NCBI GenBank assembly: GCA_040755395.1
Contig: JBFMAX010000015.1
Location: forward strand, 1 to 64,000
DNA length: 64,000 nucleotides
Direction: 5' to 3'
Source: Nitrospirota bacterium
Lineage (GTDB): Bacteria; Nitrospirota; Nitrospiria; Nitrospirales; Nitrospiraceae
In this document: positions 1 through 64,000 of the stretch, piece after piece
How positions within the stretch are numbered: position 1 is the first letter of the stretch
How the letters are laid out: each line of letters starts with the position of its first letter
Made by a program: the position numbers and the translations under genes
The notes under the pieces: model-generated
What the model was told of the DNA's origin: nothing
The model's database searches: none
What the model saw: the letters and a program-made list of their open reading frames with translations, nothing else

Positions 1-108
1 TGCAAGGCCACAGGCCGCGAAAAACCGGAGGCGTATTCGCTGGAATACGTTGAGGATTTTTCGGGGCCGAGAACGACGCAGATGTCGGTGCATCGTTCGC
101 CGCAGTAG
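1..108 (+). CDS. Possible C-terminal tail of a gene entering from the left
   Basis: Frame 1 is open from the first base to a TAG at 106-108 and would encode about 35 residues ending in FSGPRTTQMSVHRSPQ. There is no start in the window, so it could be the end of an upstream gene or a chance open stretch in an intergenic repeat. I recognise no domain. Low confidence. Bases 109-239 hold nothing I can name. Confidence 0.2.
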   Translation, partial: CKATGREKPEAYSLEYVEDFSGPRTTQMSVHRSPQ

Positions 109-239
109 AAAGGTCAATGTCGGACAGGTTCCTAGCCTGTTTTCTCGGTTCCACCGCAGCGCCGCCGGCTATCCCCCAGCTCACGACACCTGCCGGGCGA
201 CGAGCCTGTCCGTTCGGAGCGGGACGAAGCTTCCATTGA

Positions 240-692
240 TTAACGTCTTGCTTCCGGCGGCGGCCAATCCATTTCCGCCTGCCTGCCGCAATAGAAACAG
301 GACACCCGATAGCGGGCCTTCCGTCTCGGATTGGGCATCGAAGTGAACACCACGGGCGTGTCATCGAAAGGACACACCGGCTGCTGATGCAGGAGGTGCT
401 CATCCGCCATCAACAGCAGCGCCGCATCGTCCCACGGAGGAAGATGCTGTTCCCGACCGGTGATCCGCTCATGCCAGCCGCAACGGCGGCAACGGGCCTC
501 GAACGTCTTCACACGGTCATGAAGGCGGGACAGATCCGTCACCTCGACCGGACCATCACACCCGGTCCGGCCGCAGGGGATCGGCTCATGCTGGAGCGCC
601 TTCACGAATCGCTGATGTTCGGTCTGGTCGTCGGACGACATAAAACGGTTTATGGTCCCGGCGCAGATGTGCCGAGGGCGGACGCGCTTCAT
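240..692 (-). CDS. Hypothetical protein with four cysteine pairs (zinc-ribbon type)
   Basis: A 150-aa protein with no family I can name. Cysteines cluster as CGRTGC near residue 40, CRRCGW near 70, a lone CPFD near 108 and CFYCG near 132, the spacing of one or two zinc ribbons. There is no signal peptide or membrane segment, so it is probably cytosolic. An alternative start is the Met at 641, which would give 133 aa; neither start has a strong ribosome-binding site. The plus-strand frame across the same bases lacks the cysteine pattern and looks like its shadow. Moderate confidence that it is real; function unknown. Confidence 0.5.
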   Translation of the reverse strand: MKRVRPRHICAGTINRFMSSDDQTEHQRFVKALQHEPIPCGRTGCDGPVEVTDLSRLHDRVKTFEARCRRCGWHERITGREQHLPPWDDAALLLMADEHLLHQQPVCPFDDTPVVFTSMPNPRRKARYRVSCFYCGRQAEMDWPPPEARR

Positions 693-740
693 TCAGAGCT
701 TTTTGACCGGGAATGTCAAACACTCGGCGTCCTCCGCCGC

Positions 741-769
741 TTGACAGGCCCGGCGCCTGCAGCTATTCT
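741..769 (+). promoter_or_regulatory. Sigma-70-like promoter for the OmpH gene
   Basis: TTGACA at 741-746 and TATTCT at 764-769 are separated by 17 bases, a near-consensus housekeeping promoter. It lies about 55 bases upstream of the chosen ATG at 824, which leaves a short leader containing AAGGAG at 809-814. Confidence 0.6.
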
Positions 770-823
770 GCCGTGGTTTTCGCGGGAGCTTAACACGGAT
801 TGTCTGTGAAAGGAGCAGCGCGT

Positions 824-1381
824 ATGAACATTCGGCGGGATCGTCTGGCGCAGTCGGCCGAAACGGTCGTCTTGACCCTTGCACTCTGGGCGATGACTTC
901 CTCGTTCGCTTTGGCTGCGGACTTCAAGATGGGGGTGGTGGACCCGCAGGCGGTGTTGGAAAAATCCAAAGCCGGCAAGCGCGCGCTGGACGGGCTGCGG
1001 GAATACGTCTCCACCCGTCAAAAGCTGCTCGCCAGCGATGAGGAGGAACTGCGAAACCTTGAGAAACAGCTCAAGGACCAGGAAGCCACCTTGAGCGAAG
1101 CGGCGAAGAAGGAAAAGCAGGAAAAGTTCCGCGTCAAGGTGCAGGATTACCAGAAACGCGCGCAGCAGTTCAATCAGGAACTACAGGTGAAGCAGAAAGA
1201 GCTGATCGATGAGTATATGAAGAAGATCAGCGCGGCGACCCAGACGGTGGCGGAGAAAGGGGGATACTCCATCGTCGTCGACAAGGGCAGCGAGCAGACG
1301 GTCAAAATCGTCATCTACAACAAGGACACCATCGATCTTACCGATCAGGTCATCAAGGAATTCGACCGTCAGAACAAGTAA
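824..1381 (+). CDS. OmpH/Skp-family periplasmic chaperone
   Basis: This 185-aa protein has an N-terminal signal peptide, with a hydrophobic run ending around SFALAADF, followed by the family's opening (MGVVDPQAVLEKS). A long charged helical stretch, rich in Lys, Glu and Gln from about residue 50 to 130, forms the coiled-coil prongs that hold unfolded outer-membrane proteins. The C-terminus (IVVDKGSEQTVKIVIYNKD) matches the family ending. The ATG at 824 is chosen over the upstream TTG at 800 because AAGGAG lies 10 bases before it and the signal peptide then starts correctly. It acts in the periplasm in outer-membrane protein assembly. No bamA or lpxD lies beside it here, though those are its common neighbours. 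Confidence 0.92.
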   Translation: MNIRRDRLAQSAETVVLTLALWAMTSSFALAADFKMGVVDPQAVLEKSKAGKRALDGLREYVSTRQKLLASDEEELRNLEKQLKDQEATLSEAAKKEKQEKFRVKVQDYQKRAQQFNQELQVKQKELIDEYMKKISAATQTVAEKGGYSIVVDKGSEQTVKIVIYNKDTIDLTDQVIKEFDRQNK

Positions 1382-1393
1382 CCTTCCACGCGC

Positions 1394-2461
1394 CTATCCG
1401 AACAGATCACGCCTGACCGCATCCGCCAGGCGGTCGAACTGCGCACGGTCGTCCACGGTCGATCGGACCACCAGTTCCATGTGATCCGGCCCTCCGATCC
1501 CCAACCCGAGTTCGACCCCCCGCTTGACCTGGCGTTGGTCCCAGATCCGTTTTCCCTGCAACTTCGGCCACGCCCCGAACGAGCGGATCAGCGCGATGGC
1601 GACCGCATCCAACGCCAGACGATCCCCGCTCAGCAACAACAGATTCGCCGGCGCAGGTGTGCCGCTGGTCGGCCCGCCTGCAACCATGACCGTCCTGCCG
1701 TCGGCGATGTTGAGATGCGGATGCACGCCCAGATTCAGTTCGGCGATTCGTTCGTGCCAATCGCCCGACAGGAACGCCAAAGAAGGTCGATACCGGGGAT
1801 GGGTGATCCCCACCAGGTTCTTGAGGCAACAGGAATATTCGGCGAACCGGTGGGTCTTGATGACCGGGACATTGATGAAGACATCGGCGTCATAGGCGGG
1901 CTTCGACAGATAGTATCGCGGCAGCGATTTGGCGCCGGGCGGCTCGATCCTGACCCACGGCTCTTCGTCCAGCGCAAGCACCCGCGCGCCGGCCTGTTCC
2001 GCGGCAGCCCGGATGCCGGTGCTGGTCAGATTGCCCGACGTGGGGAACCGGATGATTCCGGAGCTGTCCGCCACAATGACCTCGGCGGCGCCGCCCTGCC
2101 TGACCGCTCGGACGACCGACGCGACGACCTGCGGATCGGTCGTGGTCGGCGGAGGCCGGTCGTTCACGACGTTCGGTTTGATCAGGACCCGCTTGCTCCG
2201 CAAGGCGAGAGAATCAAGCCCGCCGATCAGTTCTAGGCCGGCCTCCAACATGGCGCCCGGATCCCGGCCGTGCACCATCGCCACCAATGCGCGGCCGTTG
2301 CGCGTGAAGGGATTGACTGGAACAGGTTTGACCGGAACCGGTTCCCCGTCCGGCTCGAAAAGAAGGCTGCTCAGGACCGATCGCGGCGCCAGGGCGAGCG
2401 CGGGCCAGACGCTCAGACCGAGGCCGAGGCGGCTGAACAGCTCGCGGCGGGTGGTCCCCAT
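1394..2461 (-). CDS. DUF362 domain protein with Tat-type signal
   Basis: This 355-aa protein begins MGTTRRELFSRLGLGL, a twin-arginine motif followed by a hydrophobic segment, so export in folded form is likely. The body matches the DUF362 family: KRVLIKPNVVNDRPPPTTTD near residue 90, then INVPVIKTH and SCCLKNLVGITHP near 200. The family is of uncertain function; some members are fused to ferredoxin domains, but this one has no CxxCxxC cluster. It ends a co-directional set, with only 3 bases separating it from the upstream rhodanese gene, and is convergent with ompH. The family call is fairly sure; the role is unknown. Confidence 0.83.
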   Translation of the reverse strand: MGTTRRELFSRLGLGLSVWPALALAPRSVLSSLLFEPDGEPVPVKPVPVNPFTRNGRALVAMVHGRDPGAMLEAGLELIGGLDSLALRSKRVLIKPNVVNDRPPPTTTDPQVVASVVRAVRQGGAAEVIVADSSGIIRFPTSGNLTSTGIRAAAEQAGARVLALDEEPWVRIEPPGAKSLPRYYLSKPAYDADVFINVPVIKTHRFAEYSCCLKNLVGITHPRYRPSLAFLSGDWHERIAELNLGVHPHLNIADGRTVMVAGGPTSGTPAPANLLLLSGDRLALDAVAIALIRSFGAWPKLQGKRIWDQRQVKRGVELGLGIGGPDHMELVVRSTVDDRAQFDRLADAVRRDLFG

Positions 2462-2464
2462 GCG

Positions 2465-2845
2465 TTATGCGCCGCCCCCCTGCTCCATCGGATAGCCGGC
2501 TTCGCGCCAGGCTCTGATTCCGCCGTCCATCGAGACGACGTTGGCGTATCCCATCCGGCGGAGACTGTCGGCAGCGAGAGCGGACCGGAATCCTCCGCCG
2601 CAGTACAGGATAATCTCGGCCTGTTTGTCGGGAATCACCGTCTCGATGTCGCGTTCGATGATGCCGCGGCCCAGGTGTCTGGCGCCTTTGGCGTGATCTT
2701 TGGCGAATTCATGGTCTTCCCGCACGTCGATGAAGTGGAACCTCTCGCCGCGATCGAGCTTGGCTTTCACCTCCGCAATCGTGCACTCTTTGATGCGCCG
2801 CTTGGCATCCTCGACCAGTTTCAGGAATCCGGGATTGTGCGTCAT
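2465..2845 (-). CDS. Rhodanese-like domain protein
   Basis: A 126-aa single-domain rhodanese. The catalytic loop is visible as ILYCGGGFRSALAA near residue 80, with the active-site Cys able to carry a persulfide. Other family marks are FIDVREDHEF near residue 36 and the C-terminal MDGGIRAWREAGYP. There is no signal peptide, so it is cytosolic. It sits between the radical SAM gene (10 bases) and the DUF362 gene (3 bases) in one direction, which suggests a single transcript. The sulfur acceptor cannot be told from sequence. Confidence 0.88.
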   Translation of the reverse strand: MTHNPGFLKLVEDAKRRIKECTIAEVKAKLDRGERFHFIDVREDHEFAKDHAKGARHLGRGIIERDIETVIPDKQAEIILYCGGGFRSALAADSLRRMGYANVVSMDGGIRAWREAGYPMEQGGGA

Positions 2846-2854
2846 CTCGCCTCC

Positions 2855-3883
2855 TCAGAACAACGTCGCTTGCGCGGCTCCGGGACGCCTGAAGGTGTTC
2901 GGAACCGGCTCGTCATATTCGTCGGGAAATCCGGCCTTCCGCCGGCTGATCTCGAACAATTGCTCGATCATCCGCCAGTAGGGCCCGGTTCCCTCGTGGC
3001 GCGAGAAAAAATCGCCCTCGGTCAACTTACCTGCCCGCACCTCGCGGATCCTGCTGACGATGGTTCCGATCCGGTCCGGAAACGCCGCCGCCATGCGTTC
3101 GAGGAAGACCGGTTCCACGTTGCCGGACAAGCGAAGCATCACCGACATGGCTTCTTTGGCGCCGGCCTGTCTGGCTCGGACCAGCAACTCCGGAATGTCG
3201 TCGTCGTTGAGCCCCGGAATGATCGGCGAGATGGAGATCCCGGTGGGGATGCCCGCGTCGCTCAATGCCCTGAGCGTCTCGAGCCGCCTGCTCGTGGAGG
3301 GCGCCTGCGGTTCGACTTTCCGGGCGACCGAATCGTCGGCAAACGGAATGCTGAGGTAGACGCGCACCCACGCTTCCCGGTTCAGCCTGGCGAGCACGTC
3401 GAGATCGCGCAGCACCAGCGCGCCTTTGGTGATGATGCCGACCGGATTGCGATAGTCGGCGCAGACCTGCAGGCAGGCGCGCGTGAGCCCGTAGGTCGCC
3501 TCCAGCGGCTGGTAGCAGTCGGTGTTTCCGGAAAAGACGATCAGCTCGCCCTTCCACGACGGCTTGTCGAAGGTGCGCCGCAACAACGCCGGCGCGGCGG
3601 GCTTGACGATGATTTTCGACTCGAAGTCGGTGCCGGCGCCGAAGCCCCAGTATTCGTGCGTGGGTCGCGCGTAGCAGTAGGCGCACGCGTGAAAGCAGCC
3701 TCGATAGGGATTCAGGCTCCAGCGAAAGGGCAAGTCCGGACTGTCGTTACGGCTGAGGATCTCCCGCGTGGCGTCCTCGAACACCTGCAACCGCACCTGC
3801 GGCGGCGGTTCCAGGAACTCGCGGTGCTCGGACTCGAACGGATTGGGCGGATTGGCGACCGTGCGCATAGCGCCTATGCTCAC
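2855..3883 (-). CDS. SPL-like / PA0069-type radical SAM protein
   Basis: This 342-aa protein has the radical SAM cluster motif CFHACAYC near residue 64 (CxxxCxYC), which binds the 4Fe-4S cluster. It is followed by ARPTHEYWGFGAGTDFESK, typical of the PA0069/Rv2578c family related to spore photoproduct lyase. GNTDCYQPLE and ITKGALVLRDLD are further family marks. The substrate is unknown. The gene is first in the minus-strand trio with the rhodanese and DUF362 genes. A shorter start at the second Met (MRTVANPP) is possible. The 224 bases between this start and serS hold the divergent serS promoter. Confidence 0.88.
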   Translation of the reverse strand: MSIGAMRTVANPPNPFESEHREFLEPPPQVRLQVFEDATREILSRNDSPDLPFRWSLNPYRGCFHACAYCYARPTHEYWGFGAGTDFESKIIVKPAAPALLRRTFDKPSWKGELIVFSGNTDCYQPLEATYGLTRACLQVCADYRNPVGIITKGALVLRDLDVLARLNREAWVRVYLSIPFADDSVARKVEPQAPSTSRRLETLRALSDAGIPTGISISPIIPGLNDDDIPELLVRARQAGAKEAMSVMLRLSGNVEPVFLERMAAAFPDRIGTIVSRIREVRAGKLTEGDFFSRHEGTGPYWRMIEQLFEISRRKAGFPDEYDEPVPNTFRRPGAAQATLF

Positions 3884-4047
3884 TCTCTTCTCGTTGTCTT
3901 GTCAACGTGGACCAAGGGTCGCCCTGCTCTGAAAATAGGCGCGGGGCTAGAGGCCGGAGTGACACCCGGCACCTTTCCCCCTCGCCTCTCGCCAAAACAT
4001 TATTTTCATCCTGCAGAGTAGGCCTTGCATCCTCGCTGTTCCGTGAA

Positions 4048-4076
4048 TTGACTAACCCCGGACCCGGTGTTAGATT
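4048..4076 (+). promoter_or_regulatory. Sigma-70-like promoter for serS
   Basis: TTGACT at 4048-4053 and TAGATT at 4071-4076 are 17 bases apart, and the serS ATG follows 31 bases later. No T-box or other leader structure was seen in the short leader. Confidence 0.5.
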
Positions 4077-4107
4077 CCAGCACCGCTGACCAGCCGAGGT
4101 TCGGACC

Positions 4108-5409
4108 ATGTACGACCTTCGCCATCTGAGAGAACACTTAGATCTCGTGCGAACGCAACTGGGGCCGCGTGGCGCCGATGTCGCGTGGGACGATCTGCGC
4201 AAGTTGATTGAGGAGCGCCGCACCCTGACGAGCCAAGTCGAGCAACTCCGGCACCAGCTCAGGAAAGGCTCCGAGGAGGTCGCCCGCTTGAAGCGCGGGA
4301 ATCAACCGGCGGAGGACGCAATGGCGGCGATGAAAACCCTCGGCGACCGCATCAAGGAGATGGAAGACGGGCTGCGAGCCGTTGAAGAGCGGTTGTCGGA
4401 CCTCGCTCTCCGCATTCCCAATATGCCCCATGAGTCCGTGCCCGCAGGGACGGACTCGACGGGAAACGTCGAAGTTCGCCGCTGGGGCTCTCCGCCCGCG
4501 ATCCCAGGCACGCCGAAGGCGCATTGGGAGATCGGCGAGGCGCTCGGCATCCTGGACTTCGACCGGGCCGCCAAAATTGCCGGCGCGCGCTTCGCCGTGC
4601 TCATGGGACTGGGCGCGAAACTGGAACGAGCCCTCATTACGTACATGCTGGATTTGCACACGATCACTCATGGGTATCGCGAGGTGCTGCCGCCGGTGCT
4701 GGTCAATCGGGCGACCATAACGGGCACGGGGCAACTGCCGAAATTCGAAGAGGACCTGTTTCGCCTGCGCGACGATGATCTCTTTCTGATCCCAACCGCG
4801 GAAGTGCCCGTCACGAACCTTCATCGGGAAGAAATTTTGGATGAAGACGCGCTGCCGCTTCGTTACGCAGCCGTTACACTGTGTTTTCGCCGCGAAGCCG
4901 GTTCTTACGGGAAGGACACGCGCGGCCTGATCCGCCAGCATCAATTCAACAAGGTGGAATTGGTGACTTTCACGAAGCCGGACGCCTCCTACGAGGAGCT
5001 GGAACGTTTGACCCGACATGCCGAGGCGGTGCTGCAAGGGTTGGGACTGCACTACAGGGTAATGACCCTTTGCACGGGGGATTTAGGCTTCGCCGCCGCC
5101 AAGACGTACGACCTCGAAGTCTGGCTGCCTTCTCAGGGCGTCTTTCGGGAAATTTCATCCTGCAGCAACTTCGAAGCGTTTCAAGCGCGGCGGGCCAATA
5201 TCCGGTTCCGCAGCCAGAAGGCCAAGAAAGACGCCAAGACGGACTTCGTGCACACCCTGAACGGTTCGGGGTTGGCCGTGGGACGGACGCTGGTTGCGAT
5301 TTTGGAAAACTATCAGCAGCCGGACGGATCGGTGCTCATTCCCGACGCGCTGCGGCCCTATATGGGCGGGGTGGAGCGGATCACAGCGGAAGAAAACCGG
5401 AACATGTGA
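4108..5409 (+). CDS. serS: Seryl-tRNA synthetase
   Basis: A 433-aa enzyme that charges tRNA-Ser (and tRNA-Sec where present) with serine. Residues 1 to about 110 form the long antiparallel coiled coil that grips the tRNA variable arm. The class II catalytic core follows: motif 2 at [15 protein letters not shown] near residue 255 and motif 3 at [19 protein letters not shown] near 388. TAEVPVTNL marks the serine pocket. Length and order match bacterial SerRS. The start is the first ATG of the reading frame after the promoter. Two tRNA-Ser genes lie downstream, at 5657 and 8594. Confidence 0.97.
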
Positions 5410-5446
5410 GTCTCTTCAGAATCTCTCGCTGGCGGTATGCCTCCCC

Positions 5447-5492
5447 GTCGCCAAGATCAATTTGCCTGGCTCCCGGTCGGGTCAAGCAGGGT
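5447..5492 (+). repeat. 46-bp direct repeat, copy 1
   Basis: These 46 bases recur without mismatch at 5609-5654. They begin GTCGCCAAGATC and end GGGTCAAGCAGGGT. The copy starts 37 bases after the serS stop codon. The 116 bases between the copies hold no gene I recognise. Confidence 0.9.
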
Positions 5493-5608
5493 CTCCTACG
5501 AATGTGAAGAAACGAATATGGCATTTATCCGTCGCGCCTCATTGCGCAGCGCTCCGGGTCGAGCAAGCTTGACGAGCAAAGAGACATAACACTGAAGGGG
5601 TTTATCCG

Positions 5609-5654
5609 GTCGCCAAGATCAATTTGCCTGGCTCCCGGTCGGGTCAAGCAGGGT
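5609..5654 (+). repeat. 46-bp direct repeat, copy 2, abutting tRNA-Ser
   Basis: Identical to 5447-5492. It ends only two bases before the first base of tRNA-Ser(TGA). The sequence just upstream (AAGGGGTTTATCC) also recurs in inverted, degraded form at 5905-5943. Confidence 0.9.
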
Positions 5655-5656
5655 AT

Positions 5657-5743
5657 GGAGGGGTGACGGAGTGGTCGAACGTGCCGGTCTTGAAAACCGG
5701 AGTCCGGGCAACTGGACCGTGGGTTCGAATCCCACCCCCTCCG
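5657..5743 (+). tRNA. tRNA-Ser (anticodon TGA)
   Basis: The acceptor stem GGAGGGG (5657-5663) pairs with CCCCTCC (5736-5742). The anticodon stem-loop is CCGGT-CTTGAAA-ACCGG with anticodon TGA. A long variable arm (GTCCGGGCAACTGGAC) marks it as class II. The T arm is GTGGG-TTCGAAT-CCCAC. CCA is encoded at 5744-5746. All arms pair, so it looks functional. Confidence 0.95.
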
Positions 5744-5753
5744 CCATATGAAG

Positions 5754-5781
5754 ACGTGAAACGTGAAGCGTGAAACGTGAG
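5754..5781. repeat. Heptamer tandem repeat, ACGTGAA type
   Basis: Four 7-base units in a row: ACGTGAA, ACGTGAA, GCGTGAA, ACGTGAG. This is the same unit, in opposite orientation, as the TTCACGT-type arrays at 21866, 36324, 39681, 40697, 44181 and 44643. Confidence 0.75.
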
Positions 5782-5783
5782 AG

Positions 5784-5894
5784 GGAGGGATTCGAACGCG
5801 AGGGCTGTGGGGAGCATACGAGGGGGCAGGCGCTCCTCTATAGGAGCGCGCGCTGGACCTGCGCGTGCGACTTCAAATCCCGTCCCCTCCACCA
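5784..5894 (+). pseudogene. tRNA-like relic with encoded CCA
   Basis: The 5' end GGAGGG can pair with CCCTCC at 5885-5890, followed by A and CCA at 5892-5894. The T-loop TTCAAAT and the 3' T-stem CCCGT look like a tRNA, but the 5' T-stem reads GCGAC where GCGGG would be needed, so two pairs are lost. A perfect hairpin, GCGCTCC-TCTATA-GGAGCGC (5831-5850), sits in the middle. At about 111 bases it is too long for an ordinary tRNA, and I could not assign an anticodon. It may be a decayed class II tRNA; tRNA-Sec was considered but does not fold. Confidence 0.3.
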
Positions 5895-5904
5895 TACCGA
5901 GCTA

Positions 5905-5943
5905 GCTTGACCCGGAGCCTAAGTGGCGAGGGATAAACTCCTT
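5905..5943 (-). repeat. Degraded inverted partner of the 46-bp repeat
   Basis: Read on the minus strand, this stretch gives AAGGAGTTTATCC, then TCGCCA, and ends CTCCGGGTCAAGC. These match, with gaps, the AAGGGGTTTATCCGGTCGCCA and GGGTCAAGC parts of 5595-5651. The tRNA-Ser gene and the tRNA-like relic are thus enclosed by imperfect inverted repeats. Confidence 0.45.
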
Positions 5944-6166
5944 GATGAGCGGAGCCGAAGAAACCAGCCGTAAGCCAAGGAAACAGGGACGAGATTCGAT
6001 ACCTGAATCTGTAAAAGTATTACTTTAACGATCAAACCCGATCACTTGATTTATCTGCGACATCTTCCTATCAAATATTCTTAAATCAAAACGGCCATTG
6101 CGCCTGAGCCCTCCTAGGGCAACTACTATCTTGTACCGAGAGAGACCCATCTGATTTACTGACCAA

Positions 6167-6317
6167 GGGTGAAGGTGCCTGCTTTGGCTGTGCCCACCCA
6201 AGGCAGCAAGACGTCTCTACTTCCTCCTGGAGAGACGTGCCTTCACCCGTGCACTTATCATTCTCTCTTGTAACGGGAAGGCACGTCTGCGGCACCGGTT
6301 CTTGGGCTGAGAACCGG
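6167..6317. ncRNA. Strongly self-complementary region, candidate structured RNA
   Basis: GGGTGAAGG (6167-6175) pairs with CCTTCACCC (6240-6248). It encloses two hairpins: CTGCTTTGG/CCAAGGCAG (6179-6206, one G-T pair) and ACGTCTCT/AGAGACGT (6211-6238), making a three-way junction. A separate hairpin, CCGGTTCT/AGAACCGG, lies at 6295-6317. AGACGTGCCTT (6233-6243) is also a perfect 11-bp partner of AAGGCACGTCT (6278-6288), which would break the junction. No known RNA family (SRP, RNase P, 6S, tmRNA, common riboswitches) was recognised and the strand is unknown. The rest of 5944-6417 holds no gene I can support; an 85-codon minus-strand frame across it looks accidental. Confidence 0.3.
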
Positions 6318-6417
6318 GAAGCCGGGTTACGGTCGCCCATCACGCGATTCCCACCTCGACTTTGACGCTCCTACCGCTCCGGCTTCATCGTCCCATGGCG
6401 AATTCCGACTCTGTGGC

Positions 6418-7377
6418 CTACCGCGGGTCCGGTATCCGTGTCTTGGAAATAATCAGCTCGTCGTACCAGACATAGCCGATAGGATGGCTCTGTTGGGGGC
6501 TTTTCCCCGTGTGATATGGGAGAAGCCAGACCTTGCCGTACTTCGCCGCAGGATTTTCGTTTGCCAAATCATATCCGTTCCCGGTCCCCGGGATGCCTAC
6601 GCCGAAGAAGGTGACCGGTTCCGGGCTCAAGTCAACAACGAGCCGAGCAGGCCGACCTTCGCGGGCGACCCAAAGCTGGACCGTGCTGTCGGAATGGTAG
6701 CGGCCGTCGTTCTGATACCAGGTGCCGATCTTGACGTGAAGCTGAAAGGTCATCCATTCGTTGGCCGCGTAACCCACGCTGCCTGAACTGGAGAGCCCTT
6801 CATACTGCCCGTCCTTCGCTCCGCAACTGTGATACATCTGCGGGTAACCGAGCTGGTAGCCGTTGTTCACGACCAACTCCAGTTGCGTGCATGAATGAGC
6901 GGTGAACCCCGGTCGATCCCCCTCTCCGACGATGATCTGTTTCCAGCCGCCGCCTTCTTCGAAATAGGTCTCGAGAAATTCGGGAGAGAAGCGTTGGCGC
7001 CACTGAATATAGAATTCCTCTCCCTCGCCGAACTGAGCGGAAAGATCATCGGCGAAGTTCAGCCAGAAACTGCCCGATGTATCGGATCCCGAAAACGGGG
7101 GAACTTCGAACCGCAAGGCCCCGGCTCCCGAGGCCTTTATATCCGTGACCACAATCCCGCGTTTTTCCCGTTGCCCCCACGGAGGCATCACGTGGGGGTC
7201 AACCTCCGCCTGCGAATCAAAGCCGAAGCAGCGAATAACGCCCGGCGTGCCGCAACGCGCCGCAAAGTCTTCATCGCCTCCGTGCCCGCGCATGGGCAGA
7301 GCCGGCGCCCCGGAGCATCCTCCCCAAAGCCAGACCCAGAGCAGAACGATGCCGCCGACCCGTCGCATCGACCCCAT
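6418..7377 (-). CDS. Predicted lipoprotein with lectin/glycanase-like fold
   Basis: A 319-aa protein. From MGSMRRVGG it has a short hydrophobic segment ending in WLWGGCSG, which fits a lipobox with Cys as the lipidated residue, so it is probably membrane-anchored outside the cytoplasm. The body is rich in Trp, Gly and Tyr (EEFYIQWRQRFSPEF, GWKQIIVGEGDRPGF, EWMTFQLHVKIGTW), reminiscent of concanavalin-like jelly-roll domains of polysaccharide lyases and laminin-G proteins. I could not fix a catalytic residue, so binding or cleavage of a glycan is only a guess. Upstream starts at 7425 or 7368 are possible. It has no operon partner on either side. Confidence 0.68.
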   Translation of the reverse strand: MGSMRRVGGIVLLWVWLWGGCSGAPALPMRGHGGDEDFAARCGTPGVIRCFGFDSQAEVDPHVMPPWGQREKRGIVVTDIKASGAGALRFEVPPFSGSDTSGSFWLNFADDLSAQFGEGEEFYIQWRQRFSPEFLETYFEEGGGWKQIIVGEGDRPGFTAHSCTQLELVVNNGYQLGYPQMYHSCGAKDGQYEGLSSSGSVGYAANEWMTFQLHVKIGTWYQNDGRYHSDSTVQLWVAREGRPARLVVDLSPEPVTFFGVGIPGTGNGYDLANENPAAKYGKVWLLPYHTGKSPQQSHPIGYVWYDELIISKTRIPDPR

Positions 7378-7745
7378 GTTTGCGTACTGATGACATACAG
7401 ATAACAGAAACCGCAGCGACGACACAACGCCAACCGGGGTTCCAGAACCCGGGGTGTCATTGAAGCGATACCTAGCCGTGCAAGGCCCTACACTTCGATC
7501 CCTTCCAGGCGGCTCACCATCCCGCCGGTCGCTTTCGCCCGTGGACGCCTGATTCCCCCTCCCGCTTGGTAGGGGGGCGGCCCTTCGTTCGTACAGGCAC
7601 GCCTACATCAACGGTATTTTCACCGCGTTCTCCATCGTCTTATGGTGGCCCACACGGGATTCACCCATATGCAAGATCGGCGGCTCCGCGGCTTGCACAA
7701 GATCGCTGTGAAACGTTCAACGCCTTCGTGGCGGGAGGACGGGAC
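7378..7745. other. Intergenic stretch, no gene recognised
   Basis: This 368-bp gap lies between the divergent lipoprotein and zinc-ribbon genes. It has no convincing open frame, no tRNA and no clear promoter pair. The G- and C-runs near 7550-7575 are unexplained. Confidence 0.5.
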
Positions 7746-7946
7746 ATGCAGAAACAAGTCGGCAAAATCGGCGCGATCCGCAGAGAACTGAGCGGCAAAG
7801 CCTGCCCGTCCTGCGGCGGACATAAATATCAACTCGTCTTGCGATGCAACCGCGCGCCGGAGTCCGGAGGAATCTTCGCGCGCTGCAGCCGCTGCCACAG
7901 GCCGAAAGAGTTGGACGAGGATCTCGGACGCATCCTTTGGATGTAA
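7746..7946 (+). CDS. Small zinc-ribbon protein
   Basis: A 66-aa protein with two Cys pairs, CPSCG near residue 20 and CSRCH near 49, spaced as in a zinc ribbon. The start at 7746 is chosen because GGGAGGACGGGAC precedes the ATG. The frame is open further upstream but with no coding look. The protein is basic, cytosolic and of unknown function. Similar small Cys-pair proteins occur at 240-692 and 33312-33599. Confidence 0.58.
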   Translation: MQKQVGKIGAIRRELSGKACPSCGGHKYQLVLRCNRAPESGGIFARCSRCHRPKELDEDLGRILWM

Positions 7947-8593
7947 GTTCGGGTCGTCTCGCATTCAACGTATGCCCGACAGGTAGTCGAGAAACGCGAG
8001 GGGGAAGACGTATGCTCGTTACAGAAGGACGCGGATCAAGAAGGCAACTGGCCCGCCAAAAGTTGATAGCCCTGCAGATGATGACGCTCAGCGGGGTGGT
8101 GCGACCCGCTGAGGTGGAGCTCCACCGCTCCGCGCGTCCCAGCCGGCTCCTCGCGCCGTCTTCTGAATCTGTGAATCCCGCCACCTTGAAGCTGACCAAT
8201 GTGTCGGAGCACGACCGGATCCGGCTCAACCGACGGTCTTCGGCGAAGGCAGTCCCCAAGAAGGCACGTTTCCGAGCCAACCCTCTCCTTCAGCTCCAGA
8301 GAATTCTTTCCGGCTTCCAATGGGAAACGGAACGGACCTGATTCTCTTCTCAGCCTGACGTCGTCGCGGGCTCTTTCCCGAAAACGCGCTCGTTCGGACA
8401 TCGAAGCCTCAGGTTGGTTCAGCCGCCCGGCATGACGTCTCCCGCTGCTCAGTGACGCCCTTGTGCGCCGCTGTTCCTCTGGGTTAAGATCGCCCGTCAT
8501 TTACAGTCCGTCCCGACATCCGACAGGAAGAAACCGACGCGGCGGCCGGACACCGAAGGACAAGGACCGGGGAACTTCCCGGCACAGCGGCGC
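7947..8593. other. Gene-poor stretch before tRNA-Ser(GCT)
   Basis: This stretch of nearly 650 bases has overlapping open frames on both strands (8012-8341 plus; 8036-8500 minus). Neither shows a recognisable domain or strong start signal. Apart from the doubtful ORF listed separately I see nothing. Confidence 0.4.
8012..8341 (+). CDS. Doubtful hypothetical protein
   Basis: A 109-aa frame from ATG at 8012 (MLVTEGRGSRRQLARQ), preceded by GAGGGGGAAGACGT, a possible ribosome-binding site. It is rich in Arg, Ser and Leu, without membrane segments or known motifs. A minus-strand frame covers the same bases, so this may be chance. Confidence 0.25.
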   Translation: MLVTEGRGSRRQLARQKLIALQMMTLSGVVRPAEVELHRSARPSRLLAPSSESVNPATLKLTNVSEHDRIRLNRRSSAKAVPKKARFRANPLLQLQRILSGFQWETERT

Positions 8594-8683
8594 GGAGAGG
8601 TGGCCGAGTGGCCGAAGGCAACGGTTTGCTAAACCGTCACAGGGCCAAAAGCTCTGTCGCGGGTTCAAATCCCGCCCTCTCCG
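8594..8683 (+). tRNA. tRNA-Ser (anticodon GCT)
   Basis: The acceptor GGAGAGG (8594-8600) pairs with CCTCTCC (8676-8682). The anticodon arm is CGGTT-TGCTAA-ACCG with anticodon GCT. There is a long variable arm and a T arm GCGGG-TTCAAAT-CCCGC. CCA is encoded at 8684-8686. This is class II, as expected for serine. Confidence 0.95.
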
Positions 8684-8926
8684 CCACACCAAGCTCGACC
8701 CGACCGGCAGCCCGTGCGATTGCCCTCGGTGACCAGATAAACACCTCCAAGTCTTCACAGGACAAGCACACTCCCTATGATTCGTCTTGAACGCTCTCAC
8801 TGTTCGACTTACACGGTCAGTTCTTGCCAGGTAGTGCAAAAACGACCGTCGTTCTGATCTGCCGGTTGATTTTTGACAACTGATCTTGTAAACAGAAAGC
8901 CCCGCCAAGCAGAATAGCGTTCACGT

Positions 8927-8999
8927 GCCGAGGTAGCTCAGTTGGTAGAGCACAGCCCTGAAAAGGCTGGTGTCGACAGTTCGATTCTGTCCCTCGGCA
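8927..8999 (+). tRNA. tRNA-Phe (anticodon GAA)
   Basis: The acceptor GCCGAGG (8927-8933) pairs with CCTCGGC (8992-8998). The D arm contains AGCTCAGTTGGTAGAGC, the anticodon loop CTGAAAA gives GAA, and the T arm is ACAG-TTCGATT-CTGT. CCA is encoded at 9000-9002. Its 3' half is copied at 13268-13313, which marks it as an integration site. Confidence 0.96.
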
Positions 9000-9003
9000 C
9001 CAC
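8958..9003 (+). repeat. Left attachment-like repeat in the 3' half of tRNA-Phe
   Basis: These 46 bases, from the anticodon loop through CCA, match 13268-13313 at 44 of 46 positions. An element inserting at a tRNA 3' end leaves such a copy on its far side. Confidence 0.75.
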
Positions 9004-9717
9004 AACCCCTTCAAAATCTTCAGAAGTCCCGCGCCAGATGCGGCGAGGCGTGAGGGGTCGCTTTTGAGCCTTTTGGGGGTCTTTCGAGAAAGTGGTTGTC
9101 CAAACGGTTGTCCAAGACGGAGCGGCTGTAAACGGTAAAACCGAGCCACTCTCGATGGCTGACTCCTCGGGGATATGGGGAGCGTTGCATTCAAGCTTTG
9201 GACACTACCTGACACGCATTTCATTACTTGAGTTTCTCAACTTTCATTTACAAAGTGGATAGACCACCAGACTCATGAGCTGCCTCTCGTTTCTCCTCTC
9301 CCCGCAAAGCTCCACATTCCTCAAGAGAATCGCGGCTCCCTGCGCGCTCCCCTGCTTCGCGAAATCCGATCTCTTTCCGCACAAGCCGACCAGTTCCGGC
9401 CTCCTGGTGAACACTCTCGAAGGGAGACGTAAGAGAGCGAGTCCCTCAAGCCACTTCCAAACGTCGGTCGACTAAAGATAGCTGCCCCGAGCAAGCCTCA
9501 CAGCACGAGAAAGCAACGCCTATGTAAACCTCTGGTTGGGGCTCGATTGCTTTCGCCAACCTTATCTTTTTGCTCCTCTTCTCCTGACGCCATCCATTTA
9601 TCGCTGTTCAGCGAGGTCATCTGGAATGTTTCGTGTTAGGGTGCGCATTGCAGATAGTTTACAATCACCATGAACCGTCCTGTAGGACCACATCGTATCA
9701 CTGAAAGGTCGTCACGA
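9004..9717. other. Left part of the island, no gene recognised
   Basis: This 714-bp stretch has short open frames only (the best is 66 codons at 9275-9475, rich in Ser and Leu, with no motif). A tandem pair of TGGTTGTCCAA-like words sits near 9090-9115. No integrase fragment could be recognised on either strand. Confidence 0.45.
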
Positions 9718-10155
9718 TGCTCGAACTTCTTATCATCTCATGTGCCTGCTCCTTAACGCCCTGCTTGCCGGGGCCGAGATCGCGTTTGTTGCGGTCAATA
9801 GACCGTTCCTCCGGGAACTCATGCGCCAAGGCCACAAAAAGGCCCCGCTTCTCCTTCAATTGAGGGAAAATCCGGAACCGAAGAGCTGTTGAGCCCAACG
9901 CTCGAGAAAAGCCTGGGGGTTGGCGAGGCGACTGCCGATACCATTGCGATCGGACTCGTGGTTCTACCGTTAACCTATTCCACCGTGGTGGTAGGGGAAC
10001 TCGTCCCGAAGTTTCTTGCACTAAGGAACTCACTCGGATTTGCCTTACGAACAGCGCCGTGGCTCTCGTTGTTCGATAAGATCTTCGGCCCGATCGTCAC
10101 CCTCTTTGAATGGTCCACCAAGCAAGTGCTGACCCTCCTCGCCTCACCCTCTTGA
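9718..10155 (+). pseudogene. Broken CNNM/DUF21-type membrane protein (CorC/HlyC family)
   Basis: Reading across frames gives the typical DUF21 start: MLELLIIS, then after a frameshift LLNALLAGAEIAFVAV and FLRELMRQGHKKAPLLLQL. A stop follows, and another frame continues SPTLEKSLGVGE and VLPLTYSTVVVGELVPKFLA, the family's hallmark segment. The region joining the first and third membrane helices is deleted. The protein stops before the CBS domains and CorC_HlyC domain found in intact members of about 430 aa. Intact relatives are membrane proteins linked to Mg/Co ion export. At least two lesions make it non-functional. Confidence 0.7.
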
Positions 10156-10243
10156 TATAGAATCCCGTCGTTTTCCGGCTGATGAACCGGTAAGATTCAG
10201 CGAGGTGGTCGCCCTCCTTCTGGCATTTGAACTGATCTGATCC

Positions 10244-11230
10244 ATGAGTGGACAAACCGACAAAACCGGCCATGACCATACCCAAGGCGTCGTCGATCCG
10301 ATCATCCTGACGACGGAACGAGGCATCGCGGCAATTAAATGGTCGACAGCCGGCTTGCTCATCACGGCTCTCTTGGAACTCGGTGTCACGGCTCTGTCCG
10401 GTAGCCAAGCGCTCCTCGCCGACTCCCTGCACAACTTCAGTGACGCCGCCACTGCTCTTCCCCTCTGGCTGGCCTTTAGTCTCAGCCGCTGGAGACCGAC
10501 TGCACGCTTCACCTATGGCTATGGCAGGCTGGAAGATTTGGCAGGGGTCAGCATTGTCGTCCTCATCGTTGTGACCGGGCTTTGGGTCGGATATGAATCA
10601 ATGAGGCATCTGGTACAGCCGGAGCAGGTCGGGCATGTGTGGGCCGTCGTTTTTGCCTCTCTGGTTGCCTACATCGGAAACGAGGCGGTGGCACGGTACC
10701 GCATCAAAACCGGTCACGAGATCGGAAGCGCGGCCCTCGTGGCTGATGGCTACCATGCCAGAACGGATGCGTTGGCCAGTCTCGCTGTGGTGCTGGCAGG
10801 CATCGGGATCTGGCTCGGGTACCCGATCGCCGATCCGATCATTGGGCTTCTGATCGCAGGCGTGATCCTGAGAACGGGATGGGATTCGGCGAAGATGGTC
10901 TTCAGTCGATTGCTTGATGGGGTGGATCCCCAGGTCGTCGAAGAAGTCATTCACGCCGCACAGCATGTGCCCGGAGTCGAGGACGTCACGGAAGTTCGAA
11001 TCAGAGGGCTCGGCCACCGGCTCCTAGCTGAGGTCAACATTGCGGTCCGGTCAGACCTCTCCGTGGAACGAGGGCATGCAATCGCGCAGGAAGTCCGACA
11101 CCAACTCCTTCATCATTTGCAGTATCTATCCAATGCGGTCATCCACGTTGATCCATTGAGTGCGTCAGGAGAAGCCCATCATCGAATCATCAACCATAAG
11201 CATGACCAACTCCCAACTCATTCCCACTAG
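10244..11230 (+). CDS. Cation diffusion facilitator (CDF) transporter
   Basis: This 328-aa inner-membrane pump exports divalent metal ions against protons. The N-terminus has HDH. Membrane segment 2 carries the metal-site signature in ADSLHNFSDAATAL, segment 5 has DGYHARTDALAS, and the C-terminal cytoplasmic ferredoxin-like domain runs from about residue 220 to 305 (VEEVIHAAQHVPGVEDVTEVRIRGLGHR). The tail is His-rich (HHRIINHKHDQLPTHSH), probably metal-binding. It resembles the FieF/MMT1 branch more than CzcD. It is the only clearly intact transporter of the island; the next gene starts 13 bases after its stop. Confidence 0.9.
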   Translation: MSGQTDKTGHDHTQGVVDPIILTTERGIAAIKWSTAGLLITALLELGVTALSGSQALLADSLHNFSDAATALPLWLAFSLSRWRPTARFTYGYGRLEDLAGVSIVVLIVVTGLWVGYESMRHLVQPEQVGHVWAVVFASLVAYIGNEAVARYRIKTGHEIGSAALVADGYHARTDALASLAVVLAGIGIWLGYPIADPIIGLLIAGVILRTGWDSAKMVFSRLLDGVDPQVVEEVIHAAQHVPGVEDVTEVRIRGLGHRLLAEVNIAVRSDLSVERGHAIAQEVRHQLLHHLQYLSNAVIHVDPLSASGEAHHRIINHKHDQLPTHSH

Positions 11231-11243
11231 GAGAGGCAGACGA

Positions 11244-11975
11244 ATGGACACCATCTCAAAGAAAGTTCTTGGAACCACACTGACACTCTTCTCCCTCGTA
11301 TCCTTGCTCGGCGCAGTCACGGGGCAATTTGGCACGCCGAGGGGGGATGAGGGTACGCGGATCTTTACGGCTACTGAACATCCTCATTACAGCGGTCAGT
11401 TCCACTTGATAGGCCAGAAGGGAACCCTTGTTGGTAGCATGGACGATCACGCGCCATGGGATCACCTCGATTACGCCGGGAAGCACTTAACCCCGGTGCA
11501 AGGGACGATTGCGATCATGGTGAACGAGGTGACGAACACCGGCCAAGTCTTAGCCGAATTCGTTGAAAGAACTGACCGGTACCGAATTGTCTTTGACCGT
11601 TTTGCGGCGAAGCAGCCGTTCCAAAACGGAGGCATTGCCACACGGGTGTATGAGCATGGCGACTCGGGCAATGGCGACCCCCTGTATCCCAAGACCTGGC
11701 TCTACCTGGCGGGTTGGGGCACAGCCACGATGTACAAGAACGATCAGGTTCTCTACAAACACTTTGACGCCCACTTCATGGTGATGGAGCGTTCGCGTGA
11801 TCCCAAGACCCATGAGATCCGATACCCGGTCAAGCGCACCTTGCCCGGTGGGGAAACCGATCCCGCCGGGATGGAAATCGACCTGTGGGTTCGCTCCAAG
11901 GAGCAGAATACCAGGAACTTTCCGCCATATGAAACCTTTGTTCATCTTTACTGGGAAGAAGTGACATGGCGATAG
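11244..11975 (+). CDS. Secreted protein of unknown function
   Basis: A 243-aa protein starting at ATG 11244, preceded by AGGAGAGGCAGACGA. The N-terminus (MDTISKKVLGTTLTLFSLVSLLGAV) is a signal peptide. The mature part is polar with many Asp, His and Trp residues (HPHYSGQFHLIGQKG, MDDHAPWDHLDYAGKH, YETFVHLYWEEVTWR) and no Cys. I recognise no family. It lies directly downstream of the CDF gene and upstream of another secreted protein, so co-transcription is likely. Periplasmic or outer-surface location is inferred. Confidence 0.65.
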   Translation: MDTISKKVLGTTLTLFSLVSLLGAVTGQFGTPRGDEGTRIFTATEHPHYSGQFHLIGQKGTLVGSMDDHAPWDHLDYAGKHLTPVQGTIAIMVNEVTNTGQVLAEFVERTDRYRIVFDRFAAKQPFQNGGIATRVYEHGDSGNGDPLYPKTWLYLAGWGTATMYKNDQVLYKHFDAHFMVMERSRDPKTHEIRYPVKRTLPGGETDPAGMEIDLWVRSKEQNTRNFPPYETFVHLYWEEVTWR

Positions 11976-12046
11976 CCTGACGAATGCTTCATTGCGGCAT
12001 ACGGAGAAGAAGATCCACAAAGGAACCCGATGCGCTGATCGTGGCC

Positions 12047-12733
12047 ATGCAACCATTGAAGAGCCGATACCTCGTGTCCGCATGCGTGGCGGTCTCCTTA
12101 CTCGCCGCTCTTGCAGGCGCCCTCGTGACTGGCGCCGAAACGGACTTATCGAGCCATGTCTGGAACTTTGATGCTGATCCGCCTGACGCCCTCTCGAAGG
12201 ATTTTGTAATCGGGACCCTGTTTGATGGCAGGCCCGCCGGGGATTGGAAGGTACTGCCAACCGAGCGCGCCCTCAGCCGGCCTCACGTGCTGGCGCAGAT
12301 GATGGGAAAGGGAGCAGAACACGCCTACAAGGTGGTCTTGATTAACGGAACGACCTCTGCCGATTTGGAACTAGAAGTCTCCCTGCTGCCGGTGGAAGGC
12401 AAAGCGGACATGGGTGGGGGTCTCATCTGGCGTGCGGCGGATGATCGCAATTACTATCTGACCAGAGCCAATCCCTTGGAGCAGAATATCCGGATTTATC
12501 GCGTGGTGAAAGGCGTACGGCAGATGCTCAAGAATGTTGACCAGATCATTGACGTCCGAAGGTGGCACAAACTCACAGTCAGGATGGGCGGATGCCGGGT
12601 ACAAGTCTTCTTTGACGAACAGCCGGTGTTTGACCTCTGCGATGAAACCTTCAAGGAAGGGCGTGTCGGCCTCTGGACGAAATCCGATGCGGTGACTTAT
12701 TTTGACAATCTCACGCTTCGGATCGCGCGATAA
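12047..12733 (+). CDS. Secreted protein with laminin-G/DUF1080-like domain
   Basis: A 228-aa protein beginning MQPLKSRYLVSACVAVSLLAALAG, a signal peptide. The body reads like the concanavalin-type domain found in sugar-binding or family 3-keto-disaccharide hydrolase proteins: MGGGLIWRAADDRNYYLTRANP, RRWHKLTVRMGGCRVQVFFD, then EGRVGLWTKSDAVTYFDNLT at the C-terminus. No catalytic residues can be assigned. A longer frame to 11984 exists but lacks the signal peptide at its start. It is the last intact gene of the island. Confidence 0.7.
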   Translation: MQPLKSRYLVSACVAVSLLAALAGALVTGAETDLSSHVWNFDADPPDALSKDFVIGTLFDGRPAGDWKVLPTERALSRPHVLAQMMGKGAEHAYKVVLINGTTSADLELEVSLLPVEGKADMGGGLIWRAADDRNYYLTRANPLEQNIRIYRVVKGVRQMLKNVDQIIDVRRWHKLTVRMGGCRVQVFFDEQPVFDLCDETFKEGRVGLWTKSDAVTYFDNLTLRIAR

Positions 12734-12766
12734 ACAGGCGGGGCAGGCAGACGTGGCAAAAGGTCT

Positions 12767-13104
12767 ATGAGAAAGGAGCCAAGCATATGTAGTGCTCGAT
12801 GCGTCATGGGATACGTCACGGCCTTCTTGGCACTGCCGGGAATTGCAGCTTGTGCGATGTTTGCTGGAATCCCGGACCTCGATACTCCCGATGGACAGCT
12901 CTATGCACGCCGTTGTGGGGGATGCCACGGAACACCCGCGCAGGAGGTCATGGGGTGCCGGACCCACGGTTACGGACCATGGCGGAATGGCTAGAACTCC
13001 TGCCCAAGATGGAAAGGTTGATTCGCGAGAGAGGCCGTGCGCCACTGACAGACTCGGAACGTGAGACCATCGTGCGGCACCTGAGCCTTCACGCCAAGTC
13101 CTAG
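12767..13104 (+). pseudogene. Frameshifted single-haem cytochrome c
   Basis: The first frame gives an N-terminal hydrophobic segment (VTAFLALPGIAACAMF) and the haem site YARRCGGCHGTPAQE, then runs to a stop at 12994. The other frame continues in register with the family, VPDPRLRTMAEWLELLPKM and LTDSERETIVRHLSLHAKS, to 13104. A one-base change near 12945-12955 (around GTCATGGGGTGCC) separates the two halves. It would have been an exported c-type cytochrome of about 110 aa. It is either a pseudogene or a sequencing error in a G-run. Confidence 0.65.
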
Positions 13105-13267
13105 CGGCACTGCAGGCCGAGGAACCGCTCGAATCAGACTGATTCGGCTTCGAATTTTCCTGACTAAGATTTGCCCACGAGTGACGGGTTGTCCATTTGG
13201 TGGTCTAAGGCGAAGCGGCCTGATAACCTGTACGCCCTTTCGCTGACTTAGATGGAATGCCCTGCCT

Positions 13268-13313
13268 CTGAAAAGGCTGGAGTCGACAGTTCGATTCTGT
13301 CCCTCGACACCAC
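13268..13313 (+). repeat. Right attachment-like repeat, partial copy of tRNA-Phe
   Basis: This copy matches 8958-9003 with two changes (T to A, and G to A within CCTCGGC). The upstream half, TTAGATGGAATGCCCTGCCT, no longer pairs as a tRNA 5' half, so this is not a working tRNA. Confidence 0.75.
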
Positions 13314-13402
13314 TCTCGCGCAAAGCATACGGGCGTTAGGCGCGAGGGGCTCCATGCTGGCCGTATCTGTCCCCCACCTCTTACGCCTTGCTCCTCACCC
13401 TT

Positions 13403-14206
13403 TTATGAGCTCTTTGGCAGGCCGCTGAAATAGAATACCGCGATGGCGACGGACGCGGCGACGTTGAGGGAATCGACGCCGCGATGGAGCGGAATGTAAA
13501 AGCGGATGGCGGCCTGCTTGAGCGTCGCCTCGGATAATCCGCGGCTTTCATTTCCCACCGCCAGCACTGCGCGCCGGGGCAATGCGCGAATCTCCCGAAT
13601 GGCCCTCGCGTGCCAATCGTGCGGCTCGGCGGCCAGCAAGGCGCAGCCGTGATCAAGAAACCAGGACGGATCGTTCCGGCGGAAAATCGGCAGTTGCAGC
13701 AGGGTACCGGTGGTGGTGCGAACGACTTTGGGATTGAACGGATCGGCTGAATCGGAGGTGAGCCAGACGGCGCTCAGGCCCATGGCCGCCGCCGTGCGAA
13801 TGATCGCGCCGACGTTGGCCGGGTCCTGCAGTCGTTCGCCGAAAAGACCCAACACGCGCGGTCTGGCCAGGACCGCCTCTTCATCCCACTCCGGCTTTCG
13901 GACCACCGCCAGAATCCCTTGGGCGTGTTCCACATCGGAGAGTTTCCCGAACGCCGTCTCGCGGCAGACATATCGCGGCACCGCATGGCGTTCCAGCACC
14001 CGCTTGAGGGTCGGCCGTTCCTTGCTCAGAAACGCCGGCGTGACGACCAGCGCTTTGACGGCCGGCGCGCGCGAGCGAAGCGCCTCGAGCACCGGCTTGA
14101 CGCCTTCAAGGACGAAGGCCTGCTCGGCATCACGGACCTGCTTATGATGAAGCAGATCGCGGATGAGAGAACCTGTCGCCGCGGGCAAGGAAGGAAGGTT
14201 GCGCAT
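13403..14206 (-). CDS. TrmH/SpoU-family RNA 2'-O-methyltransferase
   Basis: A 267-aa protein with an N-terminal substrate-binding domain (KQVRDAEQAFVLEGVKPVLEAL) and a C-terminal SPOUT knot. The knot carries the family motifs LGLFGERLQDPANVGAIIRTAAAMG (motif 1, near residue 125), VLAVGNESRGLSE (motif 2, near 215) and IPLHRGVDSLNVAASVAIAVFYF (motif 3). It methylates a ribose in 23S rRNA or tRNA; the exact target is not visible. Met at 14206 is chosen because residues upstream are not family-like, although the frame opens at 14323. A coiled-coil gene lies 118 bases upstream in the same direction. Confidence 0.9.
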   Translation of the reverse strand: MRNLPSLPAATGSLIRDLLHHKQVRDAEQAFVLEGVKPVLEALRSRAPAVKALVVTPAFLSKERPTLKRVLERHAVPRYVCRETAFGKLSDVEHAQGILAVVRKPEWDEEAVLARPRVLGLFGERLQDPANVGAIIRTAAAMGLSAVWLTSDSADPFNPKVVRTTTGTLLQLPIFRRNDPSWFLDHGCALLAAEPHDWHARAIREIRALPRRAVLAVGNESRGLSEATLKQAAIRFYIPLHRGVDSLNVAASVAIAVFYFSGLPKSS

Positions 14207-14324
14207 GCCATGCCTGTCCGGTTCACCGCGGGTATATCCGCGCGTTCCGGACACACCGCCGCCCTTCACCTCTTCGGCGCTTGGGTCTGCGCAGGGAGAA
14301 GGAGCGTGGGAAGGAGCGCGCAAG

Positions 14325-14666
14325 TTACTTTCGTTTTCGACCGGATGACGCTTCAGCCGCCCGCAACCGCTGCGCCCTGGCTTTGGCTCGTCTCAACTCG
14401 TTGAGCTTGCCGCGGGTACGGTCCCGCTCCATGCGCAATTGCTCGAGCTGCGCGCGGAGATGCGCTTTTTCCTGCTTGTGAAGGTTGGCGCACTCGGCCC
14501 GCGACAAGTTGATCCAGTCGCCGCTACTCCGAGCCCGCCTGATTCGCTGATCCAAAGACTCGCGCAACTGCTTGCTGCGCATAGACATGAGCGATTTCAA
14601 CGCCTGCTGCCGGCGCTGGACCTCTTCTTCTTCGGCGAGAATGCCGCGGATGTCAGTGCCAAGCAT
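14325..14666 (-). CDS. Small coiled-coil protein
   Basis: A 113-aa protein made almost wholly of charged helix, with Arg, Glu, Leu and Gln repeats such as EEEEVQRRQQALKSL and HLRAQLEQLRMERDRTRGK. There is no signal peptide, Cys pair or known domain, and the tail is basic (SSGRKRK). It is probably cytosolic; binding to nucleic acid or protein is a guess. It is co-directional with the downstream methyltransferase gene. Confidence 0.55.
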   Translation of the reverse strand: MLGTDIRGILAEEEEVQRRQQALKSLMSMRSKQLRESLDQRIRRARSSGDWINLSRAECANLHKQEKAHLRAQLEQLRMERDRTRGKLNELRRAKARAQRLRAAEASSGRKRK

Positions 14667-14848
14667 GGGGTGTGCCTCCTACAACCTGCCGTCGTGAACC
14701 AAACCAGTGGCGTATTTTACCCTATATCGACCTCCACTCGCCAGTTCGCTTAAGCTATTGGAAATCTTGATGTTCTGGTGTATTGTCCCAGGATGATCAC
14801 CCGTTCCAGCGGTTGCACCGCGCGGGTCGTTCACTGTATGATCGCGCC

Positions 14849-15322
14849 ATGTCGATCGGCCCTCACCTCCAAGCCTGGCGGCTTTCGCGACGCCAACCGG
14901 CTGAAGTCCTTGCCCGGAAAGCCGATCTACCGGTTGCGACCGTCGAAGCGATCGAGGCCGGCGAACTGGACCCTCCGGTTTCGACGCTGGAGGCCCTCGC
15001 CTCGGCGCTCGGGGTTCCCGCTCCCTGGCTGTACGGCGATCCGAAAGACTTCGAAGTGCTCTTCGAACAGCCCGAGGAGGAAGGCGACGGCGGCGGGCCG
15101 CTTCAGCCGAACGGCGTCGATCCGGTTACGGAGAGAATTTTGCTCGGAACCCGCTTCGACCGGTCACTCTACGCGCTCCTGACCGCGCTGATCCAGAACG
15201 GCGACCCGAAGCTGCTGCGAGCCGCCGAGGTCAGCCTCCGCAGTTTGGTGAAACAATCCAAGCAGGCGACCGTCCCCTGGCAGTCCCGGCCGCCGGGGCA
15301 CTTCGAGCCGCCCTCCGACTGA
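14849..15322 (+). CDS. XRE-type helix-turn-helix regulator
   Basis: A 157-aa protein. Residues 5-60 form an HTH domain of the XRE type (RQPAEVLARKADLPVATVEAIEAGELDPPVSTLEALASALG), the tail of which names helices 2 to 5. The C-terminal half is acidic then helical, with no metal or ligand motif. The start at 14849 puts the HTH at the N-terminus; a start at 14783 would add 22 unlikely residues. It is convergent with the OPT transporter gene. Targets unknown. Confidence 0.75.
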   Translation: MSIGPHLQAWRLSRRQPAEVLARKADLPVATVEAIEAGELDPPVSTLEALASALGVPAPWLYGDPKDFEVLFEQPEEEGDGGGPLQPNGVDPVTERILLGTRFDRSLYALLTALIQNGDPKLLRAAEVSLRSLVKQSKQATVPWQSRPPGHFEPPSD

Positions 15323-15354
15323 CCGACAAGGACTGAGTCCGCAATCCCCATCGT

Positions 15355-17397
15355 TCAGCATCGACTCGGACATGCGGCGCGATAGAGCATCGCGCCGACA
15401 ACCGCAAGTGCGGCCACGCCCGGCCATGCGCCCATCGGCGGGACGTCAAAGAGCGCAAATGGATCAACGCTTAGACCCGGCCATAGCCCGCTCAACGCGA
15501 TCGGGAAGGCCAAGACAATACCCAGGAGCGCTTCGCCGGTCACCAATCCGGCGGCAAACAGGACTCCCTGTTGAGTCGAAACGTCGCCTGACCTCGCCGC
15601 TCGCTTCCGCGACCACTCGGCGATCAGCCCTCCCGCAACGATGGCCGCGGACAACTTGAGCGGCAGGTAGATGCCCAACGCCACGGCCAGCACGGGCAAG
15701 CGAAATGCGGCGCTTCGCGCGGCCTGCCGCCGATCGAGCCAGATCACCAGCGCGCCGATGGCCATACCGCCTCCCACCAGAGGCCATGGCAGACCCTCCC
15801 CGAATACGCCCTTCGCCAGGCTCGCCATCAACATGGCCTGCGGCGCGCTCAAAGGATGGGGATGGTCCGCCGTCGCGTCGCCGATTCCATACTTCGCGTG
15901 CAACAACGAGAGGACCGGCACGATCACCACGGCGGCTGTCGCGACTCCGACGACCTGCATGATCTGCTGCTTCCATGGCGTCGAGCCGACCAGATGACCG
16001 GTTTTCAGATCTTGGAGGTTGTCTCCGCCCATCGCCGCCGCGCAACAGACGACGGCCCCGATCAGCAACGTCGCCGCGGGACCGGCCGGGTGGCCCCGGC
16101 CCATGACGGCCACGAGCAGAAGCGACGCGAGCATGAGCGTGGCGATCGTCACGCCCGACACCGGATTGCTGGAACTGCCCACCAACCCGGCCATGTAGGC
16201 CGCCACCGATGAAAAGAGAAACGCCGCCGCCGCCATCACCAGCGTCATCCCCGACGCCACCATCAGATCACCCACGACCGAGCGATAAATGAGCCACATC
16301 GCCGCGACCGAGCCCAGCAACGCGCCGGCGATCCAGGGAAACGAGGCATCCCGTTCCGTTCGCGGCGGGCCGGAAGTCGCCTCGGCGTGGGTCTCGCCGA
16401 TGCCGGCGGCTTCCGCCGACAACCGTCCGTAGGATTCGGCCAGTCGGCGCAGGCTCCGGAGAATCGGGTCCCGGACCTGAATCAAGGTCCATACGCCGCC
16501 GACCAGCATCGCTCCGATGCCGACGTAGCGAATCCGGCTGCTCCAGATCGCCCGGGCCGCGGCAAGCCCGTTCATGCCCTCCGGCACTCCCGCCACCGCG
16601 CCATACGCCGGGAGCAGGATCAGCCACCCGATCGCGCCGCCGAGAAACACGACCGCCGCAGTCCGGAGACCGATGATGAATCCCACAGCCAGCAAGGCCG
16701 GCGACAGGTTGATCCCTCCGTAGAGTATCGTCCGCCCGACCTGCCACGCGCCTTCGGCCGCCTCAGTCCAGAGTCGCAGGCCGCTTTCCGCGAATTTCAT
16801 GACCCCGCCGGTCACCGCCGCCGCGGCCAATGTTCGGAAGCCCGCCGTCGCCGCTCGACCCTGCCCGGTTCCTACCTTCAACACCTCGGCGGTGGCCAAC
16901 CCCTCGGGGAACGTGAGCCGCGCGCCGACGATCAGTGCCCGCCGCAGCGGAATCGTAAAGACAACGCCCAGCAGGCCGCCGACGAAGGACACGGCGGCCG
17001 TCTGCCAATAGTCGAAGGCTTGCCAGTAACCGATCAGGAGCAGGGCCGGAATGGTGAAGATCACCCCGGCCGCCAGGGCCTCCCCGGACGAGGCCGCCGT
17101 CTGGACGATATTGTTTTCAAGAATGTTGGATCGGCGGAAGCAACGCAGGACCGCCATCGACACGACGGCCGCCGGGATCGAGGCGGAGACCGTCATCCCG
17201 GCGAACAGACCCAGGTAGGCATTGGCTCCGGCCAGGACGGCTGCCAGAATGACCGAAAGGACGAGCGCTTTGATCGTAATCTCGGGCAGGACCGTCGAGG
17301 CAGGCACGACCGGCCCGGCGTCTTGTTCCTCCTGTAACGGCGGCATCGACACAGCGTCCTGCGGCGGACGTTTCACAGAACCTGCATGATCAGGCAC
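15355..17397 (-). CDS. OPT-family transporter
   Basis: A 680-aa polytopic membrane protein with about 14 to 16 hydrophobic segments. Family marks are VLAGANAYLGLFAGMTVSASIPAAV near residue 60, NILENNIVQTAASSGEALAAG near 95, and GSSSNPVSGVTIATLM near 395. Bacterial OPT proteins are thought to carry oligopeptides or metal chelates across the inner membrane; the substrate here is unknown. The start at 17397 overlaps the upstream methyltransferase gene by 25 bases; Met18 (17346) would avoid that. Confidence 0.9.
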   Translation of the reverse strand: MPDHAGSVKRPPQDAVSMPPLQEEQDAGPVVPASTVLPEITIKALVLSVILAAVLAGANAYLGLFAGMTVSASIPAAVVSMAVLRCFRRSNILENNIVQTAASSGEALAAGVIFTIPALLLIGYWQAFDYWQTAAVSFVGGLLGVVFTIPLRRALIVGARLTFPEGLATAEVLKVGTGQGRAATAGFRTLAAAAVTGGVMKFAESGLRLWTEAAEGAWQVGRTILYGGINLSPALLAVGFIIGLRTAAVVFLGGAIGWLILLPAYGAVAGVPEGMNGLAAARAIWSSRIRYVGIGAMLVGGVWTLIQVRDPILRSLRRLAESYGRLSAEAAGIGETHAEATSGPPRTERDASFPWIAGALLGSVAAMWLIYRSVVGDLMVASGMTLVMAAAAFLFSSVAAYMAGLVGSSSNPVSGVTIATLMLASLLLVAVMGRGHPAGPAATLLIGAVVCCAAAMGGDNLQDLKTGHLVGSTPWKQQIMQVVGVATAAVVIVPVLSLLHAKYGIGDATADHPHPLSAPQAMLMASLAKGVFGEGLPWPLVGGGMAIGALVIWLDRRQAARSAAFRLPVLAVALGIYLPLKLSAAIVAGGLIAEWSRKRAARSGDVSTQQGVLFAAGLVTGEALLGIVLAFPIALSGLWPGLSVDPFALFDVPPMGAWPGVAALAVVGAMLYRAACPSRC

Positions 17398-18569
17398 TTC
17401 AGATAACGGGTCTCAGACATGGAGGCGAGCACGGGATGATCCCGACTCTGCGACCGATTCTCGATCAAGCGGACGCGCCGTCTCGCGTCGCGCGCGGCGG
17501 CGAGCACGGTCCTCCACAGGTCCTGTTCGCCGACGTAATGGGAACAGGAGCAGGACACGAGAAAGCCCTGGGAACGCACCAGCCGCAGCGCCCGCAGGTT
17601 GATTTCCTTGTAGCCGGCCAACGCAGGGGTCACCGCCTGTTTGCGTCGGGCGAAGGCCGGCGGATCCAGAACCACCAGATCATACCGGTGCCCGGTCCGT
17701 TCCAGCTTCGGCAACTCCTCGAACGCATCGGCCTCCTGGTACGCGCAGATCTGCTCGACTTTGTTCAGCACGGCATGTTCACGGGCCAGGACCAGCGCAT
17801 CGCGGCTTACGTCCAGGCCCAGCACCGACCGGGCGCCGTGGAGCGCCGCCTGGAGGCCGAAGGCACCCGTGTGGCAGAAGACGTCCAACACCTCCAGATC
17901 CCTCGCCAACGAGGCCGTAGCCGACCGATTCTCACGCTGGTCGCAGAACCATCCGGTCTTCTGTCCCCGCTCCACGTCCACCAAGAAGCGGGCATCGCCT
18001 TCGTATACCTCGACCGTCGTCGGACCTTCTCCGCGCAGAAACCGCTGTTCGAGCGACAACCCTTCCAACGCCCGGCTCTTCGCGTCGTTGCGGAGAAACA
18101 CACCCTGAGCGCCGGTTCGACTTCTCAACAGATCGGCGAGGATGTCCTTGCAGCGGTCCATGCCGAACGCCAGCGTCTGCATCACGAGCAATTCGCCGTA
18201 CCGATCCACGATCAGACCGGGCAGCAGGTCCGACTCGCCGTGAACGATCCGGTAGGCGTTCGTGCCGGACACGACCCGCTCGCGCAACCTGACGGCCTCC
18301 TCCAAGCGTGCCGCCCAGAACCCTTCGTCGATCGGCTCATCCTGAAAGGTGAGGATGCGGACACGGATCTTGGAGTGCGGGTTGAAGAAGCCGCGCCCGT
18401 AGAATCGACCTGCAGCAGTGTAAAGATCGACGAGGTCCCCGGGACCGGGCTCGCCCTTTACTTCACGCACATGCCCGGCATAGACCCAGAGATGTCCCGG
18501 ATCGACCCGTCGCTCCCGATCGGGAGACAGCACGATCCGTGCGGTCGGAATCTCGTGTGACGACGACAT
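17373..18569 (-). CDS. PUA-domain SAM-dependent rRNA methyltransferase (RlmI-like)
   Basis: A 398-aa protein. The N-terminal PUA domain covers about residues 10-80 (VDPGHLWVYAGHVREV). An RlmI-type linker domain follows, then a Rossmann methyltransferase with VLDVFCHTGAFGLQAALHGA (SAM loop) near residue 225 and VVLDPPAFARRK near 295, the catalytic DPP motif. SCSCSHYVGEQDLW near 355 is typical of this group of 23S rRNA 5-methylcytosine enzymes. Met at 18569 is chosen over 18605 because homologous sequence begins there. It is divergent from the CDF gene. Confidence 0.9.
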   Translation of the reverse strand: MSSSHEIPTARIVLSPDRERRVDPGHLWVYAGHVREVKGEPGPGDLVDLYTAAGRFYGRGFFNPHSKIRVRILTFQDEPIDEGFWAARLEEAVRLRERVVSGTNAYRIVHGESDLLPGLIVDRYGELLVMQTLAFGMDRCKDILADLLRSRTGAQGVFLRNDAKSRALEGLSLEQRFLRGEGPTTVEVYEGDARFLVDVERGQKTGWFCDQRENRSATASLARDLEVLDVFCHTGAFGLQAALHGARSVLGLDVSRDALVLAREHAVLNKVEQICAYQEADAFEELPKLERTGHRYDLVVLDPPAFARRKQAVTPALAGYKEINLRALRLVRSQGFLVSCSCSHYVGEQDLWRTVLAAARDARRRVRLIENRSQSRDHPVLASMSETRYLKCLIMQVL

Positions 18570-18668
18570 GGCGTACTTATCGGCCTCTTCCCTCCTCCGC
18601 GTCAAGCCGAATCAACCGGTGATGGGCATGACCGGCGGGCCCGGTAGGACGCGTTCACCCGGCAAACC

Positions 18669-18693
18669 CTCGCGCGCAACTTGCGCGCGCGAG
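18669..18693 (+). promoter_or_regulatory. GC-rich hairpin in the leader of the second CDF gene
   Basis: GCGCGCAA at 18672-18679 is followed after one base by TTGCGCGC at 18681-18688, a perfect 8-bp inverted repeat. It ends 24 bases before the CDF start codon. It could be an operator or a leader hairpin; there is no T-run, so it is not a typical terminator. Confidence 0.3.
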
Positions 18694-18716
18694 AAGGCCG
18701 TGCGAAACTAGCGTTG

Positions 18717-19664
18717 ATGACCGAGGCTCATCCCTCCTACCGGCAACTGCGGTCCCGCCTGCGCATGGCGCTCGCGGTCAATGCGTTCATCATCCTGGCG
18801 GAGTTCGCCGGAGGCCTCCTGCTGGACAGCGTCGGCTTGATGAGCGACGCCGGACACAACCTGATCGACCAGGGCTCGCTCTTTCTGGCGCTCTACGCGC
18901 ACATGCTCACGTCGCGGCCGGCCAATGAGACGCGCACGTTCGGGTACCACCGCGCCGGTATCGTCGCGGCGTTCCTGAACTCCTTCATCCTGCTGCTCAC
19001 CGCCGTCGGGATCACGCTGGTCGGCGTGAAGCGGATTCTCTCCCCCGTGCCGGTCGCCGGGGGATGGGTCATGCTGATCGCGGCGCTGAGCTTCGCCGCC
19101 AACCTGGCCATCGCGTTGCTCCTCCAACACGGGGCGCGCGAGGACCTCAACATCCGCAGCGCGTTCTGGCACATGCTGGCGGATGCTTGGGTCTCGCTCG
19201 GCGTCGTCATCAGCGGCGGGATGATCCTGCTCACCGGCTGGTCGATTCTCGATCCGCTCGTCAGCCTGGCCGTCGTCGGCGCCATCGTGAAAGGCGCCTG
19301 GCCGCTCTTCCGGGAATCGCTCGAAGTCCTGCTCGAATCCACGCCGCCGGGCCTCAGCCCGTCCCAGATCGCCGCGACCATCGAGTCGATCCCCGGCGTC
19401 AAGAACGTGCACGATCTGCACATCTGGGCGGTGGAACCGCGGCTGGTCATGTTGACGTGCCACGTCCAGGTCGACGGTGACGACACCGTGCTGACCAACG
19501 GCCTGCTGCGGTCGATCCGCGCGCGGGTGGCCTCGGACTTCGGCATCCGCCACCTCACGGTGCAGATGGAGACCCAGTGCTGCCACCCGGATGCGGTCCA
19601 CTGCGACCTGAACCGGCTCGCCGATCAGCACCGGCCCGCTGAAGCCCTCGAAACCCGCCGTTGA
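18717..19664 (+). CDS. Cation diffusion facilitator, CzcD/ZitB-like
   Basis: A 315-aa inner-membrane metal exporter. Segment 2 carries SVGLMSDAGHNLIDQGSL with the HxxxD zinc site and segment 5 carries SAFWHMLADAWVSLG with the second HxxxD. The C-terminal domain (SIPGVKNVHDLHIWAVEPRLVMLTCHVQVDGD) is typical of the CzcD branch, and a CC pair follows (METQCCHPDAVHCD), likely metal-binding. The HxxxD pair usually indicates zinc or cadmium. The start at 18717 puts the membrane domain near the N-terminus. A CobW GTPase gene follows 77 bases downstream. Confidence 0.92.
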   Translation: MTEAHPSYRQLRSRLRMALAVNAFIILAEFAGGLLLDSVGLMSDAGHNLIDQGSLFLALYAHMLTSRPANETRTFGYHRAGIVAAFLNSFILLLTAVGITLVGVKRILSPVPVAGGWVMLIAALSFAANLAIALLLQHGAREDLNIRSAFWHMLADAWVSLGVVISGGMILLTGWSILDPLVSLAVVGAIVKGAWPLFRESLEVLLESTPPGLSPSQIAATIESIPGVKNVHDLHIWAVEPRLVMLTCHVQVDGDDTVLTNGLLRSIRARVASDFGIRHLTVQMETQCCHPDAVHCDLNRLADQHRPAEALETRR

Positions 19665-19741
19665 TCTTTCGTCCGATCAGGCGCTCCGAGTAAAATGGCC
19701 GGCGCCGATTCAGCGATCCGGCAGGGCTCACGGCATCATCT

Positions 19742-20707
19742 ATGGCGCGAGGACATCCCGCTCCGTTTTATCTCCTTTGCGGCTCATTGGGAGCCGGCAA
19801 GACGACCCTGCTCATGCGGCTCCTCGAACACTGGCGTAACCAAGGCCGCCGGGTCGGCGTGTTGATGAACGAAGCCGGCGCGGTCAGCATCGACGGTCCC
19901 CGGGCGAGCACGCTCGCGCAACAGGTGCTGAATCTCGCCGGCGGCTGCGTGTGCTGCGATACCAAAGAGGATTTGGCCTGGGGCATCGGCCGACTGGTCA
20001 CGGACGACCGGGCGGACCTGATCGTGTTGGAATGTTCGGGAATGGCCGACCCGGCGGAGGTCGTCGATGCCGTCACGGATGTCTATGTATCGCGACTAAT
20101 CCGGCTGGAGCGGGCGATCGCCTTGCTGCATCCGGCTGCGATGTCGGACGGCGCGATGCCGGATATCGCGACACGTCACGCCGTCCGGTATGCCGACGAC
20201 GTGATCCTGAACAAACGCGATCTCTACGTGCCCGGATTGTGGGAACAGTTCAAGGCCGCCGCGATCAAGGAGAATCCCCACGCCAGGATTTGGGAGACCG
20301 CGCACGCCCGCGTGGACCCGCATGCGCTGCTTGAGGCCGATCCGCCCGCTCGTCCGGCGCCGACCGTCCGCGTCGCGTTCGGGCAGACTCGAAGCCCGTC
20401 GACCGCGCCGGCCTCTGGCGCGCGCCGTCACCCGATGGTGGTGACGATCCATCTGCCCGACCCGTTGAATCGACCGCGCTTTCTCCGGTGGGTCGATGCG
20501 CTGCCGGACGGAATCGAACGAGCCAAGGGATTCTTCCGTTTTGCCGGCGAGCCCGAACTACAGGAATTTCAGTTCTTTCCGCCGCGCATCCACACCGTCT
20601 CGCCCGTCACGTTGCTCGACGAGCCGGACCACGTCGTCGTTCTGATCGGCCGGGATTACGACCAGGAACGCTGCCGGAATGAACTTCTGGCCTGTGTCGA
20701 ACAGTGA
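19742..20707 (+). CDS. CobW/COG0523 GTPase
   Basis: A 321-aa member of the G3E metallochaperone GTPases. Walker A is [11 protein letters not shown] near residue 13, the family Cys motif is GGCVCCDTKEDL near 77, and ECSGMADPAEVVDAV near 99 corresponds to the switch II region. NKRD near 152 is the guanine-specificity motif. A CobW_C domain (residues 215-315) completes the protein. Relatives deliver zinc, cobalt or iron to client proteins. Placement directly after a zinc-type CDF gene suggests zinc handling. A second, different CobW gene lies at 27733. The gene is convergent with the PAP2 gene, 13 bases stop to stop. Confidence 0.9.
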   Translation: MARGHPAPFYLLCGSLGAGKTTLLMRLLEHWRNQGRRVGVLMNEAGAVSIDGPRASTLAQQVLNLAGGCVCCDTKEDLAWGIGRLVTDDRADLIVLECSGMADPAEVVDAVTDVYVSRLIRLERAIALLHPAAMSDGAMPDIATRHAVRYADDVILNKRDLYVPGLWEQFKAAAIKENPHARIWETAHARVDPHALLEADPPARPAPTVRVAFGQTRSPSTAPASGARRHPMVVTIHLPDPLNRPRFLRWVDALPDGIERAKGFFRFAGEPELQEFQFFPPRIHTVSPVTLLDEPDHVVVLIGRDYDQERCRNELLACVEQ

Positions 20708-20720
20708 GCGAGAGCGCCGA

Positions 20721-21296
20721 TCACCCGCGTGGTTGGTGACACGGGGACGGTGCGGGCTTGGCGGCCGGGCGAGGAAATCGAGGCCACCGCAGCAGGACCC
20801 ACGCAGTGCCGACTCCGAATAACCCGCCGATCAGCCAGCCCCCCACCACGTCCGTCACGTAGTGGGCTCCGACATAGACGCGCGCGAACCCGACCACGAA
20901 CACCGCCGGCCAACTGATCCAGCCGGATCGCGGATAGAGGAGCTGCAGAAAGGCCGCGGCGGCCGCCGTGTTGACGGCATGGTTGGAGGGGAATCCGAAC
21001 GTCCCGCCGCAGCCGACCAGTTCACGGATGCCGGGCAGCGTTTCGCAGGGACGCGGCCGCTGCGCGAGATGTTTCAGTTGCGCGCCGACGGCGTCCACCA
21101 ACCCGATGGCCCCGGCCAACACGGGAGCGGCCACGAGCGCTTCCCGCCAGCTCAGCCAGAGCCAATAGATTCCCAGGAGAATCCCGGGCAACCAGAGCAG
21201 CCCAGGTCTTGCCAATTCCACCATTACCCAGTCGACACCGGGCGACCGGCCGGCTAGTCCATTGATGGCGAGGAAGAGCTGTTCGTCCCAGTTCAT
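20721..21296 (-). CDS. PAP2-family membrane phosphatase
   Basis: A 191-aa integral membrane protein with about five hydrophobic segments. The three acid-phosphatase motifs are present: KHLAQRPRP (KxxxxxxRP) near residue 75, FPSNHAVN (PSxH) near 102, and ARVYVGAHYVTDVVGG (RxxxxxHxxxD) near 143. It probably removes phosphate from a lipid such as undecaprenyl pyrophosphate or phosphatidic acid at the outer face of the inner membrane. It stands alone between the convergent CobW gene and repeat-rich DNA. Confidence 0.9.
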   Translation of the reverse strand: MNWDEQLFLAINGLAGRSPGVDWVMVELARPGLLWLPGILLGIYWLWLSWREALVAAPVLAGAIGLVDAVGAQLKHLAQRPRPCETLPGIRELVGCGGTFGFPSNHAVNTAAAAAFLQLLYPRSGWISWPAVFVVGFARVYVGAHYVTDVVGGWLIGGLFGVGTAWVLLRWPRFPRPAAKPAPSPCHQPRG

Positions 21297-21358
21297 CAGA
21301 AGATGGTCTGTTCGGTCTATCTGGTCTGTCTCGTTTGTCTGGTTGGTCGAAGCTGCCC

Positions 21359-21386
21359 GCTATTCGCTATTAGCTATCAGCTTTTC
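21359..21386. repeat. Heptamer tandem repeat, GCTATTC type
   Basis: Four 7-base units: GCTATTC, GCTATTA, GCTATCA, GCTTTTC. The array is close in sequence to the CTATCAGC units at 35682-35747. The preceding 21302-21350 is also low complexity, with GGTCTGT-like words. Confidence 0.6.
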
Positions 21387-21388
21387 GT

Positions 21389-21880
21389 TCATCGCGTGCG
21401 AAAATGGATGCGGACCGTGAGCTCTCCGTCGACCGGCTCATCCCCTTTCATCTGCGGATCGAACGTCCACTTGTTGAGGGCGGCGATCCCCGCGATCGTC
21501 AACTCCCGATGTCTGGCCGGCTCCAGCACGACGACCGTTACCCTGGCGTCTTTGGAGACCAGCATGCGAGCCTTCATCCAGTCGTCCAGCTCTTTCCCTT
21601 CCAGCGACGGCGGAATGGCGGGCCAGGGGGTGGATTTCGGCACCGGTCCCAGTTGCTGGTCCTTGTTGAGCGGGAGCCCATGCACATGGACTTCCGGCAG
21701 CACCACGACGTCCTCGTCGTGATCGGATTGATGCGTGGCGCGATCGCCTTCGGCGGCCGGACTATTTCCTGCCAGAAGAACGATCGGAATAACGAGTCCG
21801 GCTACCGCTGCAAAAGACCCGGCGAGCACGGAATGGCGCTCGGCTCTTCCGACTCGAGTGTTCAACGCTTCACGTTTCAC
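21389..21880 (-). CDS. TonB-like C-terminal domain protein
   Basis: A 163-aa protein with a basic N-terminus, one membrane anchor (SFAAVAGLVIPIVLLAG, about residues 23-40), a short polar linker and a C-terminal region resembling the TonB C-terminal domain (DARVTVVVLEPARHREL and ALNKWTFDP, ending VRIHFRTR). It probably couples inner-membrane energy to outer-membrane uptake, presumably for the TonB-dependent receptor encoded 19 bases upstream. No ExbB or ExbD gene lies nearby. The first dozen codons fall in the heptamer repeat at 21866-21893, so the true start might be further in, for example GTG at 21829. Confidence 0.7.
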   Translation of the reverse strand: MKREALNTRVGRAERHSVLAGSFAAVAGLVIPIVLLAGNSPAAEGDRATHQSDHDEDVVVLPEVHVHGLPLNKDQQLGPVPKSTPWPAIPPSLEGKELDDWMKARMLVSKDARVTVVVLEPARHRELTIAGIAALNKWTFDPQMKGDEPVDGELTVRIHFRTR

Positions 21881-21893
21881 GCTTCACGCCTCA
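21866..21893. repeat. Heptamer tandem repeat, CGCTTCA type
   Basis: Four 7-base units: CGCTTCA, CGTTTCA, CGCTTCA, CGCCTCA. They fill the space between the receptor gene and the TonB-like gene and run into the latter's first codons. Confidence 0.75.
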
Positions 21894-21899
21894 CGGCTG

Positions 21900-24335
21900 T
21901 TAAAAGAACCACTGCCCTCTGAAGAAAAACGACCGCGGCATGCCGGCGTGCGCGACGCCGAGACCGATGCTTCCCTCGCCCTGGTTGATGAAATATTTCT
22001 GATCCAGCAGATTAATCACATCGAACCCGATCAGGAACTTCTGCCGATCCCAGGGCAACGGAATGACGTGAGAAATGGAGACATTGTAAACCGTGTAGGA
22101 CGGGCTGTGCGAAGAATTCGTCTTGGCTTCCTCGTCGGCCGCCGTGCGAAGACCCGACCCGTAGAGCATCTGGCCGCTGATCGTCGTCCGCTCCAGAAAC
22201 TTATAACTCACCACGGCCGAACTTGTCAGCAATTGCATGTGATCGCAAAACACGCCGCCCGGCGAGTTGACGTCGTCGATCTCCTTCTGTTCCAGCAGGA
22301 AATGGCCGGACTGGAGGCCGTAGCCCTTGCATTGGCCCCAGGCCACGTTCCCGCGCGCGGCCAGGTTGTCCGTCACCTGGACTTTCAGGGCGCCGTCGAC
22401 CCCCCGCTGCCATCCCCGTTCGAAGGCGAAGAAATTCAGGAGCGGCGTGGTGCCGAACTGGCCGGCATCCGATTGGTACCGGTTGAGCTTGTAATAGCCC
22501 GTCAGTTCCAGCGTGGCCCATGATGTCAGTGCGTGATAGCTCCCCACTTCGAAGTAGTGGGATCGCTCGGCCCTGACCGTGTTGTTGGTCAGATTCTCGG
22601 GCCCCGCCGTCGTGCCGATGGTGTTGAGCTTGGCGAACGAGATCGCCTCCAGGTTCGGCGGGGTGAACAATCTGCCGTAGAAGGCATGAAAGACGTTGGC
22701 GTTGTCGTACTTGTACGTCACGCCGACCCGCGGGCTGACCTGCCCCTCGCTCATTTGGTATTGGATCGCATCGCCGCGGACGCCGAGGTTGAACGTCCAG
22801 TGTTCGTCCGGCGTCCACTGATCCTGCAGCCAGAATTCCTGGCGGTAGCCGATCAGCCGGTTGTCGGCATCGAGCCCGAGCACGTTGCCGATCGGCTCGC
22901 CGGTTCCCGGATCGCGTTGAAAGGCGAACAGCCGCGTCTTGTTGACGGCCTGGGTGCGGTCGATCTGAAATCCCGTTTTGATGAGATGTTCTTTGCTGTG
23001 CACGTAGGTATAGTCCAGCCGCACGCCGCCCGAATAGGCCATCCGGTCTTGATCGGCCGCCGAGAACGGCTCATCAGGATCCGCGACGTGCGCCAATACG
23101 TTGAATGGATCCGTTCTGAAGATGGCGCGGGTATGGCGGAAATATCCGGCCAGGCTGAAGAAATTGCCGGCGTTGATGTCGTGCCGCCAGACCATGTGCG
23201 CGTACTGGTTGTTCTCTTTCTGATTTTCATCGATGGCCTGCGAGGCGACCGGATTGAACGCCGGGTTCTGCGCTTGCAGCAACGCCAGGACGTCCGGGTT
23301 GACCGCCAGTCCGGGCGTGGTGGGAATCTGATACTTGGCCACCGAATTCAGGAACAGCCAAGTGAAGTTGTTGCGATTGTCGTGTTGATAGTCGCCGCGG
23401 AGGTACGTCTGGTTGCGCTCGCTCTGCCCGTGAAAGATCGAATGCCCCAGCGTGGGCGGCTCGATCCCGCGATTGGTGGACGTAAAGCTGTTCAGCACGT
23501 AGTAGCGGAACTTTTCGCCAACCGTGCCGCCGTATTCGAACGAGGGGTTGAGCGTTTCGTTCGATCCGCCGAACATCTGGAGCGAGCCGAAGCCGGGCCT
23601 GGTCCCGCTCTTGCTGGTGATATCGACGACCGCCGTGGTTCTCCACCCGTACTGAGCCTCCATACCGCCCAGGAGGATGTCGGCCCGTTCCCAGGCACGA
23701 GGCGTGATCACGTCCGTGAAGGCGGACGTCACCGTGTCCGGAATCGGCACACCGTCGATGCGGAACTGTAAGTTGGCGTGGTCCTGCCGAATGTGCAACT
23801 GTTTCAGCGCGCCGTAGGCCGCGCTCGGAATGGTCAGCAGCACATCGTGCAGCTCGTTGTTGTTTCCGCGCGGCAACGCTTCGATGTCTTTCCGGCTCAC
23901 CGAGTAGGTCTCGCTCGACGCCTTGTACTGAATGGGAGGCAGCGGCGACACCACTTCCAGCGCGATTTCCTGCGTGAGGGCCAGGGTCAACCGCATCGGC
24001 GGCGGCGGTTCCGTCCCGATCTTCACGATCACATACTCGCTCCGATACGTTTCCTGCACGGCGCTGACCGAATACGTGCCCTCCTGCGGCACCGTCACCG
24101 AAAACTCCCCCGCGTCGTCGGTGACGGCGGTCGCGACCGGATTTCCCTCCTGATCCTTGACTTGCACGATGGCTTGGGGAATGCGCCGCAGGTCTTGATT
24201 TTGGACGAATCCTCGAACGACCCTCCGACCACTCTCCTCCGCTGCGGAGGCCGAGCTCATCTCCCATCCGGATACGGCGTAGAAACCCAATAAGACGAAT
24301 GACATCGCGCGGGCGAACCAATAGAAACGGCTCAT
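21900..24335 (-). CDS. TonB-dependent outer-membrane receptor
   Basis: An 811-aa protein. A signal peptide (FYAVSGWEMSSASAA) is followed by a carboxypeptidase-regulatory-like domain (about residues 38-115, IPQAIVQVKDQEGNPVATAV). The plug domain is at about 135-250 (DIEALPRGNNNELHDVLLT, FRIDGVPIPDTV), and a long beta-barrel ends in GMPRSFFFRGQWFF with the expected C-terminal Phe. It imports a ligand through the outer membrane using TonB. The ligand is unknown; nearby Zur, CobW and His-rich proteins hint at a metal. The start at 24335 is preceded by GGAGGAAGAAACC; the frame extends to 24626 but is not coding-like. No cobalamin riboswitch was seen upstream. Confidence 0.92.
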   Translation of the reverse strand: MSRFYWFARAMSFVLLGFYAVSGWEMSSASAAEESGRRVVRGFVQNQDLRRIPQAIVQVKDQEGNPVATAVTDDAGEFSVTVPQEGTYSVSAVQETYRSEYVIVKIGTEPPPPMRLTLALTQEIALEVVSPLPPIQYKASSETYSVSRKDIEALPRGNNNELHDVLLTIPSAAYGALKQLHIRQDHANLQFRIDGVPIPDTVTSAFTDVITPRAWERADILLGGMEAQYGWRTTAVVDITSKSGTRPGFGSLQMFGGSNETLNPSFEYGGTVGEKFRYYVLNSFTSTNRGIEPPTLGHSIFHGQSERNQTYLRGDYQHDNRNNFTWLFLNSVAKYQIPTTPGLAVNPDVLALLQAQNPAFNPVASQAIDENQKENNQYAHMVWRHDINAGNFFSLAGYFRHTRAIFRTDPFNVLAHVADPDEPFSAADQDRMAYSGGVRLDYTYVHSKEHLIKTGFQIDRTQAVNKTRLFAFQRDPGTGEPIGNVLGLDADNRLIGYRQEFWLQDQWTPDEHWTFNLGVRGDAIQYQMSEGQVSPRVGVTYKYDNANVFHAFYGRLFTPPNLEAISFAKLNTIGTTAGPENLTNNTVRAERSHYFEVGSYHALTSWATLELTGYYKLNRYQSDAGQFGTTPLLNFFAFERGWQRGVDGALKVQVTDNLAARGNVAWGQCKGYGLQSGHFLLEQKEIDDVNSPGGVFCDHMQLLTSSAVVSYKFLERTTISGQMLYGSGLRTAADEEAKTNSSHSPSYTVYNVSISHVIPLPWDRQKFLIGFDVINLLDQKYFINQGEGSIGLGVAHAGMPRSFFFRGQWFF

Positions 24336-24429
24336 GGTTTCTTCCTCCACCGGCAAAAATTGAATGAAGACGACGGCGCAAGCCCGCGCGTCTCGCGGTT
24401 GCGCCTTGCCCGATCGGCTGGAGCGAAAT

Positions 24430-24762
24430 CTAGCGGAGCGGAGGCGCGCGCGAGGGACCGGCGGAGGAGAGATCGATGGACAGAAGAACGGATTCGGCCG
24501 GGAATTCCTGTTGCCCGACTCTCTCGGCAACGGCGGGCTTGGGAGGATCAAAGTCAAGTGATCCGGCCGTCTGGTGTTGCACCCACTGGCAGAGGTCCGT
24601 ATCGGAGTGCTCATGCCCGTCCGCATCGGCGGCGGCCAGCTCGTGGTGGACGTCCAATGCGACGGCGAACGGCGCCAGGACCAGGAGCATCAGGCTCACG
24701 GTCAAGGCCACGGTGACACGTGCTCTGCGACGGACAGTACGTTGTGTCGGGATGGTCTTCAT
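24430..24762 (-). CDS. Small exported His/Cys protein, type HxHSDxDxCxW (copy 1)
   Basis: A 110-aa protein with a basic start (MKTIPTQRTVRRRARV), a hydrophobic signal segment (LTVSLMLLVLAPFAVALD) and a short mature region carrying HEHSDTDLCQWVQH near residue 50. It ends SRAPPLR. A relative with the same pattern is encoded at 28870-29178. The arrangement of His, Asp and Cys suggests metal binding in the periplasm. I do not know a named family. It lies 31 bases after fmdB and 94 bases before the receptor gene, all in one direction. Confidence 0.68.
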   Translation of the reverse strand: MKTIPTQRTVRRRARVTVALTVSLMLLVLAPFAVALDVHHELAAADADGHEHSDTDLCQWVQHQTAGSLDFDPPKPAVAERVGQQEFPAESVLLSIDLSSAGPSRAPPLR

Positions 24763-24793
24763 CACCAGGCGATCTTTTAACAGAGGGCGCCGA

Positions 24794-25129
24794 TCAGCGC
24801 AAGGCGCGTGATTCCGCTTCCTTTGCGTCCTTTGGACCACAATCCCGACCATGGGCATGTCCGCAACCCACGATCCTCAATCCTCCGCCGAACATGTTCT
24901 TCAGCGTCGCCGGCGGCGCGCAAGAGCCGTGCGCCGGCCCAGCCTCGGCGGCTTCGCAGGCGAACGTCCCGGCACCGGCACTGAACGACGACAAGATCCG
25001 TGTCATCGCCGTGCCACAGACTCGGCACCGTGTTACCGGCGGTTCATTCATCGTCTGCCGGAAGGCAAACCGTTGGGGACAATCCTTCGGCCCAAGACAC
25101 TGCTCGGCCTGATATTCATAGATCGGCAT
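24794..25129 (-). CDS. FmdB-type zinc-ribbon protein
   Basis: A 111-aa protein opening MPIYEYQAEQCLGPKDC, the FmdB/CxxC_CXXC_SSSS family start, with the second Cys pair in VTRCRVCGTAMTRILSSFS near residue 37. The C-terminal third adds further Cys and His (CEAAEAGPAHGSC, GCGHAHGRDCG). Family members are small putative regulators or metal-binding proteins without settled function. It is first of a minus-strand run leading to the receptor. The 195 bases upstream (25130-25324) carry no clear operator. Confidence 0.8.
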   Translation of the reverse strand: MPIYEYQAEQCLGPKDCPQRFAFRQTMNEPPVTRCRVCGTAMTRILSSFSAGAGTFACEAAEAGPAHGSCAPPATLKNMFGGGLRIVGCGHAHGRDCGPKDAKEAESRALR

Positions 25130-25324
25130 GGCCCCTCCTGGCGATCCTCAGAGAACTTCGGTCCGTCTATCTGCGCGGGAGCAAGGCGATCGCCGTTATT
25201 CCGCCGACCTTCCATCGTGCATGGCGCGGCACCGCCCGCAGGCCGGGCATCAGATCGGCCAAGACGATTGAAAGCCGGCCGCGGTGAAGGCCGGCGTGAC
25301 CGAGACCCCGCTTCAGAGATGCTG

Positions 25325-25687
25325 TCATTCATTTATTTCTTCCAAACCCTCCTGATGGCTCAGCGCATCATGGATGACGCCGACCCAGTGCCTGGCTTCC
25401 GACAGTCTGGCCGCCCAGCGCACGTGGCCCGCTTCGTCTCCCGCCTCGGCCAATAGGTGACAGACGGCGTCGGCCAGGGCCGCCGCCTCGGCCGCGTGCG
25501 CCAGCCGAGCCAGCGACAGCTCCGAGGATTGGGTCAATTCCCACGCCCGCTGATACAGCACCAGCAACGGAAGGATTGAGGCCGTCTTGGGAATGACCAT
25601 GCCTTCCGCTTCCACACGCCGTTCAGCCGCGCGCCGGGGTTCACGGTCGGCCGTCGGTTGTTCCGTATCGTCCTGATCCGCGCTCAC
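25325..25687 (-). CDS. Hypothetical helical protein, last gene of the Zur-led operon
   Basis: A 120-aa protein starting at GTG 25687, which overlaps the stop of the DUF3386 gene by 4 bases (GTGA). That coupling decides the start; the longer frame upstream is only a shadow. The sequence is helical and Ala/Leu-rich (SLARLAHAAEAAALADAVCHLLAEAGDEAG), ending GLEEINE. No domain is recognised. It is cytosolic. Confidence 0.68.
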   Translation of the reverse strand: MSADQDDTEQPTADREPRRAAERRVEAEGMVIPKTASILPLLVLYQRAWELTQSSELSLARLAHAAEAAALADAVCHLLAEAGDEAGHVRWAARLSEARHWVGVIHDALSHQEGLEEINE

Positions 25688-26388
25688 ACCCCCACCTCGT
25701 GATTGAACAGTTCGATCACCCGCGTCTTCACCAGCCCTCGCTCGCCGAAAGAGATCCGTCGGCGCAACGGGAGCCAGAGTCCTCGCAGGTCCGCATACTC
25801 GTTCACGTAGCTTTCCATCCCGATGACCGAGCGGCCGTCCAGGGTGAAATAGGTCATGACGTAATGGCTGGAGTACTGCCTGCCGTCCGGCGCCGCGTCG
25901 TACCGCTCGATGGTATTCACGCGCCGTTCGATCATCGGAGCGATGCGACCGATCTGGGTGTATTGCCGGTCCTTGATGCGATACCACGAGTCCAACCGAC
26001 CGCCGGTCAGCAACACGCGACGGCCGCGGGGATGGAACCGGGCCGGATCTTCGTCCGGATCGAACGAGAACACGTACTTCCCGTCGCCCTCTTCGAACGG
26101 CAGGTGGGCCAGGTGCATACCTTGGGTCCAGAGCCGCTCGCGCACCCATTCGCGGAGCGCGGGGTCCGCGCCCGGCAGTTCCACGGTCGTCTCTTTCCGC
26201 GGAATCACGCAGACCTCGCCCTTGAACACCTCCCCCTCGTCATTGACGAGCACATCCGCCCGGTACCCGCCGAACCCGGCCGGCCATTTGTACATCCGGC
26301 TATGGGCTTCCCGAACCAAGCCCCGCGCAACGGGATCGTCGCTCGACTTCGCGCCTTCCTCCGCGGCGGACTTCGTCGTCCCGCTCAT
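25684..26388 (-). CDS. DUF3386 family protein
   Basis: A 234-aa protein that appears to be a DUF3386 member: REAHSRMYKWPAGFGGYRAD near residue 28, GRRVLLTGGRLDSWYRIKDRQ near 125 and SSHYVMTYFTLDGRSVIG near 175. There is no signal peptide. The family is known from cyanobacteria and some other bacteria, with unproven function. It overlaps its upstream neighbour by 4 bases and its downstream neighbour by 4 bases, so it is translated in a coupled operon with the CobW and WD40 genes. Confidence 0.7.
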   Translation of the reverse strand: MSGTTKSAAEEGAKSSDDPVARGLVREAHSRMYKWPAGFGGYRADVLVNDEGEVFKGEVCVIPRKETTVELPGADPALREWVRERLWTQGMHLAHLPFEEGDGKYVFSFDPDEDPARFHPRGRRVLLTGGRLDSWYRIKDRQYTQIGRIAPMIERRVNTIERYDAAPDGRQYSSHYVMTYFTLDGRSVIGMESYVNEYADLRGLWLPLRRRISFGERGLVKTRVIELFNHEVGV

Positions 26389-26681
26389 GAGTGTCGCCCC
26401 TCCTTCTCGTGGTCGTGGTGATCGCGCTCCTTGGCCAGGTCCTCCACATCGCGGCGCCGGACCTCGCCGGCCGATTTATGGATCTTGTACTGTCTCACTT
26501 GTCCGGGCCCTTCGAGAACGGCGATCACGGTTTCGATCGGCGGGCAGCCGGGCTCGCGACATTCCAATTCCGTCACCATGACCGTCGTCTCGTCGCTCAG
26601 GCCCCACCTCGCACGAGCCCAGGACTTGATTCGGTCGGCCTGGTCGGGATCGATCGCGCGCCGCCCGCCGAACAGATTCAT
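26385..26681 (-). CDS. Conserved hypothetical (ECREPGCPPIETVI motif)
   Basis: A 98-aa cytosolic protein. The core reads WARARWGLSDETTVMVTELE followed by CREPGCPPIETVIAVL, a pattern I associate with a small conserved family often located beside CobW genes. The two Cys residues four apart could bind metal. The C-terminus is charged and His-rich (KERDHHDHEKEGRHS). The ATG at 26681 begins 2 bases after the WD40 stop, and the gene's end overlaps the DUF3386 start. Confidence 0.72.
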   Translation of the reverse strand: MNLFGGRRAIDPDQADRIKSWARARWGLSDETTVMVTELECREPGCPPIETVIAVLEGPGQVRQYKIHKSAGEVRRRDVEDLAKERDHHDHEKEGRHS

Positions 26682-26683
26682 CG

Positions 26684-27745
26684 TCAGTCTCCCAGCCCTT
26701 CGACGAACAACAGAGACACGGCTCCGTCGTCGGCGCCGGTCGCCACCCGCGTCCCCGTGGAACTCCAGGCGACGCAGGACAACCCGCCCGTTGTGTTGAT
26801 CTCCTCGATCACCATCGGTTTCGTCGTCCGCGGTTCCCAGAGGCACAGGAAGCCGTCTTCGCCCGCCGTGGCGACCAGGGAATGAGAAGGGTGACAGGCG
26901 ATCTCGCGGATCCATCCCAGATGCCCCTTGAACAGCCGCCCGCCGGTTCCCTCGAATTTCTTCATGTTCCAGGACATCAACGCCGGACCCGACGCGGTGA
27001 ACAGATTCATCCCGTCATGGTCGAATCGCACGCACGTCACCTTCATCGGATACCCGGACATGTGCCAGTTCTGTTCGTTCTCCGTCCGGAACAGGTGAAC
27101 CGATCCATCGAGATTGCCGGAAGCCAGGAACCCGCCGCCGGGACTCACGGCGATGGACAGCAGCGCGCCGTCGTAGGGGAACGACCGAACCGGTTTATCT
27201 TCCCCGATCGTCCACAGCCATGCGCCGCCGTAACAGGCCGTGATCACCCCGCCGCCTCGCGGCATCCATGCCAGGGCCGAGATCGTCGTCTGATGGGCCA
27301 GCACTTCCCCGGCCGGCTGCGGCGCATCGTCGCCGCGCGTCGTCCACACGCGCAACGTCTTCCCTCCGGAAGCCGCGAGCCACACGCCGTCCGGCGACCA
27401 GGCCAGATGGTCAACCCAGGAGCTCGGCGGCCCGACGGGAAGAACCGCCCGCTCCTCTCCCATGTCCGTCATCCACATCCTGACCACCCCGTCCTGTCCG
27501 CCGGTCGCCAACGCGTGTCGCACGGGATGCCACGCCAACGCGAGCGCCGATTCCCGGTGCCCCGTCGGCTGACAGACCGGTGTCAACGACGGCACGTCCC
27601 ACACCGCCACTTCCCCGGAAGCCGAACAGGCCGCGAGCCGGCGGCCGTCCGCCGAAAAGGCAACGCGGTGAACGTAGTCGGCGAGTCGAACCGACCCGCC
27701 CGGCCTCAACCTCACCACCGCCTGTCGCTTGGCTAGACGAGGCAT
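26684..27745 (-). CDS. WD40-repeat beta-propeller protein
   Basis: A 353-aa protein with about seven WD40 blades. Repeated endings are visible: [45 protein letters not shown]. There is no signal peptide, so it is cytosolic and probably a scaffold for protein contacts. The start at 27745 overlaps the CobW stop by 13 bases. Its steady place between the CobW GTPase and the Cys-motif protein suggests they act together, perhaps in metal delivery; that is inference. Confidence 0.85.
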
Positions 27746-28704
27746 GCCCGAAACCCCTTCGTCAGCGCGTCGCGATCGAGGTCCTTGCCGATGAAGACCA
27801 ACTGATTGGTGCGCGCCTCGCCGGGCTTCCATGCCCGATCGGCCTTCCCGTCGAACAGCATATGGACGCCCTGAAACACGAACCGATGGTCTCGGCCTTT
27901 GACGTTCAGAATGCCTTTCATCCGATAGATATTCGTCCCCATGGTGGAGAGGATTCCCCGGAACCAGTCGTTGACCTTGCGTTCATCGACCAATCCCTCT
28001 TCGACGAGGGCGACAGAAAAGACGCTGGGGTCGTGTTGATGGGCCTCTTCGCCCAAGAAGTTCGGATCGATCTCCAGCTTGCGGCTGAGATCGAAGGCGC
28101 CGATGTTCAGCAGCCGGTTGATTTCGACCTGGGCGTCTCTGGTCCGATGAATCTTCGCCATCACATTGATCGCCCGGATGCGCGCCTCCAATTTGTCCAC
28201 CTCGGCCGGCGGGACGAGGTCGATCTTGTTCAAGAGGATCACATCGGCAAAGGCGATTTGCTCCTTCGCCTCCGGGCTCGTCTCGAGATGCTCCCGAATG
28301 TGTTTCGAATCCACCACTGTGATGATTCCGTCCAACACGAGCCGGCGCCGCATCTCGTCGTCGACAAAAAACGTCTGGGCGACGGGAGCCGGGTCGGCCA
28401 GTCCGGTCGTTTCGATCATCAGATAATCGAACCGGTCTTTGCGCTTGAGCAACGTGCCGATGATGCGGATCAAATCGCCCCGCACCGTGCAGCAGATGCA
28501 CCCGTTGTTCATCTCGAAGATTTCTTCGTCGGCCCCGATCACGAGCTGGTTGTCGATCCCGACCTCGCCGAATTCGTTGACGACGACGGCGATCCGCTTG
28601 CCGTGCTCCGTGGTCAGAATGCGATTGAGCAGGGTCGTTTTTCCCGCGCCGAGAAAGCCCGTCAACACGGTGACGGGGACCGGCGCCATGACACCCGCAG
28701 CCAT
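27733..28704 (-). CDS. CobW/COG0523 GTPase in a Zur-led operon
   Basis: A 323-aa G3E GTPase. Walker A is [16 protein letters not shown] near residue 14, [13 protein letters not shown] near 42, the metal-site motif [13 protein letters not shown] near 70, and [15 protein letters not shown] near 98. NKIDLVPP near 160 is the guanine motif. The CobW_C domain fills the end ([23 protein letters not shown]). Relatives under Zur control act as zinc chaperones when zinc is scarce; the linked Zur gene 465 bases upstream supports that here. Start 28704 or 28689; the frame extends to 28839 without family resemblance. Confidence 0.92.
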
Positions 28705-28869
28705 AACGCGCCTCTCTCTTCGACCGGACACGCGACCGCCGCAGGCCCACCGACACCCGACGGGATCGGGACTCGCCGGCCGCGTCGCGCCGATCGGACA
28801 GTCAATGGATCGGCCGATGGTCGATCCGTCCGCGCGCAACGCCGGACGGAACGAACGACGGCGTACAGG

Positions 28870-29178
28870 CTAGGAGAGAAGAGAAGGCGGACCGCGGACG
28901 GGGTCTTGCACGCGATCAACGGAGAGGAGAAACTCGCGGAGATGAGGCGTGCGGGTAAGCGCGACGACGTGCAGGACGGCGGACGGAGCGGCAGCGTGGA
29001 CTCCTGCGCCCGCCGCATGGTCCAGCCAGGCGCAGAAATCTCGATCCGAATGTCCATGAGACGACCCGGCGGCAAAGGCGTGATCCAGCAGCAGAGGCTG
29101 AAGCGCCAGAACCAGCAGGACATAGGCCGCGGCGAGCAACCAGCGACAGGACTGAGCGCCCATACGGGTCAGCGGCAT
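28870..29178 (-). CDS. Small exported His/Cys protein, type HxHSDxDxCxW (copy 2)
   Basis: A 102-aa protein. It starts MPLTRMGAQSCRW and has a hydrophobic segment (LLAAAYVLLVLALQPLLLDHAFA), then HGHSDRDFCAWLDH, the same pattern as the protein at 24430-24762, and a C-terminus RGPPSLLS. The start at 29178 overlaps the end of the zur gene by 10 bases (a start at 29163 is also possible), which ties it to the zur transcript. It is probably a periplasmic zinc-binding or signalling factor, by inference. Confidence 0.68.
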   Translation of the reverse strand: MPLTRMGAQSCRWLLAAAYVLLVLALQPLLLDHAFAAGSSHGHSDRDFCAWLDHAAGAGVHAAAPSAVLHVVALTRTPHLREFLLSVDRVQDPVRGPPSLLS

Positions 29179-29585
29179 TCCGGGCACCATCCGAAAAATT
29201 CCAGGGCGTGGCTTTCGACGACGAATCTGGTCCGCCGTTCGACCACCTCGGTCAACTTTTTCAACGGGCACAGCATCAAGTCGGCGATACGGCCGCATCC
29301 CCGGCATCGAATGTGATGATGGTGCTGCCGGCCGTGACGCACCTCGTACCGCATCTGCCCTTCGTGGAACCCGACCGGGTCGATCAATCCAAGCTCCTGG
29401 AGCATGGCCAGATTCCGATAGACGGTGACGAGGTCCACTGTTCGATGCGCCCGCTTCAGGCGCTCATGCACCTCCGCCGCGGTGATCGGTAAGGCGCTCT
29501 CCAGAAGAATCTCCAACATCGCCTTCCTGGGCTTGGTGAGTTTCTTGCCGACCGCTTTGAGACTGCGGAGCATCGACGCGTTCAT
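29169..29585 (-). CDS. zur: Fur-family regulator, probably Zur
   Basis: A 138-aa repressor. The winged helix covers about residues 12-80 (LTKPRKAMLEILLESALPI, DLVTVYRNLAMLQELGLID). The metal sites are GRQHHHHIRCRGCGRIADL near residue 85 and the C-terminal CPEC, which together give the structural zinc site of two CxxC pairs. Four His in a row and the CobW operon behind it favour zinc sensing (Zur) over iron (Fur), but the sensing metal is inferred. A palindrome just upstream suggests self-repression. It heads the minus-strand operon running to 25325. Confidence 0.85.
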   Translation of the reverse strand: MNASMLRSLKAVGKKLTKPRKAMLEILLESALPITAAEVHERLKRAHRTVDLVTVYRNLAMLQELGLIDPVGFHEGQMRYEVRHGRQHHHHIRCRGCGRIADLMLCPLKKLTEVVERRTRFVVESHALEFFGWCPECR

Positions 29586-29600
29586 AGCACGGAATCCAAT

Positions 29601-29615
29601 TGCAAGTGACTTGCA
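29601..29615. promoter_or_regulatory. Perfect 15-bp palindrome, candidate Zur operator
   Basis: TGCAAGTGACTTGCA is two 7-base arms around a central G. It lies 16 to 30 bases upstream of the zur start codon, where it would cover the promoter. Size and position fit a Fur-family box. I found no second copy elsewhere in the window. Confidence 0.55.
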
Positions 29616-29718
29616 TTTACCACGGCGGCGCCGACGTTGTCAACGCCGTTTTTTTCCATCCGGCCCGGCTCGATGCAGCCTCGCCACGGAAACGAGGCTC
29701 GTGCTAAGATCGGCCGCC

Positions 29719-30495
29719 ATGCTGATCGACACACACACGCATCTGGATGATGCCCGGTACGACGCCGACCGCGAGGCGGTGCTCACCCGGGCGCGAGAGG
29801 CCGGGGTCGGCGCCTTCGTCACGATCGGGTGCGACCTGGCCACCAGCCGCGCGGCGGTCGCGCTGGCGGAGCGGTACCCGTTCGTGTACGCCACGATCGG
29901 CGTCCATCCGCACGAAGTCAAACACATCGGGGACGGGTGGTACGACGAACTGAGGCGGCTCGCCCGGCATCCCAAAGTCGTGGCCTACGGGGAGATCGGT
30001 TTGGATTACCACTACAACCACTCGTCGCCCAAAGAGCAGCGCTCTCGGTTCCGCGAACAGATCGGGCTGGCCCGCGAGTTGAAGCTCCCCCTCGTCGTTC
30101 ATACGCGGGAGGCGCAGGAAGACACGATCGCGATTCTCAAAGAGGAACACGCCTCGGAAGTGGGCGGGGTGTTTCACTGTTTCTCGGGAGATGCGTGGCT
30201 GGCGAAGGATGCGTTGGATCTCGGTTTCTACCTGTCTTTTTCGGGAATTATCACATTCCAGAACGCGACCATGTTGCGCGACATCGCGAAAACCGTCCCG
30301 CCCGATCGACTGCTGATCGAAACCGATTGCCCCTACCTCGCGCCGGTCCCCCACCGCGGCAAACGCAACGAGCCGGCCTATGTCGCCTTGGTTGCGAAAA
30401 CGTTGGCCGAGATCAGATCTGCGCCCGAGGCCGCGACAGGGGAGATCGGCCGGATCACGGCGGAGAACGCCCGCCGGCTGTTCAGAATTTCCTGA
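29719..30495 (+). CDS. TatD-family metal-dependent hydrolase/DNase
   Basis: A 258-aa TIM-barrel enzyme. Metal-binding motifs appear in order: DTHTHLDDARY at the start, YGEIGLDYHYNHS near residue 93, LVVHTREA near 127, GGVFHCFSGD near 152 and LIETDCPYLAPVPHRG near 200. The family cleaves nucleic acid 3' ends and is cytosolic. The start at 29719 gives the canonical MLIDTHTH opening. It is divergent from zur and its stop overlaps the convergent yacP-like gene by 14 bases. Confidence 0.92.
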   Translation: MLIDTHTHLDDARYDADREAVLTRAREAGVGAFVTIGCDLATSRAAVALAERYPFVYATIGVHPHEVKHIGDGWYDELRRLARHPKVVAYGEIGLDYHYNHSSPKEQRSRFREQIGLARELKLPLVVHTREAQEDTIAILKEEHASEVGGVFHCFSGDAWLAKDALDLGFYLSFSGIITFQNATMLRDIAKTVPPDRLLIETDCPYLAPVPHRGKRNEPAYVALVAKTLAEIRSAPEAATGEIGRITAENARRLFRIS

Positions 30496-31015
30496 GCCGG
30501 CGGTTTCTGCGACGAAGCGCTTTGGGAAGTTTATGCGGGTTGCCCTTCTTGTCCGGGTTGCGCCTCGGCGGGTCCTCTTCCTCGACCACCCGCCCCTTCA
30601 ACGCCGGGCCGGCGGGCGATGCGACCGGAGCGGAGAGTTTGGCGGCAAATTCGGCGGCGCCGATCACGAACGCGCCGTGCGCTCTCGCAAAATCCGCCAC
30701 CTCCCGGTCCGACGACACCACCGCGCAGTCCCGACCGTATGCTTGCGCGAGCCGCTGGATGACTTGATCGGCCCGCTCGCCGCGCCGCGAATAAATCACT
30801 TCGACGCCCGAACGGTGCTCGTGGCGCTCGACGCCCAGGCCCTCCCGCCACCCGTCGAAGACCACGGTGATCGCATGCCCTTTGCGTTGACGATAGCCGG
30901 CCAAATCGCGCAGCAACTGCTCGCGCGCGAACTCGCTTGGAGGCCTGCCGGAGGACGGACCGGCCGACCGAACGCCGAGCACATTGTAGCCGTCGAGGAT
31001 CAGATGCATCGCCAT
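30482..31015 (-). CDS. NYN-domain ribonuclease, YacP-like
   Basis: A 177-aa protein. It opens MAMHLILDGYNVLGV with the NYN/PIN-like catalytic Asp, has VVFDGWREG near residue 52, RRGERADQVIQRLA near 77 and VVSSDREVADFARAHG near 98, the acidic residues expected of the YacP group. The tail is very basic (KLPKALRRRNRRLRKF), fitting RNA contact. In Bacillus the relative Rae1 (YacP) is a ribosome-associated endoribonuclease; that role here is inference. Confidence 0.85.
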   Translation of the reverse strand: MAMHLILDGYNVLGVRSAGPSSGRPPSEFAREQLLRDLAGYRQRKGHAITVVFDGWREGLGVERHEHRSGVEVIYSRRGERADQVIQRLAQAYGRDCAVVSSDREVADFARAHGAFVIGAAEFAAKLSAPVASPAGPALKGRVVEEEDPPRRNPDKKGNPHKLPKALRRRNRRLRKF

Positions 31016-31175
31016 GAGCGAGCGGCACCCTAGCGGACTACGGGAAAGCCTGTCAACCTCGGCGGCGTCCTGTGGAAAGCTGTGAATTTCCTGTGATTCC
31101 CCTTGACAATACCGGGCACATCTGAGAAAAGTTTTTCATCCGATTCACCGCGAGAACCGTGAGACGGAGTCCTTC

Positions 31176-32450
31176 GTGACCAAGCGGCGTCGGGCCGTTG
31201 CGTGTGTTTTCCTTGCCCTGCTCTTCGCAGCCGGCGCACCGCTCCCTCCGTCTCCGTCCGCCGCTCCGCCCCGGGTCACAACGCTGCCGCCGCATTATAC
31301 GGATTCCCTGGTCGTTCATCCGGTTGCCAAGTCCAGGAAAAAGTCTTCGGCCGTGACGCCGGCGGTGATCCGGGATTTGCGGGTCGCCACGTATCCGGAC
31401 TGGACCAGGCTCGTCCTGGATCTCGAACGCCGCGTGCAGTTCACCGAAAACCGGCGGAACAATCCCGACCGGGTCATCATCGAGCTGAAAAACGCGAAAC
31501 TGGGGAAAGCCGCCAAAGGGAAACTCTCGGGCGGAACGCTCCCCGAAGCCGTCACGATCACCCAGAGAACCCCCCGGTCCGTCGCCGTCTCGCTGAAGGC
31601 GAAACGTATCAGCGACTATAAAATCCTGCCGCTGTCGAACCCCGACCGGCTGGTGGTCGACATCGTGCCCCGCTCCGGATCCGAGAGCATGGTCAAAACC
31701 GGAGCCCAGCCGGCCCCCAACGGCAATGAAGAACCGCAGCCGCGCGTCCAGCCGGTTCCCCGACAAACAATCAAAACGATCGTCATCGATCCGGGTCACG
31801 GCGGCAAGGATCCGGGCGCGCGCGGCGCGCACGGGACGGAAGAGAAAGACATCACTTTGAAAGTCGCGCTGTTGCTCCGCGATCTCCTCAGCAAGGAACC
31901 CGACACCCGGGTGCTGATGACGCGGGACCGCGACATGTTCATCGAACTGGAGGATCGGGCCAAGTTCGCCAACAGCAACAACGCCGACCTGTTCGTCTCG
32001 ATCCACGTGAATTCGCATCCGCAGAAAGGGATCAAGGGCATCGAGATCTATCACTTCGGCGAAGCCAAGGATCAGCGCGCGCTCGAAGTGGCGGCGCGGG
32101 AAAACGGCACGCCGTTGAGCAGCACGGGCGTCGGCTGGGAATACCTCGTCGCCGACCTCCTCACGACGAAGAAAATCGAGGACTCGTTGGAGTTGGCCTG
32201 GACGACCAAGCAGGCGATGGTCACGCGTCTGAACGGCCATTACAACACGGTCGATCACGGGGTCAAGACGGCTCCGTTCTATGTCCTGCGCTTCACCACC
32301 ATGCCCAGTATCCTGGCCGAAATCGCGTATATTTCCAATCCGGCCGAAGAGCAACTCCTGAAGAGCGCGTCGTTTTTGGCGCGCGTCGCGGAAGCCCTGT
32401 TCGATGGCGTCAAAACGTTTGCCAGTCCGAACCGTCTCTCCTCAAAGTAA
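31176..32450 (+). CDS. N-acetylmuramoyl-L-alanine amidase with AMIN domain
   Basis: A 424-aa cell-wall hydrolase starting at GTG 31176. After a signal peptide (VACVFLALLFAAGAPL) comes an AMIN domain (about residues 65-165, DLRVATYPDWTRLVLDLERR) that targets septal peptidoglycan. An Amidase_3 domain follows (about 190-415) with zinc ligands in VIDPGHGGKDPGARG, the later SIHVNSHPQ and the catalytic Glu in ILAEIAYISNPAEE. It cuts the amide bond between MurNAc and the stem peptide during cell separation. It is followed by truA after 26 bases. Confidence 0.93.
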   Translation: MTKRRRAVACVFLALLFAAGAPLPPSPSAAPPRVTTLPPHYTDSLVVHPVAKSRKKSSAVTPAVIRDLRVATYPDWTRLVLDLERRVQFTENRRNNPDRVIIELKNAKLGKAAKGKLSGGTLPEAVTITQRTPRSVAVSLKAKRISDYKILPLSNPDRLVVDIVPRSGSESMVKTGAQPAPNGNEEPQPRVQPVPRQTIKTIVIDPGHGGKDPGARGAHGTEEKDITLKVALLLRDLLSKEPDTRVLMTRDRDMFIELEDRAKFANSNNADLFVSIHVNSHPQKGIKGIEIYHFGEAKDQRALEVAARENGTPLSSTGVGWEYLVADLLTTKKIEDSLELAWTTKQAMVTRLNGHYNTVDHGVKTAPFYVLRFTTMPSILAEIAYISNPAEEQLLKSASFLARVAEALFDGVKTFASPNRLSSK

Positions 32451-32476
32451 CGAGCCGCGCCCGACCGCCTCTCGTC

Positions 32477-33211
32477 ATGCCCACCCTGAAGGTCACCTTG
32501 GAATATGACGGCACCCGCTACGCGGGGTGGCAACGTCAGCCCGACCGGCCGACGATCCAGGAAGCCGTGGAGGCGGCGCTTGCCCGGATCACTCAGGCCC
32601 AGATCCCGGTCATCGGAGCCGGCCGCACCGACGCGGGCGTCCACGCGCTCGGCCAGGTCGCCAGTTTCCGGACTGAGCGCGTGATGTCCCCCGAAGAATG
32701 GACCAGGGCCTTGAACGGAGTCCTGCCCGACGACATCAGCGTGCGACGTGTCGAAGAGGTGGACGACGGGTTCCACGCGCGCTATTCCGCGCGCGGGAAG
32801 CTCTACGAATACCGCATCCTCAACCGTCCCGAACGGTCGGCCCTGCAGCTCCAGCGAGCCTGGCACCTGCACAAACCGCTCGACGTGCCTGCGATGAAAA
32901 CCGCAGCCGGCTTGCTGGTCGGCAAACACGACTTCTCGTCATTCGAGGGCGCCCTGAGCGACAACGAAAATCCCTGGTGCGATCTGCAGCGGCTTGACAT
33001 CGGCCAGGAGGCGGACCTCATTCGCATCCAAGCCTATGCGGACCGTTTTCTCAAACAAATGGTGCGGACGATCGTAGGGACATTGGTCGAAGTGGGCTTC
33101 AAGAAACGCTCACCGGAGTCTCTGAAAGAGATCCTTGAAGCGCGGGACCGTTCGGCGGCCGGGAAAACGGCTCCGCCCCACGGGCTTTACCTCGTGAGGG
33201 TGGATTACTAG
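32477..33211 (+). CDS. truA: tRNA pseudouridine synthase A
   Basis: A 244-aa enzyme that makes pseudouridine at positions 38-40 of tRNAs. The opening KVTLEYDGTRYAGWQRQPD, the catalytic Asp in GAGRTDAGVHALGQVASF near residue 53, and the C-terminal MVRTIVGTLVEVG near 195 are all standard, as is the length. It probably shares a transcript with the amidase gene upstream. Confidence 0.96.
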   Translation: MPTLKVTLEYDGTRYAGWQRQPDRPTIQEAVEAALARITQAQIPVIGAGRTDAGVHALGQVASFRTERVMSPEEWTRALNGVLPDDISVRRVEEVDDGFHARYSARGKLYEYRILNRPERSALQLQRAWHLHKPLDVPAMKTAAGLLVGKHDFSSFEGALSDNENPWCDLQRLDIGQEADLIRIQAYADRFLKQMVRTIVGTLVEVGFKKRSPESLKEILEARDRSAAGKTAPPHGLYLVRVDY

Positions 33212-33311
33212 CTGGAGAGCGTGCCTCCTGTCTCGAGGGACCCGTCGGACGGCAAGTGCTCGGTTCCTGAGCCGAAAAGACCTCGATTGTCCACGACCAG
33301 GAGAATGCCTG

Positions 33312-33599
33312 TCATGCCGCTAACGGCGCCGCCGGCACGGGCTCGGGTTTTCGGCTTACCCGCGCTCCGGGTTGAACCCGGTACAGGAGGCCCGCAGCGT
33401 CCGGTGGATGCATAGGCGCGCACTTACCGCCCTTCGACCATGGATGAACATCGTGCGCGAATGGCCGACCTTTATGAACCGCCGATCCGCTGAAGTCTTG
33501 TCTGAGCCCGCAATTGATGCACTTCCATTCGTGGAGACTCACATGCGCGTCGAGATACCGTTCTTCCACCATCAACCCGGCGCACTTGGGACACTTCAT
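33312..33599 (-). CDS. Small zinc-ribbon protein
   Basis: A 95-aa protein. MKCPKCAGLMVEERYLD at the start and WKCINCGLRQD near residue 27 form one zinc ribbon. The tail is Pro- and Ala-rich without further motifs. The start at 33599 is chosen because AGGAGGTGGTGAGGGG precedes the ATG. Function unknown; it may bind nucleic acid or ribosomes. No plus-strand frame over it shows family resemblance. Confidence 0.65.
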   Translation of the reverse strand: MKCPKCAGLMVEERYLDAHVSLHEWKCINCGLRQDFSGSAVHKGRPFAHDVHPWSKGGKCAPMHPPDAAGLLYRVQPGARVSRKPEPVPAAPLAA

Positions 33600-33797
33600 C
33601 CCCTCACCACCTCCTGCTGATCTTGCCGCGAATGAATCGTGGGCTCCGAACGGCCACGACCCGTACCATTGAATAAGCTGACTTTTTGCCTGGTCAAGCC
33701 GGGAGAACGCCGGCCTACCGGCGGGAGGCCGCCCCATGCCGCATTGAACTTGCGATTATCAACAGGGCCATCGAGGCGTCACCTTTCCGGAGAGTAT

Positions 33798-34052
33798 ATG
33801 GTCAACGGGAACCCCGATGTCGAACGGCAGGACGGGAATCAGCAGAATGCGATGACCGGCTTGCTGAACGCGGAATTGTTCAAAGCGGTCATGGCGGCCT
33901 GCGTCGAACGAATCAGCCAACAAATGGGCCTCACGGCGTCCGACGTCGGCCGGGCGCTGAACGAGCTGGCGGTCCGCTATGAGACGTCCTGTCCCGTGAC
34001 CAACGGATCGGTCCCCTCCGTGATGTTCCTGCATCGGTGGGCCGAAGCCTGA
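33798..34052 (+). CDS. Small hypothetical protein
   Basis: An 84-aa protein starting at 33798 after CCGGAGAGTAT. It is helical, with AMTGLLNAELFKAVMAACVE and QQMGLTASDVGRALNELAVR; the second part resembles a helix-turn-helix but is too short to be sure. There is no signal peptide. No family is recognised, and it stands alone. Confidence 0.5.
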   Translation: MVNGNPDVERQDGNQQNAMTGLLNAELFKAVMAACVERISQQMGLTASDVGRALNELAVRYETSCPVTNGSVPSVMFLHRWAEA

Positions 34053-34176
34053 ATCGAAGCGGTGCCTGAGCCTTCTCTCGCTTTTCGCCGGTAGTTCGCG
34101 TATCCTGCGAGCAGGCTAGGCAGGCGGAGTCGCCCTGTCGGCCGCACACCATATAGCGACGGGAAGATTGAACAGG

Positions 34177-34908
34177 ATGATGCACCTCCGTTCCGGTGGA
34201 CGCGACCTTCGCCGGGTTTTTGCTTGCGCCCTCCTCTTCCACGCTTTGCCTGCCGTCGCTCAGCAGCCGGACGACATTCTCGACCTCAGCAAACGGATGG
34301 TGCAACTCGAGCGGTCCGGACAACACGCCGAGGCGCTTCCCTTGGCGCAACGCGCGGTCGAACTGTCGGAGGAAGCTCTGGGACCGGAAGATCCTGCCGT
34401 CGCCGTCTATCTGGATCATTTGGGCACGCTTTATCACCGCTTGGGCAAGGTCGATCAAGCCGAGTCTACCTTGCAACGGGCACTGGCGATCCAGGAGAAG
34501 GCCCTGGGCCCCGACCATTTGGCTGTCGCCGCCACCCTGAACCACTTGGGCACGCTCTACAGCGCCACAGGAGAAATCCCGAGGGCCGAGCAGCTCCTCC
34601 GACGAGCGCTGGCAATCCGCGAAGGGCTTTTAGGCCCGGATCATTCCGCCGTGGCCGCCAGCTTGAACACCCTGGCCGTCGTCTTGTTCGTCGATAAGCG
34701 CTACGCGGAGGGCGAACCGCTGTTCCTGCGGGCGCTGGCGATTCAAGAACGCGGGCTCGGAGCGTCTCATCCCAGTGTGGCGACGACGCTCGAAAACTAC
34801 GCGGCGCTGCTGCGCGGCGCCGGTCGCCTCGAAGACGCCGCGCAGGCGGAAACGCGCGCCCGGCGCATTCGTGAACAAGCTCAGCCTCGGCAGGCTCCCC
34901 GCCCATGA
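34177..34908 (+). CDS. Secreted tetratricopeptide-repeat protein
   Basis: A 243-aa protein with a signal peptide (RRVFACALLFHALPAVAQQ) followed by five TPR units of the kinesin-light-chain type. Each is about 42 residues long, with words such as AESTLQRALAIQEKALGPDHLAVAATLNHLGTLY repeated with variation between residues 40 and 225. These repeats bind partner proteins. The true start is one of two adjacent ATGs (34177 or 34180), preceded by AACAGG. It probably acts in the periplasm; the partner is unknown. Confidence 0.82.
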   Translation: MMHLRSGGRDLRRVFACALLFHALPAVAQQPDDILDLSKRMVQLERSGQHAEALPLAQRAVELSEEALGPEDPAVAVYLDHLGTLYHRLGKVDQAESTLQRALAIQEKALGPDHLAVAATLNHLGTLYSATGEIPRAEQLLRRALAIREGLLGPDHSAVAASLNTLAVVLFVDKRYAEGEPLFLRALAIQERGLGASHPSVATTLENYAALLRGAGRLEDAAQAETRARRIREQAQPRQAPRP

Positions 34909-34992
34909 CGCTGTCCTCGCGAGCGAAGGCTCCGCGCCTGAAAGCTACGGGAAAGGGCTGATGGACGAGGAGGAAGGGGACGAAAGGAAGGT

Positions 34993-35010
34993 CCTGTCGC
35001 AAAGGACAGG
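34993..35010. terminator. Hairpin between convergent TPR and cysE genes
   Basis: CCTGTC-GCAAAG-GACAGG forms a perfect 6-bp stem with a 6-base loop midway between two convergent stops. It could serve both strands, but there is no T-run, so intrinsic termination is uncertain. Confidence 0.4.
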
Positions 35011-35021
35011 CTGACCTCGGA

Positions 35022-35666
35022 CTAACTCTGATTCGGCGGGTTCTCGAGCTTCTTCCGCAGCTCGATCAGTTCCTGTTCGAGCGCCGCGAAGCGGTCCGCG
35101 ATGGGGTCGGGAATGTTGATGTGATCCATGGTGGCGTCGGGCATCCGTTCGCCTTCCGTCTTGATGATGCGGGCGGGCACCCCGATGACCGTGGAGTTGG
35201 GCGGGACGGATTTCAGGACCACCGAGTTGGCGCCGATCTTCACGTTGTCCCCGATCCTGATCCCGCCCAGGATCTTGGCGCCGGCACCGACGACCACATG
35301 GTTTCCCAGGGTCGGATGGCGTTTTCCACGCTCCTTCCCTGTGCCGCCCAGCGTGACTCCCTGAAAGAGCGTCACGTAGTCGCCGATCTCGGCGGTTTCG
35401 CCGATGACCACGCCCATCCCATGGTCGATGAAGAAGCCGGTCCCGATCTTGGCGGCGGGGTGGATCTCGATTCCCGTCAGCCAGCGCGCGAACTGGGAAA
35501 TGGCCCGCGGGACGAACGGCACCCCTTTGCTGTGCAACCAATGCGCGAACCGATAGGCAAGGATGGCATGAAAGCCCGCGTAGGTCAGGACGACTTCCAG
35601 TGTGCTGGTCGCAGCCGGATCGCGGTCGAAGACGGCTTGGAGATCTTGTTTGATCGTTTTGAACAT
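35022..35666 (-). CDS. cysE: Serine O-acetyltransferase
   Basis: A 214-aa left-handed beta-helix acetyltransferase that makes O-acetylserine for cysteine synthesis. The N-terminal helical part is short. Catalytic residues lie in [22 protein letters not shown] near residue 75 and [20 protein letters not shown] near 115. The C-terminus extends past the helix ([19 protein letters not shown]) as a coiled coil. It follows ispF in the same direction, the yacL-ispD-ispF-(gltX)-cysE order known from Bacillus. Confidence 0.95.
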
Positions 35667-35681
35667 GGCCAGAATCCCGGC

Positions 35682-35747
35682 TGTCAGCTGTCAGCTCTCA
35701 GCCATCGGCTATCAGCGCAAACTGATAGCTGCGGGCTGACATCTGAC
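35682..35747. repeat. Heptamer repeat, TGTCAGC type, with inverted arm
   Basis: Five 7-base units in a row (TGTCAGC, TGTCAGC, TCTCAGC, CATCGGC, TATCAGC) are followed by CTGATAGCTGCGGGCTGACA, which is largely their reverse complement. It fills the cysE-ispF gap. Confidence 0.75.
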
Positions 35748-35757
35748 CGCCGACGAC

Positions 35758-36237
35758 TCATTGATCGAGTCGTTCAATCACACACACCGCCTGGGTCGCA
35801 ATGGCTTCTTCCCGGCCGACGGCGTCCAGTCCCTCGCCGCTCTTGACCTTGACGTTGACCAGATCCGGATCGACCCGGAGAACCTCGGCCATCCTTTTCT
35901 GCATCGCGGCCAGGTGCGGGCTCAACCGGGGAGCCTGCGCAATGATGACCGTGTCCAGGTTCACCAGCCGATATCCCTTTCGCTCCAGCTTGCCGATCAC
36001 ATCCTCCAAGAGTTTCAGGCTGGAGATGTCTTTGTAACGGGGATCGGAACTCGGGTAATGACGGCCCAAATCTCCCTCCCCCATGGCGCCTAGCAACGCA
36101 TCGCAGACCGCATGAACGAGCGCATCGGAATCCGAATGCCCCTCGAGCCCTTTGGGATGCGGGATCTCAACGCCGCCTAAGATCAGCTTGCGCCCCGCCG
36201 CCAACGGATGAATGTCGTACCCGATGCCGATCCGCAT
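35758..36237 (-). CDS. ispF: 2-C-methyl-D-erythritol 2,4-cyclodiphosphate synthase
   Basis: A 159-aa enzyme of the MEP isoprenoid pathway. The metal ligands are in IGIGYDIHPLAAGR at the start, GHSDSDALVHAVCDALLGA near residue 33 gives the second His, and VKVKSGEGLDAVGREEAI near 132 closes the active site. The length is standard. It lies downstream of ispD, with a heptamer repeat in the 104-base gap between them. Confidence 0.97.
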   Translation of the reverse strand: MRIGIGYDIHPLAAGRKLILGGVEIPHPKGLEGHSDSDALVHAVCDALLGAMGEGDLGRHYPSSDPRYKDISSLKLLEDVIGKLERKGYRLVNLDTVIIAQAPRLSPHLAAMQKRMAEVLRVDPDLVNVKVKSGEGLDAVGREEAIATQAVCVIERLDQ

Positions 36238-36323
36238 GCCGAGCCTCGTTAATCGTTAACCGCTACCCGTTCATTGTTTGATGCAAAGACAGATAATGAG
36301 GCGGTCATTCCGTCAATGATTCG

Positions 36324-36358
36324 TGTGTTACGTTTAACGATTCACGTTTCACGTCTCC
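36324..36358. repeat. Heptamer tandem repeat, CGTTTAA/CGATTCA type
   Basis: Five 7-base units: CGTGTTA, CGTTTAA, CGATTCA, CGTTTCA, CGTCTCC. The array runs into the last codons of ispD. Read on the minus strand it supplies the final residues RRET and the stop. Related words (CGTTAATCGTTAACC) occur at 36246-36261. Confidence 0.75.
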
Positions 36359-37049
36359 TGCGCGCCGCCAAGATGGCTTCGCCGATCACCATGTCCTCCG
36401 GCCTGGTGACCTTGATGTTCTCTCCGCTGCCTTCCACCACCGCGACGCGTCGGCCGAGCAATTCGACCAGGTGCGCGTCGTCCGTCGCCCGGATACCTTC
36501 CAGTTGGGCCTTGCGGTGCGCCTCCTCCAGCCAATCCCTTCGAAACGCCTGCGGCGTTTGAGCCAGCCAGAGGTGCCGCCGATCCACCGTGCGCTCGATG
36601 GCTCCGTCGGCTCCCACCTGCTTCACCGTGTCGCGCATCGGGATCGCAACGATCGCCGCGCCGTGCTTCGCCGCCTGCTCGATCACGTCCCGCACCATCC
36701 GTTCGGTGAGAAACGGCCGGACCGCATCGTGCACTAGGACGATCTCCGTTTCCTCGTCGACTTCCGCGAGCGCATGGCGCACCGAATCCTGCCGATGCTC
36801 GCCGCCGGACACGATCTTACCGACTTTCTTGAACCCGTGCGGAACGACGACCTGGTCCAGGCAGTACTCCCGTTCGGTCCGAGGAACCGCGACAATGATC
36901 CTGTGGATCTCGGGCGAGGCCTCGAGCACGCGGAGGGCGTGTACGAGCAGGGGCAGGCCTCCCAGCGCAAGAAACTGCTTCGGGACGGTCCCGCCCATCC
37001 GCAGACCCCGTCCCGCGGCGGGCACAAGGGCGACGGTGCGTCTAACCAC
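36342..37049 (-). CDS. ispD: 2-C-methyl-D-erythritol 4-phosphate cytidylyltransferase
   Basis: A 235-aa enzyme that joins CTP to methylerythritol phosphate. The nucleotide loop is [23 protein letters not shown] near residue 8; [17 protein letters not shown] near 80 and [15 protein letters not shown] near 103 are further family marks; [20 protein letters not shown] near 195 ends the fold. It overlaps the upstream yacL-like gene by 8 bases. Its last codons come from the heptamer repeat. Confidence 0.96.
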
Positions 37050-38073
37050 GCGCGACTTGAAACTCCTCCCGCTCGCTCTCTTCCTTGAGTCGTGTGAAGA
37101 TCATGCGCCCCGCCGTCGTCTGCAGGACGCTGGTGACCACGACATCCACATTCCGGCCGATGCAGCGCTTCGCGTTGTCCACGACGATCATGGTTCCGTC
37201 GTCCAGGTAGGCGACTCCTTGCCCGGCTTCCTTGCCTTCCTTGAGCACGAACACGCGGATGGTCTCGCCGGGCAACACGACCGGACGCAGCGCGTTGCAC
37301 AACTCGTTGATGTTGAGCACGCGGACGCCCTGCAACTCGGCCACCTTGTTCAGATTCAGATCGTTGGTGATGATCTTCGCGCCGACCTTCTTCGCCAAGA
37401 CGACGAGTTTGGCGTCGACCTCCTTGACGTGCGGGAAGTCGTCCTCGACGATGCGCACGTCGATATCGACCATCTTTTGAATCTTGTTGAGAATGTCGAG
37501 CCCGCGCCGGCCGCGCGCCCGTTTCAGCGAGTCCGACGAATCGGCGATATGCTGCAGCTCGTTCAAAATGAAGTGGGGCACCAGAAACGTCCCCTCCAGA
37601 AACCCGGTCTCGCACAGGTCGGCGACGCGTCCGTCGATGATCACGCTGGTGTCGAGAATTTTCGGATTCGCCGCCGGCCCGCCGAATTCCGTCTGCTTCA
37701 CCCCGCCGGGGAATTGTTCCCGGCCGAATCGCCCCCCAAGGACGAGGCCGAGATACGGGAAGCCCAGCAAAAACACCAGCCCGCCGATATGGAAGAGAAA
37801 CGTTTCGACGTCGAAAATCACGCTGCCCACCCACTCCACCAACCCGGCCAGAAGCAGTCCCACCGCCAGGCCGGCCGTTCCGCCGAAAATGATGCCGAAC
37901 GATAATCTTCGAAGCGCATACTCGCTCGCGATAATCAAGCCTCCGGTCGCCGCCCCGATTCCCAACCCCATCAGCAGAAACTGGCCATTGATCTCTTCGG
38001 CGCGCAAGAAAAGGGCCATGCCTGCCAGAGCGCTGAGAAGGACGAATATGGCTCGCGCTACCATACGCTTCAC
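37042..38073 (-). CDS. PIN and TRAM domain membrane protein, YacL-like
   Basis: A 343-aa protein. Four hydrophobic segments fill residues 1-115 ([18 protein letters not shown] and following). A PIN domain covers about 140-260 with acidic residues in [35 protein letters not shown] and [12 protein letters not shown]-terminal TRAM domain ([23 protein letters not shown]) covers 280-335. It is thought to be a membrane-tied nuclease or RNA-binding protein. It heads the yacL-ispD-ispF-cysE run. Confidence 0.92.
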
Positions 38074-38119
38074 CTCCTCTCGATATCTGATGCGAACATC
38101 CGACCCGCCCGCCCGCGGG

Positions 38120-39655
38120 TCACGGCCGCAGGGTCAGGAAGACCGTGCGGCCTTGTCGCTTCATCAACAGCAACACCGTCCGACCCTTCGGCAAAGCGAC
38201 GGCAAGCCGTTCGTATGTCTTCAGCGACGTCACCGGCTTCCGGTTGACCTCCAGGATGAGATCGCCTTCCTTCACGCCTCCCTCTTCGGCCGCGCCGCCG
38301 GTCCGCACGCGCACGACGACCACCCCTCGTTCCCCGGCCTTGAGCCCGTACCGGGTCGCCACCTGCTCCGTCGGTTCGTGCACGTCCATATCCGAGAGCA
38401 AGCCGGCGGGTGCGACCGGCTCTTCCGAGTCCCCACCGTTCTGCGCCACCGTCTGCGGCTGCTCGGCGATGGTCACCTCGACCGACTTCGGAGTCTTGTC
38501 CCGAATCAGTTTGACCATGACCCGTTTGCCGATGGGAGTCCGGGCGACGGCGTTTCGCAACTGCGTCGGGTTCTCCACCGCTTTGCCGTCGTACTCGACG
38601 ACCACGTCGCCGCGCTCGAAGCCCGCTTTCTTGGCCGGGCTGTCTTCCACCACATCGCTGACCAACACCCCTGCGGTCCGGGCCAACCCGAATTGCGCCG
38701 CCAGCTCCGGCGAAAGCTCTTGAATCGACACGCCCAGCCATCCCCGCACGACTCGTCCCTCACGGACCAGTTGCTCCATCACCGAGTGCGCGAGGTTGCT
38801 CGGCACCGCAAACCCGATCCCCATGTTGCCGCCGCTTCGACTGAAGATCGCGGTGTTGATCCCGACCACTTCGCCGCGCACGTTGACCAACGGCCCGCCG
38901 GAGTTGCCCGGATTGATCGCCGCATCGGTTTGAATGAAATCCTCGTATTCGGCGATCCCCATGCTGGCCCGACCCACCGCGCTGACGATCCCCATCGTGA
39001 CGGTCTGGTTCAGTCCGAACGGATTGCCGACCGCCAGGACGAGTTCCCCGACTTCCAGCCGGTCCGAATCAGCCCATCGGACGGTCTGCAACCCGTCGGC
39101 ATCGATTTTCACCACCGCCAGATCCGTCTTGGAATCGGTGCCGATCAGCTTGGCTTTGAACTCGCGCTTGTCGGACAGAAAGACCTTGATGTCGTCCGCC
39201 TGGTTAACCACGTGGTTGTTCGTAATGATGAGCCCGTCAGGCCGGACGATCACCCCCGACCCCAGGCTCCGCTCTTTGTACGTTCGCGGCGCCTCGAAGC
39301 GGCGGAACCATTCGTCGCCGAAGAAGCGATGAAAGAACGGCTCGTCGGGAAGCGCGCCGTGCGGTCCCTCGCTCCCGCGGCTGCTCCTCGTCGCGAAGAT
39401 ATTGACCACGGCCGGCTTCACCGTTTTCGCGATCTGCACGAAACCCTGCTCGCCGCCCGCGACGGCGGCCGGCGGTACCGCCGCGGGGACCGGCTTCGCC
39501 GTCCGGGGAACGGGCACGGCATGGCCGGTCGGCAGCCACCCCATGTCGGAGGCCAGGACGACGCCGAGCAGAACCCCGCCGGCCAGCAGCAGGACGCTTA
39601 TCCAAAGCGAGGAGCGATTCCGGTCTCGGCTTTCGGGCGCTTCCGGCGGATTCAC
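38120..39655 (-). CDS. HtrA/DegQ-type periplasmic serine protease
   Basis: A 511-aa protease and chaperone. An N-terminal membrane anchor ([19 protein letters not shown]) is followed by the trypsin-like domain with His in [10 protein letters not shown], Asp in [11 protein letters not shown] and Ser in [11 protein letters not shown]. Two PDZ domains follow at about residues 290-380 and 405-500. It degrades misfolded envelope proteins. The start is GTG 39655, preceded by AAGGGATACACC; the longer frame to 39745 is encoded by the heptamer repeat and is unlikely to be translated. Confidence 0.94.
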
Positions 39656-39680
39656 GGTGTATCCCTTGGGAACGATAGTC

Positions 39681-39751
39681 GTTAAACGTGAACCGTCCTC
39701 GACGTGATTCGTGAATCGTGATTCGCTAAACGATTCACGATTCACATTTCA
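39681..39751. repeat. Heptamer repeat with inverted arms, GTGAATC/GATTCAC type
   Basis: Left units (GTTAAAC, GTGAACC, then GTGATTC, GTGAATC, GTGATTC) and right units (GCTAAAC, GATTCAC, GATTCAC, ATTTCAC) face each other and could fold as a long imperfect hairpin. It lies between the aldolase and htrA genes. Confidence 0.75.
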
Positions 39752-39759
39752 CAGGACCT

Positions 39760-40686
39760 TCACGGAATCTCACCCGCATAGATGCCCATGATAGTGTGCA
39801 GGAATTTGATCGCTTCGGCCCTGGGTCGCTGGAAGGAATTGCGGCCGATGATCGAGCCGAATCCCCCGCCGTCGCGGATCGCCCGCACTTCCTCGAACAC
39901 GGTTTTTTCATCGCTCTTTGCGCCGCCGGAAAAGATCACGACGCGGCGGCCGTCGAATGCGGACTGCACGACGTGCCGGACCCGTTCCGGCAGCGTCTTG
40001 ATGGGCACCTGCTCGGCTTCGTACACCTTCTTGGCCGCGGCCTGCTCGAGATACGCCGTCGGCAGCTTGACCTTGATGATGTGGGCTCCCAACTGCGCCG
40101 CAATCTGCGCCGCGTAGGCGACGACGTCCATCGCGGTCTCCCCTTCCTTGCTCAACCCCGAACCGCGCGGGTAGGACCAGACCACGACGGCGAGCCCGCA
40201 CCGTTTGGCCTCCTCCGCGATTTCCCGCAACTGCTGATACATCGTGGTGCAGTGGGCCGAGCCGGGATAAATCGTGAATCCCACCGCCGAGCAGCCGAGC
40301 CGCAACGCGTCGCGCACGCTCCCCGTCACGGACGGCAGCGGATCCTTGTCCTCGTGCAGCACGTCGTGATTGTTGAGTTTCAGGATCAGGGGAATCCGCC
40401 CGGCAAACTGAGCCGCCCCCGCCTCCAGGAATCCCAGCGGCGCCGCGTAGGCATTGCACCCGGCGTCGATCGCCAATTCGAAATGATAGAGCGGGTTGTA
40501 ACCCGGTGGGTTGGGCGCGAAACTCCGAGCCGGCCCGTGTTCGAATCCCTGATCCACGGGCAGGATCACCAGCCGGCCGGTTCCGGCCAGGCGGCCGCTG
40601 TTCAACATCCTGAACAGATTCGCCTTCGTTCCCGGATTGTCGCTGGCATACCAACTCAGGATTTCCTTCATGCGCTCGTTCATCAC
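39760..40686 (-). CDS. Class I fructose-bisphosphate aldolase, archaeal (DhnA) type
   Basis: A 308-aa enzyme that splits or forms fructose 1,6-bisphosphate through a Schiff base. Family marks are VILPVDQGFEHGPARSF near residue 40, GFTIYPGSAHCTTMY near 138 and VVVWSYPRGSGLSKEG near 168. The likely Schiff-base Lys is in AHIIKVKLPTAY near 203, and VVIFSGGAKSDEKTV near 252 holds phosphate. It is separated from fbp by a heptamer repeat; together they form a gluconeogenic pair. Confidence 0.94.
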   Translation of the reverse strand: MMNERMKEILSWYASDNPGTKANLFRMLNSGRLAGTGRLVILPVDQGFEHGPARSFAPNPPGYNPLYHFELAIDAGCNAYAAPLGFLEAGAAQFAGRIPLILKLNNHDVLHEDKDPLPSVTGSVRDALRLGCSAVGFTIYPGSAHCTTMYQQLREIAEEAKRCGLAVVVWSYPRGSGLSKEGETAMDVVAYAAQIAAQLGAHIIKVKLPTAYLEQAAAKKVYEAEQVPIKTLPERVRHVVQSAFDGRRVVIFSGGAKSDEKTVFEEVRAIRDGGGFGSIIGRNSFQRPRAEAIKFLHTIMGIYAGEIP

Positions 40687-40696
40687 ACCCTCCCGG

Positions 40697-40812
40697 GAAT
40701 CGCGATTCGTGAATCGTTACACGTTAATCGGGACGTGCTGACCGTGCAGGCGCCGTGCGTGAATCGCACAAGTTGTCCGGTCGATTCACGATGAACGATT
40801 AACGTTGAACGC
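40697..40812. repeat. Heptamer repeat with inverted arms, between fba and fbp
   Basis: The left arm reads CGCGATTCGTGAATCGTTAC and ACGTTAATCG; the right arm reads CGATTCACGATGAACGATT and AACGTTGAACG. About 50 bases of non-repeat DNA lie between them. It fills nearly the whole gap. Confidence 0.7.
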
Positions 40813-40817
40813 CTTCC

Positions 40818-41822
40818 TCACCGTCTTCCCTGAATGAATTCCTCCGCTTCCTCCACGTCCTCCCGGCTGCCGATGATCAACGGCACCCGCTGGTGCAGGC
40901 TCTTGGGCTCGACGTCCACAATCCGCACGGCGCCCGTGCTCGCCCTGCCGCCGGCCTGCTCCACCACGAGCGCCAGCGGATTGGCTTCATAGAGCAACCG
41001 GATCTTCCCTTCCGGCTTATCCACCTCGCCGGGATAGAGGTAGATCCCGCCGCCCAGCAGCATCCGGTGGACGTCCGCCACCAGACAGCCGGAATAGCGG
41101 GAACTGTAGGGACGACCGCTCGCGTTATCCCGGACCTTGAGGTGGTCGATGTACCGTTTAGTCCCGGCCGGCCACTTGTGATAGTTGCCTTCGTTCACCG
41201 CATAGACCTTCCCTCGGGGCGGCATCCGGATCTGCTCATGCGAGAGAAGGTACTCCCCGATACCCGGATCGAGGGTGAACCCGTGCACGCCCCGGCCGAC
41301 CGTGAAGACCAGCATCGTGCTCGAGCCGTACAGCAGATAGCCGGCCGCCGCCTGTTCGACGCCTTTCCGAAGCAAGTCGGAGTCGGCCGGCAGTCCGTCT
41401 TTTCTCTCATGTCGGAGAACGGAAAAGATGGCGCCGAGCGGCATATTGACATCCGTATTGGAGGAGCCGTCCAGCGGATCGAACAACAGGATGTATTTGC
41501 CGTGCGGCCAATTCTCCGGCACCAGCATCGGCTTTTCCAGCTCTTCGGAGGCCAGCGCGCACACGATCCCGCTGTACTTGAACACCTTGACGAACGTGTC
41601 GTTCGCAATCTCGTCCAGTTTCTTGACGACTTCTCCCTGGACATTGGTTTCCCCGGTGGCGCCCAGGATGTTGATCAGCCCGGCCCGGCGCAAATCCTGG
41701 GCGATCATCTTGCCCACGAGCCCGATCTGCGTCAAAAGGACGGAAAACTCCCCGGTCGCGGCCGGATGAGCCGCCTGCTTCTCGATGATGAAGCGATTCA
41801 GGGTGACGGGAAGCTGAGCCAC
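40818..41822 (-). CDS. fbp: Fructose-1,6-bisphosphatase class 1
   Basis: A 334-aa gluconeogenic enzyme that removes the 1-phosphate from fructose 1,6-bisphosphate. The metal site is in YILLFDPLDGSSNTDVNMPLG near residue 112 (DPLDGSS), with upstream Glu residues in CALASEELEKPM. The substrate pocket includes RYSGCLVADVHRMLLGGGIYLYPG near 245. In autotrophs it also serves sugar-phosphate cycles. Confidence 0.97.
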   Translation of the reverse strand: MAQLPVTLNRFIIEKQAAHPAATGEFSVLLTQIGLVGKMIAQDLRRAGLINILGATGETNVQGEVVKKLDEIANDTFVKVFKYSGIVCALASEELEKPMLVPENWPHGKYILLFDPLDGSSNTDVNMPLGAIFSVLRHERKDGLPADSDLLRKGVEQAAAGYLLYGSSTMLVFTVGRGVHGFTLDPGIGEYLLSHEQIRMPPRGKVYAVNEGNYHKWPAGTKRYIDHLKVRDNASGRPYSSRYSGCLVADVHRMLLGGGIYLYPGEVDKPEGKIRLLYEANPLALVVEQAGGRASTGAVRIVDVEPKSLHQRVPLIIGSREDVEEAEEFIQGRR

Positions 41823-41931
41823 GGTCGGTCCTTTCGAGGTCGCCTGCGGATGTCGTTGCTTGCCGGAAGCCGAAGGTGGAATTGACGGCCATTATATCGA
41901 TTTTGGCCAAGACGGGCAACGAACGGACCCC

Positions 41932-42765
41932 TCATGGGGCGGACGCCGTGGAGAGACCGAACCCCTCGACCAGCTTGGCGACAACGGAGCCGATGATCAC
42001 TTTCGCTTTCATCATCACCGGGATCCGCCGCTCATCGGTGGTAAACCAGACTCGAATATCGCCCTGGTTCAGGAAAATACCCTGAAAAGGCATGATCGCG
42101 AGCACGCGGGCGGTCTCGACCGTGCCCCACGGTCCCTTCAACGTCTCCAGCGCTTCGACCCGCACCTCCAGCTTATAGTTCTTCTTGTCGTGGTGAACAT
42201 TCATCACCAGAGAGGCCCCCGGCGTCATCGGCAGAGCACTCCGCACGTAATAGAGACAGGAGATGGCGTCTTGCGTGCCGTTCGGGATCGTCAGCAGGTC
42301 GGTCCGGCCGTCCTTGACCGCGGCGACCGTCCCCGCCGCGTGGTGAAAGGTATAGTCGAAATCGTTCTTTCGTCGGCCTTCCCGCCGGCGAAAGCTCATG
42401 CGCTGAGGCAACAGCGTGGCGGCGTCGACCCGGGATTCGACGCGGTTGTCAACCGGATAAAACCTGGTCACCAGGGGACTGGACTGCGCAGCGGCCAAGA
42501 ACCTGAATCCCGGCCGACTGTCGGGTGTTGTGGACCGATCCGCCTCCAGCACCGCCGTGCCGGCCAGGATGGTGAGCCAGGAAATGTGATAGACAAACCG
42601 CTCTCCGTCCGCAAACGGAGGGCGAACCGCAGAAGCGCCGGACGTTGACGGTGGAGAAAACCCGGAATCCGCCGCACCGGCCGGAAGCGCTAGGGAGAGA
42701 AGCAGGGAGAGGGAGAGAAGGGGGACGATGAGACGATCGGAAAAGACAGGTCGCTCCACATTCAC
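41932..42765 (-). CDS. DUF3108 domain protein, exported
   Basis: A 277-aa protein with a signal peptide (LLSLSLLLSLALPAGAADS) and a DUF3108-like body: FADGERFVYHISWLTILAGTA near residue 50, FDYTFHHAAGTVAAVKDGR near 135, DAISCLYYVRSALPM near 165 and VWFTTDERRIPVMMKAKVIIG near 240. The family is predicted to be a periplasmic beta-rich protein of unknown function. One base separates it from the phosphomannomutase gene in the same direction, so it is probably the last gene of that transcript. Confidence 0.82.
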   Translation of the reverse strand: MNVERPVFSDRLIVPLLSLSLLLSLALPAGAADSGFSPPSTSGASAVRPPFADGERFVYHISWLTILAGTAVLEADRSTTPDSRPGFRFLAAAQSSPLVTRFYPVDNRVESRVDAATLLPQRMSFRRREGRRKNDFDYTFHHAAGTVAAVKDGRTDLLTIPNGTQDAISCLYYVRSALPMTPGASLVMNVHHDKKNYKLEVRVEALETLKGPWGTVETARVLAIMPFQGIFLNQGDIRVWFTTDERRIPVMMKAKVIIGSVVAKLVEGFGLSTASAP

Positions 42766-42766
42766 G

Positions 42767-44167
42767 TCACGGGGTCATATGGCGTTGCGCCGCATCCAGT
42801 TCACGTTCGATCGCCGATCGGATCGCGTTGAGCCGTTCGGGAGAGGCGGCTTCGAAACGCAGCACCAAGGCCGGCTGCGTGTTCGACGCCCGGATCAAAC
42901 CCCAGCCGTCTTCGAAGATCGCACGAACGCCGTCGATGGTCACCAGATCCCGGAGCCGCAGCCCCGACGGCGCCAACGGCTGGTTCGCTTTCGCATAGGC
43001 GGCAAACTGCGCTTGCACTCGTTTGACCAGGTCGAACTTGATCGTATCCGGACAGTCAACCCGAATTTCCGGCGTCACAGAGGTTGGGGGAAGATCCGCC
43101 ACCAGACTCGAGAGAGGCTTCTCTGTCTTGGCCAGGATTTCGACAAGCCGACAGGACGCGTAGATGGCGTCATCATACCCGAAATACCGATCCGCAAAGA
43201 ACATATGGCCGGACATTTCGCCGGCCAGCGCCGCGCCCTCGGCCTTCATCTTGGCCTTGATCAAGGAATGGCCGGTCTTCCACATGATCGGCCGTCCCCC
43301 GCGCTTGGCAATGTCGTCGTAGAGGCTTTGGGAGGCCTTGACTTCGGAGATGATCGTACACCCCGGCTTCGTCGCCAGAATATCGCGCGCGTAGATCACC
43401 ATCAGCCGGTCACCCCACAGGATATTCCCCTGCTCGTCGACCGCGCCGATGCGATCGGCGTCTCCATCGTACCCGATGCCGACGTCCGCGCGAACGGACT
43501 TCACGGTCCGGATCAGATCGTGAAGATTCTCGACCAGGGTGGGATCGGGATGGTGATTCGGAAATCTGCCGTCCAATTCGCAGTAGAGCCCGGTCACGCG
43601 GCAACCGAGTTGTTCCATCGCCTGCTTGGCGACCAGGGCGGCCGCCCCGTTGCCGCAGTCGATGACGACATGCAGATGATCCGCATGGACGCCGGCGAAA
43701 CTGTGTTTCAGATAGGCGAGGTAGTCGGGGATGATCGGGTGACTCGAGAGCCTCCCGACCCCGGAAACGAATGTCCCCGCCTCCATGACGCGGCGCAGCT
43801 CCTGAATGTCTTCGCCGTGCAGCGCCTCTCTGCCGATACAGACCTTGAACCCGTTGTACTCGGCGGCGTTGTGACTGCCTGTGATCATGATCCCGCCGTC
43901 GACCGGCAACCGGAAGAGCGAGAAATACAGCAAGGGCGTCGGACAGACGCCGATATCCACCACGTTGATCCCGCCGGCAATGAGCCCGCGCACTAAGCCG
44001 TCGCGCAGACTTGGCGAGCTGAGCCGCCCGTCGCGGCCGACGCTGACGGTCTTCGCGCCTTTCTCACCGGCCATCGTCGCATAGGCGCGCCCGATCCGCT
44101 CGGCGATGTCCTCGGTCAAATCCTTGCCGACGATCCCGCGGATGTCGTATTCGCGGAACAGACCCAT
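42767..44167 (-). CDS. Phosphomannomutase/phosphoglucomutase (AlgC-like)
   Basis: A 466-aa four-domain phosphohexomutase that converts mannose 6-phosphate to the 1-phosphate, feeding GDP-mannose synthesis. The phosphoserine loop is GGIMITGSHNAAEYNGFKV near residue 96 (TGSHNA in place of the usual TASHNP), the metal loop is GIGYDGDADRIG near 226, and the sugar loop is GEMSGHMFFADRY near 320. The C-terminal phosphate site is RASNTQPALVLRFEA near 430. It probably acts with the ManC enzyme encoded at 44660. Confidence 0.94.
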   Translation of the reverse strand: MGLFREYDIRGIVGKDLTEDIAERIGRAYATMAGEKGAKTVSVGRDGRLSSPSLRDGLVRGLIAGGINVVDIGVCPTPLLYFSLFRLPVDGGIMITGSHNAAEYNGFKVCIGREALHGEDIQELRRVMEAGTFVSGVGRLSSHPIIPDYLAYLKHSFAGVHADHLHVVIDCGNGAAALVAKQAMEQLGCRVTGLYCELDGRFPNHHPDPTLVENLHDLIRTVKSVRADVGIGYDGDADRIGAVDEQGNILWGDRLMVIYARDILATKPGCTIISEVKASQSLYDDIAKRGGRPIMWKTGHSLIKAKMKAEGAALAGEMSGHMFFADRYFGYDDAIYASCRLVEILAKTEKPLSSLVADLPPTSVTPEIRVDCPDTIKFDLVKRVQAQFAAYAKANQPLAPSGLRLRDLVTIDGVRAIFEDGWGLIRASNTQPALVLRFEAASPERLNAIRSAIERELDAAQRHMTP

Positions 44168-44180
44168 AGCGCCCGTTGTT

Positions 44181-44208
44181 CGTTAAACGTGAATCGTGAA
44201 CCGTCAAG
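44181..44208. repeat. Heptamer tandem repeat, CGTTAAA/CGTGAAT type
   Basis: Four 7-base units: CGTTAAA, CGTGAAT, CGTGAAC, CGTCAAG. The last unit contains the stop codon of the four-helix-bundle gene on the minus strand. Confidence 0.75.
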
Positions 44209-44626
44209 AAGCACGGGGATGAGATTTTGCTGCGACTAAATACCGGATATACCCATTGACAACCGCGACAGCACGAATCACATCTTCTCGAACGGACTGA
44301 AACTGATCGTCCTTGATAAATCCCTCATCGAGGGCAACGGTCAGATGGTCCAATACCTCGTATAGCGAACCTCGCGCTTGGCGAGCAAATTGAACGTTCT
44401 CGGCATAATGAAACCTGCCATATCCCTCCGCCAGGTTGGCGGTTGCCGAACGGGCTGCTCTGATCAGTTGATCGGACAAGCGATACCGTTCGTGCTGGGA
44501 AAAGCTGCATACCAAATTGGCAATCTCGGATCTTAGTTTGCGGCAGATTTTCCATGCATCGAGATCTTCAAAAGTCTTAATAGGACCCAGTCTGTCTTTA
44601 GGCGTCTTGTCATGTTTCTCAGCCAC
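44204..44626 (-). CDS. Four-helix-bundle protein (23S rRNA intervening-sequence family)
   Basis: A 140-aa helical protein. TFEDLDAWKICRKLRSEIANL near residue 18, RLSDQLIRAARSATANLAEGYGR near 50 and FARQARGSLYEVLDHLTVALD near 80 match the family first seen in rRNA intervening sequences. The function is unknown; relatives often sit alone in polysaccharide loci. Here it interrupts the algC-manC pair and is flanked by heptamer repeats on both sides, which suggests it arrived as a cassette. Confidence 0.88.
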   Translation of the reverse strand: MAEKHDKTPKDRLGPIKTFEDLDAWKICRKLRSEIANLVCSFSQHERYRLSDQLIRAARSATANLAEGYGRFHYAENVQFARQARGSLYEVLDHLTVALDEGFIKDDQFQSVREDVIRAVAVVNGYIRYLVAAKSHPRAS

Positions 44627-44642
44627 AATCCAAGCCAGTTCT

Positions 44643-44677
44643 CGTTTAACGATTCACGTTTAACGTTTGTCGGTTCG
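44643..44677. repeat. Heptamer tandem repeat, CGTTTAA/CGATTCA type
   Basis: Five units: CGTTTAA, CGATTCA, CGTTTAA, CGTTTGT, CGGTTCG. It encodes the last residues (RTDKR) and stop of ManC on the minus strand and ends just upstream of the four-helix-bundle gene. Confidence 0.72.
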
Positions 44678-46141
44678 CCCGTAGTCGTCCTGAAACCGCA
44701 CGATGTCGTCCTCGCCCAGGTAGGGGCCGTTCTGGACCTCAATGATGTGCAGCGTCTCCCGGCCGGGGTTTTCCAGTCGATGCTTGGTTTCGACCGGGAT
44801 GGCCGTGCTCCTGCCGACCGTGAGATCGAAGACTTCCTCCCCGCGCGTCACCCGCGCGGTTCCGCTGATGACCACCCAGTGCTCGCTGCGCTGATGGTGC
44901 AGTTGAAGGGACAGGCGGCCGCCCGGGTTCACCGTCACCCGTTTGACCTTGTATCCCGGACCTTCTTCCAACACCGTATAGGACCCCCACGGCCGGTACA
45001 CCGTCAGGTGTTCGAGGTGTTCCGGCGCCCCCTGTTTCTTGAGCAGTTCCACCACCTTCTTGACGTCCTGCGACCGGGACTTGGGACACACCAGCGTCGC
45101 GTCCGGCGTATCCACCACGACCATATCGGAGAGACCGATCGTCGCCACCAGCCGCCGGTCGGCATAGAGAATCGAGTTGCGACTCTCGAGATCCACCACG
45201 CGGCCGCTGACCACGTTCCCGGTCTTGTCGAGCGGCGCCACCTCTTCCAGACTGCTCCAGTTCCCGACATCCGACCAGACGAAGTCGACCGGAATGACCG
45301 CCGCCCGGGAGGAACGTTCCATGACCCCGTTATCGATCGAGACCGGCGTCACGTTGCGGTAGGCGTCATCGACCTCGCTCCTCGGCGCGCCGCTCGCGAG
45401 CAACACTTCGATTTTGTGCATCGAGCGAGCGAGGGCCGGCTGATGCCTGCTCAACTCATCGAGAATGGTTCGAGCCCGCCAGACGAAAATGCCGCTGTTC
45501 CAATAATAGTTGCCCGCCTTCAGGTACTGGGCCGCCTTGACCGCGTTCGGCTTTTCAACAAACCGCGCGACCGGATGGCCGACCAGCTTCCCCGCTCTGG
45601 CGAGGCGGACGGCCCGTTTCGGCTGAATATACCCGTACCCGGTTTCCGGCCTGGTGGGCTTGATGCCGAAGGTGACCAGAAAGCCCTTCGCGGCCAGATG
45701 CGTTCCAAACGCCACGGCGCGCTGGAACCGCCGCTCCCGTTTGATCACATGGTCGGCCGGCAACACAAGCATGACGGCGTCGGGATCGCGCCGAACCAAC
45801 TCGAGCGCGACGAGGGCGATCGCCGGAGCCGTGTTCCGCCCCTCCGGTTCGATGATAAAGTTGTCCCGGATCGCCTCTTTCCACTCTTGCAGTTGAACCC
45901 GAATGGAATCCGCTTGCGATGGATTGGTGGAGATCAACACGCGGTCCGCGGACGCGCAGCCCAGGACCCGCCGCATCGTCTGTTGGATGAGCGTTTCGTC
46001 TCCGATGATGCGGAGAAGCTGTTTGGGGTACAGATGCCGGCTCAACGGCCAGAACCGCGTGCCGCTCCCGCCAGCGAGGATGACGGGATAGAGGTGGGTG
46101 TTCAGTTCGAGGTTCGTGGTTCGAGGTTCGATGGTGCTCAT
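44660..46141 (-). CDS. manC: Mannose-1-phosphate guanylyltransferase / mannose-6-phosphate isomerase
   Basis: A 493-aa bifunctional enzyme making GDP-mannose. The nucleotidyltransferase opens VILAGGSGTRFWPLSRHLYPKQ near residue 18 and has FVEKPNAVKAAQYL near 195. The C-terminal cupin (about 375-485) has RPWGSYTVLEEGPGYKVKR and LHHQRSEHWVVISGTA, the isomerase part. The first 14 residues (STIEPRTTNLELN) are encoded by a heptamer repeat, so the true start may be repeat-derived. The KdsC-like gene ends 1 base upstream. Confidence 0.95.
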   Translation of the reverse strand: MSTIEPRTTNLELNTHLYPVILAGGSGTRFWPLSRHLYPKQLLRIIGDETLIQQTMRRVLGCASADRVLISTNPSQADSIRVQLQEWKEAIRDNFIIEPEGRNTAPAIALVALELVRRDPDAVMLVLPADHVIKRERRFQRAVAFGTHLAAKGFLVTFGIKPTRPETGYGYIQPKRAVRLARAGKLVGHPVARFVEKPNAVKAAQYLKAGNYYWNSGIFVWRARTILDELSRHQPALARSMHKIEVLLASGAPRSEVDDAYRNVTPVSIDNGVMERSSRAAVIPVDFVWSDVGNWSSLEEVAPLDKTGNVVSGRVVDLESRNSILYADRRLVATIGLSDMVVVDTPDATLVCPKSRSQDVKKVVELLKKQGAPEHLEHLTVYRPWGSYTVLEEGPGYKVKRVTVNPGGRLSLQLHHQRSEHWVVISGTARVTRGEEVFDLTVGRSTAIPVETKHRLENPGRETLHIIEVQNGPYLGEDDIVRFQDDYGRTDKR

Positions 46142-46177
46142 TTCAAATTCTCCAACTTCGAACTTCGTACCTCGAAC
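46105..46177. repeat. Heptamer repeat with inverted arms, GTTCGAG type
   Basis: The left arm is GTTCGAG, GTTCGTG, GTTCGAG, GTTCGAT; the right arm is ACTTCGA, ACTTCGT, ACCTCGA. The centre holds the manC start codon and the kdsC-like stop codon, so the repeat codes for the N-terminus of one protein and the C-terminus (SRYEVRSWRI) of the other. Confidence 0.85.
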
Positions 46178-46703
46178 CTTTGGCTTCCAAGATCAGATCC
46201 GCCACTTCGCGCACCGCGCCTTCGCCCCCCTTCTTGCGGCAGACATAGTCCACGACCTGACGCACCGGCGGCAACGCATCGGCCGGAGCGGCGGAAAAGC
46301 CGACGGCTTTGAGCGCCGCGAGATCGTTCACGTCATCGCCGATGTAGGCCACCTCTTGCAGCATGAATCCATGCCGCTCGGCCATCTCCTTGAGGACGGT
46401 CAGCTTGTCAAAGGCGCCTTGGTGCACCTCCGGGATCGCCAGCTTCTCCCCACGCCGCGCCACCAGCTTCGTGTGTTCCTGGGTGACCAGCGCGGTGATA
46501 AGTCCGGCCTTCTGCAGCAGCTTGATGCCCATCCCGTCCCGCGTGTTGAACTTCTTCCACTCGTCGCCCGATTCGGAATAATACATCCCGGCGTCCGTGA
46601 GCACCCCGTCCACATCGGTGGCGAAGAGGCGGAGCCGTTTCAGCGCTTCATTCAATTTCGACTTGGGCCGTCGCCGTCGATCCGTTGACCGAGACCGAGC
46701 CAT
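46143..46703 (-). CDS. KdsC-like HAD phosphatase
   Basis: A 186-aa HAD-superfamily enzyme. Motif I is LFATDVDGVLTDAGMYYSES near residue 28 (catalytic DxDG), motif II is ALVTQEHTK, and motif IV is VAYIGDDVNDLAALKAVG near 125. It is of the small type that dephosphorylates KDO 8-phosphate or a related sugar acid, in the cytosol. No kdsA or kdsB lies in the window. The last dozen residues come from the heptamer repeat. Confidence 0.88.
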   Translation of the reverse strand: MARSRSTDRRRRPKSKLNEALKRLRLFATDVDGVLTDAGMYYSESGDEWKKFNTRDGMGIKLLQKAGLITALVTQEHTKLVARRGEKLAIPEVHQGAFDKLTVLKEMAERHGFMLQEVAYIGDDVNDLAALKAVGFSAAPADALPPVRQVVDYVCRKKGGEGAVREVADLILEAKGSRYEVRSWRI

Positions 46704-46736
46704 GAACGTTTCTTCCCCTCTGCTCCCGTCAAGTGC

Positions 46737-46817
46737 CTCCAGGGTAGTGGGGTAACCGGGCTATCCCATTCTCTCTTTTCCCTGTCCCCCGTTACCCCGC
46801 CGCACCTTACCCCGCCG
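46737..46817. repeat. Low-complexity GGGGTAA/TTACCCC repeats
   Basis: GGGTAGTGGGGTAACCGGGCTATCCC on the left faces CCGTTACCCCGCC and CTTACCCCGCC on the right, a 7- to 8-base-period array with inverted halves. It fills the gap between the kdsC-like and gmd genes. Related arrays are at 51707 and 51881. Confidence 0.6.
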
Positions 46818-46820
46818 CCT

Positions 46821-47810
46821 TCACATCTTGTGTCGCGGCGCTCCGCTCAACCACCGGAGATCCGCCTCGACCATTTCTTCAACCAGGTCCTTGAAGGTGA
46901 CCGAATAGGACCACCCCAACACCCGTTTCGCCTTCGAGGCGTCGCCCAGCAACGTCTCCACATCGGCCGGACGCAGAAACTGCGGGTCGATCGTGACATA
47001 GTCGCGATAGTTCAGACCGAGGTGCGCGAAGGCGATCTCCGCGAACTCACGGACAGTATGCTGTTCGCCGGTCGCGATCACGTAATCGTCGGGCTGGTCC
47101 TGCTGCAGCATCAGCCACATCGCTTTCACGTATTCACGCGCATGCCCCCAGTCGCGCTTGGCCTCCAGATTGCCCAGCCGCAATTCCTTGGCCAACCCCA
47201 GCTTGATTCTGGCGGCATGCGACGTGATCTTCCTGGTCACGAACTCATACCCCCGCCGCGGCGACTCGTGATTATACAGGATGCCGGAGCACGCAAAGAT
47301 CCCGTAGGCTTCGCGGTAATTCCTCGTCAGATCGAACCCGGCCACTTTCGAAATGCCGTACGCCGAACGGGGGTGAAACGGCGTCGTTTCGGTCTGGGGA
47401 GTCTGTTCCACCTTCCCGAACATTTCGCTGGACGCCGCGAAATAGAACCGGCACTGCGGCACGCAGTCGCGTAATGCGGCCAGGATATGGTGCGTGCCGT
47501 TGATGTTGGCGTTCAACGTCGAAAATTCGTCCTCGAACGAGTAGGCGACGAAGCTCTGCGCAGCCAAGTGGTAACACTCATCCGGCCGGACGGCCTGAAG
47601 CACGCGATAAATGCTCGGGAGGCTCTCCAGCGAAGCCGCGTGCAGATGGAGCCGCTCTTTGATCGAAAGAATGCGCCAGAGCCTGTGCTCCGGGTCTTCA
47701 ATCGCCACCCGGCGGACGATCCCGTGCACCTCATAGCCCTTCTGCAGGAGAAATTCGGCCAGGTACGATCCGTCCTGTCCGGTGATGCCGGTAATCAATG
47801 CGCGCTTCAT
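46821..47810 (-). CDS. gmd: GDP-mannose 4,6-dehydratase
   Basis: A 329-aa short-chain dehydrogenase. The NADP loop is ALITGITGQDGSYLAEFLL at the start, with YHLAAQSFVAYSFEDEFST near residue 77 and the catalytic Tyr-Lys in PRSAYGISKVAGFDLTRNYRE near 147. It converts GDP-mannose to the 4-keto-6-deoxy sugar for GDP-fucose, rhamnose or perosamine; no downstream epimerase or reductase is evident here. Met at 47810 is chosen because the longer frame is repeat DNA. Confidence 0.95.
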   Translation of the reverse strand: MKRALITGITGQDGSYLAEFLLQKGYEVHGIVRRVAIEDPEHRLWRILSIKERLHLHAASLESLPSIYRVLQAVRPDECYHLAAQSFVAYSFEDEFSTLNANINGTHHILAALRDCVPQCRFYFAASSEMFGKVEQTPQTETTPFHPRSAYGISKVAGFDLTRNYREAYGIFACSGILYNHESPRRGYEFVTRKITSHAARIKLGLAKELRLGNLEAKRDWGHAREYVKAMWLMLQQDQPDDYVIATGEQHTVREFAEIAFAHLGLNYRDYVTIDPQFLRPADVETLLGDASKAKRVLGWSYSVTFKDLVEEMVEADLRWLSGAPRHKM

Positions 47811-47823
47811 CTTTTGGCCTTTC

Positions 47824-47947
47824 GTTCGAGGTTCGACGTTCGAGGTTGTGTCGAAGATTGTTCTTTCCGTAGTCCGACTTCGAACGTCAAACGCCTCTTG
47901 TGTCAACTTCGAACGCTTTCTCTGTCAACTTCGAACTTCGAACATCG
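47824..47947. repeat. Heptamer repeat with inverted arms, GTTCGAG/ACTTCGA type
   Basis: The left arm has GTTCGAG, GTTCGAC, GTTCGAG. The right part has ACTTCGA four times, spaced and adjacent. The right part encodes the C-terminus of the rhamnose reductase (SSKLTEKAFEVDTRGV) and its stop. Confidence 0.8.
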
Positions 47948-48765
47948 CTCACGAAGCGGGCGAGGGCCTCCTTCCAGTGCGGCATGCGCACCCCGGCGTC
48001 GTTCAGCCGCCGACAAGACAAGACGGAGTACGCGGGCCGTCGAGCCAGCCGGCCGGCGTCATCGGTCGATATGGGTTCCACCCGCACCGGGAGGCCCATC
48101 AAGGAGACGATCTCGCAGGCGAACTCATGCCAGGTACAGTCACCTTCTCCGGCGATGTGCAGAATGCCGTGCAGATCCAGAGGTAGGACCTGGCGAATCG
48201 CGCCGGCCAAATCCCCCGCATGCGTCGGGCATCCCCGCTGATCCGCCACAACCCGGAGCACCGGCTGCTCGGTCGCGAGTTGCAGAATGGTGCGCACAAA
48301 GTTCTTCCCAGTCGGGCCGTAGAGCCAGGACGTCCTGATCACTAAGGTACTCGGACAGCGTGCGAACGCCTCTCGTTCGCCTTGCAACTTCGATCGACCG
48401 TACACATTGATCGGATGTGGGTTGTCCGTCTCCACGTATGGAGCACGTTTCCGCCCGTCGAAGACATAGTCGGTCGAGAGGTAGATGAACTTCGCCCCGA
48501 CCTTGGCCGCGGCCTGCGCCACCCGCCGCGTGCCGTCCGCATTGATGCGCATGGCCCTGTCCGGCTCTCGCTCGGCCTGATCCACGTTCGTATAAGCTGC
48601 CGCATGGATGACCACGTCCGGCCCGGCTTCGACGACGTACCGTTCCACGTCGGGTTGTTCCAGATCGAACTGCGGCCAGATTCCCAAGATAAGTGTCTCG
48701 TCGCGCAACACCAGTCGCAATTCGTTCCCAAGCTGTCCGTCGGCGCCGGTGATCAGAATTTTCAT
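47887..48765 (-). CDS. rfbD: dTDP-4-dehydrorhamnose reductase
   Basis: A 292-aa NADPH-dependent reductase, last step of dTDP-L-rhamnose synthesis. The opening MKILITGADGQLGNELRLVL, VIHAAAYTNVDQAEREPD near residue 51, STDYVFDGRKRAPYVETD near 97 and the YGRSKLQGE catalytic motif near 123 are standard. The C-terminal 16 or so residues lie in the heptamer repeat and are unlikely to be part of the normal fold. It follows rfbB by 12 bases. Confidence 0.94.
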   Translation of the reverse strand: MKILITGADGQLGNELRLVLRDETLILGIWPQFDLEQPDVERYVVEAGPDVVIHAAAYTNVDQAEREPDRAMRINADGTRRVAQAAAKVGAKFIYLSTDYVFDGRKRAPYVETDNPHPINVYGRSKLQGEREAFARCPSTLVIRTSWLYGPTGKNFVRTILQLATEQPVLRVVADQRGCPTHAGDLAGAIRQVLPLDLHGILHIAGEGDCTWHEFACEIVSLMGLPVRVEPISTDDAGRLARRPAYSVLSCRRLNDAGVRMPHWKEALARFVSDVRSSKLTEKAFEVDTRGV

Positions 48766-48769
48766 ACAG

Positions 48770-48829
48770 TACGAGGTTCAAGGTTGAGAAGGATCTTCTA
48801 CCCTCCTTCGCCCGTCGAACATCGAACCC
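48770..48829. repeat. Short GTTCGA-type inverted repeat between rfbD and rfbB
   Basis: ACGAGGTTCAAGGTTGAGAAGG faces CCTCCTTCGCCCGTCGAACATCGAACC; the arms are partly complementary. The right arm codes for the last residues of rfbB (EGSMFDGRRR). Confidence 0.6.
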
Positions 48830-49836
48830 TCTGCAAGCCGCTTCCCGTACATCTGCTCGTAATACGCCCGGAACTCTCCGGACTTGATCGGTCGCCACCA
48901 AGACTCATGCTCTTGATACCAGCGGACCGTGGCTCGAAGCCCTTCCTCGAACGGAATGACTGGACGCCAGCCAAGACCCCGGAGCCGACTGCAATCGACC
49001 GCATAGCGGCGGTCATGCCCGGGCCGGTCTTGGATCAAGCGGATCAGCGACATCGGCTTGCCGAGAAGTTTCAGAATCATTTCTGCCACGGCGATGTTTT
49101 CCCGTTCGTTGCCGCCGCCGACGTTGTACACGGTTCCGGGCTGGCCGTGCAGCAGGACCTGCTCGATGGCCGAGCAATGATCGTCGACCGACAGCCAGTC
49201 GCGGCGGTAACGCCCGTCCCCGTAAATCGGAAGCGGTTGATCGTCGATCGCATTGGTCACGCACAGCGGAATGAACTTCTCCGGATACTGATTCGGACCG
49301 TAAGTATTGCTGCCGCGGGTGATCAACACGGGGAACCGATAGGTCGTCCAGTAACTGCGCACCAATAGATCGCCGCCCGCCTTGCTGGCCGCATAGGGGC
49401 TGCGTGGATCGAGCGGATCGTCTTCCTTCGATATCCCGGCCTCCACACTCCCATAGACCTCGTCAGTGCTGACCTGCAGAAATCTCTGCACACCGGCCCG
49501 ACGCGCTTCTTCGAGCAGAACCCCTGCCCCCACCACATCGGTTCGCGCGAAGCTTCCGGGATCGAGGATCGAACGATCGACATGCGTCTCGGCCGCGCAA
49601 TTGATCACCCCTTCGATACGGTGCTCCCGCAGCACTGACGAGACGACCGCTTGCTCGCAAATATCGCCCTGGACGAACACATAGCGCGGATGTCCCTGAA
49701 CGTCAGCCAAATTGGCCGGGTTTCCCGAGTAGCGCAGCGCATCGAGATTGACGATCGTGTGTTCCGGACGAGCGAGCAGGCGGCGGACCAGATGCGATCC
49801 GATAAATCCAGCTCCCCCTGTGAGCAAGATACGCAT
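48778..49836 (-). CDS. rfbB: dTDP-glucose 4,6-dehydratase
   Basis: A 352-aa dehydratase, second step of the rhamnose route. The NAD loop is LLTGGAGFIGSHLVRRLLA, with NCAAETHVDRSILDPGSF near residue 78, STDEVYGSVEAGISKED near 122 with the catalytic DE, YAASKAGGDLLVRSY near 148 and SNTYGPNQYPEKFIPL near 175. It directly follows rfbA: its ATG immediately precedes, in sequence, the rfbA stop codon, so the two are coupled. Confidence 0.96.
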   Translation of the reverse strand: MRILLTGGAGFIGSHLVRRLLARPEHTIVNLDALRYSGNPANLADVQGHPRYVFVQGDICEQAVVSSVLREHRIEGVINCAAETHVDRSILDPGSFARTDVVGAGVLLEEARRAGVQRFLQVSTDEVYGSVEAGISKEDDPLDPRSPYAASKAGGDLLVRSYWTTYRFPVLITRGSNTYGPNQYPEKFIPLCVTNAIDDQPLPIYGDGRYRRDWLSVDDHCSAIEQVLLHGQPGTVYNVGGGNERENIAVAEMILKLLGKPMSLIRLIQDRPGHDRRYAVDCSRLRGLGWRPVIPFEEGLRATVRWYQEHESWWRPIKSGEFRAYYEQMYGKRLAEGSMFDGRRRVEDPSQP

Positions 49837-50571
49837 TTACTGATCGATATGATTCGCGCCGGTCTGGCTGACCAGTTGATTCGCAAGGTACAGGGACTCG
49901 ATCGTGCCGGCGTCGGTCCACCAGCCTTCGAGCAGATCCCAGGTCAACTCGCCTGCTTCGATGTACGCGTTGTTCACGTCGGTGATCTCGAGCTCGCCGC
50001 GGGACGACGGCTTGAGGGTTCGAATGATCTCGAAGACCTGGGCATCGTAAAAGTAGATCCCGGTGACGGCATATGGTGACTGCGGGTTGGTCGGTTTCTC
50101 CTCAATCTTGACCACCCGCCGGCCGTCCAGAACGGGGACGCCGAAGCGTTGCGGGTCTTTGACTTCCTTCAGCAAAATCTTCGCGCCGATTTTCTGCTCC
50201 CGAAAAGCCTGAGCCGCGCGCAGGATATTGCGCTCGATGATGTTGTCGCCCAGCACGACACAGATCGGCTCACCGTCGGCGAAGTATTCGGCCAACCGAA
50301 GCGCGTCGGCAATCCCGCCTTCCCCCTCCTGGTAGGTGTAGTCGAGGTGCTTGAGACCGAATTCTTTCCCGTTTCCCAGCAGCCTCAGAAAGTCGCCCGC
50401 ATTGTTGCCGCCGGTGACGAGCATGATCTCCCGAATGCCAGCATTGACCAGGGTCTGGATCGGATAATAGATCATCGGCCGGTCGTACACCGGCAACAGG
50501 TGTTTGTTCGTCACCCGCGTCAGCGGCAATAACCGCGAGCCGAGTCCTCCGGCAAGGACCACGCCTTTCAT
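49837..50571 (-). CDS. rfbA: Glucose-1-phosphate thymidylyltransferase, short form
   Basis: A 244-aa nucleotidyltransferase starting VVLAGGLGSRLLPLTRVTNKHLLPVYD, with CVVLGDNIIERN near residue 95 and IEEKPTNPQSPYAVTGIYFYD near 157. It makes dTDP-glucose. Many RmlA proteins are about 290 aa; this shorter form lacks the C-terminal allosteric-site helices. It is followed directly by rfbB. Confidence 0.93.
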   Translation of the reverse strand: MKGVVLAGGLGSRLLPLTRVTNKHLLPVYDRPMIYYPIQTLVNAGIREIMLVTGGNNAGDFLRLLGNGKEFGLKHLDYTYQEGEGGIADALRLAEYFADGEPICVVLGDNIIERNILRAAQAFREQKIGAKILLKEVKDPQRFGVPVLDGRRVVKIEEKPTNPQSPYAVTGIYFYDAQVFEIIRTLKPSSRGELEITDVNNAYIEAGELTWDLLEGWWTDAGTIESLYLANQLVSQTGANHIDQ

Positions 50572-50581
50572 CGGTTCACCA

Positions 50582-50683
50582 GTTCGAGGTTCGATGTTCG
50601 AAGTTCGAAGTCCTCAGTTCGGAAAGGATATCCTGCAGCCTCGTCTCCACACTCAACTTCGAACCTCGAACTTCGAACTCCGC
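50582..50683. repeat. Heptamer repeat with inverted arms, GTTCGAG type
   Basis: The left arm is GTTCGAG, GTTCGAT, GTTCGAA, GTTCGAA, GTCCTCA, GTTCGGA; the right arm is ACTTCGA, ACCTCGA, ACTTCGA, ACTCCGC. The centre of about 30 bases contains GGATATCC. It is the clearest copy of the two-armed form and fills the rfbA-to-UXS gap. Confidence 0.88.
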
Positions 50684-50686
50684 TCA

Positions 50687-51697
50687 TCATAGAGCCAATA
50701 CCTTCCTAAAATACTCGATTGTGCGGGCCAGTCCTTCTTCCAACTCAACTTGCGGCTCCCAGCCCAGCAGCGCCTGCGCCCGCCGGATATCGGGACGGCG
50801 CACCTTCGGATCGTCCACCGGCAGGGGCCGGCTTTCGATAGGGCTTGAGGAGCCGGTCAGCTTCAACACCAGTCGGGCGATCTCCATCACCGTCACTTCC
50901 CGCGGATTGCCGAGATTGACCGGGTTATGAATGCTGGCCGGCTTGGACGGAGACGGCGCGGTGAGGAAACTCGCTCGATCGGTCCGTTCCCCGACGCTCT
51001 TGTCCGATTCGGCCAAGAGCAAGGCCACGATACCACGGATCAGATCGTCCACGTAACAAAAACTCCGGGTCTGCGTCCCGTCTCCGAACACCGTCAACGG
51101 CCGGCCCTGCAACGCCTGAACGATGAAATTGGACACGACGCGCCCGTCGTGCGGCCTCATGCGCGGGCCGTAGGTGTTAAAGATCCGCACGATCCGGGTA
51201 TCCAGGCCGTGATACCGGTGGTAGGCCATGGTCAGGGCTTCCGCAAAGCGCTTGGCTTCGTCGTACACCCCTCGCGGACTGATCGGATTGACGTTGCCCC
51301 AGTAGGACTCCGGCTGCGGGTTGACCAGCGGATCGCCGTACACTTCCGACGTGCTCGCCAGGAGAAACCGCGCGCCTTTCGCCTTCGCCAGCCCGAGCGC
51401 CTTGTGCGTCCCCAACGCGCCGACTTTCAGCGTCGCGATCGGCAACTCCAGGTAGTCCTGCGGACTGGCGGGCGAGGCGAAATGCATCACGGCATCGAGC
51501 GGGCCGTCGAGGTGCAGGTAGTCGCACACGTTGTACTTCACGAAGCTGAACCGCTCGTGTCCCATGAGATGCGCGATGTTCTCCGGCCGGCCCGTGACGA
51601 AGTTGTCCATGCAGACCACCCGATGACCCGGCGCGATCAGGGCGTCGCACAAGTGGCTGCCCAGAAAGCCGGCTCCGCCGGTGATCAAGATTCGCAC
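50687..51697 (-). CDS. UDP-glucuronate decarboxylase-like epimerase
   Basis: A 336-aa extended short-chain dehydrogenase. [20 protein letters not shown] opens the NAD fold. [23 protein letters not shown] near residue 72, [20 protein letters not shown] near 115 and [20 protein letters not shown] near 142 (YxxxK) match UDP-xylose synthase. An insert near residue 250 ([20 protein letters not shown]) is unusual for the family. It probably makes UDP-xylose for the surface glycan. Confidence 0.9.
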
Positions 51698-51706
51698 GCG
51701 TCAACC

Positions 51707-51731
51707 CGGGGTAACGGGGTAAAGGGGTAAT
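51707..51731. repeat. GGGGTAA tandem repeat
   Basis: GGGGTAAC, GGGGTAAA, GGGGTAAT in a row, an 8-base period. It sits just upstream of the UDP-glucuronate decarboxylase-like gene start. Confidence 0.6.
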
Positions 51732-51880
51732 GAGGCAAATCGCTCTCAAACACCGCTTCGCCGCTTAATCCTTTTCTCAGGGCACGTACTAACTCGTTCA
51801 GCATACAACTCACAGTTTCGCCCCTAGCTTCGAATTGGTCATCTGCCAAACATCTCAATCTCTCCGGTGCATTCGTTCCG

Positions 51881-51948
51881 CTATTCCATTACCCCCGCTA
51901 TCCCGCTACCCCTATACCCCGGTCCCCTATCCCCTTATCCCTCTCCCA
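51881..51948. repeat. CTATCCC/TTACCCC low-complexity repeats
   Basis: Units such as GCTATTC, ATTACCC, CGCTATCCC, GCTACCC, CTATACC, CCTATCC follow one another with a near 7-base period. The array includes the stop codon and last residues (VGEG) of the glycosyltransferase gene. Bases 51732-51880 hold no gene I recognise. Confidence 0.6.
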
Positions 51949-53086
51949 CCTTCCGATACACCGCCACCATCTCCCGCGCCGTCCGGTCCCAGGTGAACTG
52001 AGCCGCCTGGGTTAATCCCTTTTCGCGGAGATCGCGGCGCAGGTCCGCATCGGCGAGCACACGCGCCATCGCGTCGCTGAAGCCCTGAGTATCCTTCGGA
52101 TCGACCAGGATCGCCGCATCGCCCGCGACCTCGGGCAGCGACGCGGCATTGGAACTGATCACCGGACAGCCGCACGCCATCGCCTCCAGCACCGGTAGAC
52201 CGAACCCCTCGTAGAGGGAGGGAAAGACGAAGGCGGCGGCATGTTGATACAACTCGATCAAGCGCTCATCGCTCACAACGCCAGTGAAGACCGCCTGTTT
52301 CTCGAGACCGGCTACGACAATCTGATCGCGCACTTCCGTTCGTTTTCCGACATCCCCGACGAGGACCAGATCATGCGTCTCCCGGATCGGGAGCGCCAGT
52401 TTAGCGAATGCCTCCACCAACGTCGAGACGTTTTTGGTCGGATCGGACCCGGCCACGCAGAGGATGTAGGGACGGGGACCCGTTCGACGTTCGAGGTTCG
52501 AGGTTCGAGGTTTCAAGCCTGCCAACGTCGAACGTCGAACATCGAACTGCTCTTCTGCGCCGGCTGGCCGAAAGCGCGCCGGGTCCACTCCCGGCGGGAC
52601 CACCGTAACCCGGTGAGCCGGGAGGCCCACCTGTCGCATGAGATCTTGGCGGGAAGACTCCGAGTCGGTCACCACGTGGTCGAGGCCGGCCCACCGATCC
52701 CCGACCAATATTCGCTCGATCACGCCGCCGAAGCTCCTGCGCGGGCGAAGTGCACCGAAGAGGAGCGGCTTCACGTCATGAACGGTCGCGATGAACTTGC
52801 CTCGTTTCCACGCCACGCGGGAGTCGTAGGGGAAGTGAAGCACGTCATAGCGTCCGACGAGCAGCGGGGCCATCTGCTCCCAAAACCGTCGCCGGAACAC
52901 GGGAAATCGAATCAGCCGGTATCGAAAATTGGGCCGCTCCGGAAACCGGCAGGCGTCCGTGGGCATCAACACGTCATACTGATTGTCCCGATCGACCCGC
53001 CCGATCGCGTCAATCAGTTCCCGGCAGTAGCGCCCGAGCCCGACGTTGAAATCCCTCAGATGCCAGGCCGCGACGACGATCTTCAC
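51935..53086 (-). CDS. Glycosyltransferase family 4 with in-frame repeat insertion
   Basis: A 383-aa GT-B glycosyltransferase. The donor domain has [16 protein letters not shown] near residue 215, [41 protein letters not shown] near 270-310 (the [11 protein letters not shown] motif) and [21 protein letters not shown] near 312. It probably adds a sugar to the growing surface glycan. Residues about 180-202 ([19 protein letters not shown] and following) are encoded by a heptamer repeat element of 66 bp, which keeps the frame and lies in the linker between the two Rossmann domains. It overlaps the CapD-like gene by 4 bases. Confidence 0.9.
52482..52547. repeat. Heptamer repeat inside a coding region
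   Basis: The left arm is GTTCGAC, GTTCGAG, GTTCGAG, GTTCGAG; after about 20 bases the right arm is ACGTCGA, ACGTCGA, ACATCGA. The total of 66 bases equals 22 codons, so the host glycosyltransferase frame is kept. Confidence 0.88.
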
Positions 53087-54996
53087 GAGGAGAAAGACGA
53101 GGCGGCCGATTCTCCAGGGGCGGGCGGAGTGTAGCTCGGCACCAGTGTTTTCAGCACGCCGATCATCCGGTCCTCGTCATGGGCGTGGAGGGCGGCGTCA
53201 AGCTCTTTGAGCGCGCGGTCCCACTCGACCGGCACGGTCCCGCGCCAGACCGCCCGCTTGATCTTCGGATGGCACGTCGGCTCGACACGCTCCGATTGCT
53301 CGAATAATTCTTCAAACAGCTTTTCGCCCGGCCTCAGCCCCGTGTACACAATCTGAATGTCTTTGTCCGGAACCAGACCCGACAGGACGATCATGTTGCG
53401 CGCCAAGTCCGCCACCCGAATCTGCTCACCCATATCCAGCACAAAGACATCACCGCCTTGACCCAACACGCTCGCCTGAAGCACCAACTGCACGGCTTCG
53501 GGAATCGTCATGAAGTACCGTTTGATATCCGGGTGAGTCACCGTCACCGGTCCGCCTTTCCGGATCTGCTCCGCGAACAACGGGACCACGCTGCCGTTGC
53601 TCCCCAACACGTTGCCGAAACGGACGACCGTGAACTTGGTGGCTCCCCGGCCGTTCATGTGCTGGATCAGCAATTCGGCGACCCGCTTCGTCGCCCCCAT
53701 GACGCTCATGGGATTGACCGCCTTATCCGTGGAAATCAACACAAACCGCTGCACGCCGGCGAGGAGCGCCGCTTCGGCGACCGTGCGTGTGCCGAAGACG
53801 TTGTTGCGAACCGCTTCGCCCGGATTACGTTCCATGAGCGGGACGTGCTTATGAGCCGCCGCGTGAAAGACCAGATCGGGTGAGGTTTCCCGGAACACCT
53901 CGGCCACCCGCTCCGGCAGCGTCACGTCGCCCAGCAGAGGCAAAAGCGTCAGGCCCGGGAACATCCGCCGCAACTCCAGGTCAATGGCGTGCAGGCTGTT
54001 TTCATATCGTTCGAAAAGAATCAGCGCCGCCGGCCGATAGTGCGCAATCTGGCGGCAGAGCTCGGAACCGATGGAGCCCCCGGCCCCCGTCACCAGGACC
54101 TTTTTGCCTTCCAGCAGCGGATGCAACTCCTGGCGATCGGTCTCGATCGGTTCGCGCTGCAGCAAATCCTCGAGGCTCATCGGTTTGACCTGTCGCAGCG
54201 AGACCGGGTCGTCCAACAACTGCTTGACGCTCGGCAGAATCTTGATCGGCACCGTGCAGCCCTCCGACGCCGCCAGAATCTTTTGCTTGACCGCGGTCGA
54301 CGCCGAAGGGATCGCCACGATGATCTCCTGCGCCTCGCAACGCTCCGCCGCCGCTTTGATGTCGGCGATCGTCCCGATGACCGGAATGCCGTGGATCCTG
54401 GCCTTCCGTTTCACCGGATCGTCATCGACCAGCGCCACGGGTTTGTAGGTGGATCGCCGGTCCGTGAGCATGTCGCGGACGAGCAGTTCTCCGGCATTGC
54501 CGGCGCCGACAATCAACACACGCCGGGCCGTCGGACCGAAAATCTGCAGCCATTCCCGGAACCAGCGCACGCCGAGGCGAATGCCGGCCAGATACAACCC
54601 GCTGAGCAGACCAGTGAGGATGATGACCGACCGCGGATACTCCACCCAACGAAGCAGGCCGTGCAGAATGACGTACAGCGTGACCGAACCCGCGACGGAG
54701 GCCCACAGAATTCTCCCCAGATCGTGCAACCCGACGTACCGCCAGAGGCCCCGCTGGATGCCGAAGACCCAAAGCCCCGCGCCGAACACGGAGAGGACGA
54801 AGGGAAGCCCATACAGTGCCAAACGCCCGTACGCCGCCGGGATCCCACCGTCGAACCGCAGCAGGAAGGCGGTCACATTGGCCAGGGCGATCAACGTCAG
54901 TTGGGTCGCCACCACCAGCACGCCACGGTGGCGGAGAACCGTCTCGCCGAAGGCGTTCGATAACTTTCTGAACAGCTTAACGGCAATCGTTTTCAT
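53083..54996 (-). CDS. WbpM/CapD/PglF-like nucleotide-sugar 4,6-dehydratase
   Basis: A 637-aa membrane-bound dehydratase. Four membrane helices fill residues 20-140. A first Rossmann domain follows (RRVLIVGAGNAGELLVRDML near 160), then the catalytic domain with VLVTGAGGSIGSELCRQIAHY near 300, FHAAAHKHVPLMERNPGEAVRNN near 385 and RFVLISTDKAVNPMSVMGATKR near 420. Relatives convert UDP-GlcNAc to a 4-keto-6-deoxy sugar for QuiNAc, FucNAc or bacillosamine. It is coupled by a 4-base overlap to the downstream glycosyltransferase. Confidence 0.92.
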   Translation of the reverse strand: MKTIAVKLFRKLSNAFGETVLRHRGVLVVATQLTLIALANVTAFLLRFDGGIPAAYGRLALYGLPFVLSVFGAGLWVFGIQRGLWRYVGLHDLGRILWASVAGSVTLYVILHGLLRWVEYPRSVIILTGLLSGLYLAGIRLGVRWFREWLQIFGPTARRVLIVGAGNAGELLVRDMLTDRRSTYKPVALVDDDPVKRKARIHGIPVIGTIADIKAAAERCEAQEIIVAIPSASTAVKQKILAASEGCTVPIKILPSVKQLLDDPVSLRQVKPMSLEDLLQREPIETDRQELHPLLEGKKVLVTGAGGSIGSELCRQIAHYRPAALILFERYENSLHAIDLELRRMFPGLTLLPLLGDVTLPERVAEVFRETSPDLVFHAAAHKHVPLMERNPGEAVRNNVFGTRTVAEAALLAGVQRFVLISTDKAVNPMSVMGATKRVAELLIQHMNGRGATKFTVVRFGNVLGSNGSVVPLFAEQIRKGGPVTVTHPDIKRYFMTIPEAVQLVLQASVLGQGGDVFVLDMGEQIRVADLARNMIVLSGLVPDKDIQIVYTGLRPGEKLFEELFEQSERVEPTCHPKIKRAVWRGTVPVEWDRALKELDAALHAHDEDRMIGVLKTLVPSYTPPAPGESAASSFSS

Positions 54997-55066
54997 GCGA
55001 TGGCGTCCGGACCGGCTTGTGAAGAGAAAAAGGCGTGATGCCCAATATCAGATAGCGCGAAGAAAC

Positions 55067-56344
55067 TCAATTCGTTCTCCGATCAAGTTCCTCAGATGAT
55101 CGAGGGGGAAGGTCCAGGACAGCCAGAGCCAGAAGCACCCAATAGAGGATCGCCAGAGTGCCGACGAACATTTGATCGAACAGCAACCTGACCATCAACC
55201 CCGTCGTCGCCACGCTCGCCCCCAGCAGCACCGATCGGCTCAAGGATTCTCTTGCCGATCGATAGCCGGAGACCAGACGGCGAAGAATCGAACCGATCAA
55301 CCACAGAAACAAGATGAGTCCCGGCAGACCGACGTGCAAAGCCAGATACAGCAGAATGTTGTGCGTGCCATGCATCCTCACGGGGGCGTGGCCGGGCTCG
55401 ACGGCTTCCGGTTGATCGGCGTACACCAGTTTAAAGTTGTCTTTGCCGTACCCGATGCCGACAAGCGGGTGCTCCGCGATTTCCGGCAGACTGAAGGCCC
55501 AGATGTCGAATCGGTGGATCACGGAGGAAGGCGTGCTCCGAATCGGAATATAGGACCGGATCCCCTCGAGCGAACGAATTCCGGCCCAGTCGGTGGCGAC
55601 GACGATCCCCAGCGCGAGGACGACTGCGGCAGTCGCGCCCCCCGCCATGACCAACGCGGAACGACGCCGCAGCAGCCAACCGAAGGCCCACAATTCGCAC
55701 ACCAACGCGACCAGCCCCGCGCGCGAGTGGGTCAGCAGGAGACAGAACGTGGAAAGGGCCGCCACCGAGCCGCCGAAAAGCTGTAGCCATCGACTCTGTG
55801 CCTCGAACGCCAGAGCCAGGCCGACAGGCAAGAACATCACCAAATAGGTCGTCAGCCAGACCTCCGCAGGCAAAAACGACCGCATGGCCTGCGGGTACGT
55901 CGGGTTGAATTCGGCGATGCCGTACGCGCTGACCGGAACCAGAGCGGCGAGCACACAGGCCAGGAGATAGCGCCGGTGTTCCCCTTCCCGAAAGAAATGC
56001 AGCACGGCGTAGAACACAAGGACCTGTTGGAGCAGCTTGCCATATTCTTTGAGGCTATAGGCGGGAAACGTCGCGAACGGGATCGTGAACCCGACCCAGA
56101 GGACGAAGGCGGCGATCGGCCGATCAAACGGCGTCCGGACCAGGAACACCCGGCGGTGGCCTGCGCACCACCAGGCCAGCAGAATCAGGAGCACGATGAA
56201 CCCGTTCCGTTCGATAACCAGGAGCGCGGTGAACGGCAAGGAGCAGATGAAGGCGTACAACACGACGCGGATGAGGCCGTCCAGATCGGGCCAACGCGCG
56301 GTCCACCTGGCCGGCTTCTCGCCGACCGCTTCGCCGCCGTTCAT
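55067..56344 (-). CDS. O-antigen ligase/polymerase family membrane protein
   Basis: A 425-aa protein with about 11 hydrophobic segments. The family segment lies near residues 275-340 (VIHRFDIWAFSLPEIAEHPLVGIGYGKDNF and MHGTHNILLYLALHVGLPGL, with the key Gly-x-Gly and His). It either polymerises glycan repeats (Wzy) or ligates them to a lipid core (WaaL); sequence alone does not decide. The ATG at 56344 overlaps the stop of the upstream transferase gene by 4 bases, which fixes the start. Confidence 0.88.
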   Translation of the reverse strand: MNGGEAVGEKPARWTARWPDLDGLIRVVLYAFICSLPFTALLVIERNGFIVLLILLAWWCAGHRRVFLVRTPFDRPIAAFVLWVGFTIPFATFPAYSLKEYGKLLQQVLVFYAVLHFFREGEHRRYLLACVLAALVPVSAYGIAEFNPTYPQAMRSFLPAEVWLTTYLVMFLPVGLALAFEAQSRWLQLFGGSVAALSTFCLLLTHSRAGLVALVCELWAFGWLLRRRSALVMAGGATAAVVLALGIVVATDWAGIRSLEGIRSYIPIRSTPSSVIHRFDIWAFSLPEIAEHPLVGIGYGKDNFKLVYADQPEAVEPGHAPVRMHGTHNILLYLALHVGLPGLILFLWLIGSILRRLVSGYRSARESLSRSVLLGASVATTGLMVRLLFDQMFVGTLAILYWVLLALAVLDLPPRSSEELDRRTN

Positions 56345-57405
56345 ACTTCCGCCTCCTGCCGGACCCGCCGTTGCTCCAACAGGCCGACGCCCGCGCCCAA
56401 TGCGCAGAACACCGCCAACCAGCTTAGTACAATGATCGTACGACCCGTGCCGTCGCCGTGATGATAGAGCCACGCGGCGATCCCGCAACACGCCATCAGC
56501 GCATACTCGGCCAGCACCGTGCGCCGGTGTCCCCAGCCGCTCAGCACCAGCCGCTGATAATAGTGGACGCGATGGGCCTCCCACACGCGTTCTCCACGCA
56601 GCATGCGCCGAATCACCGTCGCCGTCGCGTCCAGAATGAAGGGGGAAAAGACCATGATGGGAACCCACACATCGAACAGCCCCTCCCGCTGCCCCTGCAG
56701 AGTCAGCGCGCCGGCGAGAAACCCGATGGGGACGCTCCCCACATCCCCCATGAAGATCCGCGCGGGAGGAAAATTGCTCAACAGAAATCCCGCCGCCCCC
56801 GTCGCCACCATAAGAGAGAGAATAAAGACAAAAGGATGGGCGTCCCACCACGCAAAATATGCCAGAAAACCGAACCCGACCAGCGTCATTCCTCCCGCAA
56901 AGCCGTCCATGCCGTCCATGAAGTTGTACAGATTGGTCATCCACACGAGAAAGACGACCGTGACCGGCCAGGCCGCCCAACCCAGATCGAGACGGCCGAA
57001 GAAGGGAATCCACACGGAGCGAAGGGCCAAATCCGCCCCGACGACCAACGCCAGCGCCGCGATGATCTGCGCGCCGAATCGCAAGCCGATCGGCAAGCCC
57101 CACCGGTCATCGCAGAACGACACCGCCGCGAGCACCGCCGCGGCGCTGAGGAGCCAGGTCGCGGTCGAGGTCGATAAGGAAGCGGCAAGCCACGGATCCC
57201 ACCGGCCGGCCAGCGCGGTCAGGATGAATCCGCACGCGGCGCTCACCAGGACCGCTATGCCTCCGGTTCGCGGCGTCGGCACCCGGTGCAGAGAGCGCTC
57301 GTTGGGATGATCCAGCAGGTAGAGACGAGAACGCGGATTGCAGAGACGGCGAGTGAGCCACCATGACAGCACAAACACGACACCGGCCATCACAAGCGCG
57401 CTCAT
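56341..57405 (-). CDS. WecA/WbpL-like polyprenyl-phosphate sugar-1-phosphate transferase
   Basis: A 354-aa polytopic enzyme of the MraY/WecA family that starts glycan synthesis on undecaprenyl phosphate at the inner membrane. Motifs are HRVPTPRTGGIAVLVSAA near residue 40, VSFCDDRWGLPIGLRF near 95 (the DD pair), MTNLYNFMDGMDGFAGGMTL near 155, ARIFMGDVGSVPIGF near 215 and WEAHRVHYYQRLV near 270. The start at 57405 overlaps the upstream epimerase stop by 4 bases. Confidence 0.93.
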   Translation of the reverse strand: MSALVMAGVVFVLSWWLTRRLCNPRSRLYLLDHPNERSLHRVPTPRTGGIAVLVSAACGFILTALAGRWDPWLAASLSTSTATWLLSAAAVLAAVSFCDDRWGLPIGLRFGAQIIAALALVVGADLALRSVWIPFFGRLDLGWAAWPVTVVFLVWMTNLYNFMDGMDGFAGGMTLVGFGFLAYFAWWDAHPFVFILSLMVATGAAGFLLSNFPPARIFMGDVGSVPIGFLAGALTLQGQREGLFDVWVPIMVFSPFILDATATVIRRMLRGERVWEAHRVHYYQRLVLSGWGHRRTVLAEYALMACCGIAAWLYHHGDGTGRTIIVLSWLAVFCALGAGVGLLEQRRVRQEAEV

Positions 57406-58388
57406 CTCTGGGCTTGGTGGTAGAAGGCGATCAATTCCGGCACTGTCTCCTCGAAGGAGGAGTCCGGCCGATAGCCCAGATCGCGGGCGATGGCATCTGA
57501 GCAGTACCAGGCCGGCTCGATGAGCTTCTGAAGAGCGGCGCGCGTCAACGGCACCGGCCGCTTCGTGAACGCGTGCACCATATCCCCGGCGCCTCCCGCC
57601 GCCTTCAGCAGCCACAGCGGCACGCGCCACTTGGGAACCGGCTTCCCCAAGCCGGCGCACAGCAACTCATAGATGGTGGTGACGCTGTAGGGCGTCCCGT
57701 CGGTGACGATGTAACACGGCCTAAGCGGTCCGTCGGCCTGAAGAATCCGGAGCACCGCCTGGGTAAAATTGCCCACATGAAGCATGCTGCGCACACTCGC
57801 GAGAGGGGGAATCGGCGGAAACCAGCCGCGATCGATCGCCGCGATCATCCGGAACAGGTTCCCCTTGTCCGTGGGCCCGTACACCATCGGCAGCCGAAGA
57901 GAGACACTGCGAAACCCGCCGGACCGAGCAAGGTCGTGAACGAGCTGTTCGGCGCTCCATTTCGACTTCGCATAGGCGGTGACAGGCGCAGGCGGCCGGG
58001 ACTCATCGACACAACCACAGGTGGTCTCACCAAAGACTTTCACGCTGCTGGCGAAGATGAACAATCGGACGCCCGCCGCAGCGGCGCTTTCCAGCAGATG
58101 CCGCGTTCCCTCGACGTTGATCGCCTCATAATCCTGCTCGTCCGAATGCGCCTCATCGAGCGCGTGGACCTTGCCGGCCAAATGGACGATCGCCCGGCAT
58201 TCCGTCGCCGCGGCCTTCATGGCCGCTCGGTCGCGCACATCGCCGGTGACTACCTCGCACCGGCTCTCGCCAAGCGGCGGACCGGCATGGTGATACAAGG
58301 CGCGAACGGCGTAGCCCCGGCTCAACAAGGCTTCGACAAGGACCTTGCCCAGAAAGCCCCCGGCGCCGGTGATCAGAACCCGTGTCAT
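57402..58388 (-). CDS. NAD-dependent epimerase/reductase, WbpV-like
   Basis: A 328-aa extended short-chain dehydrogenase. MTRVLITGAGGFLGKVLVEAL opens the fold, with IVHLAGKVHALDEAHSDEQDY near residue 68, FASSVKVFGETTCGC near 110 and VTAYAKSKWSAEQLVHDLA near 137 (YxxxK). Position next to a WecA-like transferase resembles the wbpV-wbpL pair of Pseudomonas, where the enzyme finishes UDP-QuiNAc or UDP-FucNAc. Start 58388 overlaps the upstream glycosyltransferase stop by 4 bases. Confidence 0.88.
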   Translation of the reverse strand: MTRVLITGAGGFLGKVLVEALLSRGYAVRALYHHAGPPLGESRCEVVTGDVRDRAAMKAAATECRAIVHLAGKVHALDEAHSDEQDYEAINVEGTRHLLESAAAAGVRLFIFASSVKVFGETTCGCVDESRPPAPVTAYAKSKWSAEQLVHDLARSGGFRSVSLRLPMVYGPTDKGNLFRMIAAIDRGWFPPIPPLASVRSMLHVGNFTQAVLRILQADGPLRPCYIVTDGTPYSVTTIYELLCAGLGKPVPKWRVPLWLLKAAGGAGDMVHAFTKRPVPLTRAALQKLIEPAWYCSDAIARDLGYRPDSSFEETVPELIAFYHQAQR

Positions 58389-59551
58389 GCCAACACCTGC
58401 GCCTGCCGTCCATCTCCCCGAAGATCGAGCAGTTCGCGATACAGCGCCAGCGTAGCTCCGGTGATCTTCGACACGGAGTACTCGCGCACCACCATGTCGC
58501 GGCCGGCTCGGCCCATCGCCGCGCAGCGATCCGCATCGGCGAGCAGCAACGCGATCGCGTCCGCCAACGCGCCGGGGTCTCGCGGCGGCACCAGGAGCCC
58601 GTTCGACTGATGCCGGACAACCGCGCGGCACCCCGGCACGTCCGTCGCTACTATGGGTTTCCCGCAGGCCGCCGCCTCGAGCAGCACCTTGGGAAGACCT
58701 TCACGGAACGAAGGCAGGACGGCCAGCGTCGCAGAGGAGAGCACGGCCGGCATATCCTCGCGGTGCCCCCACCATTCGATGTCGCCCGCGTCCACCCACT
58801 CCTGCAGGCGGCTCGGAGGAATCGCCGCCGGATTCTGGGGATCGCATCGCCCCACCAGGACAAACCGCGCCTGAACGCCTCTGCGCTTCACCTCCCGCGC
58901 GGCCCGGACAAAATCCGCCACCCCTTTGTCCCAAAGCATCCGGGAGGCCAGTAGCACGATCGGCGCACCCGACGCCGGCGCGCCGGGGACAAACCGCTCA
59001 GTATCGATGCCGGAGCCGGCGATGATCCGCGTCTGATCCGATCGCACGACCCCCTTCGCGACCAGGTAATTCCGATCTTCACTGTTTTGAAATACGGCCA
59101 CCGACCGGCTCAGTCCGATGGCGACCTTCAACGCCCGCAATAGCACGGAGCGGAGCATTCCACGGCGGCGTTCCTGCTCGGTGAAGGCATAGCCGAGTCC
59201 GGCGAAGGCGTTGACGACCGCAGGGAGGCCGGCGAACCATGCTGCCAGCGATCCATAAACAATGGGTTTCATCGCGACATGGTGCGCAAGCTGCGGCTGC
59301 TCCAGCCGGTACAAATGAACGATCTCCAGGAGAGCCATGAGGTCCGCGAGCGGACGGCGGCACTGCCGCTCGAGACGAAGGGGGTGGAGCCGGAAGCCTT
59401 CTCGTCTGATGAGTTCCCCATGCTCGGTCACCCGCGTCGCGATCGACACATCGAACCCGGCGTCCCGCGCGGCTCTGGCCAAATCCAGGCGATGCGACCA
59501 GAAATACCAGTCTTCGGTGATAAGAAACAGCAGGCGTGGCCGCGCGTTCAT
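58385..59551 (-). CDS. Glycosyltransferase family 4
   Basis: A 388-aa GT-B enzyme. The N-terminal domain opens RLLFLITEDWYFWSHRLDLARAA near residue 5. The donor domain has GSGIDTERFVPGAPASGAP near 185, LLASRMLWDKGVADFVRAARE near 207, VLPSFREGLPKVLLEAAACGKPIVATDVPG near 285 (the E-x7-E motif) and GLLVPPRDPGALADAIALLL. It is similar to enzymes following WecA-type transferases. The start at 59551 overlaps the asnB stop by 4 bases. Confidence 0.9.
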   Translation of the reverse strand: MNARPRLLFLITEDWYFWSHRLDLARAARDAGFDVSIATRVTEHGELIRREGFRLHPLRLERQCRRPLADLMALLEIVHLYRLEQPQLAHHVAMKPIVYGSLAAWFAGLPAVVNAFAGLGYAFTEQERRRGMLRSVLLRALKVAIGLSRSVAVFQNSEDRNYLVAKGVVRSDQTRIIAGSGIDTERFVPGAPASGAPIVLLASRMLWDKGVADFVRAAREVKRRGVQARFVLVGRCDPQNPAAIPPSRLQEWVDAGDIEWWGHREDMPAVLSSATLAVLPSFREGLPKVLLEAAACGKPIVATDVPGCRAVVRHQSNGLLVPPRDPGALADAIALLLADADRCAAMGRAGRDMVVREYSVSKITGATLALYRELLDLRGDGRQAQVLA

Positions 59552-61518
59552 TCCGGTCTGATCCACGCCTGGAACATCAAGATCGTCCACAGCGGATACT
59601 GCCAGTTCCGTTTCCCGGAAAGATGCTCGGTCCACTTCTCCCGGATCGGTTGCGGATTGAAAAATCCCTCCTGCCGCAAACGGCGTTCATCCACTAATGA
59701 CTCCGCCCAGTCCCGGAGCGGCCCGCGCAACCAATGGTCGATCGGTACGCCGAATCCCATTTTGGGCCGCTCGATCAACTCCTTGGGGACATAGCGATCG
59801 AGCACCCGGCGGAGAATCCACTTGCCCTCGCCTTCCCGACGAATCTTCAACGACAGCGGGAGCCGCCAGGCGAATTCCACGACGCGATGGTCCAGTAAAG
59901 GCACCCGCGCTTCGAGACTGACCGCCATGCTCGCCCGGTCGACCTTCACCAGAATGTCGTCCGGCAGATAGGTGACCAAATCCAGATACATCATCCGCAA
60001 CGTAAAGTCATCCAGCTTGGCCCACCGGGACGGATCAGTGATCGCGGTCAACGGCTCCGCGGCGCCGAGGGCCACGGACGAGGGCTCTTGCCAGAGCGAC
60101 ACCAAGCCGAGATACATGCGTTCCGGATTGTCCATCGCCAGAATCCCCGCCAATTTGTGCAGCTTGTCTCCGGGATTCTGGAAAGCCGGCGCCAAAGCAC
60201 CCAGGCGCCGAAACACCGTGTTCAGCGTGGCGGGCGACAGCACCGTCAGTCCCCGAGCGACGGCCTGCCGAAGGCCCGCCGGCACCCACCCGATTTTCCG
60301 CCACAGGTTGCGACCCACGAAATACCGGTTGTAACCGGCGAAGAGTTCGTCGCCGCCGTCGCCGGACAGACTCACCGTGACATGCCGGCGCGCCAATTCG
60401 GACACCAGGAACGTCGGAATCTGCGACGAATCGGCGAACGGTTCATCGTACATCGCGGGCAGGCGCGGGATCACCGCCATCGCCTGTTGCGGCGTGACAT
60501 ACAGCTCCGTGTGCTCCGTCCCCAGGTGCTGCGCGACCTTCTTCGCATGCTGAGCCTCGTTGTACTCATCCTCATAAAAGCCGATCGAGAAAGTCCTGAC
60601 GGGCCTCGAGCTTTGCGCCTGCATGAGGGCCACGACGGTGGAACTGTCGATCCCGCCTGACAGAAACGCGCCGAGCGGCACATCCGAGATCATGCGGAGC
60701 CGCATGGCTTGACGCAGCAGCGCATCCAGCTCCTGCGCCGCCTCCGCCTCGGATCCTCGGAACAGCGACGCGCACCCCTGTTCGGCGACCGTCCGCGCCG
60801 ACCAGTACCGCACCGGTTTCCAACCGTCCGGCGATTCGGGATCGGGAGAGAAACCCTCGGCCTGCATGGCCCGGTCAGGGGTGACCATCAGCAGGCAGCC
60901 GGGTGGCAGCTTGTAGATCTGGTGGTAAATCGAGAGCGGAGCCGGAATATAGCCATGCCGCAGATAGAGCGCCAGCGCGTCTCGGTCGATGTCCGGACGA
61001 AAGTGGGGGTGACAACGAAGCGCCTTGACCTCGGAGGCAAACACAACGCTCCGGCCCGCCCAGCCGAAATAGAGCGGCTTGATTCCCAGCCGGTCGCGCA
61101 CGAGATACAACATCTGGTCGGCGCGATCCCAGAGCGCAAACGCGAACATGCCGACAAAGCGGGTAACGGCCGACTGCACCCCCCACTGCTCGATCGCCGC
61201 CAGCATGACTTCGGTGTCCGAATGCCCGCGGAATTTTGCCCCGCGTTCTTCCAGCTCCCGCCGGAGATCGAGGAAGTTATAGACCTCGCCGTTGTAGGAG
61301 ATCACATACCGCCCGCTGGCCGAGACCATCGGCTGATGGCCTTCGGGTGAAAGATCGAGAATCGCCAGACGCGCATGCCCTAACGCAAGGCCACGGCTGG
61401 GCTCGCACCATACTCCGGCATCGTCCGGCCCACGGTAGCGAATGGACGCCACCATCGCCTCAACCGTCTCGTTGAGGTCGGAGCCCTCGTAGCCGAACAC
61501 ACCTGCTATCCCGCACAC
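59548..61518 (-). CDS. asnB: Asparagine synthetase (glutamine-hydrolysing) family amidotransferase
   Basis: A 656-aa protein. The start is set at GTG 61518 because the next codon is Cys, the N-terminal nucleophile of class II glutamine amidotransferases (CGIAGVFGYEGSDLNETVEAM); AAGGGAAGA precedes it. The frame to 61575 would bury that Cys. The glutaminase domain ends near residue 200. The synthetase domain has the ATP loop FLSGGIDSSTVVALMQ near 265 and SLSGDGGDELFAGYNRYF near 365. In glycan loci such proteins amidate sugar acids rather than make asparagine; that is inference from the neighbours. It leads a run of five genes joined by 4-base overlaps. Confidence 0.93.
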   Translation of the reverse strand: MCGIAGVFGYEGSDLNETVEAMVASIRYRGPDDAGVWCEPSRGLALGHARLAILDLSPEGHQPMVSASGRYVISYNGEVYNFLDLRRELEERGAKFRGHSDTEVMLAAIEQWGVQSAVTRFVGMFAFALWDRADQMLYLVRDRLGIKPLYFGWAGRSVVFASEVKALRCHPHFRPDIDRDALALYLRHGYIPAPLSIYHQIYKLPPGCLLMVTPDRAMQAEGFSPDPESPDGWKPVRYWSARTVAEQGCASLFRGSEAEAAQELDALLRQAMRLRMISDVPLGAFLSGGIDSSTVVALMQAQSSRPVRTFSIGFYEDEYNEAQHAKKVAQHLGTEHTELYVTPQQAMAVIPRLPAMYDEPFADSSQIPTFLVSELARRHVTVSLSGDGGDELFAGYNRYFVGRNLWRKIGWVPAGLRQAVARGLTVLSPATLNTVFRRLGALAPAFQNPGDKLHKLAGILAMDNPERMYLGLVSLWQEPSSVALGAAEPLTAITDPSRWAKLDDFTLRMMYLDLVTYLPDDILVKVDRASMAVSLEARVPLLDHRVVEFAWRLPLSLKIRREGEGKWILRRVLDRYVPKELIERPKMGFGVPIDHWLRGPLRDWAESLVDERRLRQEGFFNPQPIREKWTEHLSGKRNWQYPLWTILMFQAWIRPE

Positions 61519-61672
61519 CGCGTCTTCCCTTACTCTGCAAACAGCCGGCGGAAGATTTGGCTCTGCCGTCGGCACACGAACGATATGACCAAAGACCTGC
61601 CTCGCGACAAGAGATCAGATCACCGAAAGACACGCGCACGTCCGAAGCAGCAACCGGTCCCGTGTATCGCGC

Positions 61673-61701
61673 TTGACAGGGGTATGTTCATCTTCTAGCA
61701 T
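61673..61701 (+). promoter_or_regulatory. Sigma-70-like promoter of the vapBC module
   Basis: TTGACA at 61673-61678 and TAGCAT at 61696-61701 are 17 bases apart. The start codon of the antitoxin follows at 61726, with GAAAGG at 61714-61719 as ribosome-binding site. Confidence 0.6.
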
Positions 61702-61724
61702 ACTGTCATATATGAAAGGTATGC
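61698..61724. promoter_or_regulatory. Inverted repeat at the vapBC promoter
   Basis: GCATAC (61698-61703) and GTATGC (61719-61724) are perfect inverted arms 15 bases apart. They overlap the -10 element and the ribosome-binding site, a typical place for a VapB operator. Confidence 0.45.
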
Positions 61725-61725
61725 C

Positions 61726-61968
61726 ATGAAGAGAACCACTATCTTTGTGGAGGAATCGCTGCTGGCGGCATTGCGTCGCCTCGCCGAAAAGGAACGCATG
61801 AGCATATCGGCAGCCATTCGCGCGGCGCTCGAAGAGTACGTCGGCCGGCGGCACCCGGCCACGACCCTGCCGTCTTTTTTGGGGCTCGGTCGGAGCGGAC
61901 GAAAAGATATCGCCGAGCACGCGGAAGAACTCCTCTGGATCAGCCCCCATAGAGGTCGAAAGCGGTGA
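61726..61968 (+). CDS. Ribbon-helix-helix antitoxin, VapB-like
   Basis: An 80-aa protein. MKRTTIFVEESLLAALRRLAEKERMSISAAIRAALEEYV is a CopG-type ribbon-helix-helix DNA-binding domain. The rest (FLGLGRSGRKDIAEHAEELL) would wrap the toxin. It overlaps the PIN toxin gene by 4 bases, and the promoter and inverted repeat upstream fit self-repression by the complex. Confidence 0.85.
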   Translation: MKRTTIFVEESLLAALRRLAEKERMSISAAIRAALEEYVGRRHPATTLPSFLGLGRSGRKDIAEHAEELLWISPHRGRKR

Positions 61969-62381
61969 GACCGATTCTCACCGACACGGGCCCGCTCTAC
62001 GCCATGGCCGACCAAGATGACGGGTGGCATGATCGTGTCCGCACGTTCCTGGAGACTCACCGGCAACAACTCGTCGTCCCCGTGACCGTCCTCCCGGAAG
62101 TCTGTTACTTGATCGGCACATACTTAGGTTCCGCCGCGGAAGTGTCCTTCGTCCGGTCCGTTCAGCATGGTGACGTGAGAGTGGAACCGTTAAGTAAAGC
62201 GGACCTCTCCCGAACGGTTGAAGTCATGGACCAATATCAAGACGCCCGCCTCGGATTCGTAGATGCCTCGCTCGTGGCGATAGCCGAGCGATTGAAGATC
62301 CGCGAGATCCTCACGACAGATCGCCGTCATTTCTCCCTGGTCCGCCCCCGCCACTGCGCCGGCTTTACACTGAAGCCATAA
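61965..62381 (+). CDS. PIN-domain toxin, VapC-like
   Basis: A 138-aa PIN ribonuclease starting at GTG 61965, inside the antitoxin stop (GTGA). Acidic active-site residues are visible in ILTDTGPLYAMADQDD (first Asp), VTVLPEVCYLIG (Glu), RLGFVDASLVAIAERL (Asp) and ILTTDRRHFSLV (Asp). Free toxin would cut RNA, commonly initiator tRNA or rRNA. The module is on the plus strand, against its neighbours, and separates asnB from a relic of the asnB N-terminus. Confidence 0.88.
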   Translation: MRPILTDTGPLYAMADQDDGWHDRVRTFLETHRQQLVVPVTVLPEVCYLIGTYLGSAAEVSFVRSVQHGDVRVEPLSKADLSRTVEVMDQYQDARLGFVDASLVAIAERLKIREILTTDRRHFSLVRPRHCAGFTLKP

Positions 62382-62731
62382 ACCCGCCTGTATCGCTTCG
62401 CACCAAACCTTGGGTAGCATTCGGCCCCACGATTGTGCACCGACGCCACCATCGCGACCGTTCGGCTGAGGTCAGAGCCGGGACGACCGAGCACTTCCGC
62501 TATGCCGCGCATGGACCGAGAATCGAGAAGAGCGGATTCCGGATGTGAAAAACGGCCGAGTCAAAGATCATTCGAAGTTCGAGACCGCCGATGCAGTTTG
62601 AGACGCACGCGCCTTACAGGAAACAGACACGGTGCGGACGGAGCGGCAGATCAAATCCGTCAGCGCCTTGGCCATCTCCAGATGGCCGGCGGCGTTTGAT
62701 CGATGTCCGTCGCCACTCGGGGGTCGGTCCA
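62382..62731. other. Intergenic stretch with an asnB relic
   Basis: This 350-bp gap has no intact gene. It contains the relic listed at 62420-62512, a short GTTCGAG-like word near 62575 (ATTCGAAGTTCGAG) related to the heptamer family, and nothing else I can name. Confidence 0.5.
62420..62512 (-). pseudogene. Relic of an asnB N-terminus
   Basis: The minus strand encodes RGIAEVLGRPGSDL, SRTVAMVASVHNRG. This aligns with the start of asnB at 61518 (CGIAGVFGYEGSDL, NETVEAMVASIRYRG) with one residue missing. The nucleophile Cys is replaced by Arg, and the similarity stops after about 32 residues. It is a decayed second copy of the glutaminase start. Confidence 0.55.
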
Positions 62732-63910
62732 TCAGTTCAACCGGTAGATGACACGATGTTGAAGCAGATGGGCGTTCACGACCTCCGCCGCGAGCCTGTG
62801 CCCTCTCTCATTCCAGTGGCCATCGTGAGGCCATGAATGAGACTGCCCGGTCTCCAGAAAATCTTGCCGGAACGGCTGAAGCAGGTTGATCACCTCAAAC
62901 CCGAACTCTTTTCCCAGCTTCTCGATCGCCTGATAAGGTCTCGAGAAATCCCAGGTGATGGACTTGGCGCCGGCGTACCCCCGCAACGCCTCGTTCCATC
63001 GTTCCTCAACCATCTGGGTCGACGCGATGAGCATCACCAAAAACTTCGCGCCGTGCCGCTCGGCCAATTCTTTCGACTCCCTGATCATTCTCAGCGTCAC
63101 GCGATACGCCTCGGGCCATGGCTCAGGCGGATCTGCGACATAGACGTACCAATCCTCCGGGATCAAGGCAGGGCTGACTCCCTGACTTTTCGCGCCGGCC
63201 GGCGCCAGGACCCCTACGTTTGCAAGCCAACTCTCAATGGGCAAGGAAGCAGTACCCTGACGGACCAAATGGAGAAAAGCGCTCCTCCGCAGGAATGGCC
63301 TCAGGCCGGCACCGATCCCCGAAACCTGCGGTGCGAGATATTCCAAACTTTCATCCTTCCCTATAGCATAATGTGGTTTGAACACCGCCCCGCTCAGACT
63401 TCGGTAACTATCACGAAAATCATTGTCCGGAAGCACCGCCATGAGAACCAGGTCCGGTCCGTAGAGAAGTCCCTTTGTTTCGAGAATCCGGTAATACTGC
63501 GCTGGTCCCGAGCCGGATACACCCAGGTTGATCACTTCCACTTGTTTTTCTGTTATCCAGTCTCCAACCATTCGCTCGAGTTGCCGAGTGAAATTCTGTT
63601 CAATCGGGACTTGCAGGCCCTCGATATACGAATCCCCGAGGACCAAGATCCGATAGACCCCGTGAGACTTAGCAATCGCGTGCTCTACGTCATGGAACCC
63701 CGCGCTGTTAGTAAGAATGACCACATCATAGTCCTCGTTCACCCAGCGGCTGTGTTGATGAGGCGCCAGGATTGGGCCAACCTCAGGATCCATAAGGTAT
63801 TCGACCGTGGAGAGCGGATGAAGCAACCTAGCCAGGACTTCGGCAGTTGCCAGGGCAATGAAGGTCCCGATACACAGAGCAGCGAGGTTTAAGACGATCC
63901 GCCGAAACAC
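62732..63910 (-). CDS. Membrane-anchored SGNH-hydrolase-like protein
   Basis: A 392-aa protein with an N-terminal membrane anchor (IVLNLAALCIGTFIALATAEVLA). The SGNH fold shows the nucleophile block ILVLGDSYIEGLQV near residue 90, GVSGSGPAQYYRILE near 130, LVLMAVLPDNDFRDSY near 155 and the final Asp-His block SWPHDGHWNERGHRLAAE near 365. Relatives act as esterases or O-acetyl transferases on glycans in the periplasm. Placement at the edge of the glycan locus supports modification of the polymer. Bases 63911-64000 show no further gene. Confidence 0.85.
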   Translation of the reverse strand: MFRRIVLNLAALCIGTFIALATAEVLARLLHPLSTVEYLMDPEVGPILAPHQHSRWVNEDYDVVILTNSAGFHDVEHAIAKSHGVYRILVLGDSYIEGLQVPIEQNFTRQLERMVGDWITEKQVEVINLGVSGSGPAQYYRILETKGLLYGPDLVLMAVLPDNDFRDSYRSLSGAVFKPHYAIGKDESLEYLAPQVSGIGAGLRPFLRRSAFLHLVRQGTASLPIESWLANVGVLAPAGAKSQGVSPALIPEDWYVYVADPPEPWPEAYRVTLRMIRESKELAERHGAKFLVMLIASTQMVEERWNEALRGYAGAKSITWDFSRPYQAIEKLGKEFGFEVINLLQPFRQDFLETGQSHSWPHDGHWNERGHRLAAEVVNAHLLQHRVIYRLN

Positions 63911-64000
63911 GAGAAGTTCTTACGGAAGGCTTGGATCACAGCAAGCCGACAATTCACAGACAACACGGAAAGGGTCGGGATGGCGGTTTCGGAAGGGCTA

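Follow-up and report, generated by a model that had tools for sequence, protein, structure and literature searches.

The 4.3-kb segment at positions 8958-13313 of the window, i.e., of the whole 64-kb stretch of DNA that was analyzed (contig C15 of a 4.11-Mb genome), is very probably a deletion derivative of a foreign element whose tyrosine integrase directs insertion into the tRNA-Phe anticodon loop. Both ends of the element have been retained, each with an attachment core and a putative arm site at a characteristic distance from it. The features are listed in Table 1.

Table 1. Features of the tRNA-Phe island and its flanks (positions in the window)
Feature	Position	Strand	Evidence
tRNA-Ser(GCT), conserved upstream flank	8594..8686	+	ARAGORN; order tRNA-Ser - tRNA-Phe - trmH also in G020 (L019)
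tRNA-Phe(GAA), intact, integration target	8927..9002	+	ARAGORN; Rfam 72.8 bits
attL core: 3′ half of tRNA-Phe, starting in the anticodon loop	8958..9003	+	Repeat comparison, shuffles
Putative attL arm-type doublet GGTTGTCC-AAAC-GGTTGTCC, 91 bp past the tRNA	9094..9113	+	Pattern search, spacing, noncoding identity to G079/G048
Apparent half of an attachment site, decayed, from another element family: degenerate tRNA-Met anticodon-loop-like core (9270-9282), single arm TGGTGAACA (9405-9413)	9270..9413	+	Sequence comparison
Broken gene for a CNNM (HlyC/CorC-like) membrane protein, with frame changes, an internal loss, and a truncation	about 9700-10155 (9719..10155)	+	PF01595 on 9889-10152; three-frame reading
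Cation diffusion facilitator (CDF, heavy-metal efflux), intact	10244..11230	+	PF01545 3e-46, TIGR01297 1e-70
P243, intact 243-aa protein without family	11244..11975	+	No Pfam or NCBIfam match
LamG/3-keto-disaccharide-hydrolase-like protein, intact	12047..12733	+	Sub-threshold PF06439 1.8e-4
Broken cytochrome c-like gene	12767..13104 (about)	+	CGGCH heme-type motif and C-terminus in different frames
Integrase 3′ end remnant, 14 codons SDGLSIWWSKAKRP	13180..13221	+	12/14 identical to L147 integrase C-terminus
Putative attR arm-type doublet GGTTGTCC-ATTT-GGTGGTCT, 76 bp ahead of a 30-bp core block	13187..13206	+	Pattern search, spacing
attR core: displaced tRNA-Phe 3′ fragment, 2 mismatches	13268..13313	+	Repeat comparison, shuffles
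trmH/SpoU rRNA methyltransferase, conserved downstream flank	13403..14218	-	PF00588; adjoins tRNA-Phe in relatives

The island lies between two copies of the tRNA-Phe 3′ half

The repeat on which the original prediction was built, a 46-bp 3′ half of tRNA-Phe that recurs at 13268 with two mismatches, was recovered at the same coordinates. Its chance expectation was 0.00, and no match was obtained in 100 shuffles. As in tRNA-targeted islands, an intact tRNA gene stands at one end and the displaced 3′ fragment at the opposite end; in the attR copies of relatives the identical core block begins at CTGAAAAGG. Apart from the tRNAs, an Rfam search of positions 8500-13500 returned a single sub-threshold antisense match.

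The original prediction had proposed that the tRNA-Phe locus be compared in relatives and that the composition be followed across the boundaries, and both comparisons came out in its favor. In five relatives (G016, G020, G023, G042, and G094) tRNA-Phe lies 85-173 bp from trmH, so that empty sites exist and the insertion point is fixed; in the window, 90 bp separate the displaced core from trmH. The GC content of positions 9003-13267 is 0.560, as against 0.623 in the rest of the window, and it falls below the lowest value (0.586) among 1,024 other segments of the same length. The genomes compared are too distant to display this island in an intact form; the nearest TrmH among them is 58% identical. 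The named relatives of one cargo gene are Nitrospira or Nitrospirae MAGs, so that the family is probably Nitrospiraceae.

Putative arm sites are found at fixed distances from the cores

Related words near both ends had been suggested to be remains of recombinase binding sites. The first of the two words stood, in the form of a doublet, GGTTGTCC-N4-GGTTGTCC, which is the conserved unit and which is exact on the attL side and has two mismatches on the attR side (0.04 expected). The second word, GAGCGGC or GAAGCGGCC, is not conserved in relatives, and its presence is probably incidental.

When 175 Nitrospiraceae genomes were searched for the exact doublet, 24 copies were found in 14 genomes, while the reversed doublet pattern, serving as a control, occurred in none of the 175. 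Of the 24 copies, 18 have a tRNA-Phe core within ~135 bp; two of these 18 also fall in an integrase 3′ end. The remaining six are located in the 3′-terminal part of an integrase gene or gene fragment. The doublet stands 91 or 100-102 bp from the core at attL, two values that differ by about one helical turn, and 75-76 bp from it at attR. The island shows this family arrangement at both ends, with an anticodon-loop core and arms at 91 and 76 bp. Among the seven attR copies outside integrase genes the doublet is 87% identical between copies, and the adjacent outer 60 bp are 28% identical, approximately the level of chance. Position, spacing, and conservation are as expected for arm-type sites, to which an integrase would bind. 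The attL site of the island is fully consensus. At its attR site the core persists along with one unaltered half-doublet; there are two mismatches in the core and two in the arm. Many other members of the family carry a second core copy kilobases away, which marks the tRNA-Phe site as a hotspot.

The last codons of an integrase gene are preserved at attR

In agreement with the original prediction, there is no integrase ORF in the island, and 14 C-terminal codons are its sole remainder. The match of this remnant, SDGLSIWWSKAKRP, scored 61, compared with at most 34 at every other six-frame position of the window, and the remnant keeps the reading frame, its doublet lying 76 bp from the core as it does in relatives. 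Upstream of about 13172-13180 the similarity to the integrase stops. The doublet-associated integrases (L143-L149) are tyrosine recombinases of ~390-416 aa with a PF00589 domain, a family represented in the island by the remnant only. In two relatives, G072 and G074 (L147/L148), of whose elements the attR end was the part observed, the integrase gene ends at attR, with the doublet within its last codons and in frame, and the C-terminus of the G072 integrase ends in ...SDGLSIWLSKAHRPTTP. As SDGLSIWWSKAKRP is kept in frame, an integrase gene was once present at the attR end of the island and was lost by deletion except for its 14 terminal codons. The remnant is short, and its survival could be a matter of chance. 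Candidates for further integrase remnants elsewhere in the island gave matches at chance level only. Behind integrases that are not located at attR we looked for an old attR, and there was no core-like sequence within 260 bp. The genome to which the window belongs (G000) contains five PF00589 matches, none of which is related to the doublet family at E 1e-10, and no cognate integrase was detected in it at this threshold.

Partial tRNA copies can also come from duplication, and the repeats might in principle reflect a plain duplication of the tRNA-Phe 3′ half around a native low-GC stretch, with no integrase involved. Arm doublets at both ends, with a spacing that is invariant throughout the family, contradict this explanation, as do the integrase remnant and the empty sites in relatives, and we regard it as extremely improbable. 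The suggestion that the element is a deleted one is borne out by the empty sites, the presence of both attachment repeats, the arm sites at invariant spacing, and the in-frame remnant.

If the segment is such a deletion derivative, the circular attP of the intact element would have consisted of the tRNA 3′ half between two arm-type doublets, one of them lying within the terminal codons of the integrase gene. On recombining with the tRNA gene of the chromosome, the element would restore a complete tRNA at attL and shift the former 3′ half to attR, next to trmH. Such a cycle would be standard for tRNA-targeting tyrosine integrases, with a crossover in the anticodon loop and arms on both sides that bind the integrase. 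A later deletion would then have taken the integrase gene up to about 13172-13180, sparing the last 14 codons and the arm site, and the decay of two cargo genes would have left the CDF gene and two intact genes with no assigned role. The events may well have followed one another in this order, and the element would by now be immobile unless helped from outside.

The original prediction further described the element as trapped. This is plausible, given that no cognate integrase is detectable and that attR carries mismatches in both core and arm, but it does not hold as a firm claim, since the sites might still be open to a related integrase that enters the cell. The element may even be alive, its attL and attR being excised and moved in trans whenever the cell acquires a cognate integrase, in the manner of a CIME. 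The fully consensus attL and the parts retained at attR would permit this, and integrase-less members are common in the doublet family: the complete genomes G044 and G063 carry islands of 47 and 28 kb, respectively, between such cores with no related integrase, and in G046 an 18.5-kb island holds cobalamin genes together with no more than a fragment of an integrase. Moreover, cores flanked by an arm on either side (L104, L123, L125, and L138) look like tandem junctions or attP. The mismatches at attR and the lack of a detectable cognate integrase speak against an element that is still alive, and the decayed cargo suggests long residence; we consider it possible, if somewhat unlikely.

Cargo genes

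Two cargo genes had been reported as broken, and frame reading identified them as a CNNM-family gene and a cytochrome c-like gene. By Pfam, the intact cargo includes no relaxase or conjugation genes of the kind that would define an ICE or IME, and no phage genes were seen in the island. Homologues of P243 are present in 75 of the 175 Nitrospiraceae genomes, and the pair of P243 and the LamG-like gene is found also at L039, L040, L046, and L096.

This pair could be an old resident of the interval between tRNA-Phe and trmH, around or beside which the element was inserted. Indeed, in G018 the interval from trmH to tRNA-Phe contains the P243 and LamG-like genes and lacks a displaced core. Relatives carrying the same genes at this place without the tRNA copy had been named in the original prediction as evidence that would count against it, and G018 touches on this point with two cargo genes. 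There, however, the pair has the opposite orientation, and the sister species, G189, is near-empty, with only about 380 bp between trmH and tRNA-Phe. For these reasons the cargo of G018 is more simply read as a second arrival at the hotspot than as a refutation. Since P243 is located elsewhere in most of its 75 genomes, and the pair in the window lies within the att-defined ends, we find long residence of the pair very unlikely. We also looked for hidden cores in G018, G190, G010, and G024, and none rose above noise (best, 24/45).

A probable composite left end and transfer between genera

Positions 9255-9413 of the window form a decayed copy of a 155-bp sequence that is present at 15 places in 10 genomes. 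Many of the other copies open with the 5′ half of tRNA-Met and close with a doublet of their own, TGGTGAACA-N2-TGGTGAACA, 137 bp past the anticodon loop. Judged by this comparison, the region resembles one half of an attachment site belonging to a second family of elements. As G048 has the half-site at the same place, the junction at the left end predates the split between the window and G048.

The attL side is shared with members of three genera other than that of the window: identity is 95.5% to G079 over the 133 bp of noncoding DNA that follow the tRNA, 85.5% to G048 over the first 413 bp, and 74% to G022 over 172 bp. TrmH of G079 is only 50% identical to that of the window, and the disparity between this value and the 95.5% identity at attL indicates that the element moved between genera. 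Near attL in G079 and G048 there are genes for metal-type RND efflux with a MerR regulator and for P-type cation ATPases, which fits the CDF cargo of the island.

Discussion

The Nitrospira lineage includes nitrite oxidizers and comammox bacteria. For its mobile islands, the present analysis provides defined attachment sites, namely a core and doublets at fixed spacing, together with a matching integrase family. The doublet pattern lets integrase-less islands be found that a search starting from integrases would miss, and it allows a direct test of mobilization in trans. In our searches of the literature on Nitrospira islands and tRNA-Phe integrative elements (for islands, at the level of titles and abstracts) we found no description of the doublet tRNA-Phe family. 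Within the scope of these searches, new details are the family itself, the arm sites, and an arm site that overlaps the integrase 3′ end.

This overlap may have a consequence, which we offer as a speculation that is unlikely to prove correct. If the 3′ end of the integrase gene also serves as an arm site that is essential in cis, deletions that inactivate the integrase would preferentially leave a working attachment site, and integrase-less passengers with metal-efflux or cobalamin genes would spread between Nitrospiraceae genera by means of the integrases of their relatives.

The island fits best among the cis-mobilizable elements (CIMEs), as a deletion derivative; this kind is known, and the island adds a new family member to it. 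CIMEs, such as the ICESt1-related elements of Streptococcus thermophilus, have lost their integration and transfer genes and have kept attL and attR, according to PMC5704250, which cites Pavlovic et al. (2004). The island corresponds to this definition: both att sites are kept, there is no recombinase ORF, and no transfer gene is found among the identified cargo. As in those elements, attL and attR flank a segment from which the integration genes were lost, and other copies of the tRNA-Phe family appear to be arranged in tandem at the same target. It differs from them in that its parent is no known ICE, in that a 14-codon piece of the integrase is retained with the arm site, and in that the function of its att sites, like any accretion of this copy, is putative.

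With the tRNA-gene islands collected in Islander (PMC4383910), it shares the regenerated tRNA at one end and the displaced fragment at the other; there, the islands' own tyrosine integrases catalyze the reaction, whereas none is intact here. Grounded prophages (PMC6379469) are likewise described as chromosomally fixed elements, in their case with mobility lost, but they differ from the island, in which no phage genes are seen. The ssrA islands of Dehalococcoides without an integration module (PMC3146451) offer a close comparison. They use a serine recombinase and tmRNA, in contrast to the tyrosine recombinase and tRNA-Phe anticodon loop described here. Yet they too form a family at one RNA gene, with or without a recombinase and with displaced 3′ ends of the RNA gene, and for them, as for the present family, mobilization by relatives is suspected.

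Cargo of the tRNA-Phe elements

The cargo protein P243, a 243-aa product, had zero matches in Pfam and NCBIfam. It is present in 75 of the 175 Nitrospiraceae genomes compared, and in several loci it is paired with the LamG-like gene. At L122, the element in genome G046, the cargo includes a large gene set that reads as cobalamin genes (cbi/cob/btuB), as well as a TacA/TacT-like toxin-antitoxin pair, and the integrase is only a fragment with a stop.

Coordinates of cargo and element features (G000 is the genome of the window)
Feature	Location	Remarks
P243	window 11244-11975 (+)	
tRNA-Phe element, 18.5 kb	L122, G046:C17:574854-593490	attL and attR arm doublets both present
Half attachment site, second element family	window 9255-9413	also L211-L221 and G000:C12:64643-64787

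Related sites and integrases

The half-site of the second family was found at 15 places in 10 genomes and consists of a tRNA-Met 5′ half or its anticodon loop, followed after 137 bp by a TGGTGAACA doublet; no integrase of this family was seen in the flanks examined around the half-sites.

Integrases of the tRNA-Phe family that do not lie at attR (L142-L146, L162) keep GGTTGTCC-GCNT-GGTTGTCC at their 3′ end, exactly or with one mismatch, where it reads in frame as GLSAWLS. No core follows downstream of this doublet, whose presence there may be a legacy of ancestry or else mark an additional binding site.

Genome G079 carries two complete tRNA-Phe genes (L132, L198), and its element with an attL 96% identical to that of the window lies at the copy not adjoining trmH. 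A separate set of tRNA-Phe islands (L078, L082-L086) shares the core and has repeats of the GTGGCACC type close to each end; it probably represents a different integrase family using the same target. At L104, L123, L125 and L138, an arm doublet lies on each side of the tRNA-Phe 3′-half core, an arrangement like that of an attP or of the junction between two tandem elements.
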